In this document: positions 1-34,425 of the stretch, piece after piece | Numbering within the stretch: the first letter of the stretch is position 1 | How the letters are laid out: every line of letters starts with the position of its first letter | Assembly: GCA_902523095.1 (NCBI GenBank) | Contig: CABYYE010000008.1 | Span: 1-34,425 of the forward strand | Reading direction: 5' to 3' | DNA: 34,425 bases | Source of the DNA: an uncultured Pelagibacteraceae bacterium | Lineage (GTDB): Bacteria; Pseudomonadota; Alphaproteobacteria; Pelagibacterales; Pelagibacteraceae | Made by a program: the position numbers and the translations under genes | Notes under the pieces: model-generated | What the model saw: only the letters and a program-made list of their open reading frames with translations | The model's database searches: none | What the model was told of the DNA's origin: nothing

Positions 1-432
1 CTTGGACCAGAACCTTTTGATAAGACTTATAATCTCTCTTATTTTAAAGGTTATATCAAAGGTAAAAATCAAATGATTAAAAATTTATTAATGGATCAAA
101 AATTTGTTTCTGGACTGGGTAATATATACGCAAATGAAATTTTGTATTTAAGTAAAATAAAACCTCAAAAAAGAATTAAAAAATTAAAAGAAGCAGAGAT
201 AAAAAAAATTATTAAGTTTACAAAAAAAGTTCTTAAAAAAGCTATTATTCTTGGAGGATCATCAATAAAAAATTTTGCTAATAGCCAAGGAAAAAAAGGA
301 ACTTTTCAGAGTAATTTTAAAGTTTATGGCAGAAAAGGTTATAAATGTTATAGTTCTTATTGTTCAGGAGTAGTAAAAAAAATAGTGCTTGGTAATAGAT
401 CCAGTTTTTTTTGTCCTATTTGTCAAAAATAA
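1..432 (+). CDS. mutM: Formamidopyrimidine-DNA glycosylase, C-terminal part (5' end outside window)
   Basis: Base-excision repair glycosylase/AP lyase that removes 8-oxoguanine and formamidopyrimidines. The frame is open from base 1, reading L-G-P-E-P-F before the first internal Met at 73, so this is a truncated view of a longer gene and not a 119-residue protein. The conserved helix-two-turn-helix segment (IKNLLMDQ...GLGNIYANEIL) is intact, followed by VYGRKGYKC. The C-terminal zinc finger ends in CPICQK, but its first cysteine pair is spaced C-x4-C (KCYSSYCSG) where the common form is C-x2-C. The catalytic N-terminal Pro-Glu lies outside the window. rpsT follows after 41 bases. Family assignment is firm. 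Confidence 0.93.
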   Translation, partial: LGPEPFDKTYNLSYFKGYIKGKNQMIKNLLMDQKFVSGLGNIYANEILYLSKIKPQKRIKKLKEAEIKKIIKFTKKVLKKAIILGGSSIKNFANSQGKKGTFQSNFKVYGRKGYKCYSSYCSGVVKKIVLGNRSSFFCPICQK

Positions 433-437
433 TAAAG

Positions 438-466
438 TTGACCCCAATATTACTGGGATATATACA
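438..466 (+). promoter_or_regulatory. Candidate sigma70-type promoter for rpsT
   Basis: TTGACC at 438-443 and TATACA at 461-466 are separated by exactly 17 bases. The predicted start point, about seven bases past the -10, falls at 472-474, on or just before the rpsT ATG at 474. A short CCCA/TGGG dyad (443-446 with 454-457) sits in the spacer. The motif is seen in the sequence; its function and start point are inferred. Confidence 0.45.
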
Positions 467-473
467 GTTTTGA

Positions 474-728
474 ATGCCTAATACAAAATCTGCAATTAGA
501 AGAGTCAGACGGGTGAAGAAACAAACCCAAGTTAACAGAATAAGAAAAAGCAAGTATAAGAAAGCGGTGAAAGACATGGAAACATTACTTAAATCTAAAA
601 ATTTAAGTAAGGCCAAGGAGCAATTTTCTAAATTTCAATCAATTCTAATGCAGGTTGCTAAATCTGGAACAATAAGCAAAAGAATGGCTGCAAGAAAAAT
701 TTCCAGAGTTTCAAAAAAAATTAAATAA
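474..728 (+). CDS. rpsT: 30S ribosomal protein S20
   Basis: Primary 16S rRNA-binding protein of the small subunit. At 84 residues it has the normal length. It is very basic and has the typical S20 layout: an N-terminus of the MxNTxSAxxR kind, long amphipathic helices rich in Lys/Arg, and the SKRMAARKISR segment near the end. The ATG at 474 gives the family's usual N-terminus, so the start is well supported. No Shine-Dalgarno sequence precedes it, and a promoter-like element ends only eight bases upstream, so the mRNA may be leaderless. Two AT-rich hairpins follow the stop. Confidence 0.97.
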   Translation: MPNTKSAIRRVRRVKKQTQVNRIRKSKYKKAVKDMETLLKSKNLSKAKEQFSKFQSILMQVAKSGTISKRMAARKISRVSKKIK

Positions 729-731
729 ATT

Positions 732-783
732 TAACAATTCTTAGTTGTTATGATCAAAAAAAAACTACATTTAGTTTTTTGAT
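732..783 (+). terminator. Tandem AT-rich hairpins after rpsT
   Basis: Hairpin one pairs TAACAA (732-737) with TTGTTA (745-750). Hairpin two pairs ATCAAAAA...ACT (753-766) with AGTTTTTTGAT (773-783) around an ACATTT loop, with unequal A and T runs. A T-rich stretch follows near 793-800. The stems have little GC, so efficiency as intrinsic terminators is uncertain. Placement directly after the stop codon supports the call. Confidence 0.4.
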
Positions 784-940
784 ATCTTCATATTTTTTCT
801 TTCAAAAGTTGTAAGATCTTTTTATTCTATCGTTACGTTAGTGCTACAACCTAGTTAAGTTTTTTTTTAATTACAACCTGTAACTAGTTGCAAATGATTT
901 CTAAAAAGAGTTTAAAGGAATTTCTTAAAGAATTAATTAC
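784..940 (+). promoter_or_regulatory. dnaA upstream region; possible but unproven origin region
   Basis: This is the remainder of the window's longest gap. It is AT-rich. It contains TACAACCT twice (845-852 and 872-879), the perfect 8-base palindrome AACTAGTT (882-889) and a T9 run. I found no good match to the DnaA box TTATCCACA on either strand and no convincing -35/-10 pair. The position before dnaA is compatible with a dnaA promoter, and less surely with a replication origin. Nothing here proves either. Confidence 0.3.
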
Positions 941-2332
941 ATGGATAAAAATAATATTAAAAAACAAAATGTTTATATTTCTGAGGAAGAAAAAACATTA
1001 AATTGGGAAGAGATTCAAAGTTCATTTAAAAAAACATTTGGGTCGGAAATCTATTCTAGCTGGTTACAAAAAATTTCATTAGTGAAGGAATATAATGATT
1101 ATTTAATACTTGGAGTACCAACAAGATTTTTTAGAGATTGGATAGTATCAAGATATCTTGATAAAATATTAGAATTAGTAAAAAGTTTCAAACTAAGTTT
1201 AAATCGCATTGAATTTAAAATAGTAGATGATAATCAAAATAATCCTGATTTAATAAAAATTGATGAAATCAATAAAGTAACCGAAATTAAAGACTCTATT
1301 TTAAATTATAACAGACTTAACAATAACCTCAGCTTTAATAATTTTATAAAAGGAAAAAGTAATGATATTGCTCTATCTTATTCAAAAAAAGTTTGTGAAC
1401 ATCTATCTAGATACAATCCTTTATATGTTTGTGGAGGCGTAGGATTAGGTAAAACACATTTGTTAAATGCAATAGGTCTAGAGCTCCAAAATGAAAATAA
1501 TGTGATGTTTATTTCAGCAGAGCGTTTTATGTATCATTTTATTAAATCCATTAAGAAGAATGATATGGTAAATTTTAAGGATTTTTTCAGAAAATCCTCT
1601 GTATTTATTATCGATGATATACAATTTATAAGAGGAAAAGAGAGTTTACAGGAAGAATTTTTTCACACATTTAATAGTCTAATGGATAAAGGTTCTCAAA
1701 TTATCATATCAGCAGATAGAAATCCTATGAAATTGGATAGAGTGCAAGAAAGAATTAAATCAAGGCTAGCTGGAGGTCTAGTAGTTGATATAGAAACTCC
1801 CGATTTAGAGTTGAAAATTAATATTATAAAGAAAAAGATTATTGAAATACAAAATCAATTTAAAGAAAATATAGATCTAAGCGATGAAGTTATAAATTAT
1901 ATAGCAAATGAAAGTAAGACAAACATTAGAGAACTCATAGGAGTATTAAACAGAGTCATTGCATTTAGTAGAGTGCATAATAAAAATTTGAGTGTAAATG
2001 ATTGTAAGAATATTTTAAAAGATGTTTTTAGTCAAATAAAGGTAATAACAGTTGATAAGATACAAAACGTAGTATCCAATTATTTTAATATACCGTTGAG
2101 TGACATGTTATCTCAAAGACGTTCACGTCCATTAGCTAGACCAAGACAACTTGCTATGTATTTAGCAAAAAAAATGACCACAAGATCTTTGCCAGAAATA
2201 GGAAGACGATTTGCAAATAGAGATCACACAACGGTTATACATGCTGTTAAAACTATTACAAGATTATCTGAACAAGATGATGAAATGAAAAAAAATATAA
2301 ACCAAATTAAGAGTCTTTTGCTCGATCAGTAG
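941..2332 (+). CDS. dnaA: Chromosomal replication initiator protein DnaA
   Basis: AAA+ ATPase that binds origin DNA and opens the duplex for helicase loading. Domain I lies at about residues 18-95 (WEEIQSSFKKTFG...WLQKI). A short linker follows. The ATPase core has Walker A GGVGLGKT at 165-172 and Walker B FIIDDIQF at 222-229. The C-terminal DNA-binding domain carries the DnaA signature around RDHTTVIHAV, plus LSQRRSRPLARPRQLAMYLAKK. At 463 residues it is a normal length. The gene ends five bases before dnaN, so the two are probably co-transcribed. No strong ribosome binding site is visible before the ATG. Assignment is certain. Confidence 0.98.
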   Translation: MDKNNIKKQNVYISEEEKTLNWEEIQSSFKKTFGSEIYSSWLQKISLVKEYNDYLILGVPTRFFRDWIVSRYLDKILELVKSFKLSLNRIEFKIVDDNQNNPDLIKIDEINKVTEIKDSILNYNRLNNNLSFNNFIKGKSNDIALSYSKKVCEHLSRYNPLYVCGGVGLGKTHLLNAIGLELQNENNVMFISAERFMYHFIKSIKKNDMVNFKDFFRKSSVFIIDDIQFIRGKESLQEEFFHTFNSLMDKGSQIIISADRNPMKLDRVQERIKSRLAGGLVVDIETPDLELKINIIKKKIIEIQNQFKENIDLSDEVINYIANESKTNIRELIGVLNRVIAFSRVHNKNLSVNDCKNILKDVFSQIKVITVDKIQNVVSNYFNIPLSDMLSQRRSRPLARPRQLAMYLAKKMTTRSLPEIGRRFANRDHTTVIHAVKTITRLSEQDDEMKKNINQIKSLLLDQ

Positions 2333-2337
2333 TAATA

Positions 2338-3453
2338 ATGCAATTTGTTGTTAAGAGAGACATTCTATTAAAATCATTGAACTTTGTACAAGGTATAGTC
2401 GAGAAAAAAAATACATTACCTATACTTTCAAATGTTCTATTACAATTAAGTAATAATAAGCTTGCAATTGTAGCTACTGATTTAGATATTGTATTTTATG
2501 ACGAAATTTCAGATGTAAAGATCTTAAAAGAGGGTAGTACAACAACTTCTGCTTCAATCTTATATGATATTCTTAGAAAAATTTCATCTAACTCAGAATT
2601 AAATTTTGATCTTAAGTCAGAAAATAAATTAAGTTTAAAAAGCGATAATTCAGATTTTAATTTACTTTGCTTGCCACCAGACAATTTTCCTACATTCTCT
2701 GATGAATTCGAAAATTCAGAAATATCTCTTGATAAAAATAGATTTTTAAAACTATTAAATAAAACAAAGATTTCTATATCAAGTGATGATACTAGACATT
2801 ATTTAAACGGAATTTTTTTACATCCAACAGAATCGCATGGAAGGAGTTTTTTAACAGGTGTAGCTACTGATAGTCATAGACTTTCCTCAAGTAGCCTTGA
2901 AATAGAAAATAACAATAATTTTGTTTCTTTAATACTACCTAGAAAAACTGTTTTTCAACTTTGCTCAATATTAGCTGATGTTAATGAAAAACTCATTATT
3001 CATACAAGTGAAAATAAGATTAAATTTACAATTGGACAAATTAAATTAATTTCAAAAGTAATTGATGGAAAATTTCCAGATTATAGAAAAGTTGTACCTA
3101 CTGATAATAAAAAGTCATTAATTGTTTCTTCGAAAGAATTTATTAATTCAATTGAACGAGTTGCGAGTGTGTCAATAGATAGAAAAGAAGGAGTAAAACT
3201 TGCAATTAACAAAGAAAAAGTTCAACTTTCTGTTAATAGCGCTAATTCAGGTGAAGGAAATGAGATTATAAAGGCAAACTTTAACGCTGATAATCTTGTA
3301 ATAAGCTTTAATTCAAAATATCTCATAGATATTGCGTCAGAAGTTGAAAACAAAGATTTAAAAATGAACTTTAAAGACTCTGTTTCACCTGTTTTAATCG
3401 AGGATGCTTCTGATAAAAACAGTTTTTATGTGATAATGCCTATGAAAATCTAA
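2338..3453 (+). CDS. dnaN: DNA polymerase III beta subunit (sliding clamp)
   Basis: Ring-shaped processivity clamp that tethers polymerase III and recruits other replication and repair enzymes. The 371-residue length fits three clamp domains. Recognisable parts are the N-terminal MQFVVKRDILLKSL, KNTLPILSN, the central TDSHRLS motif, and the C-terminal SPVLIED...YVIMPMKI, whose final PM.. tail is diagnostic. It starts five bases after the dnaA stop without its own clear Shine-Dalgarno, suggesting translational coupling. A hairpin overlaps its stop codon. In most bacteria recF follows here; in this window it does not. Confidence 0.98.
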   Translation: MQFVVKRDILLKSLNFVQGIVEKKNTLPILSNVLLQLSNNKLAIVATDLDIVFYDEISDVKILKEGSTTTSASILYDILRKISSNSELNFDLKSENKLSLKSDNSDFNLLCLPPDNFPTFSDEFENSEISLDKNRFLKLLNKTKISISSDDTRHYLNGIFLHPTESHGRSFLTGVATDSHRLSSSSLEIENNNNFVSLILPRKTVFQLCSILADVNEKLIIHTSENKIKFTIGQIKLISKVIDGKFPDYRKVVPTDNKKSLIVSSKEFINSIERVASVSIDRKEGVKLAINKEKVQLSVNSANSGEGNEIIKANFNADNLVISFNSKYLIDIASEVENKDLKMNFKDSVSPVLIEDASDKNSFYVIMPMKI

Positions 3454-3481
3454 ATTTAGGTAAATTTACATTTTTTTTTTT
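3451..3481 (+). terminator. Rho-independent-type terminator of dnaA-dnaN
   Basis: TAAATTT (3451-3457) pairs with AAATTTA (3462-3468) around an AGGT loop. It is followed by CA and an unbroken run of eleven T (3471-3481). The stem begins on the dnaN stop codon itself. The stem is pure AT, so it is weak by standard rules, but the long T run right after it is typical of an intrinsic terminator. Confidence 0.55.
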
Positions 3482-5649
<2,168 letters not shown>

Positions 5650-5654
5650 TTTAA

Positions 5655-6935
5655 ATGAATTTTTCCTCTCTATTCAGGCTGGGAGAAAACCTTAATTTAG
5701 ATAGAAAAACTCTAGTCTATTTAAGATGGATCGCAATCATTGGACAATTTTCAGCAATAACCTTAGTTTATTTTTATCTAAAATTAGAATTTTTATTTTT
5801 ACATGCTTATCTTATAATATTAATAGGTATTTTTACAAATCTGTATCTACAATTTTATATTAGGTCAATTTTAATAAAAGATTTAAAAGCAAGTATATTT
5901 TTAATCTATGATTTAGCTCAATTGGCTGCCCTATTATATTTAACTGGGGGTATTTCAAATCCATTCTCAATACTTATAATTATTCCAGCTATAGTTTCAT
6001 CAACTTTCTTAAGTATGGGAACAACGATCATCTTAGGAATTTTAACTATTACATTATTATTTAGTCTTACATTTTTTCATTATCCTTTACCTGGAATACA
6101 TGAACATTCTGAAACTTTTCCAAAATTATATTTAACTGGATACATCATAGCAATAATTATAGGCTTAATATTTTTATGCTATTTTGGAATTAGATTTTCT
6201 GGGGAAAGCAAAAGAAGAACTGATGCAATCAATAAAGTTCAACAAGTTTTAGCAAAAGAATATGAACTTGAGTCTCTTGGAGGACAAGCAGCAGCAGCAG
6301 CTCACTCACTGGGCACCCCACTAGCCACAATTAATGTTGTTGCTTCAGAACTTAAAAAAGAATTAGAAAATAATAAAGAATTATCAAAAGATGTTGATTT
6401 GTTAATTGCCCAAACTAAACGGTGTGGTGAAATATTAAAACAAATTTCTAAAAAACAAATTAAAGATGATGAATTTTTTAAGAAAACAAAATTAGAGGAT
6501 TTATTAGATGAAATAATTGAGTCATTTAAAGAAATTAGCTCTAAAAAAATTTATTTAGACTCATCAAATGATAAAAATAAACTCTTAATTTCACGATCAC
6601 CAGAAATTATTTATGGCTTAAGAAATTTTATAGGTAATGCAGTAAAATTTTCGAAAGCAAACGTTAAAATAGAATTAATTAGTAACAAAAACATCATCGA
6701 AATTATTATACAGGATGATGGACCTGGTTTTCCAGATGATATCATTGAGATTCTTGGAGAACCCTATATTAAATCTAAGTCTTCACTAGTAAATCAAAAT
6801 GCAGGAACAGGTTTAGGAACTTTTTTAGGAAAAACGCTCTTAGAAAGAAGCGGGGCAAAATTATTTTTTACAAATATTAAAAATAAAGGAGCGAGCGTAA
6901 AAATTTTAATTGAAAATAAATACTTATCTAAATAG
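5655..6935 (+). CDS. regB: Redox sensor histidine kinase RegB/PrrB/ActS
   Basis: Membrane sensor kinase that reads redox or quinone state and phosphorylates RegA. Residues about 20-180 form several membrane segments. The quinone-site motif GGISNPF is at 98-104. The H-box GGQAAAAAHSLGTPLATI has the phosphoacceptor His at 217, and this alanine-rich form is specific to RegB-type kinases. The redox-box cysteine is kept as Cys257 in QTKRCGEIL. The ATPase has the N-box (LRNFIGNA), DDGPGFP (354-360) and GTGLG (384-388). It lies five bases after gyrB and overlaps the convergent aguA by eight bases. Its partner regA lies at 11220-11801, on the other side of the polyamine operon, not adjacent as in many relatives. 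Confidence 0.93.
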   Translation: MNFSSLFRLGENLNLDRKTLVYLRWIAIIGQFSAITLVYFYLKLEFLFLHAYLIILIGIFTNLYLQFYIRSILIKDLKASIFLIYDLAQLAALLYLTGGISNPFSILIIIPAIVSSTFLSMGTTIILGILTITLLFSLTFFHYPLPGIHEHSETFPKLYLTGYIIAIIIGLIFLCYFGIRFSGESKRRTDAINKVQQVLAKEYELESLGGQAAAAAHSLGTPLATINVVASELKKELENNKELSKDVDLLIAQTKRCGEILKQISKKQIKDDEFFKKTKLEDLLDEIIESFKEISSKKIYLDSSNDKNKLLISRSPEIIYGLRNFIGNAVKFSKANVKIELISNKNIIEIIIQDDGPGFPDDIIEILGEPYIKSKSSLVNQNAGTGLGTFLGKTLLERSGAKLFFTNIKNKGASVKILIENKYLSK

Positions 6936-7974
6936 GTTCCTGTTGCGTCATGCAATGAATCGCCCCAAATCCCCATATTAACAGAGAACAATCAATTGGA
7001 ATAATTTTTCGATTTTTAAAGTGTTTTTTAAAAATTTTAATGATTTTTTTATCTTTTTTATCACTAAATACTGGCACCAAAACTATTCGGTTCGCAATAT
7101 AAAAGTTAAGATAAGAAGCAGGAACTCTTACGCCATCAATATATTTTGCATCAGGCATAGGTATCTTTATTATCTTGAATTCTTTTTTTTTATTAAATTT
7201 TTGTATTATTTGATAGTTCTCTCTTAATTTTTTGTAATTTACATCATTTTTATTGTTCTCATATGCGATAAAAATTTTTTTTCTAGTTACAAACCTAGCT
7301 ATGTCATCAATATGTCCGTGAGTATCATCGCCAACTATTCCTTTATTAAGCCATAAAACTTTTCTAATTCCTAAAAATTTTTTGAATATTTCTTCATAGT
7401 CTCTCCTTTTAAAGCCAATATTTCTCTCTTGTATCTTGCTTTGCAAACATTCACGAGTAGTTAAAAGAACTCCTTTTCCATTAACATCTATTGATCCACC
7501 CTCTAAGATAATTCTTCTATTTTTAAATTTTGGTCTGACTGAATCTAAATTAATAAATTTTTTAATTTTAGTACCTATTTTATTATCGTGATTAAAATTC
7601 TTGTATTTTGCCCAAGAATTAAAACCCCAATCTATTAAAACTTTTTGATTTAACTTATTCTTTACAAAAATAGGAAAGGAGTCTCTTAACCACGCTCTAT
7701 TTGTTTTACATATTGTATAATTTATATTTTTATTATTAGCTAAGTAAGTTTTTAATACTAAATAAATTTTTTTTTTAAGATTTTTATTTTCAATAAGAAT
7801 ATTTACCTTCTGAGATTTAGAAATTTTTGCGATAATTTGAGCAAAAATATCAGGAATTAATTTAAATTTATTTGGCCAGTCTTCTTTATTGTGTGGCCAG
7901 GCTACCCAAGTAGATTTTTGTTTTTCCCATTCTGCTGGCATCCTGTATCCAACATCTTTAAATTTGTTAAGCAT
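6928..7974 (-). CDS. aguA: Agmatine deiminase
   Basis: Hydrolyses agmatine to N-carbamoylputrescine and ammonia. The 348-residue protein is a guanidino-group-modifying (PAD_porph) enzyme. It opens with MPAEWEKQKSTWVAWPHN, then has EGGSIDVNGKG, the catalytic GDDTHGHIDD segment (residues 215-224) and the C-terminal nucleophile Cys341 in GAIHCMTQQ. An alternative start at the internal Met of RMPAEW would trim 11 residues. It is the last gene of the odc-dhs-aguB-aguA operon and overlaps aguB by eight bases. Its 3' end overlaps regB. Agmatine must come from an arginine decarboxylase or uptake; no dedicated one is visible here. Confidence 0.92.
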   Translation of the reverse strand: MLNKFKDVGYRMPAEWEKQKSTWVAWPHNKEDWPNKFKLIPDIFAQIIAKISKSQKVNILIENKNLKKKIYLVLKTYLANNKNINYTICKTNRAWLRDSFPIFVKNKLNQKVLIDWGFNSWAKYKNFNHDNKIGTKIKKFINLDSVRPKFKNRRIILEGGSIDVNGKGVLLTTRECLQSKIQERNIGFKRRDYEEIFKKFLGIRKVLWLNKGIVGDDTHGHIDDIARFVTRKKIFIAYENNKNDVNYKKLRENYQIIQKFNKKKEFKIIKIPMPDAKYIDGVRVPASYLNFYIANRIVLVPVFSDKKDKKIIKIFKKHFKNRKIIPIDCSLLIWGFGAIHCMTQQEPI

Positions 7975-8842
7975 CTATTGGATTTTTTAGTATATCTTTG
8001 TAATATTCTATTCTTCTATCTCTAAAAAAAGGCCAATGTCTTCTTACTGTTTCTATTTTTTTATAATCTATATCACAAATAAGTATTTGCTCAGTAAATT
8101 TTGCCTTTTTTATAATATTTCCACTTGGATCAAATATTACGCTGTTACCCCAAAATTCTAATTTTTTTGAGCCTTGTTTTTCTATCCCCGTTCTATTAAT
8201 TGCTGCAACAAAAACACCATTTGCAATAGCATGTGCTCTTTGTATTGATAACCAAGAATTTAATTGACTTTTTCCAAACTTCTTTTTTTCTTTTGGATGC
8301 CAACCTATTGCAGTTGGATAAAAAATTATTTCTGCCCCTTTCATAGCAGTAAGTCTCGCTGCTTCTGGAAACCACTGATCCCAGCAAATTAAAGTCCCTA
8401 AATTACCTTTTGATGTTTTAAAAGATCTAAAACCAAGGTCTCCTGGTGTAAAATAAAATTTTTCATAATATTGAGGATCATCCGGTATATGCATTTTTCT
8501 GTATTTCCCTTTAATTTTCCCTTTCTCGTCAATTATTACGCAAGTGTTATGGTAGATACCTGAAGTTCTTTTTTCAAATAGTGGTAAAAGTAAAATTATT
8601 TTAAGTTTTTTAGCTAGATGAGAAAAGATATCGGTCGTCGGACCCGGAATTTTTTCTGCTAAGTTAAAATTAGAATGCTTTTCAGTTTGACAAAAATAAT
8701 TTGTTAAGAATAATTCAGGCAAACAGATAATATCTGCTCCTTTTTTTTTTGCTTTATAAATTTTTGAAACAGCATTTTTAATATTTTTCTTTTTTTCAGA
8801 TAACATCTTCATCTGTATTAAAGCTAATCTAATCTTACTCAT
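7967..8842 (-). CDS. aguB: N-carbamoylputrescine amidase
   Basis: Nitrilase-superfamily amidohydrolase converting N-carbamoylputrescine to putrescine, CO2 and ammonia. The Glu-Lys-Cys triad is visible: Glu43 (CLPELF), Lys116 (YRKMHIPDD) and Cys153 (LICWDQWFPEAAR). The start is set at 8842 (MSKIRLALIQ), giving 291 residues, the family length. The frame stays open upstream to a TTG at 8920, but that extension overlaps the preceding gene and adds 26 residues unlike the family. The chosen start is four bases past the upstream stop. Adjacent aguA makes its substrate, so the two reactions are consecutive. Confidence 0.92.
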   Translation of the reverse strand: MSKIRLALIQMKMLSEKKKNIKNAVSKIYKAKKKGADIICLPELFLTNYFCQTEKHSNFNLAEKIPGPTTDIFSHLAKKLKIILLLPLFEKRTSGIYHNTCVIIDEKGKIKGKYRKMHIPDDPQYYEKFYFTPGDLGFRSFKTSKGNLGTLICWDQWFPEAARLTAMKGAEIIFYPTAIGWHPKEKKKFGKSQLNSWLSIQRAHAIANGVFVAAINRTGIEKQGSKKLEFWGNSVIFDPSGNIIKKAKFTEQILICDIDYKKIETVRRHWPFFRDRRIEYYKDILKNPIDA

Positions 8843-8846
8843 AATA

Positions 8847-9893
8847 TTATTTGAAGATTTTTTGAAAATTTCTTTTTTCTCTATTTTTCCAATTTTTTCT
8901 ATGATATGCATCACTAGCAATTAAAGGAAGAACACTTGTAGCTTCAGCAAAAACCATTTGCTCCTTTGCAATATCTACTTTGCCCCATGAACTGGCTTCC
9001 TTAAGAGTTGAACTACTGCAAGCGCCATCTCTCGTATCTGCCACAGTAATTTGTATAGCATATTTATGCATATCGACTTTCTTACCTAAAAGGTCTGCAC
9101 ACACAACTGTATCCTGAATAAAATTTTTAGGAACTCCTCCACCTATCATTATTAACCCTGATTGTTTAGATTTAATCTTGATTTCAGTTAATTCCCTCAT
9201 TTCCCTAATAGAGTCGATTGTAATATGTTTTTTTGGATTTTGTTCCTGATGCATAACTAATCCAAAACCTGCAGAACTATCCGTAAATGCTGGACAAAAA
9301 ATAGGAACATTATTTTCATAGGCAGTTTCTATTAGAGACCCCTTTTTTTTTGCATTATCTTTCAGAAATTTACCTAATTCTTTAATAAACTCTCTTGAAG
9401 TGTAAGCCTTAGGATCTAATGAGTTAGCAATATCACAAATAGTCTGATCACAGTCTTGAAGCTCTTCTTCATCAATATATGTGTCATAAATTCTATCAAT
9501 ATAGTTCTTTCTAAGCTCTGTATCGTCTTGAAATTGAGATCCTTGATAATGTTTGAACCCCAATGCCTCAAAGAAATCCATGTCTATTATAGAGGCTCCT
9601 GTAGCCACTATAGCATCAACCATATTATATTTAACTAAATCAGAATATAGTTTCATACAACCACCAGCTGAAGTTGAGCCAGCAAGAGTTAAAAAAATAG
9701 AACAGTTCTTATCCGATATCATTTCATTATAAATTTTTGCTGCTTTTGCGGTGTCTCTAGAAGTAAACGACATTTTGCTCATACCTTCAATTATCTTTCG
9801 AGCGTCAAAAGAAGTAATATCAATATGTTCTACAGGATTATTTAAAAATGATTTTTTATTATGTCCGATGTTAGGACCATTTTTTTTTGTCAT
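8847..9893 (-). CDS. Deoxyhypusine synthase-like protein (probable homospermidine synthase)
   Basis: The 348-residue protein is a clear member of the deoxyhypusine synthase fold: AGSTSAGG (residues 71-78) and VATGASIIDMDF for NAD binding, TDSSAGFGL, GGGVPKNF (251-258), and the catalytic-lysine region SSWGKVD with Lys305 aligning to the human active-site lysine of the WGK motif. Bacteria have no eIF5A to modify. Characterised bacterial homologues have been assigned to polyamine synthesis, notably homospermidine formation, which is the favoured role here. It overlaps odc by one base (TAATG), so putrescine from odc or AguB is the likely butylamine donor or acceptor. The exact product is not determined by sequence. 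Confidence 0.88.
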   Translation of the reverse strand: MTKKNGPNIGHNKKSFLNNPVEHIDITSFDARKIIEGMSKMSFTSRDTAKAAKIYNEMISDKNCSIFLTLAGSTSAGGCMKLYSDLVKYNMVDAIVATGASIIDMDFFEALGFKHYQGSQFQDDTELRKNYIDRIYDTYIDEEELQDCDQTICDIANSLDPKAYTSREFIKELGKFLKDNAKKKGSLIETAYENNVPIFCPAFTDSSAGFGLVMHQEQNPKKHITIDSIREMRELTEIKIKSKQSGLIMIGGGVPKNFIQDTVVCADLLGKKVDMHKYAIQITVADTRDGACSSSTLKEASSWGKVDIAKEQMVFAEATSVLPLIASDAYHRKNWKNREKRNFQKIFK

Positions 9894-11071
9894 TAAGCAA
9901 CCAAGTAATTAACTTTACTTGAATCTTCATATAAAGACATAATAGGTTTATCATTCAATTCAAAAATTTCGTTTGAATAAAAACCATTAAATTTTGTTCT
10001 GAAAGTTAATCCATATGCACCTAGCTGCCCTAATTCTATGTAATCACCTTCTTTTATATTGTTTGGTAATAAAAAAGGTCCTTTCATAAAATCTAAGCTG
10101 TCACAAGTTGGGCCAAAGAAGCTAAACGAAGTTAATTTTTTAGAATGAATTCTACCTTTAGTAATCATCTTAGTTGGTAAAACAAAGTTTGGAACTCCTG
10201 CATCAAATAAAGAGCCATAAGTACCATCATTAATATATAAGTTTTCCTTTTTTCTTAAAATAACTTTAACTATGGTAGATCCACTTTCTGCAACTAAGGC
10301 TCTACCAGGCTCACAAATAATTTTGGGTAGTTTTGGCAATTTTAAATTTTTAAGAGACGTTTTAATTTCATCAAGATATTTACTAATTGGTTCAGGATTA
10401 AGATCTGGATAAATCGAAGGAAAGCCACCACCCACATTTATAATATCAGGCACTATTTTAGTTTTTTTAATAATAGTTCCTATTTCTCGAATACCTTTTG
10501 AATAAGAAATTTTGTGCATACATTGCGAGCCAACATGAAAACTTATTCCAAGTTTTTTTGAATGTTCTTTACATAATCTTACTAGACCTAATGCTTCAGA
10601 AGGCAGCGCACCAAATTTTCTTGATAAATCAAATTCAGCATGCTCATTGGAAATAGCTATTCTTACATATAAGTTTAAATCTTTAGCTTGATTAGTAGCT
10701 TCAAGAATTTTTCTAAGTTCGTCTCTATTGTCTAATGCAAAATTTTTAACTCCATAGTCAAAATAAGAAGATGTAATACTTTCTTTGCTTTTAATTGTAT
10801 GCATAAAATATAAATTTGCATCAGGTTTTACTTTTTTTATTAACTTGATTTCATTTAGTGAAGCTACATCGAAATCTTCAATTCCATTGGAAATAATTTG
10901 TTTAATAACTTTTTCATTAGGATTTGTTTTAACAGCATAAAGAACTTTACCTGGAAAATTATCCTTGAAGAATTTTGTTGATTTTTTAATCGACTCCGGC
11001 CGTATACAATATACGGGGTGATCTGGCTTTAGCTCATTAACTAGTTCGTTAACGTCTTTAAATTTTCGCAT
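9893..11071 (-). CDS. PLP-dependent ornithine (or related basic amino acid) decarboxylase
   Basis: Alanine-racemase-fold decarboxylase of the eukaryotic ODC / bacterial LysA family, 392 residues. PLP lysine is Lys48 in YAVKTNP. Other landmarks are FHVGSQ, the phosphate-binding GGGFPS (214-219), CEPGR (253-257), the catalytic cysteine Cys323 in GPTCDSLD, and GQLGAYG. The GPTCDSxD and GAYG forms fit ornithine decarboxylases better than diaminopimelate decarboxylase. As first gene of the operon it should supply putrescine directly. An AGGGA sequence about nine bases before the ATG may be its ribosome binding site. Because two agmatine-using enzymes follow, activity on arginine cannot be excluded. 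Confidence 0.9.
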   Translation of the reverse strand: MRKFKDVNELVNELKPDHPVYCIRPESIKKSTKFFKDNFPGKVLYAVKTNPNEKVIKQIISNGIEDFDVASLNEIKLIKKVKPDANLYFMHTIKSKESITSSYFDYGVKNFALDNRDELRKILEATNQAKDLNLYVRIAISNEHAEFDLSRKFGALPSEALGLVRLCKEHSKKLGISFHVGSQCMHKISYSKGIREIGTIIKKTKIVPDIINVGGGFPSIYPDLNPEPISKYLDEIKTSLKNLKLPKLPKIICEPGRALVAESGSTIVKVILRKKENLYINDGTYGSLFDAGVPNFVLPTKMITKGRIHSKKLTSFSFFGPTCDSLDFMKGPFLLPNNIKEGDYIELGQLGAYGLTFRTKFNGFYSNEIFELNDKPIMSLYEDSSKVNYLVA

Positions 11072-11219
11072 TTCATGTGTCCCTCGTTAGTTTACACAAA
11101 AGATTTTTAAAAAATTTTAATAAAAAAAACCTTATTAAGTCGCATTTAAGGTTTTTTAGTCATTATGTAAAGAAAAAAATAGCTTTTTGGCCTATTGAAA
11201 AAAAGATCTTAATAACCAT
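11072..11219. promoter_or_regulatory. Divergent odc/regA intergenic region with a strong dyad
   Basis: This 148-base region must hold the promoters of the polyamine operon (leftward) and regA (rightward). Its centre has an 11-base perfect stem, AAAAAACCTTA (11124-11134) with TAAGGTTTTTT (11147-11157), and a 12-base loop. On either strand the hairpin ends in a T run, so it looks like an intrinsic terminator, yet no gene ends here. It could be an attenuator in the odc leader, the end of a small RNA, or a protein binding site. I see no Shine-Dalgarno before regA. Confidence 0.4.
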
Positions 11220-11801
11220 ATGTGTTCCATGAGAAGTCAAAAAGAATACGCCGAACAACTAAATCTCTCGGATTTTACAGATAAGTCCTTACTTATATTG
11301 GACGATGATGACCCGTTAAGAGGAAGACTAGCAAGAGCCATGGAAAAGAAGGGTTTTGTGGTGAAAGAGGCCAAAACAGTGTCCCAGGGACTTCAAATAG
11401 CCAAAAATAACCCACCAGGCTTTGCTTTAATAGATTTAAGGCTTGAGGATGGAAGTGGATTAGACGTGATAAAAGAAATATCTGCAAAAAAAAAGGACTG
11501 TAGAATTGTAATGTTAACCGGATACGGGAATTTACCTACAGCTGTGGCCGCTGTAAAGTCAGGAGCTATTGATTATATGGCTAAACCCGTAGATGCTGAC
11601 GATGTTGAAGCGGCTTTATTAGCAGCGCCAGAGTCAAAAGCTAAACCCCCCGAGAACCCAATGTCAGCAGATAGAGTAAAATGGGAACATATCCACAGAG
11701 TTTTTGAACTTTGTAATAGAAATGTTTCAGAAACAGCAAGAAGATTAAAAATGCATAGACGAACACTTCAAAGAATATTATCTAAACGGTCTCCAAGATA
11801 A
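11220..11801 (+). CDS. regA: Redox response regulator RegA/PrrA/ActR
   Basis: Global redox-responsive transcription regulator and cognate partner of RegB. The N-terminal receiver has the acidic pair in LILDDDDP (residues 26-32), phosphoacceptor Asp72 (ALIDLRLEDGSG) and the conserved Lys of MAKPVDADD. A proline-rich linker (KAKPPENP) leads to the Fis-like helix-turn-helix VSETARRLKMHRRTLQRIL, which is almost invariant in this family. At 193 residues it is slightly longer than usual. The internal ATG at 11229 (MRSQKEY) is an equally plausible start. It stands divergent to the polyamine operon, and its stop codon abuts the convergent bioY stop with no gap. Confidence 0.94.
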   Translation: MCSMRSQKEYAEQLNLSDFTDKSLLILDDDDPLRGRLARAMEKKGFVVKEAKTVSQGLQIAKNNPPGFALIDLRLEDGSGLDVIKEISAKKKDCRIVMLTGYGNLPTAVAAVKSGAIDYMAKPVDADDVEAALLAAPESKAKPPENPMSADRVKWEHIHRVFELCNRNVSETARRLKMHRRTLQRILSKRSPR

Positions 11802-11816
11802 CTAAAATTTTTTTTT
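11778..11816 (+). terminator. Candidate regA terminator embedded in coding sequence
   Basis: TTATCT (11778-11783) pairs with AGATAA (11796-11801), the latter containing the regA stop codon. Nine T follow at 11808-11816. The T run is at the same time the antisense of lysine codons at the C-terminus of bioY (KKIKKKF). The stem is only six pairs with a 12-base loop, so this is a tentative call. Confidence 0.35.
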
Positions 11817-12353
11817 AATTTTTTTAATCAGAGGTATGGATAAAGTAGCTAAACTTATTTTGAATAACTCCGCTAAAAGGAAAGGTTTAGCTCCTAAGTT
11901 AAATATTGGTTTATCCCAACCAATTAGTGTACCCAACCAAAGCATGCCAAGCATGTAAATCAAACTTGTTGCAAATAATAATTTTAAAAAGTTTAATATC
12001 AAATTATTATTATATTCAAATCTGCCTACGAAATAAGTAGTAAACAAAAAACCAATCAAATATCCCATGGTTGGTCCAGTAAAATATACTAACCCTAAAC
12101 CTTTTTCTGGTGTTCCAGAAAAAACCGGAAGACCTAAGATTCCCTCAAATAAATATAGTAAAATTGTTCCAAGCCCAAGTTTCCATCCGAAGCTAATTCC
12201 AATAATTAAAACCATAAATGTTTGCATAGTCATTGGTACAGGATAAAAAGGAATTTTAATTTTTGATGAAATTGCTAGCAATAAAGATGCCATGAACGCA
12301 AGTAACAAGTTTTTAATTAGTTTAGATTGTGTAAAATTTTTTACTAAATACAT
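11802..12353 (-). CDS. bioY: Biotin transporter substrate-binding protein BioY
   Basis: Integral membrane S-component for biotin uptake. The 183-residue protein has about six hydrophobic segments and the BioY signatures KIPFYPVPMTMQTF, YLFEGILGLPVF and YFTGPTMGYLIGF. An AAAGGA sequence lies 13 bases before the ATG. A 12-base palindrome, ATATACGTATAT (12352-12363), overlaps the start codon. No bioM/bioN energising genes are adjacent; the upstream ABC ATPase is of a different class. It may therefore work alone or with a module encoded elsewhere. It is 32 bases downstream of that ATPase, so the two may share a transcript. Confidence 0.93.
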   Translation of the reverse strand: MYLVKNFTQSKLIKNLLLAFMASLLLAISSKIKIPFYPVPMTMQTFMVLIIGISFGWKLGLGTILLYLFEGILGLPVFSGTPEKGLGLVYFTGPTMGYLIGFLFTTYFVGRFEYNNNLILNFLKLLFATSLIYMLGMLWLGTLIGWDKPIFNLGAKPFLLAELFKISLATLSIPLIKKIKKKF

Positions 12354-12363
12354 ATACGTATAT
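12352..12363. promoter_or_regulatory. 12-base palindrome over the bioY start codon
   Basis: ATATACGTATAT is a perfect palindrome spanning the first bases of bioY and its leader. It could be an operator or a translation-controlling structure. It does not resemble the TTATAGATAA-type site known for the alphaproteobacterial biotin regulator BioR. In AT-rich DNA a chance origin is possible. Confidence 0.2.
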
Positions 12364-12385
12364 TTATCCTTTTTTGAAATAAAAT

Positions 12386-13318
12386 CTACTTATTTGTTAA
12401 TTGTACAAATACATCTTCTAAATCACCATCTTCAGTAACAATATCTATGATTTTTATATCATTTTTAGCAAAATAGTTAATTATTTGATCAAAATTTATT
12501 GAATTTTTTTCATAAGTAAGAGAAATCGACTCAGTAGAACTTATATCGAATTTAACTCCTTTCATTTCAAGTACCTTATTCATATTTACAGATTTAACTT
12601 TAAGATTAATTTTTTTAGTTTGTATTCTATCTATCAGCTTTTGAGTTGTATCTAGAGCTACAAGATTACCTTTATCAATTATTGCAATTCGGTCACACAT
12701 TTTTTGTGCTTCATATAAATAATGAGTTGTTAGAATTATTGTAACTCCCTCTTTCTCATTTAATTTTTTAACATTTTTCCAAAGATTATTTCTTAATTCC
12801 ACGTCAACACCGGCAGTAGGCTCATCTAGTATCAATATAGGCGGCTGGTGAACCATTGCTTTTGCAATTAGTAATCTTCTTTTCATACCACCGGATAAAC
12901 TTCTGGAATATGCGTCAGCTTTTTTTTCTAGCGCTACCATTTCAAGAATATAATCTGTAATTCTATTTTTTTTGGTAATACCATACATACCTGCCTGTAA
13001 TTCAAGTAATTTTTTTGGGCTAAAAAAAGCATCTAAATTTATTTCTTGAGGCACTATTCCAATAGATGCTTTAACTTGTCTAGGATTTGTGTCGAGATCA
13101 AAACCCCATACATTCACTTTACCATCAGTTTTTGAAACTGTACCCCCAAGGATACTGAGAAAAGTTGTTTTACCTGCTCCATTTGGACCTAATAAACCAA
13201 ATATTTCTCCTTGTTTAACCTCGAAACATAAATTATTTAAAGCTCTATTTTCAATTTTACTTTTTGATTTTGAATAAACCTTTGTAAGATTTTCAACAGA
13301 TAAAGCATTTTTATTCAT
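12386..13318 (-). CDS. ABC-2 type transporter ATP-binding protein (YadG/CcmA-like)
   Basis: Cytoplasmic ATPase subunit of an ABC transporter of the drug/polysaccharide export class. Walker A GPNGAGKTT is at residues 44-52, Q-loop PQEINLD near 91, signature LSGGMKRR at 142-149 and Walker B ILILDEPTAGVD at 162-173, with the switch His in LTTHY. A further ~90 residues after the ATPase core follow the YadG pattern. No ABC-2 permease gene is next to it in this window: polA is divergent and bioY follows. The partner permease must be elsewhere or lost. TATAAT on this strand at 13356-13351 could be its -10. Confidence 0.88.
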   Translation of the reverse strand: MNKNALSVENLTKVYSKSKSKIENRALNNLCFEVKQGEIFGLLGPNGAGKTTFLSILGGTVSKTDGKVNVWGFDLDTNPRQVKASIGIVPQEINLDAFFSPKKLLELQAGMYGITKKNRITDYILEMVALEKKADAYSRSLSGGMKRRLLIAKAMVHQPPILILDEPTAGVDVELRNNLWKNVKKLNEKEGVTIILTTHYLYEAQKMCDRIAIIDKGNLVALDTTQKLIDRIQTKKINLKVKSVNMNKVLEMKGVKFDISSTESISLTYEKNSINFDQIINYFAKNDIKIIDIVTEDGDLEDVFVQLTNK

Positions 13319-13362
13319 AGTTTGATTAAATAAAGGGTAATAATTAATGTATTATATATATA

Positions 13363-16128
13363 ATGAGTTCAATAAAAAAAACAGACCATTATTATCTTAT
13401 AGATGGCTCAGGTTATATTTTTAGAGCTTATTATGCTTTGCCTCCACTATCAAGAAAAAGTGACGGACTTCCAACTGGAGCTGTAAGCGGATTTTGCTCA
13501 ATGCTCTTCAAACTTTTAGAGGACTCGAGATCAGATGACTCCAAACAAAAACCAACTCATTTTGCAGTAATATTCGATTCAGCTAGAAAAAATTTTAGAA
13601 ATGAAATTTATAAAGATTATAAAGCGAATAGAACAGAAGCCCCAGAAGATTTAACACCACAATTTGAATATATAAGAAAATCGGTAAAAGCATTTAATTT
13701 ACCTTCAGTCGAACTTTTAAATTATGAAGCAGATGATTTAATCGCAACTTACGCTAAGAAGATTACAAACGCAGGGGCAAAAGTAACTATAATTTCTTCT
13801 GATAAAGATTTGATGCAATTAATTTCAGATAAAGTCAGATTATATGATCCAATGAAAAATAAAGTTATCGGTGAAAAAGAAGTTTTCGAAAAATTTGGTG
13901 TTAAACCAAATCAAGTAATTGATGTCCAGTCACTTGCTGGCGACTCTTCAGACAATATACCCGGTGTTCCGGGAATTGGAGTTAAAACTGCCGCAGAACT
14001 AATTAATAGATATAACAATTTAGATGTGCTTTTAAAAAAAGCATCAGAAATAACTCAAAATAAAAGACGCGAGACTTTAATTAACAATAAAGATAAAGCT
14101 TTGTTGAGTAGAAAATTGGTGACTTTAAAGGATGATGTGCCAGTCGAAGATGACCCTAATAGTTTTATAATTAAAGATGTAAAAAAGGAAATTCTTTATG
14201 AATTTCTGAGAGAGATGGAATTTAATAGGTTGTTAAGTCAAGCGATTAGTTTTTACGGAGAAACCAACAATATTAATTTTAATACTGAAAAACAAAAGAA
14301 AAATTTTAAAATTAATACAAAATTATATCAATCAATCTTAACTGAAAAAGATCTTGATGCATTAATAGAAAAGTTGAATGAAAAACAATATATCTCGGTG
14401 GATACTGAAACAACTTCTTTGAATCCTATTGAAGCAGAACTAATTGGGATATCTTTTTGCTATGAGCCTAATAAAGCTTTCTATATTCCATTGAATCATA
14501 AGAAAGTTAACGCACTTAATAAAGAATTAGTTTTAAAAAAAATAAAAAAACTACTAGAAGATCCTAGTATTAAAAAGATTGGGCAAAATATTAAATACGA
14601 TTTAATTATATTTAAAAATAATGACATAGAAGTTAATCCAATAGATGACACAATGCTTCTTTCTTATGTCTTGGATGCAGGGAACAACAGACATAACATG
14701 GATACTCTATCTGATATACATCTTGGTCACAAAACTATAACTTACAAAGATTTAGTTGGTACAGGAAAAAAACAATTAAATTTTTCAGATATCTCTATTA
14801 AAGATGCAACAGAATATGCGGCAGAAGACGCCGATGTTACGTTAAGACTTTATGAAATTTTATCTGAAAGAGTAAACGATGAAAATCTTAATAAGATTTA
14901 CGAAATTTTTGAAATACCAATGGTTAAATTGTTGACTAAATTAGAGGTCAATGGAGTCAAAGTTAATATTGAATATTTGAAAAAATTATCAAAAAAATTT
15001 GGAGAAAGATTGGTTCAAATAGAGAAGGAAATTTTTAAGTTGTCTGGTAAAAAATTCAACATTGGATCACCAAAACAACTGGGTGAGATAATTTATAACG
15101 AGCTAAAAATAACAAAACTTAAAAAAACAAAAAAAGGAAGTTTGGCTACAAGTGCAAAAATTCTAGAGGAACTAGCAAATACTGGACATAAATTTCCAAA
15201 CCTTGTTTTAGAATGGAGGCAGGTATCAAAATTAAAAAGTACTTATACTGACGCTCTTCAAGAACATGTTAACAAAAAAACAAAAAGAGTTCACACATCC
15301 TTTCTTTTGGCTGCAACAAATACAGGTAGGCTAGCTTCAAGTGATCCTAATTTACAAAATATACCAATTAAAAGTTTAGACGGTAAAGAAATAAGAAAAG
15401 CTTTTGTCTCAGAAAAAAATAATCTTTTAATTTCAGCTGATTATGATCAAATAGAGATGAGAATTCTTGCAGATATAGCAGACGTTAAAGAATTAAAAAA
15501 AGCTTTTAAGAATAATCAAGATATTCACTCACTCACAGCTGGTCAAGTTTTTGGAAAACAAATAGATAAAGTAACTGAAGATTTAAGAAGAAAAGCTAAA
15601 GCAATTAATTTCGGAATAATTTATGGTATTACACAATATGGCTTAGCCAAACAAATATCTGTAACAAATCAAGAAGCTCAAGATTTTATTAATTCTTATT
15701 TTAAAAAATTTCCTGAAATTAAAGATTATATGAGCTCAACTATTAAAACGTGTAGAAAAAATGGATTTGTGAAAAATATATTTGGTAGAAAAATTCATCT
15801 AAGAGGAATTAATGATAAAAATTTTAGTGTAAGAAGTTTTCAAGAAAGAGCAGCAATTAATGCACCAATTCAAAGTTCCGCAGCAGATATAATTAGGCTT
15901 GCTATGATCAAATTAGATAAAGTTTTTGAAAATCAAAATGATAAAGTTAAAATGTTGCTTCAAATTCATGATGAACTAATATTTGAATGTTTAGAGAAAG
16001 ATGAAAAAGACATAAAACAAATAATAAAAAAAACTATGACCTCGGTTTCAAATTCTGATTATCATTTATTTTCGGTACCTTTAGAGGTTAGTATTAATTC
16101 AGGAAATAATTGGGGAGATGCACATTAA
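13363..16128 (+). CDS. polA: DNA polymerase I
   Basis: Repair and Okazaki-fragment polymerase with all three activities apparently present. Residues 8-300 are the 5'-nuclease domain (YLIDGSGYIFRAYYA, YKANR, EADDLIATYA, SLAGDSSDNIPGVPGIGVKTA). The proofreading domain begins near 343 with an intact YISVDTETTSL. The palm has ADYDQIEMRI (near 692), then RRKAKAINFGIIYG, and motif C QIHDELIFE (near 866). The 921-residue length is normal. The ATG at 13363 is preceded only by A/T-rich DNA with no Shine-Dalgarno, in a 44-base gap shared with the divergent ABC ATPase gene. Confidence 0.98.
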   Translation: MSSIKKTDHYYLIDGSGYIFRAYYALPPLSRKSDGLPTGAVSGFCSMLFKLLEDSRSDDSKQKPTHFAVIFDSARKNFRNEIYKDYKANRTEAPEDLTPQFEYIRKSVKAFNLPSVELLNYEADDLIATYAKKITNAGAKVTIISSDKDLMQLISDKVRLYDPMKNKVIGEKEVFEKFGVKPNQVIDVQSLAGDSSDNIPGVPGIGVKTAAELINRYNNLDVLLKKASEITQNKRRETLINNKDKALLSRKLVTLKDDVPVEDDPNSFIIKDVKKEILYEFLREMEFNRLLSQAISFYGETNNINFNTEKQKKNFKINTKLYQSILTEKDLDALIEKLNEKQYISVDTETTSLNPIEAELIGISFCYEPNKAFYIPLNHKKVNALNKELVLKKIKKLLEDPSIKKIGQNIKYDLIIFKNNDIEVNPIDDTMLLSYVLDAGNNRHNMDTLSDIHLGHKTITYKDLVGTGKKQLNFSDISIKDATEYAAEDADVTLRLYEILSERVNDENLNKIYEIFEIPMVKLLTKLEVNGVKVNIEYLKKLSKKFGERLVQIEKEIFKLSGKKFNIGSPKQLGEIIYNELKITKLKKTKKGSLATSAKILEELANTGHKFPNLVLEWRQVSKLKSTYTDALQEHVNKKTKRVHTSFLLAATNTGRLASSDPNLQNIPIKSLDGKEIRKAFVSEKNNLLISADYDQIEMRILADIADVKELKKAFKNNQDIHSLTAGQVFGKQIDKVTEDLRRKAKAINFGIIYGITQYGLAKQISVTNQEAQDFINSYFKKFPEIKDYMSSTIKTCRKNGFVKNIFGRKIHLRGINDKNFSVRSFQERAAINAPIQSSAADIIRLAMIKLDKVFENQNDKVKMLLQIHDELIFECLEKDEKDIKQIIKKTMTSVSNSDYHLFSVPLEVSINSGNNWGDAH

Positions 16129-16134
16129 ACGCCT

Positions 16135-16154
16135 AAATTTTGACATTAAAATTT
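16135..16154 (+). terminator. Weak AT hairpin after polA
   Basis: AAATTTT (16135-16141) pairs with AAAATTT (16148-16154) around GACATT, a few bases after the polA stop. There is no following T run. A TTGACA hexamer (16140-16145) lies inside it, but no good -10 is found at the right distance. It may be a weak terminator or a chance pairing. Confidence 0.2.
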
Positions 16155-16167
16155 TGAGAATGAGTTT

Positions 16168-16866
16168 ATGGGACAAACAATAGCTTTAGTAGATGACGAT
16201 CGAAATATATTAACCGGCATAAGTATAGCCTTAGAGAGAGAAGGATTTAAAGTTCAAACTTATATCGACGGAGAAACGGCTTTAGTTGGCTTAACTAGAA
16301 ACCCACCCGATTTAGCAGTCATAGACATTAAGATGCCAAGAATGGATGGGGAGGAGTTGTTAAAAAAATTGCGAAAAAAAATGTCTATACCTATAATATT
16401 TTTGACATCTAAAGACGAAGAGGTTGATGAGCTTTTGGGTTTGAAGCTTGGTGCGGATGATTTTGTAAAAAAGTCAGGTGGATTTTCCACAAAAGTTTTA
16501 ATTGAAAGAATTCGAGTGCAATTGAGAAAGAAAAACAGCGTTGTAGATGACACAAAAAATATAATAGCTCATGGAAAATTAAAATTAGATCCTTCTCAAT
16601 TAGAGTGCGAATGGGGAGGTAAAGCACTACCTGATAAGCTTACAACCACAGAATTTCTCATAGTTAAAGAATTAGCAAAAAGACCTGGAGTTATTAAAGA
16701 AAGAGCCCACTTAATGGATATTGCTTACAAAGAAAATACTGAAATTGAAGATAGAACAATAGATAGTCACGTAAAAAGAATTAGGAAAAAGTTCAAGAAA
16801 GTGGACGAAAAATTTTCTGCAATTGAAACTAGATATGGAAGTGGGTATAGATGGAATGTTAGTTAA
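16168..16866 (+). CDS. chvI: OmpR-family response regulator ChvI
   Basis: DNA-binding response regulator of the alphaproteobacterial ChvG-ChvI envelope/acid-stress system. The opening (MGQTIALVDDDRNIL) is the family hallmark. Phosphoacceptor is Asp53 (VIDIKMPRMDGEE), switch Thr80 (FLTSKDEEVDEL). The normal Lys-Pro of the receiver is altered: the sequence reads KKSGGFSTK at 101-109, so the cis-proline is replaced by serine and two glycines are added. The C-terminal winged helix (residues ~135-230) includes RTIDSHVKRIRKK and YGSGYRW. It overlaps chvG by one base. Confidence 0.9.
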   Translation: MGQTIALVDDDRNILTGISIALEREGFKVQTYIDGETALVGLTRNPPDLAVIDIKMPRMDGEELLKKLRKKMSIPIIFLTSKDEEVDELLGLKLGADDFVKKSGGFSTKVLIERIRVQLRKKNSVVDDTKNIIAHGKLKLDPSQLECEWGGKALPDKLTTTEFLIVKELAKRPGVIKERAHLMDIAYKENTEIEDRTIDSHVKRIRKKFKKVDEKFSAIETRYGSGYRWNVS

Positions 16867-18392
16867 TGAGACAAAAAAAAACAGCATCTATATTAAGAAA
16901 ATTTTTATTATTTAATCTAATAGTTTTTTCAATATTAGGGCTTTTCACAATTGTTTACTTAAAAGCAATTCAACCTAATTTAATTAAAAAAAGAGTAGCT
17001 GATCATTATATTATAATCAATAATACGGAAGATCACATTCAAAGATTGAATATAAATTTTAATTCAGAAGAAATTAAAACTTTTTTACTCTCAACAAGAT
17101 TTTTATTTCAAAGTTTAGACAGAGTTCAATTTTATGATTTGGAGGGTAATCTTATTGGCGATACTAACATTTTAGACTTAGATCAAAACGTATTCACAAA
17201 ATCAGATGCCATTATTGAGGAGTCAATTGACGGAAAAATAAAACAAAGATCTAGTTCAGATCAGCTTAAACAAGAAAGAAATAAAAACCTAATTACAAGC
17301 ACAATTTTAAATGATTATCAAAATGAACCGATAGTAATTTCAGAAAAATTACAAAATAATTTTTTTGTAAGCACTTTAAGTAAAATTAAAATTGATAAAG
17401 ATGACGTAGGTTTTATCGCTGTATCTGAAGAGGCTAATGATATTTTAAATGCAGTTAAGGAAAGAAAAGCTTTTATTATAAGAACTGTTTTAGCTGTTGC
17501 ATTAGTAATTCTCATATTTTCACTTTTTTTAAATAAATATATTTTAAAACCGGTTGGATTACTTGTGACATTTAGTGAAGCAATTAGAAAAAAATCAACT
17601 AAAAATATTGATATAAAAAATTTTTTTGTGAGGGAAGATGAAATAGGTATCTTAACAAAATCAATTGATCAAATGACAAAAGAACTTCAAAAGAGAACTA
17701 CAAGGGCTGAAACATTTTCGAATGATTTAGCTCACGAAATAAGAAATCCGTTAGCATCATTAAAAAGTGCTTCAGAATTATTAGATAAGTCAGCTGAAAA
17801 AGTAGAAAGTGAAAAATTATTAAAGATTATTAATCATGATGTTGAAAGAATTGAAAGATTGATTACAGATTATTCACAAATGTTAAAAGATGAGGCTACT
17901 TGGTCTAGAGAAAAAATGAGTAAAATTAATCTTGTTGAAATTATAAATAATGTAGTTGATGACTTTAGACAAGATTTAGAAAATCAAAATAAAAAAATTA
18001 ATATTAAAATCAAACAAAAGATTAATTCTAAAAATGGATACTATATTCTTGGAATTGAGAATAGATTAGAACAAGTTATTGCAAATTTACTAGATAATTC
18101 TATTTCGTTTAGTGAAGAAAACAAAAAAATAGAGATAAAAATTGAAGAAACCTCAACAAATTTAGTTGTATCTGTTCAAGATGAAGGACCAGGATTTTCT
18201 GAAACTTCTCCTCAAAAAATTTTTAAAAGATTTTATAGTAACAGACCTAAAAGCTTTGGTAAGCATTCAGGTTTAGGTCTGAATATTGTAAAGAATATAG
18301 TTGAATTACATGAAGGCACAATTTCAGCGTCAAATCGAGTGAATAATGAAGGTGCTCAGGTTAAAGTATTGCTACCAAAATTTTCTTATTAA
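16866..18392 (+). CDS. chvG: Sensor histidine kinase ChvG/ExoS
   Basis: Inner-membrane sensor kinase partnered with ChvI. TM1 spans about 13-33 and TM2 about 203-223, bracketing a periplasmic sensor domain of roughly 170 residues. A HAMP linker follows (YILKPVGLL...). The H-box FSNDLAHEIRNPLASLKS has His290. The ATPase shows the N-box (NLLDNSISF), DEGPGFSE and GLGLNIV. At 508 residues it is somewhat shorter than rhizobial homologues, mostly through a compact sensor region. The one-base overlap TAATG with chvI implies coupling. In rhizobia hprK and PTS genes follow; here ahcY does. Confidence 0.9.
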   Translation: MRQKKTASILRKFLLFNLIVFSILGLFTIVYLKAIQPNLIKKRVADHYIIINNTEDHIQRLNINFNSEEIKTFLLSTRFLFQSLDRVQFYDLEGNLIGDTNILDLDQNVFTKSDAIIEESIDGKIKQRSSSDQLKQERNKNLITSTILNDYQNEPIVISEKLQNNFFVSTLSKIKIDKDDVGFIAVSEEANDILNAVKERKAFIIRTVLAVALVILIFSLFLNKYILKPVGLLVTFSEAIRKKSTKNIDIKNFFVREDEIGILTKSIDQMTKELQKRTTRAETFSNDLAHEIRNPLASLKSASELLDKSAEKVESEKLLKIINHDVERIERLITDYSQMLKDEATWSREKMSKINLVEIINNVVDDFRQDLENQNKKINIKIKQKINSKNGYYILGIENRLEQVIANLLDNSISFSEENKKIEIKIEETSTNLVVSVQDEGPGFSETSPQKIFKRFYSNRPKSFGKHSGLGLNIVKNIVELHEGTISASNRVNNEGAQVKVLLPKFSY

Positions 18393-18413
18393 TCTTTCTT
18401 GCTAACTTTGATT

Positions 18414-18419
18414 TATATT
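18414..18419 (+). promoter_or_regulatory. Possible -10 element for ahcY
   Basis: TATATT lies 17 bases before the ahcY ATG in a 43-base gap. A start about seven bases downstream would give a leader of about 10 bases with no Shine-Dalgarno. No convincing -35 is visible. The gap is too short and too AT-rich to hold an S-adenosylhomocysteine riboswitch. Confidence 0.25.
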
Positions 18420-18435
18420 GTTAAATAAATAAAAA

Positions 18436-19725
18436 ATGTCTCAAGATTACAAAGTAAAAGATATAAACCTAGCCGAATTTGGCAGAAAAGAAATCTCATT
18501 AGCAGAGACTGAAATGCCGGGTCTAATAGCTCTTAGAAAAGAGTATAAATCAAAAAAACCACTTAAAGGTGCAAGAATTCTTGGATGTTTACATATGACA
18601 ATTCAAACTGCAGTGCTCATAGAAACATTAGTTGAGCTTGGAGCAGAAGTAAGATGGTCATCTTGCAATATTTTTTCTACTCAAGACCATGCCGCCGCTG
18701 CTATTGCCAAGGCAGGTATACCAGTTTTTGCTTGGAAGGGAGAGTCAGAAGATGAGTATTGGTGGTGTGTTAAACAAACTATCGAAGGTAAAAAAGATTG
18801 GAAGCCTAACTTGATTTTAGATGATGGTGGAGATTTAACTGCATTAATGCATAAAGAGTATAAGGAATTATTAAAAGATATAAAAGGGGTATCAGAAGAA
18901 ACGACTACTGGCGTTTTAGCTTTAAACAAAATGGAAAAAAATAAAACACTACTAATTCCAGCGATAAACGTAAACGATTCTGTCACAAAATCTAAATTTG
19001 ACAATTTGTATGGTTGTAGAGAAAGTTTAGTTGACGGAATTAAAAGAGCAACAGATGTTATGATGTCGGGTAAAGTTGCAATTGTTGCTGGTTTTGGAGA
19101 TGTTGGAAAAGGGAGCGCTGCTTCGCTGAGACAAGCGGGGGCAAGAGTTTTGATAACAGAGACTGATCCTATTTGTGCTTTGCAGGCTGCGATGGAAGGC
19201 TATGAAGTAGTATTAATGGATGATGCTATAAAGCATGCTGATATTGTTGTTACGGCTACTGGCAATAAAGATATTGTAACAGCTGATCATATGAGAAATA
19301 TGAAAGATAGAGCAATTTTATGCAATATAGGTCATTTTGATAATGAAATACAAGTTGAAGCGTTAAAAAATTATAAGTGGGATGAAATAAAACCACAAGT
19401 TCATGAAATTGAACTTCCAAGTAAAAAAAGAATTATTTTATTAGCAGAAGGTAGACTTGTAAATTTAGGATGTGCAACTGGACACCCAAGCTTTGTTATG
19501 AGCGCATCTTTCACAAACCAGGTTATTGCACAAATAGAATTATGGAAAAATTCTGATAAATATGAGAAAAAAGTTTATGTTTTGCCAAAACATTTAGATG
19601 AAAAGGTTGCTATGCTTCATTTGGAAAAAGTTGGTGCAAAATTAACTAAAATGTCAAAAGAACAAGCAGATTATATTAGCGTTAAACCATCAGGCCCATT
19701 TAAACCAGATACTTATCGCTACTAA
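18436..19725 (+). CDS. ahcY: Adenosylhomocysteinase (S-adenosylhomocysteine hydrolase)
   Basis: NAD-dependent enzyme that splits S-adenosylhomocysteine into adenosine and homocysteine, relieving inhibition of methyltransferases. Residues show the full family pattern: [48 protein letters not shown], the NAD-binding [16 protein letters not shown], and the C-terminal HPSFVMS and [13 protein letters not shown] ending. At 429 residues it is slightly shorter than the common 430-470. It follows chvG by 43 bases and precedes tsaE by 11. No riboswitch is evident. Confidence 0.98.
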
Positions 19726-19736
19726 ATTAGTAGCTA

Positions 19737-20192
19737 ATGATTATTAAATCTTTAGATCATCTTGGATTAATTTCAAACAAAATTGCTGACAATGTATCAG
19801 ATAATGATTGTATTTTTTTAATTGGTGAAATTGGTGTAGGCAAAACAACTTTTACAAGAAAATTTATTAATTATTTACAAAAACGTGAGGGTCTTAAAGA
19901 AACTGAAGTTTTAAGTCCAACATTTAATTTATTATACGAATACGATATCAATAATTTAAAGGTAATGCACTACGATCTTTATAGAATTAAAAATAGGAAA
20001 GAATTAGATCAATTGGGTATTTTTAAAGAGAATTTTGACTCAATTAAAATTATTGAATGGCCTGAATTGGTTGAGACAGATTTGGTAAATAGATTAGAGT
20101 TATATTTAGAATATTCTGACAAAGAAAATGAAAGAAAATTAAATATTGTAGGATATGGAAAATGGAAAAACATTAATGAGAATAAATTATAA
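19737..20192 (+). CDS. tsaE: tRNA t6A37 synthesis ATPase TsaE
   Basis: P-loop ATPase that works with TsaB and TsaD to form threonylcarbamoyladenosine at position 37 of ANN-decoding tRNAs. Walker A is GEIGVGKTT (residues 30-38). The family motifs SPTFNLLYEY, MHYDLYRI (an HxDxYR motif) and IIEWPEL follow. The 151-residue length is normal. It starts 11 bases after ahcY and overlaps amgK. The tsaE-amgK-murU order is conserved in many alphaproteobacteria. Confidence 0.95.
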   Translation: MIIKSLDHLGLISNKIADNVSDNDCIFLIGEIGVGKTTFTRKFINYLQKREGLKETEVLSPTFNLLYEYDINNLKVMHYDLYRIKNRKELDQLGIFKENFDSIKIIEWPELVETDLVNRLELYLEYSDKENERKLNIVGYGKWKNINENKL

Positions 20193-21141
20193 ATTAAGAA
20201 AAATCTCTAGTGATGCATCTTTTAGGGAATTTTATAGAGTTAAAAAAAACAAAAAAACTTCAATAATAGTTTTTGCGAAAAAAGATCAATATAAAAATTT
20301 GATAGTCTATTCTGTTGTAAATAAAATTTTGAATAGTCATAACATTTCATCACCTAAGCTTTTGAAAAATTACTACAAAGATAACATGATAGAAATTACA
20401 GACTTAGGTACCATGTCATTCTATGATTATATAAAGAATAAAGACAAAAAGCTTAAAGATTACAAAAGACTAATTGAATTAATAATCAAATTACAAAAAA
20501 TTAAATTTAAAAATCAATATTATTTTAGTGGTAAAAAAATCAAATTTACAAAGTATTCCCTTAACCATCTACATAAAGAATCAGATTTATTTTTTGATTG
20601 GTATCTTAAACACTATTCTAAAAATTTAAAGCTTAGAAAAATAAAAAAGATATTAAGAAAAGAACTTAATAATATTTATAAAAAACTTTATTTTAGAAAT
20701 AAATCTTTTACACATAGGGATTTTCATGCATCAAATATTATGATTAACAAAAAAAAATTAAGTCTTATAGACAGTCAAGATGCAATAATTGGAAATCCTT
20801 TATATGACGTTGCTTCATTGATTGATGACGTAAGAATTAAAATTAAAAAAAACTTACAAGATAAACTGTTTAAATATTATATAAAAAAATCAAAATTTCG
20901 ATTTAAAGATCAATCTTATTTAAAAAATGATTTTGATATATTATCTGTTCAAAGAAATTTAAAAATACTTGGAATTTTTGTACGTCTTTATAAGCGAGAC
21001 AGAAAGCCAAATTACCTAAAATATTTGCCCTACACCTGGTCTCTTATTGAAAGAAGAATGAAAAACCCTATTTTTAATAAATTGAATATATTATTTAAAA
21101 AACATTTACCTTTAAAAAAATTAAAAAAGTTTAAAATATGA
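20176..21141 (+). CDS. amgK: N-acetylmuramate/N-acetylglucosamine kinase AmgK
   Basis: Aminoglycoside-phosphotransferase-fold kinase that phosphorylates the anomeric carbon of MurNAc/GlcNAc in peptidoglycan recycling. The N-terminal SSDASFREFYRV, the catalytic HRDFHASNIM (Asp near residue 180) and the metal-binding LIDSQDA are visible. Most AmgK proteins have IDFQDA at the last motif; here Ser replaces Phe. The start at 20176 (MRINYKLRK, 321 residues) is preferred over an ATG at 20155, because GGAAA lies at a workable distance and the overlap with tsaE falls to 17 bases. ATGA overlap with murU supports the pathway pairing. Confidence 0.82.
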   Translation: MRINYKLRKISSDASFREFYRVKKNKKTSIIVFAKKDQYKNLIVYSVVNKILNSHNISSPKLLKNYYKDNMIEITDLGTMSFYDYIKNKDKKLKDYKRLIELIIKLQKIKFKNQYYFSGKKIKFTKYSLNHLHKESDLFFDWYLKHYSKNLKLRKIKKILRKELNNIYKKLYFRNKSFTHRDFHASNIMINKKKLSLIDSQDAIIGNPLYDVASLIDDVRIKIKKNLQDKLFKYYIKKSKFRFKDQSYLKNDFDILSVQRNLKILGIFVRLYKRDRKPNYLKYLPYTWSLIERRMKNPIFNKLNILFKKHLPLKKLKKFKI

Positions 21142-21833
21142 AAATCAAACATGGTATGATTCTAGCGGCTGGATTAGGAAAAAGATTGCAGCCGATTACT
21201 TTAAAAACTCCAAAGCCTTTGATTAAAATTGGCAGCAAAAATTTGTTAGAAAGAGCTATAGATTTATTAATTAATCATGGCGTAGAAGAAATAGCTATTA
21301 ATGTTCATTATCTTTCAGACCAAATAAAAGATTTTATTAATAGCAAAAAATATAAAGTAAAAATTATTATTTCTGATGAGCAGGATATGTTGCTTGATAC
21401 TGGAGGTGGAATACTAAACGCCACTAGATCTTTTAAAAAACCTTTTGTGGCAGTTAATCCCGACACTTTATGGGATAATACTTACAATAATGAATTAGAG
21501 GATTTAGAAGATCTTTATTTTAAAAAGAAAAAACCTTGTTTGTTGTTAGTCAACAAAAAATTGAGTTTTGACAGTTCTTTTAAAGGTGATTTTAATCTTC
21601 ATAATAGTGCGGTCAGTAGAGATAATAAGAATGAATTTATATTTACTGGTCTTCAAATTTTAGACCAAAGCGTTTTTAATTCTATAGAAGATAAAATATT
21701 TTCCATGAACAAGATTTGGGACATTTTAATCGAAAAAAAATCTTTAGCTGGAATTGAAAGTAAGGAAAAGTTTTATCACTTAAATACAAAAGAAATATAC
21801 GATAAAATATCTAATTTTAAGATTACTGATTAA
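21138..21833 (+). CDS. murU: N-acetylmuramate-1-phosphate uridylyltransferase MurU
   Basis: Sugar-nucleotide pyrophosphorylase expected to turn MurNAc-1-phosphate from AmgK into UDP-MurNAc, bypassing de novo synthesis. The 231-residue protein has the nucleotide-binding MILAAGLGKRLQPITLKTPKPL, INVHYL, the DTGGGIL loop and the metal-binding NPDTLWD. Generic sugar nucleotidyltransferases share these motifs, so the specific substrate rests on the amgK neighbour. The start codon overlaps the amgK stop (ATGA). Its 3' end overlaps the convergent gpmA by 11 bases. In other alphaproteobacteria addB-addA often follow; they do not here. Confidence 0.85.
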   Translation: MKIKHGMILAAGLGKRLQPITLKTPKPLIKIGSKNLLERAIDLLINHGVEEIAINVHYLSDQIKDFINSKKYKVKIIISDEQDMLLDTGGGILNATRSFKKPFVAVNPDTLWDNTYNNELEDLEDLYFKKKKPCLLLVNKKLSFDSSFKGDFNLHNSAVSRDNKNEFIFTGLQILDQSVFNSIEDKIFSMNKIWDILIEKKSLAGIESKEKFYHLNTKEIYDKISNFKITD

Positions 21834-22542
21834 AGATAATATTTTTTGCTCTAGATTTATCCAGATAATAATATTTTTGAATTTTAAGATTATTATCAAA
21901 TTCAATTATTAAAGGATTTCCTGTAGGAATTTCTAATTCATTAATTTTTTGATCAGAAATTTTAAATAGATATTTACATAAAGCTCTTAGTGAGTTTCCA
22001 TGAGCTGATATTAAAATATTCTTTTCTTCTTTAATATGTTTTTGAATTTCTTTTTCATAATAAGGAATTACTCGATTGTAAGTATCTTTTAAGGATTCTG
22101 TAAAAGGTGTCATGCCCAAAGGTATACTTGTGTTTAGAGGACTAAATAAAGTCAAATTTTTGTCATTCTCAGCTATAGGCGGTGGCGGTATATCCCAAGA
22201 TCTTCTATATTTTTTAAACTGCTCCTCACCTATTTTCTTTTTAGTTTCCTCTTTATTTAATCCGGTTAAAGATCCATAATGTCTCTCATTCAGCTTCCAA
22301 GAAGTATTAAATTTAAGTTCCAAATTATTTTCTTGAAGTATAGTGGTAAGAGTCCTGATGGCTCTTTTTAAACAAGATGTGTAGGAAACATCTATATTTA
22401 TATTTAGTTTTTTAATTAATCGGCCTGAATCTTGAGCTTCCAAAATTCCTTTCTCGGACAAATCAATATCTACCCATCCAGTAAACCTATTTTCTGCATT
22501 CCATACACTTTGGCCATGTCTTGTAAGGATTAATTTACTCAT
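21823..22542 (-). CDS. gpmA: 2,3-bisphosphoglycerate-dependent phosphoglycerate mutase
   Basis: Glycolytic/gluconeogenic enzyme interconverting 3- and 2-phosphoglycerate. The 239-residue protein has the histidine phosphatase motif LILTRHGQSVWN with the phosphohistidine His9. It also has NRFTGWVDIDLSEKG, the acid Glu86 in LNERHYGSLTGLNK, the SWDIPPPP segment typical of dPGM, and the second catalytic His in ISAHGNSLRAL. These separate it from the many general phosphatases of the superfamily. It stands alone, divergent from the VanZ-like gene across a 40-base gap. Confidence 0.96.
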   Translation of the reverse strand: MSKLILTRHGQSVWNAENRFTGWVDIDLSEKGILEAQDSGRLIKKLNINIDVSYTSCLKRAIRTLTTILQENNLELKFNTSWKLNERHYGSLTGLNKEETKKKIGEEQFKKYRRSWDIPPPPIAENDKNLTLFSPLNTSIPLGMTPFTESLKDTYNRVIPYYEKEIQKHIKEEKNILISAHGNSLRALCKYLFKISDQKINELEIPTGNPLIIEFDNNLKIQKYYYLDKSRAKNIIFNQ

Positions 22543-22558
22543 AATAGATAAATATCAG

Positions 22559-22572
22559 ATATTATGTAATAT
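22559..22572. repeat. 14-base inverted repeat between gpmA and VanZ-like gene
   Basis: ATATTA (22559-22564) and TAATAT (22567-22572) flank TG in the 40-base divergent gap. It could be an operator for either gene. The sequence is almost all A and T, so chance is a real alternative. Confidence 0.2.
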
Positions 22573-22582
22573 TAAACTTATA

Positions 22583-22975
22583 ATGAAAAATAATGTCTTA
22601 AAGATGATTGAGTATCTTTACTATTTCTCTTTAATATCATTGTTCATTTTATATTTATTCCCTGGCAGCCTGATCGGATATCTTTTCTATAGAGATTTTG
22701 GTCAACAACCAGATCTTATTCCGAATCCTATTGGAACATCTATTAACCATTTAATCTTCTTTTTTTATTTGAGTATTTTAGGTTTTATATTTCATAAAAA
22801 TCAAAAAAAATTTATCAATACTTTTTCATTTTTATTTTTAATTTCAATAATTTTAGAACTATCACACTATCTTATTCCTAATAGAGCATTTGAATTTAAT
22901 GATTTATATGCAAATGGATTAGGAGTTGTATTAGCATATATTATATTTAATTTTTTAAAAAAATTTAGAAACTAA
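22583..22975 (+). CDS. VanZ-like membrane protein
   Basis: Small integral membrane protein of 130 residues with about four hydrophobic segments. It fits the VanZ-like family by the pattern NHLIFFFYLS..., ILELSHYLIP, R.FEFNDLYANGLGV. The molecular function of this family is largely unknown; VanZ itself lowers teicoplanin binding in enterococci. Its stop codon directly abuts the next start (TAAATG), so it is coupled to the secreted nuclease. It resembles the short stand-alone VanZ proteins common in proteobacteria and gives no hint of a role in antibiotic resistance. Confidence 0.75.
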   Translation: MKNNVLKMIEYLYYFSLISLFILYLFPGSLIGYLFYRDFGQQPDLIPNPIGTSINHLIFFFYLSILGFIFHKNQKKFINTFSFLFLISIILELSHYLIPNRAFEFNDLYANGLGVVLAYIIFNFLKKFRN

Positions 22976-23473
22976 ATGTTTGCACGTATTGTAATTATTA
23001 TTTTGATCTCATTTTTTGATGTATTAGCAGAAGAGATATCTGGAATACCAAAAATTGTAGATGGAGATACGGTTCATATAGATAAATATAAAATTAGATT
23101 AGAGGGTATAGATGCTCCAGAGATTAGACAAAAATGTAAAAAAGAGTATTTTAAAATTACAGCCCCAATAGGCTACACATTTTATATAAATTACCTTTGT
23201 GGTAAAATGTCAACTGAGAAACTTAATAATAAAATTAATAAATCTAAGATTACATGTAAGATTTTCTCTCAAGACAAATATAAACGATATTTAGCCACGT
23301 GTTTTAAAAACAAGTTAAATTTGAATCAATGGATGGTAAAAAATGGTTATGCGGTGGCATATAGAAGATACTCAAAAAAATATGTACAAGAAGAGGAATT
23401 TGCAAAAGAAAACAAACTAGGACTTTGGCAAGGGAAGTTTATAAATCCAGAAAAATGGAGAAAGCTTAATTAA
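22976..23473 (+). CDS. Secreted thermonuclease-like nuclease (SNase family)
   Basis: Predicted exported nuclease. Residues 1-18 are a signal peptide (MFARIVIIILISFFDVLA). The staphylococcal nuclease fold follows: IVDGDTVHI, then the catalytic Arg41, Asp46 and Glu49 in IRLEGIDAPE, and a second arginine, Arg104, in YKRYLATC. The ending LGLWQG...NPEKWRK is typical of bacterial SNase-like proteins. Catalytic residues look intact. It could help degrade DNA or RNA in the periplasm or outside the cell for phosphate and nucleosides; that role is inference. It follows the VanZ-like gene with no gap. Confidence 0.88.
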   Translation: MFARIVIIILISFFDVLAEEISGIPKIVDGDTVHIDKYKIRLEGIDAPEIRQKCKKEYFKITAPIGYTFYINYLCGKMSTEKLNNKINKSKITCKIFSQDKYKRYLATCFKNKLNLNQWMVKNGYAVAYRRYSKKYVQEEEFAKENKLGLWQGKFINPEKWRKLN

Positions 23474-23493
23474 TATTTAGTATAAGTTAAAGA

Positions 23494-24093
23494 GTGATTC
23501 ATTCAAAAAAAATTATATTAATTTTAGTTTCTCTCTCTTTTATTGCTTGTTCATCAATTCCAAAAAATACCCAAAATAGTTGCGCTATCTTTGAGGAGAG
23601 ATATTTATGGTATAAGCATTCAAAAGCTTCTTATGAAAAATGGGGAGCGCCTATTCATTTACAACTTGCTTTTATAAAAAAAGAAAGTGATTTTAATTGG
23701 CTTGCAAAACCTCCTAGAAGGAAGTTATTTAAGGTCATACCTTTTAAAAGACCATCTAGTTCATTTGGTTACTCTCAAGCAGTAGAGGGTACTTGGAAAC
23801 AATATAAAAGAGAAACTGACAATCCATTGGCAACTCGTGCTCGTTTTAAAGACTCAGTTGATTTTATAGGCTGGTATATTAATAAAACTTCTAAAATATT
23901 AAAAATATCTAAGAAAGATGCATACAGACAGTATCTTGCCTATTATAAAGGTTGGGGAGATTATAAAAATTACTCAAAAGATAAAAAAGCAATTATTTAT
24001 GCTAAATCGGTGAAAGTAATGGCAAATAAATACAGAAAGCAGCTTAGAGCTTGTAAAAAAAATTTAGATAAAAATAAATATATTATTTTTTAA
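23494..24093 (+). CDS. Lipoprotein with lytic transglycosylase-like (SLT) fold
   Basis: Predicted outer-membrane or periplasmic lipoprotein of 199 residues. The start is GTG. A signal sequence leads to lipobox FIAC with the lipidated Cys19. The segment PIHLQLAFIKKESDFNW carries Glu64 in the position of the catalytic Glu of goose-lysozyme/SLT enzymes, followed by SSFGYSQAVEGTW, which matches the GYxQ/GLMQ motif. Later YKGWGDYKNY and repeated Tyr/Lys residues fit this subgroup. It should cleave peptidoglycan, but activity is inferred. Its 3' end overlaps the RND pump gene by 11 bases in convergent orientation. Confidence 0.78.
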   Translation: MIHSKKIILILVSLSFIACSSIPKNTQNSCAIFEERYLWYKHSKASYEKWGAPIHLQLAFIKKESDFNWLAKPPRRKLFKVIPFKRPSSSFGYSQAVEGTWKQYKRETDNPLATRARFKDSVDFIGWYINKTSKILKISKKDAYRQYLAYYKGWGDYKNYSKDKKAIIYAKSVKVMANKYRKQLRACKKNLDKNKYIIF

Positions 24094-27000
24094 GTTGTTT
24101 ATTTAACTCTATTTCAACTGCGTCAATTCTTTTAGTATTTTTTCCTAGAATTGTATAAATAGTAGGTATTACATATAAAGTGAAAAAAGTAGAAAAAATC
24201 ATTCCTCCAAATATGGTTATTCCAACAGTCAATCTACTTGCCGCTCCGGGACCTGTTCCAATTATTAGTGGTAAGACACCAAAGATTGTTGAAAGACTAG
24301 TCATAAGTATTGGTCTTAATCTTATTGTAGCCGCCTCGATAACTGCCGACTCAATACTTTTTCCCTCCTTTCTTATTTGATTAGCAAATTCTACAATTAA
24401 AATTCCGTTTTTTGCGGACAAACCTATAAGAATTATTAATGCTATTTGACTATAAATATTTAAAGAGGATCCAACTACCAATATACCTAAGAGACCCCCT
24501 AAAATTGCCATTGGAACAGTTAACATTATTGTTAGAGGATGTTTCCAACTTTCAAATTGAGCACACATTGCTAAATAGGCCGTTATTAAAGCTAAAGCAA
24601 AAATTATATATAGTTCATTATTTGTTTTTTTATATTCTTCACTCTCACCTTTGTATGCAATTTTTGCTTTAGGAGTGTTATTTTCAACTACTCCAACTAG
24701 AAATTTTAGCGCCGCATCTAAAGAGTAGTCACCAACTAATCTTGCAGAAATAGTAACGGCTTTTTGTCTATTATATCTTGCTAAAAACGCTGATTTTCCC
24801 TCCTCGTTATACTCAACCAAATTTGATACAGATACAAGTTTTCCATTATTTTTTGATCTTACAAAAACTTTACTGATACTGTCAGGTTCTTGTCTATCTT
24901 TGATATCTCCTTGAAGTATAATAGAGTATTCTTTTCCATCCTGAGTAAAATTAGTGACAGTTTTCGATCCAAAAATAGTTTCAATAGTTCTCCCAATATC
25001 TGCTGTAGATACCCCAAGATCTGCTGCTTTTTTTTGATTTATTTGAACGTTCAACTGAGGTTTATTTAAATCGAAATCATCTTGTATTGATGTTAATCCA
25101 GGATTTTTTCTAGCTTCTTTTTTAATAATTTCTTTCCATTTCACTAATTGATTATAAGTATTGCCTAATACCACAAACTGAACTGGGCTTTCCACGCCTC
25201 CAGTTCTAATACCTTGAGGCATTATAGGAAACGCTAAAACTCCTGGCACTCTACCTATTTTTCCAAAAGACTCTCTCATAATTTTAACTCCGTGGCGATC
25301 TCTTTTCGACCAAGGCTCTAAAAGCACAATTATGAAACCACTATTAACCTGTTTTGCAGATTTTCCGAAACCTGGCACTCTCATTATTAGTTTACGATAT
25401 TCTCCTTTTCCAACTTCTGGAAGTAAGAGATTTTCTATATCCTCAGCTTTATTCTTTGTAAAATTAAATCCAGATCCTTGTGGGGCTTTAACTATTACAA
25501 AAAATGCTCCTCGATCTTCAGGCGCAATTAGTTGTTTTGGAGCAAAACTAAATAAGAAGAGTGTAAGAACTAGTGTCCCTATTAAAAAAGAAATTATTAT
25601 TTTCTTTTTTGCAATCCATTTTGAAAGAGAAAGTTTATAAACTTGGGATACATCTTTTAAAAACTTTTCAAATTTAATAACAATTTTTGATTTATTCATG
25701 TTTTTTTTAAGAAATTTGCTTCCAAGCATTGGGCTTAAAGAGAGAGCAACAAAACTTGATATCACTACTGCTGAAGCTAGTGTGACTGCCGTTTGAGTAA
25801 ACAAAACCCCGGTTATACCTTTTATGAAAATTAAAGGTACAAATACTGCTACAAGTACAATCGTAGTAGCTATAATAGCGAAAGACACCTGTTTTGCACC
25901 CTTGTAAGCTGCTACTAGCGGGCTATCACCTAATTCTATTCTTCTTACTATATTTTCAAGCATTACAATTGCATCGTCCACTACTATTCCAATAGCTAGA
26001 ACAAGAGCCATTAAAGTAAAAAGATTAATTGTAAAATCAAAAATATAGATAGATAAAAAAGTAGATATCAAAGAAACTGGTAAAGCGATTAATGGTACAA
26101 TAAGCGCTCTTATATTGCCAAGGAATAAATAAATTATGATCGTAACTAATATTAAAGCAATGATTAAAGTTTTATAAACTTCTGAAATAGCTGCTTTAAT
26201 ATAATTACTTCTGTCAAAAGAAACTTCTAGAGTTGTGCCTGGTGGCAAAGAAGGTTTAATTTCATTAATCTTTTTTTTAACACCTTTAGCTACAGCAATT
26301 GTGTTTGCATCAGATTGTTGGTAAATCCCTATCCCAACTACTTGTTTACCGTTACCTTTAAATAAAGTCCTAGTGGACTCAGCACCTAATTCTACTCTAG
26401 CAACATCATCCAAAGTAATTATTGAACCATCTCTAGCTCTCTTAAGAGGTAATTTTTTATAATTCTCTAAATTTTTGTAAGCTTTATCTAATTTAATTGT
26501 AAGATCGATATCTTTTGACTCAATTCTTCCAGCAGGGAATTCGATATTTTCTTTATTTAAAACTTCTTCAACTTCTTGTGTAGTTAAGTCTCTTGCCGCT
26601 AATGCAATAGGATCAAGCCAAACTCTTAGAGACAGCTCTCTCTCACCACCTAACCTTACTCTTCCAACCCCACTTACTGTAGAGAAAACATCTGTTAGAT
26701 ACCTATCAGCATAATCTGTTAATTCTAAATCGGTCATTGTCTCAGAATTAAAAGACAACCACATAGTAGTTCTCATTCCCGCACTTTGCTTAAAAATCTC
26801 GGGTTGATTTGCGCCATCAGGTAGATTATCTAAAACTCTTGACACAGAACTTCTTACGTCATTCGCAACGTCATTAAGGTCTAAACCATTTTCAAAAGTT
26901 AATGTTATTCTTGAGCTTTCATCTTCACTAAACGAATCAATTGTCTCTAAGCCAGGAGTGCCTCCTATAAAGTCTTCAATTTTCTGAGTAATTTGTGTAT

Positions 27001-27178
27001 CAACTATTTCTGCTGATGCACCTCTATATTCTGTTTGTACTGTAACTACTGGTGGCTGAACATCCGGTAATTCATCAGTAGGAATTTCTTGAAAAGTTAC
27101 TAAACCAAATATAACCAATACTAAACTCATTACCGATGCAACTACAGGTCTTTTAATTGATAAGTCAGTTAAGAACAT
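24083..27178 (-). CDS. RND family (HAE1) efflux pump permease
   Basis: Large inner-membrane proton-driven exporter of 1031 residues. TM1 follows FLTDLSIKRPVVASVMSL. The two large periplasmic loops are present, one of them opening with QEIPTDELPDVQPPVVTVQTEYRG. TM4 carries the proton-relay pair Asp401-Asp402 in GIVVDDAIVMLENI, and TM10 keeps the lysine in GLSAKNGILIVEFANQ. It therefore looks functional and belongs to the hydrophobe/amphiphile exporters, not the metal class. It lies six bases downstream of its adaptor gene. No TolC-like outer membrane gene or TetR regulator is nearby. Substrate cannot be told from sequence. Confidence 0.93.
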   Translation of the reverse strand: MFLTDLSIKRPVVASVMSLVLVIFGLVTFQEIPTDELPDVQPPVVTVQTEYRGASAEIVDTQITQKIEDFIGGTPGLETIDSFSEDESSRITLTFENGLDLNDVANDVRSSVSRVLDNLPDGANQPEIFKQSAGMRTTMWLSFNSETMTDLELTDYADRYLTDVFSTVSGVGRVRLGGERELSLRVWLDPIALAARDLTTQEVEEVLNKENIEFPAGRIESKDIDLTIKLDKAYKNLENYKKLPLKRARDGSIITLDDVARVELGAESTRTLFKGNGKQVVGIGIYQQSDANTIAVAKGVKKKINEIKPSLPPGTTLEVSFDRSNYIKAAISEVYKTLIIALILVTIIIYLFLGNIRALIVPLIALPVSLISTFLSIYIFDFTINLFTLMALVLAIGIVVDDAIVMLENIVRRIELGDSPLVAAYKGAKQVSFAIIATTIVLVAVFVPLIFIKGITGVLFTQTAVTLASAVVISSFVALSLSPMLGSKFLKKNMNKSKIVIKFEKFLKDVSQVYKLSLSKWIAKKKIIISFLIGTLVLTLFLFSFAPKQLIAPEDRGAFFVIVKAPQGSGFNFTKNKAEDIENLLLPEVGKGEYRKLIMRVPGFGKSAKQVNSGFIIVLLEPWSKRDRHGVKIMRESFGKIGRVPGVLAFPIMPQGIRTGGVESPVQFVVLGNTYNQLVKWKEIIKKEARKNPGLTSIQDDFDLNKPQLNVQINQKKAADLGVSTADIGRTIETIFGSKTVTNFTQDGKEYSIILQGDIKDRQEPDSISKVFVRSKNNGKLVSVSNLVEYNEEGKSAFLARYNRQKAVTISARLVGDYSLDAALKFLVGVVENNTPKAKIAYKGESEEYKKTNNELYIIFALALITAYLAMCAQFESWKHPLTIMLTVPMAILGGLLGILVVGSSLNIYSQIALIILIGLSAKNGILIVEFANQIRKEGKSIESAVIEAATIRLRPILMTSLSTIFGVLPLIIGTGPGAASRLTVGITIFGGMIFSTFFTLYVIPTIYTILGKNTKRIDAVEIELNKQLKK

Positions 27179-27184
27179 TTTAAT

Positions 27185-28051
27185 TTATGGATTTATAATT
27201 TTAACTTTAGATTTATTTCGAACTTTAGATACTCCCTCACTAACTACCATGTCTCCTCTAGATAATCCTGAAACTACCGAGACTTTTCCAAAGTTTCTTT
27301 TCCCTATCTTTATCTTTCTTTTTTCTGCTACGTTATTATTAATAACATATACGAAAGCAGTATCTCCTTGGATTGTTACAGCACTTTCTGGTACTCCAAT
27401 TTGATTTATTTCATTATAAATTACTTTCACCGTCATTAATTGGCCAGGTATAATTTCAAAGTTTGAGTTATCTACAATAATTCTTGCTAATATAGATCTT
27501 GTAGAAGGATCTATTCTTGAGCTTATAGAATCGACTTTGCCTCTAAAAGTTTTACTAAATGCTGAATTAGTAATTTCTGCCTTTAATCCAGGTTTTAAAA
27601 TACCTACATAATTTTCTGGAATTTTGATATCTATCACAATTTTTTTAAGATCATCTAAAGTGATTATAAGACTACTCGATCCTAAAACACCCTGTGCTAT
27701 CTCTCTTTTTCCAAGTTTTCCCTCGAAATCAGCAATAACATTTTTTTCATTTTTTAATGCGATAATTACCTCATCTTTTTTAACAAACCTGTTTTCAATT
27801 TTTAAATTACCAACTATCTGGTCTTTTTTCACCCTGTATACTTTAGAATTTTGAGCAATGGCAGTTCCAAAGGTTTCTAAACTTTTATAAAAAAGAGATT
27901 TTTCAACTTTAGTTACAATTACTCCTGGCGCTGGTCTTACACTAAACTTTTTCTTAAAATGAAGTCCAATAAAATGTCGAGCTATAATAATTGTGAAAAT
28001 TATTATTAAAGAAATTATTAATATAGATTTAAGTTTTGTTGATGTTTTCAT
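27185..28051 (-). CDS. Periplasmic adaptor (membrane fusion protein) lacking the alpha-hairpin
   Basis: Adaptor subunit for the downstream RND pump. An N-terminal anchor (residues 8-30) precedes a barrel-sandwich lipoyl domain, then the beta-barrel (IDIKIPENYVG...VDSISSRIDPSTRSILARI) and membrane-proximal domain (GVPESAV...SEGVSKVR). It is only 288 residues against the usual 350-400. The two lipoyl halves (about 65-100 and 105-135) are joined directly through KNEKNVIADFEG, leaving no room for the coiled alpha-hairpin that normally meets TolC. The gene is three bases after sseA and six before the pump. Confidence 0.88.
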   Translation of the reverse strand: MKTSTKLKSILIISLIIIFTIIIARHFIGLHFKKKFSVRPAPGVIVTKVEKSLFYKSLETFGTAIAQNSKVYRVKKDQIVGNLKIENRFVKKDEVIIALKNEKNVIADFEGKLGKREIAQGVLGSSSLIITLDDLKKIVIDIKIPENYVGILKPGLKAEITNSAFSKTFRGKVDSISSRIDPSTRSILARIIVDNSNFEIIPGQLMTVKVIYNEINQIGVPESAVTIQGDTAFVYVINNNVAEKRKIKIGKRNFGKVSVVSGLSRGDMVVSEGVSKVRNKSKVKIINP

Positions 28052-28054
28052 TTT

Positions 28055-28873
28055 TTATTTAAGCCCATATTCTGCCCATGAACCATCATATATAATTGGT
28101 TTTCTACCACTTATGATAGAATTAGCTAGACCCAAAATACAAGCAGTTATCCCAGAACCACATGTAAAAGCAAGCTGTTTATTAACATCAATTTTGTTTT
28201 TCTCAAAAATTGAAGCTAATTCTTCTTTGGTTTTAAATGAATTATCTTTTTCATTAATTAGTAATTTAAATGGAAGATTTTTTGATCCCTTTATATTTCC
28301 GCTTTTTAATTCTTTTCTAGACTCAGGCTGCAATCCTAAAAATCTTTCTTTTCCTCTAGCGTCAATAAGCTCGAAAATTTTTTTTTTAATATTTTCATCT
28401 ATTTGACTTTTATTTAAAACTAGTTTTGAATTTTCTTCTGCTTTATATAAGCTGTTTGGGTATTTTTTAACTTCTGTTGTGACCTGTCTTTTTTCTAAAA
28501 GCCACTTTTTGAAGCCTCCATCAAGTACTGAAATCAAATCAGGATTGTGATTATAATATAAAAAGTTATACCAAACACGGCACGAACTAATTACATCAGA
28601 ATTATCGTAAATTACTACATGATCTGAATTTTTTATACCAAGATGTGATAAAACTTTTTCCCAATATTCTTTTTTTGGCAACATGTGAGGCAAAAAAGTA
28701 TCCTTTTCTGAATTCTTATCAATATCAAAAAAGTTGGAATTTTTAATATGTTCTTTTTTAAATTCATTCAATCCGTTTCGGAGAGCAGTTGGAAGATGCC
28801 AACTAGCATCAAAAATTCTGACGTTGTTTATATTTTTTTCAAGCCAATCTGTAGTTATTAAATTTCTCATCAT
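28055..28873 (-). CDS. sseA: 3-mercaptopyruvate / thiosulfate sulfurtransferase
   Basis: Two-domain rhodanese of 272 residues. The N-terminal inactive domain has VRIFDASWHLP and VVIYD...SCRVWY. The C-terminal domain holds the active-site Cys238 in TCGSGITA. The CGSG form is typical of 3-mercaptopyruvate sulfurtransferases, as opposed to the CRxGxR loop of thiosulfate enzymes. It would move sulfane sulfur from mercaptopyruvate to acceptors such as thiols or cyanide in the cytoplasm. It starts inside the msrA stop (four-base overlap) and ends three bases before the adaptor gene, so it is in one operon with msrA and the RND pump. Confidence 0.9.
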   Translation of the reverse strand: MMRNLITTDWLEKNINNVRIFDASWHLPTALRNGLNEFKKEHIKNSNFFDIDKNSEKDTFLPHMLPKKEYWEKVLSHLGIKNSDHVVIYDNSDVISSCRVWYNFLYYNHNPDLISVLDGGFKKWLLEKRQVTTEVKKYPNSLYKAEENSKLVLNKSQIDENIKKKIFELIDARGKERFLGLQPESRKELKSGNIKGSKNLPFKLLINEKDNSFKTKEELASIFEKNKIDVNKQLAFTCGSGITACILGLANSIISGRKPIIYDGSWAEYGLK

Positions 28874-29316
28874 CGATTTTTTTCAATATATTTTTGATGA
28901 TATTCTTCTGCTCGACAGTAGTTATCTAATTTTGTAATTTTAGTTTGAATTTTACCTTGGTAAGAAATATTCATTTTTTTTAGAACTTCTTGTGCCTGTT
29001 TTTTCTGTAAATCATTTTCATAAAAAATTTCACTTCTATATTGTGTGCCAACATCAGGATACTGCATGTCCTTTTGCGTTGGATCATGCATTTTAAAAAA
29101 GAGGTCAAGTATTTTTTCATAGGTAATTATGCTTTCGTCGAAAGTAAGTTTTACGACCTCAGCATGACCAGAATTACCAGCACATACTTGTTCATAGGTA
29201 ACGTTTGGTATTTTGCCACCCGCGTATCCCACTTCAGTTTCGATTATACCAGGTTTATTTTTAAAGTTTTCCTCAGGTTTCCAAAAACATCCTAGAGCAA
29301 GTGTACATTTCATCAT
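28870..29316 (-). CDS. msrA: Peptide methionine-S-sulfoxide reductase MsrA
   Basis: Repairs oxidised methionine (S-epimer) in proteins and free methionine sulfoxide. Near the N-terminus it has the catalytic GCFW with Cys10. It continues with ETEVGYAGG, TYEQVCAGNSGHAE, HDPTQ and GTQYRS, then YCRAEEYHQKY. The length of 148 residues is that of the short form, and the C-terminal resolving cysteines of E. coli MsrA are missing. A Cys replaces the common Pro or other residue just before RAEEYHQ and could serve in recycling. It leads the msrA-sseA-adaptor-pump operon. Two ATG codons stand in tandem at the start. Confidence 0.95.
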   Translation of the reverse strand: MMKCTLALGCFWKPEENFKNKPGIIETEVGYAGGKIPNVTYEQVCAGNSGHAEVVKLTFDESIITYEKILDLFFKMHDPTQKDMQYPDVGTQYRSEIFYENDLQKKQAQEVLKKMNISYQGKIQTKITKLDNYCRAEEYHQKYIEKNR

Positions 29317-29322
29317 AATTTA

Positions 29323-29336
29323 TTTAATATATTAAA
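29323..29336. repeat. 14-base perfect palindrome between msrA and the EamA gene
   Basis: TTTAATATATTAAA lies midway in the divergent promoter gap of msrA and the DMT transporter. The position would suit a repressor that controls both. It is pure A/T, so chance occurrence is not excluded. Confidence 0.25.
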
Positions 29337-29354
29337 AAATTGGAGGTTATTAAA

Positions 29355-30236
29355 TTGTTAACGCAAAATCAAATAGGCGTATTGTACATGGTAGGAAGTG
29401 TTATTTGCTTTTCTATTATGGATATATGCGTGAAATGGTTAAATAATTATCCAGTTGGACAAGTTTTATTTTTAAGATTTTTTATAGGTTTTATTCCAAT
29501 TTTTTTTATTATTCCAAAAAGCAAAATTTTTAGCTTTTATAAAACAGCAAGACCAGGTTTACATGCATTTAGAGCGATAACAGGTGCGCTAGCGATCATA
29601 GCTTTGTTTATAGGATTAAGAGAATTGCCTTTAGCAGACGTGGTTTCATTAACATTTGGAGGACCAATATTTGTAACCGTCGCTTCAATATTCTTTTTAT
29701 CTGAAAGAGTTGGAGTTAAAAGATGGTCGGCGGTATTGTTAGGATTTTTTGGTATGTTATTAATAGTTCAACCGGCATTTGTAGACTTAAACTTTTATTA
29801 TTTAACTCCAATTATCTTTTGCATATTTTTTGCTTGTGTTGCAATTAGTGTCAGATCTTTATCAAAAACAGAACCAAATTACACAATTGCGTTTTATTTT
29901 ACATTACTTTGTACAATTCTAGGTTTAGGAACTATATTTTTTGTAGAATGGAAATTACCAACACTTGTTGATTTTTTTATATTTATTGTAATGGGATTAT
30001 GTGGAAGTGTAGCAAATTTGCTTTTAACTCAGAGTTATAGATTAGCTGAAGCTTCCCACGTTACACCAATTAAATACTTAAGTTTAGTATTTGCTATTAT
30101 TTTTGGATATTTAATTTGGAGTGAGATACCAAAAATTTTGACTTTATTTGGCGCATTGTTGGTAATAGCAAGTTCGTTGATAATCTTTATTAGAGAAACT
30201 CAATTAAAGAAACAAATAATTGCTCCAAGATCATGA
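29355..30236 (+). CDS. EamA/DMT-family metabolite transporter
   Basis: Inner-membrane drug/metabolite transporter with two EamA repeats and about ten membrane helices. The first repeat starts at GVLYMVGSVICFSIMD. The conserved GALAIIALFIGLRELPLADVV end-of-repeat pattern follows, and the second repeat ends with TPIKYLSLVFAIIFGYLIW. The start is placed at TTG 29355, because a perfect GGAGG (29342-29346) lies eight bases upstream; the longer TTG frame from 29340 would swallow that site. Product is 293 residues. Substrate is unknown; relatives export or import amino acids and other small metabolites. It overlaps the glycosylase gene by ATGA. Confidence 0.87.
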   Translation: MLTQNQIGVLYMVGSVICFSIMDICVKWLNNYPVGQVLFLRFFIGFIPIFFIIPKSKIFSFYKTARPGLHAFRAITGALAIIALFIGLRELPLADVVSLTFGGPIFVTVASIFFLSERVGVKRWSAVLLGFFGMLLIVQPAFVDLNFYYLTPIIFCIFFACVAISVRSLSKTEPNYTIAFYFTLLCTILGLGTIFFVEWKLPTLVDFFIFIVMGLCGSVANLLLTQSYRLAEASHVTPIKYLSLVFAIIFGYLIWSEIPKILTLFGALLVIASSLIIFIRETQLKKQIIAPRS

Positions 30237-30859
30237 GCAAACCACCCAATTATTGGAATAAGGCAAAAAAATATTTATCAAAAAAGGATAAAATAATGAA
30301 AAAATTGATTAATGATTACAGGGATGGAGCTTTAGTAACAAGAAATGATGTTTTTTTTTCTTTATGCAAAAGCATTATAGGCCAACAGATAAGTGTTGCT
30401 GCAGCGAATTCTGTATTCTTAAAATTTAAAAAGAAATGTAAAGGTAGAATAAATCCAAAAACAGTATTTAAACTTTCGCCTGCGATTCTTAAAAGTTGTG
30501 GATTAAGTAGACAAAAAGTAAAAGGTATCAAGGATTTGGCAAAGAAAATAATTAACAAGGAATTTAAACCAATTTTAATTAAAAACATGAACGATGAAGA
30601 TGCAATTATCTATTTAAGTAATTTGAGACAAATTGGAAGATGGTCAGCCGAGATGATACTTCTTTTTACTTACAATCGATCAAATATCTGGCCGTTACAA
30701 GATATAGGTTTACTAAGGGCTATATCAAATAATTACAAAAAAAAATATTTTCCTCCTAAGGCATTTTTAAAAAAGCTTTATAAAAAATTTACACCTTACT
30801 GTTCTGTAGCTACCTGGTATCTATGGAGATCAATTGATGATGAGCCAATTCAGTATTAA
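30233..30859 (+). CDS. DNA-3-methyladenine glycosylase II-like (AlkA family)
   Basis: Helix-hairpin-helix GPD glycosylase removing alkylated bases. The 208-residue protein has LCKSIIGQQISVAAANSV, typical of AlkA/MAG, then the hairpin LRQIGRWSAEMILLF, and the catalytic Asp157 in WPLQDIGLLRAI. The C-terminal SVATWYLWRS is also conserved. It lacks an iron-sulfur cluster loop, excluding endonuclease III. It lacks the E. coli AlkA N-terminal domain, matching the short bacterial and yeast MAG form. The start overlaps the transporter stop. Its 3' end overlaps the DUF1330 gene by four bases in convergent orientation. Confidence 0.88.
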   Translation: MSKPPNYWNKAKKYLSKKDKIMKKLINDYRDGALVTRNDVFFSLCKSIIGQQISVAAANSVFLKFKKKCKGRINPKTVFKLSPAILKSCGLSRQKVKGIKDLAKKIINKEFKPILIKNMNDEDAIIYLSNLRQIGRWSAEMILLFTYNRSNIWPLQDIGLLRAISNNYKKKYFPPKAFLKKLYKKFTPYCSVATWYLWRSIDDEPIQY

Positions 30860-31143
30860 ACACCTTCAATCGTTTGATGTTGTCTATCAGCATATCCTTT
30901 TAGAATCGAGTGGGCCTCTTGATATTCTTTTGATTGATAAAAGGTATTCACCTCCTCATAAGATGGAAATTCGATGACCACCGTCCTAGGAGATTTTGCG
31001 CCCTCATTTGATGTAGATCTACCACCTCTTATTAAAAATTTTCCCTTAAATTTTTCAACTGCTGCTCTAGCTTTTACTGCATATTCTTTTAGTTTTTCCT
31101 CATTGATAATATTTTTATAAACACAAACTACATATCCTTTCAT
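30856..31143 (-). CDS. DUF1330 family protein
   Basis: Small 95-residue protein with a ferredoxin-like (dimeric alpha-beta barrel) profile. The pattern MKGYVVCVYKNI, AAVEKFKGKFLIRGG, RTVVIEFPSYEEVNTFYQSKEYQEA is the DUF1330 signature. No biochemical function is established for the family. It has one of the clearest ribosome binding sites of the window, AAGGAG six bases before the ATG. It stands alone and divergent from the phosphoribosyltransferase gene. Confidence 0.85.
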   Translation of the reverse strand: MKGYVVCVYKNIINEEKLKEYAVKARAAVEKFKGKFLIRGGRSTSNEGAKSPRTVVIEFPSYEEVNTFYQSKEYQEAHSILKGYADRQHQTIEGV

Positions 31144-31176
31144 TTACTTCTCCTTTAAAATAATTTAGTTTTTTCC

Positions 31177-31701
31177 ATGGCTGATAAACTTATCATAGAC
31201 TGGAAAGAGTATAATCTAATAGTAGAGAAATTAGCAATTCAAATACATAATAGTAATTTTAAACCTGATTTATTAATTGGAATTGCGCGTGGAGGTTTAC
31301 CAATAATCGACGTTCTGAGCAGAATATTCAAATTAAAGTGCGCTTATTTAGCAGTAGAGTCTTACTCTGGTACAGGAATTGAGGATCAACAAGGAACATT
31401 AATATTCTCTAGGGAAATGAGTTCAACAGTCCAAGATATGAAGGGTAATATTCTTTTATGTGATGACCTGTCAGATACAGGAGTAACTTTAAATAAGAGT
31501 ATAGATTGGTTAAAGAGATATCCACCCCTCAAAGAAAAAATTAAGATTATTAAGACAGCGGTTTTATGGAAAAAAAAAGACTCTACTTTTGAGCCAGATT
31601 TTTGCGCACAAAAATTAAAAAGTAATCCCTGGATTGTACAACCATTTGAACGCTATGAAGAAATTAGAGTTGAAGAGTTAATTAAAAAACATAAGAAATA
31701 G
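31177..31701 (+). CDS. Purine phosphoribosyltransferase (xanthine/guanine/hypoxanthine type)
   Basis: Type I phosphoribosyltransferase, 174 residues. It has LLIGIARGGLPIIDVLSRIF and the PRPP loop NILLCDDLSDTGVTL (91-105). The overall layout resembles XGPRT/Gpt and related proteins, which salvage a free purine base to its nucleotide. The exact base is not determined by sequence. The convergent neighbour is a purine-type NCS2 permease, so import and salvage fit together. No Shine-Dalgarno precedes the ATG. Its stop codon lies inside the shared terminator hairpin. Confidence 0.83.
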   Translation: MADKLIIDWKEYNLIVEKLAIQIHNSNFKPDLLIGIARGGLPIIDVLSRIFKLKCAYLAVESYSGTGIEDQQGTLIFSREMSSTVQDMKGNILLCDDLSDTGVTLNKSIDWLKRYPPLKEKIKIIKTAVLWKKKDSTFEPDFCAQKLKSNPWIVQPFERYEEIRVEELIKKHKK

Positions 31702-31730
31702 TGGGTCTAATTTAAAAATAGACCCACTAT
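31698..31730. terminator. Bidirectional terminator hairpin between purine PRT and permease
   Basis: A perfect 12-base stem (31698-31709 with 31719-31730, core GTGGGTCTA / TAGACCCAC) encloses a nine-base A/T loop. It is the most GC-rich non-coding hairpin I see in the window. It contains the PRT stop codon and ends seven bases before the permease stop. Flanking DNA is A/T-rich, though without a long T run on either side. Convergent placement makes a shared terminator the natural reading. Confidence 0.75.
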
Positions 31731-31737
31731 AAATTAT

Positions 31738-33048
31738 TTAAGCCACGTAAAAACTCATTACACTTAAAATAGCAATAACCCAAATAGCAGGCGAAGTTTT
31801 GAAGAACTTGCCTGACAAAATTTTGATTAAAGCATATGAGATAAAAGCTAAGGCTATCCCATTACTAATACTGTAAGTTAATGGCATTGTTATCATAGCT
31901 ACTACTGCTGGCCCTGATTCTGCAATATCATCCCATTCAATATTTGTAATATTTCTTACAAAAAGAATTGCTACATATAAGAGTGCAGCCCCATCAATTT
32001 CTTTTGGTAGGCTTGTTGCTAATGGAGAGAAAAACAAACAAGCTAAAAATAAAACTCCTATGACTAAAGAAGTCATTCCTGTTCTTCCGCCTGCTTTTAC
32101 GCCAGCTCCAGACTCTACATAACTTGTTACTGTTGTTGTTCCCATTAATGCACCAGCTACTGTTCCTACACTATCCGATAACATAGCTTTATTGATATCT
32201 TTTACTTTACCCTGTTTATCAACTTTTCCAGCAACGTTAGCAACTGAAGTCAGAGTTCCAGCCGTATCAAAAAAATCGATAAATAGAAGAGTAAAAATGA
32301 TAGTCGACATTCCTGCTGTAAAAGCAGCAGTTAAATCAAAATCAAAAAGGTATGTCATTGGTGGTGGCATATCTACAATACCATTAAACTTTGCTAATCC
32401 TGTAAGCCAAGCAATTATACTGAAAAGTAGGATACCAATAATAATGTTTCCTTTGATTTTCATTTTTTCTAGAACAATCATTACCACAAAAGCTAAACAA
32501 CCAAGTATAACTAACGGGTTTTTAATATCACCAATGGTCACTAACGTAACAGGATGATCACCTACAACACCCATTATTTCTAATCCTATTATTGCTAAAA
32601 ATAATCCTATCCCAGCACCTATACCCAACTTGAGGCTTTTAGGAATTGAATTAATTAACCATGCACGAATTGGAGTTAATGAAATTATAAGAAACAAAAC
32701 TCCTGCAACTAAAACTGCACCTAGAGCAGCTTGAGGTGTGTAACCCATACCTGCAACAACTCCAAAAGCTACAAAAGCATTTATACCCATACCAGGAGCC
32801 AAACCTATTGGCCAAGTTTTACCGTAAAACGCCATTATGAAACACGCAATAGCAGTTGCTACAATTGTTGCGGTGAAAACCGCCCCAAATTCAAAAAAAC
32901 CCTTTTCAGGTCCTGCGAATTCACCTGAGAGAATAAAAGGATTTAAAAACATTATGTAAGCCATTGTAAGAAATGTCGTTACCCCGGCAATTACTTCGGT
33001 TTTAAAATTTGTCTTATGTTTTTTGTACTCAAAATATTTTTCCATCAT
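31738..33048 (-). CDS. NCS2 purine permease (AzgA/GhxP-type)
   Basis: Inner-membrane nucleobase symporter with about 12-14 hydrophobic segments. It starts MMEKYFEYKKHKTNFKTEV, then GVTTFLTMAYIMFLNPFIL. The AzgA-type motifs APGMGINAFVAFGVV, IDFFDTAGTL and TTTVTSYVESGAGVKAGGRTG indicate hypoxanthine/guanine/adenine, not uracil. The start is set at 33048, because GGAGGT ends six bases upstream. The frame stays open to 33129, but that would read through the ribosome binding site. Product is 436 residues. The long leader contains a hairpin and an 18-base dyad. The purine PRT converges on it. Confidence 0.92.
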   Translation of the reverse strand: MMEKYFEYKKHKTNFKTEVIAGVTTFLTMAYIMFLNPFILSGEFAGPEKGFFEFGAVFTATIVATAIACFIMAFYGKTWPIGLAPGMGINAFVAFGVVAGMGYTPQAALGAVLVAGVLFLIISLTPIRAWLINSIPKSLKLGIGAGIGLFLAIIGLEIMGVVGDHPVTLVTIGDIKNPLVILGCLAFVVMIVLEKMKIKGNIIIGILLFSIIAWLTGLAKFNGIVDMPPPMTYLFDFDLTAAFTAGMSTIIFTLLFIDFFDTAGTLTSVANVAGKVDKQGKVKDINKAMLSDSVGTVAGALMGTTTVTSYVESGAGVKAGGRTGMTSLVIGVLFLACLFFSPLATSLPKEIDGAALLYVAILFVRNITNIEWDDIAESGPAVVAMITMPLTYSISNGIALAFISYALIKILSGKFFKTSPAIWVIAILSVMSFYVA

Positions 33049-33054
33049 AAATAG

Positions 33055-33120
33055 ACCTCCTATAAATTCTGAATACTCCGATTCGTTAAAAAAATCCCGT
33101 AAAATGTGGTTTTTTTTTAA
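33055..33120 (-). promoter_or_regulatory. Structured leader of the purine permease, with ribosome binding site
   Basis: On the minus strand the leader carries a hairpin in which TTAAAAAAAAACC (33120-33108) pairs with GGGATTTTTTTAA (33098-33086). It ends in seven T, then a small GAAT/ATTC stem, then GGAGGT (33060-33055). The hairpin resembles a weak intrinsic terminator placed before the ribosome binding site, as in attenuators and riboswitch expression platforms. It does not match the purine riboswitch consensus. Confidence 0.35.
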
Positions 33121-33124
33121 ATTA

Positions 33125-33142
33125 TACAACCTGAAGGTAGTA
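33125..33142. promoter_or_regulatory. 18-base dyad upstream of the purine permease
   Basis: TACAACCT-GA-AGGTAGTA has seven of eight positions complementary between half-sites. It lies between the divergent permease and lipoprotein genes, about 80 bases from the permease start. Length, spacing and symmetry are those of a dimeric repressor operator. The half-site TACAACCT also appears twice before dnaA. Regulator unknown. Confidence 0.4.
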
Positions 33143-33183
33143 TTTCTGTTTATAAGTTTTAGGTATAAATTGATATTTTATAA

Positions 33184-33489
33184 ATGATTAAAATTAAAAT
33201 ATTTTTTCTTATAACGATATTTTTTTTCTTTTTAAATTCTTGCCAATCTGTAACAAAAAAAATTGATGAAAAAGCTGCCCAAGAAGAGAGAGAATTGACA
33301 AAATGGTTAAACAAAAATGAATCAGACCTTAAAATTAGCTATGGACAGCCAGATAAAATTGAATTCCTGAATTCGAGGAATAGAAATTACGTTTACATCA
33401 GTAAAAAATTTAAGATTAAGTGTGAAAGAAAATTCGAAGTTAACCCTGATAATAAAATAATTGGATTTACAAGTAAAAATTGTTTTTAA
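33184..33489 (+). CDS. Small predicted lipoprotein, function unknown
   Basis: A 101-residue protein with a signal sequence (MIKIKIFFLITIFFFF) and lipobox LNSC, lipidated Cys20. The mature part has a short charged helix (EKAAQEERELTKWL). It is followed by an SYGQPDKIEFLNSRNRNYVYISKK stretch in two pieces (33 to 38 residues after the cysteine onward), which recalls the short two-layer fold of SmpA/OmlA-like lipoproteins. Two later cysteines (FKIKCERKF and the terminal KNCF) could form a disulfide. I do not recognise a named family. Its 3' end overlaps ptrB by four bases, and it is divergent from the purine permease. Confidence 0.7.
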   Translation: MIKIKIFFLITIFFFFLNSCQSVTKKIDEKAAQEERELTKWLNKNESDLKISYGQPDKIEFLNSRNRNYVYISKKFKIKCERKFEVNPDNKIIGFTSKNCF

Positions 33490-34425
33490 AGATCGCTTTT
33501 ATTTGAATTCTTAATTATAAAACTATATTCCTCGGCTAACTCCGTTATTGCATTATCACGACCACTCATACCACCATGCCCTGCTGCTTCAACTTTACAT
33601 TTTAACAATTGTACATTATTGTCAATTTTTAGATCTCTAAGTTTTGCAATATATTTTACGGGTTCAGAGTAAAGAACTCGATTGTCAAATAATGAAGATG
33701 TAATTAACATAGGAGGATAAATTTTTTTATCTAAATTGTTATAAGGTGAATAGGATAAAATATATTCAAAATATTCTTTACTTTTAATTGGATTACCCCA
33801 CAATTCCCACTCAGCAGGTGTTAGTGGGAGTTTTTCATTTAACATAGTAGTCATAGTATCTACAAAAGGTACAAGCAATAACATGCAAAAAAAGAGTTCA
33901 GGAGCCATATTTGCAACTGCTCCTCCAGTCAAACCACCTGCAGATCCTCCATAAAAACAAATTCCGCCTTTATGAGTGTACCTTTGATCTATAAGATGAT
34001 TTGCACACGCTATATAATCTAAAAAGGTATTCTTTTTATTTTTCTTTTTACCCTCTTCATGCCAAATGTCTCCAAGATCACCCCCACCTCTAACGTGAGC
34101 AATTGCAAAAGTTATACCACGATCTATCAAACAAAATCTTGAGGCACTAAAAGAAGCATTAATACTATGTTTATAAGCACCATAAGCATAAAGCAAAATT
34201 TTTGATTTTCCATCCTGCTTAGAATCTTTTAATCTTACCAAGCTAATTGGTATCAATCTTCCATCATGTGATTTTGCTTTGATTCTCTCAACAATATATT
34301 TATCAGGGTCATGTCCAGATGGTATTTCAGTTTCTTTAATAAGTTTTTTTTCTCTAGTCAAAATATCGTATTCGTATATTTTGTTTGGTGTAGCTAAGCT
34401 TTCCCAACTCACTCTTATTTTAGAT
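33486..34425 (-). CDS. ptrB: Oligopeptidase B (prolyl oligopeptidase family), C-terminal part
   Basis: Serine peptidase of family S9A cutting short peptides after basic residues. The frame is open to the window edge: S-K-I-R-V precedes SWESLATPNKIYEYD, so the GTG at 34412 is internal and the propeller domain lies outside. The catalytic domain is complete: HDGRLIPISLV, YGAYKHSINASF, HVRGGGDLGDIWHEEGK, the nucleophile Ser in FYGGSAGGLTGG, the Asp in TSSLFDNRVLYSEP and the His in AAGHGGMSGR. It overlaps the convergent lipoprotein gene. The choice of PtrB over prolyl oligopeptidase rests on the LATPxxxYEYD segment and overall wording. Confidence 0.92.
   Translation of the reverse strand, partial: SKIRVSWESLATPNKIYEYDILTREKKLIKETEIPSGHDPDKYIVERIKAKSHDGRLIPISLVRLKDSKQDGKSKILLYAYGAYKHSINASFSASRFCLIDRGITFAIAHVRGGGDLGDIWHEEGKKKNKKNTFLDYIACANHLIDQRYTHKGGICFYGGSAGGLTGGAVANMAPELFFCMLLLVPFVDTMTTMLNEKLPLTPAEWELWGNPIKSKEYFEYILSYSPYNNLDKKIYPPMLITSSLFDNRVLYSEPVKYIAKLRDLKIDNNVQLLKCKVEAAGHGGMSGRDNAITELAEEYSFIIKNSNKSDL

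Follow-up and report, generated by a model that had tools for sequence, protein, structure and literature searches.

A conserved dyad and a predicted sigma-70 promoter upstream of the NCS2 purine permease gene in Pelagibacteraceae point to a protein-binding DNA site and not to a riboswitch

Results and Discussion

We analyzed a window of 34,425 bases (the whole stretch of DNA under study) from an uncultured Pelagibacteraceae bacterium, and the DNA upstream of its NCS2 purine permease gene is most likely a protein-binding site followed by a promoter and not a riboswitch or an attenuator. We consider it probable that this region works as a DNA switch, made of a dyad operator and a weak sigma-70 promoter, with a bound factor that most likely activates the permease. 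In such an arrangement, the dyad at 33125 to 33142, together with the adjoining TTATAAACAGA block, would be the operator of a dimeric transcription factor inside a divergent intergenic region. A weak sigma-70 promoter (-35 GGGATT, -10 TATTCA) would start the permease transcript about 70 bp downstream of the dyad, just before the Shine-Dalgarno sequence. The factor would most likely activate permease transcription from this upstream dyad, and it may act as well on the divergent lipoprotein-like gene, whose predicted start is about 45 bp away. Among the relatives that we compared, the boxes are conserved, their positions are constant, the strong half-site of the dyad is exchanged between arms and RNA covariation is absent.

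Locus and comparative set

The permease gene (31738 to 33045, minus strand) codes for 435 amino acids if translation is counted from its second ATG codon; another ATG precedes it, at 33048 to 33046 on the same strand. Its product matches the Pfam family Xan_ur_permease (E 3.7e-50), and it matches NCBIfam pbuX only below the cut-off of that family. Homologues of the permease at E<=1e-60 were found in 117 of the 147 genomes of the family. The next gene downstream, convergent with the permease, codes for a phosphoribosyltransferase (PF00156; 31177 to 31701, plus strand), and the two resemble a purine uptake and salvage pair.

On the other side, 135 bp (33049 to 33183) separate the first ATG of the permease from a divergent ORF of 101 amino acids (33184 to 33489, plus strand), which by eye looks like a small lipoprotein and has no match in Pfam or NCBIfam. 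A tblastn match to this ORF (E up to 1) was found in 154 of 171 loci, some of which are duplicates or partial, and many of the loci fetched by place contain just part of it. The ORF stays divergent to the permease across much of the family. The preliminary description had taken 33049 to 33142 for an unusually long leader, but this piece lies within the 135-bp divergent intergenic region, and much of it is promoter-like DNA.

Leaders were taken from 80 named loci and from 60 further ones, which were fetched for 60 of the 87 family matches without a locus. All 171 loci yielded the permease, including two that represent the window itself. This gave 153 leaders that were unique and long enough, 152 of them with a recognizable Shine-Dalgarno sequence. 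The conservation and spacing counts exclude the 29 of 153 unique leaders in which RGTTGW is absent from its expected place, and the resulting set of 124 leaders, being chosen for RGTTGW, inflates the right arm of the dyad.

The dyad and its adjoining block

The dyad is present as first described. The plus strand at 33125 to 33142 reads TACAACCTGAAGGTAGTA, with two 8-bp arms around 2 bp that are complementary at 7 of 8 positions; the half-site consensus is ARGTTGWA, and the right arm corresponds to 33132 to 33125 on the minus strand. Taken alone, a dyad of such quality is near chance level, as the window contains 45 dyads of the 8+2+8 type with at least 7/8 symmetry and ten local shuffles contain 31 to 43, so the weight of this one comes from its conservation. 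Two of its positions, G33130 and G33127, are among the most strongly conserved columns outside the Shine-Dalgarno sequence in the set selected for RGTTGW.

The right arm matches ARGTTGWA better than the left in 113 of 152 leaders. Another group shows the reverse: 19 leaders carry a perfect TACAACTT on the left, their right arm fits at 3 to 6 of 8 positions, and just 3 to 5 of 8 RNA pairs could form across the dyad. The left arm of these leaders is found 12 nt (11 leaders) or 13 nt (8 leaders) after the start of TTATAAAC, the distance in the window being 13 nt. A strong arm that swaps sides between lineages is what would be expected of a DNA operator and not of a hairpin. With its two-fold symmetry, its conserved half-sites and a strong half-site on either arm, the dyad has the features of an operator for a dimeric factor, and we treat it as a putative one.

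The half-site scan reports the best match within 90 nt and misplaces the site in some leaders. Counting chance matches, 152 of the 153 leaders scored 7/8 or better somewhere. In several leaders of the window's genus (L023, L026, L027, L029, L030, L031, L060, and L105), the scan caught an upstream TAAAACTT or TTAAACCT and not the dyad. It gave no clear dyad in the g9 leaders L145, L148, L151, L154, and L159.

Beside the dyad, the conservation profile and the leaders reveal a conserved block (33143 to 33155), which reads TTATAAACAGAAA on the minus strand and TTATGGCA... in the HTCC7211 group. In that group (L112 to L120 and similar leaders), a palindromic TTATGGCATAA often stands in place of the TTATAAACAGA block, a swap that may mark a second subsite altered between lineages. 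One sublineage (L006 to L009, L011 to L015, and similar leaders) has GAATC directly behind the dyad (GTTGAATC) and GATTTAG downstream; in these leaders, GAATC is found there instead of before the -10 box.

Permease promoter and transcription start

The predicted -10 box of the permease is TATTCA (33070 to 33075, minus strand; TAWTTA in the family), and 17 nt before it lies the -35 region GGGATT (33093 to 33098, minus strand), a poor match to TTGACA that is replaced by AAGATT in many relatives. Columns in and beside the -35 region are well conserved (G33096, 0.96; T33093, 0.88; T33092, 0.92). Just upstream of the -10 box, the window has GAATC at 33080 to 33084 (minus strand); the GAATC of the family is aligned one base lower (33083 to 33079), and the mean pairwise identity of this region is only 0.50. 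The strong GGAGGT noted in the preliminary description is indeed found before the permease ATG, at 33060 to 33055 (minus strand), and this Shine-Dalgarno sequence is conserved.

The -10 box appears as a positional peak. Among the 152 unique leaders, TAWTHW is located 15 nt upstream of the Shine-Dalgarno sequence in 60 and 14 nt upstream in 23, so that 83 of 152 have a -10-like box at 14 to 15 nt, compared with 0 to 8 at other offsets. The aligned hexamer opens with TA in 120 of 124 leaders and fits TAWTHW in 89 of 124; in the set thinned to 80% identity, 27 of 49 fit. The box lacks its final T in the window and also in most relatives, and a missing -7T is described as common in alphaproteobacterial promoters (PMC8407463).

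The predicted transcription start (33063 to 33064, minus strand) was transferred from Pelagibacter HTCC7211, with 33063 counted from the -10 box and 33064 from the Shine-Dalgarno sequence. The table of PMC5069720 lists PB7211_1146, a "xanthine/uracil/vitamin C permease family protein," at 381310 to 382633 (minus strand), with 554 start reads and the ninth place in the start-read column (Table 2 of that paper). In the relative that we take as HTCC7211, the permease matches at 381313 to 382614, in agreement with the listed coordinates, and the listed end (382633) falls 13 nt before the ATG. This end would be the transcription start in the HTCC7211-like relative. We read the ends in the table as starts because the listed length of PB7211_1146 is not a multiple of three, because the listed start of glcB fits by eye the glycine riboswitch given in PMC5069720, and because 15 of 21 listed sites carry, at -16 to -10, a TA-hexamer that agrees with TATAAT at 4 or more of 6 positions, compared with 3 to 9 of 21 at shifted positions. 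The permease is not one of those 15, as its TATTTA at -12 to -7 matches TATAAT at 3 of 6 positions; the bacteriorhodopsin site in the same comparison carries an identical TATTTA. The HTCC7211 start comes from environmental reads mapped to a SAR11 genus other than that of the window, and by analogy the start in the window's strain would be at about 33063 to 33064.

Counted from the start so placed in the HTCC7211-like relative, the dyad is centered at -70.5. Of the 124 leaders, 113 have 48 to 50 nt between the dyad and the -10 box (38 of 49 once the set is thinned to 80% identity), and the sequence of the spacer (33124 to 33099) is nearly free, with an identity of 0.44 compared with 0.32 by chance. 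Constant length combined with free sequence is in keeping with spacing at the DNA level. In 11 of the 124 leaders, the spacer exceeds 50 nt, and the helical phasing of these longer spacers is partial, with lengths of 58, 59, 70, 71, and 79 nt that fit and lengths of 53, 54, 73, and 75 nt that do not. In the window's genus, TATAAA at 33154 to 33149 could be a second, upstream promoter with a longer RNA.

For the divergent gene, we predict a -10 box TAAATT (33166 to 33171, plus strand), which corresponds to TANNNT in relatives (112 of 124 leaders); TATAAA at 33164 to 33169 (plus strand) is an alternative register in the window sequence. As the predicted divergent start is about 45 bp from the dyad center, closer than the permease start, the putative operator may serve both the permease and the divergent gene.

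Sign of control

Activators usually bind upstream of the promoter, as at about -70, and a permease start near 33063 to 33064 would put the dyad at this usual activator position. The preliminary description had suggested a repressor at the dyad. Its protein-binding site stands as a putative one, but with the dyad at about -70, a repressor no longer seems the most likely role. Protein binding at the dyad, the sign of the control and the signal are all predictions made from the sequence.

A less likely alternative keeps the same operator and promoter but has the dyad bind a repressor, or serve mainly the divergent gene, with the permease following passively. Repressors can bind upstream of promoters too, and the dyad is nearer to the predicted divergent start than to that of the permease, both of which would fit this alternative; however, at about -70 the dyad does not overlap the permease core promoter, the distance that is held constant is the one to the permease -10 box, and the -35 box of the permease promoter is poor.

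It is quite improbable that the permease is transcribed constitutively, from a promoter preceded by an AT-rich (UP-like) region, and that the conservation merely reflects a shared, short divergent intergenic stretch. The intergenic region is certainly short, and the published table points to a high environmental expression of the permease, but the two dyad guanines are among the strongest columns (in the RGTTGW-selected set), the 19 leaders with a perfect TACAACTT fall outside that selection, and G and C would be superfluous in an UP-like region. Activation from the upstream dyad is the reading that we favor.

RNA structure

The preliminary description had also proposed that a hairpin ending in T7 attenuates transcription and that any ligand-binding RNA here would be of a different type from the known ones. 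The "hairpin" region (33081 to 33122, minus strand) consists of an A-rich spacer and the -35 region and is not a conserved RNA stem. On the minus strand, an A run and the T7 run (33094 to 33088) flank GGG, and the T run is the 3' arm of the predicted stem itself, with no tail after it. This 3' arm coincides with the -35 and spacer region of the predicted promoter, so GGGATT falls inside the hairpin and TATTCA just behind it. A scan of 32900 to 33300 found no terminator-like sites, and the locus has no G+C-rich hairpin followed by a T run, as an intrinsic terminator or attenuator would have. The single-sequence fold is not unusually stable either (z -0.34; 66 of 200 shuffles reach or exceed its stability).

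The RNA alignment comprised 47 of 88 representatives, all of the window's group type, and left out L095 and L100 (of the window's type, with longer spacers) and the other group types. RNAalifold found no consensus pairs in these 47 leaders. Pairing along the window's fold was no better than in shuffles, as 49.8% of cells are paired compared with 50.9% in shuffles, and 8 of the 18 pairs are changed on both sides somewhere compared with a mean of 8.4. The hairpin helix (11 pairs) forms in 38.9% of cells and the dyad helix in 66.6%, and in the latter no pair shows a two-sided change. Of the two elements, the dyad is conserved in relatives and the hairpin stem is not.

Rfam gave no matches at gathering score in the 34,425-base window, in line with the earlier remark that the hairpin does not fit the known purine riboswitch consensus. 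At E up to 10, the 301 bases from 32950 to 33250 gave three sub-threshold matches, to two snoRNA families and GcvB; there is no covariance-model match to a known riboswitch, purine included, and no sub-threshold match is a riboswitch. With no covarying structure by RNAalifold, pair counts against shuffles, the fold or Rfam, a structured RNA leader finds no support, and neither do the proposals of an attenuating hairpin and of a ligand-binding RNA of a different type. In the HTCC7211-like relative, the start that we read from the published table would lie downstream of the proposed RNA element, a statement whose scope is the clade of that relative.

It is very improbable that a long 5' leader carries a new attenuator or riboswitch RNA, for the conserved upstream block that occurs once per genome, the stems predicted in the window itself, the possible upstream TATAAA of the window's genus and the 8 of 18 pairs changed on both sides are set against shuffles that give as many such changes, no consensus pairs, a spacer almost unconserved in sequence, no terminator, no Rfam match and the downstream start in the relative.

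Comparison with known systems

Class I activator sites lie upstream of sigma-70 promoters, with CRP sites of the -61.5 or -70.5 type as examples. The permease element is similar to them in its two-fold symmetric dyad at about -70, its fixed spacing and its promoter with a poor -35 region. It differs from class I CRP sites in the second conserved block that adjoins the dyad and in having a cognate regulator that is only putative, and we also take the dyad sequence to be unlike the CRP/FNR consensus.

The family -10 box, TAWTTA, ends in A, a likeness to alphaproteobacterial sigma-70 promoters without -7T, for which a dependence on CarD has been proposed (PMC8407463); the text of that paper contains no occurrence of SAR11 or Pelagibacter. 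Riboswitches and other structured RNA motifs have been described in Pelagibacter ubique (PMC2704228). The permease element resembles these in that it precedes a SAR11 gene within a compact genome, but unlike them it has no conserved structure, and neither "purine" nor "permease" occurs in the main text of that paper.

Similar motifs at other loci

With up to 3 mismatches, the long motif of the window has a single match in the genome from which the window comes (75% complete), and the reversed pattern has none there. The 12 g4 genomes gave 26 matches, compared with 24 for the reversed pattern; the permease site, at up to 2 mismatches, accounts for 10 of the 26, and the other 16 have 3 mismatches. 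In 10 of these 12 genomes, the sole match with up to 2 mismatches is at the permease, and the remaining 2 have no close match. In 15 genomes of the window's genus, we found 125 matches, permease sites included, compared with 99 for the reversed-pattern control. In all 27 genomes scanned with a relaxed palindrome, the control pattern gave the larger number of matches.

The shorter ACAAYNNNNAGTTGW gave 33 matches in 6 genomes compared with 22 in the control, and 30 of the 33 were read as loci. The intergenic cases that recur involve an nrdA-like gene (6 of 6 genomes), amt (4 of 6, the paralogue in question being present in 5 of the 6 genomes scanned) and a DAHP-synthase-like gene (2 of 6). These scans suggest a regulon rather than demonstrate one.

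Upstream of the long AmtB, CA(A/C)T-N4-AGTTG(A/T) is found in 9 of the 9 genomes that carry this gene among the 36 surveyed (L279 to L287). It is placed between the stop codon of the upstream gene, just after it, and a variable stretch. This dyad is possibly a second site of the same putative regulator, and its likeness to the permease dyad hints at a nitrogen regulon. In 30 upstream regions of short amt paralogues read by eye, there was no clear copy of the whole motif; two of them, L216 and L220, contain AAGTTGTAAAAT.

Two other sites were observed in these scans. About 47 nt before the nrdA-like gene, 6 of 6 genomes have a palindrome, ACAACATATAGTTGT or ACAACATGTAGTTGT (L293, L297, L306, L307, L310, and L314, around 1501 to 1515, either strand). 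The gene behind it resembles, in our view, nrdA (ribonucleotide reductase), and the palindrome is possibly an NrdR-like box. In a single genome, L301 contains ACAACCTTAAGTTGT (about 1501, one strand), which is near the permease operator consensus with a center one base shorter and is flanked by what we take to be an aminotransferase-like gene and an ABC substrate-binding-like gene.

NtrX sites are given as CAAN2-5TTG in Sinorhizobium and CAAN3-5TTG in Brucella (PMC9223101), and NtrY/NtrX is reported in SAR11 (PMC13198564). The permease and amt dyads that keep both arms share with these sites a CAA...TTG palindrome, and both the permease and AmtB are nitrogen-related genes. The spacing, however, does not fall within the published CAAN2-5TTG, as it is CAA-N7-TTG for amt and CAA-N8-TTG for the permease consensus where CAA is present, and the window's group has lost the left CAA on the gene strand. 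We regard NtrX as a lead, a candidate regulator of both dyads. That a single dimeric regulator, possibly NtrX acting on half-sites spaced more widely than in other alphaproteobacteria, reads AGTTGWA before both the permease and AmtB across SAR11 is a tentative idea that we consider rather doubtful. If true, it would make a small nitrogen-scavenging regulon, in which the uptake of intact purines is switched together with that of ammonium.

Significance

We found no prior report of the permease operator-promoter element in the open-access literature that was searched. A purine transporter and a phosphoribosyltransferase have been called universal or nearly so in SAR11 (PMC11698098); the same source names an MFS permease too, so its purine transporter may not be the NCS2 permease described here. 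SAR11 genomes are described as holding few regulators (PMC13198564), and with few regulators and several known riboswitches, each regulated promoter in this group is informative. By locating a likely operator and a likely start upstream of the permease, the analysis removes a false riboswitch lead, and it provides a short DNA element on which nitrogen or purine sensing in SAR11 can be tested.
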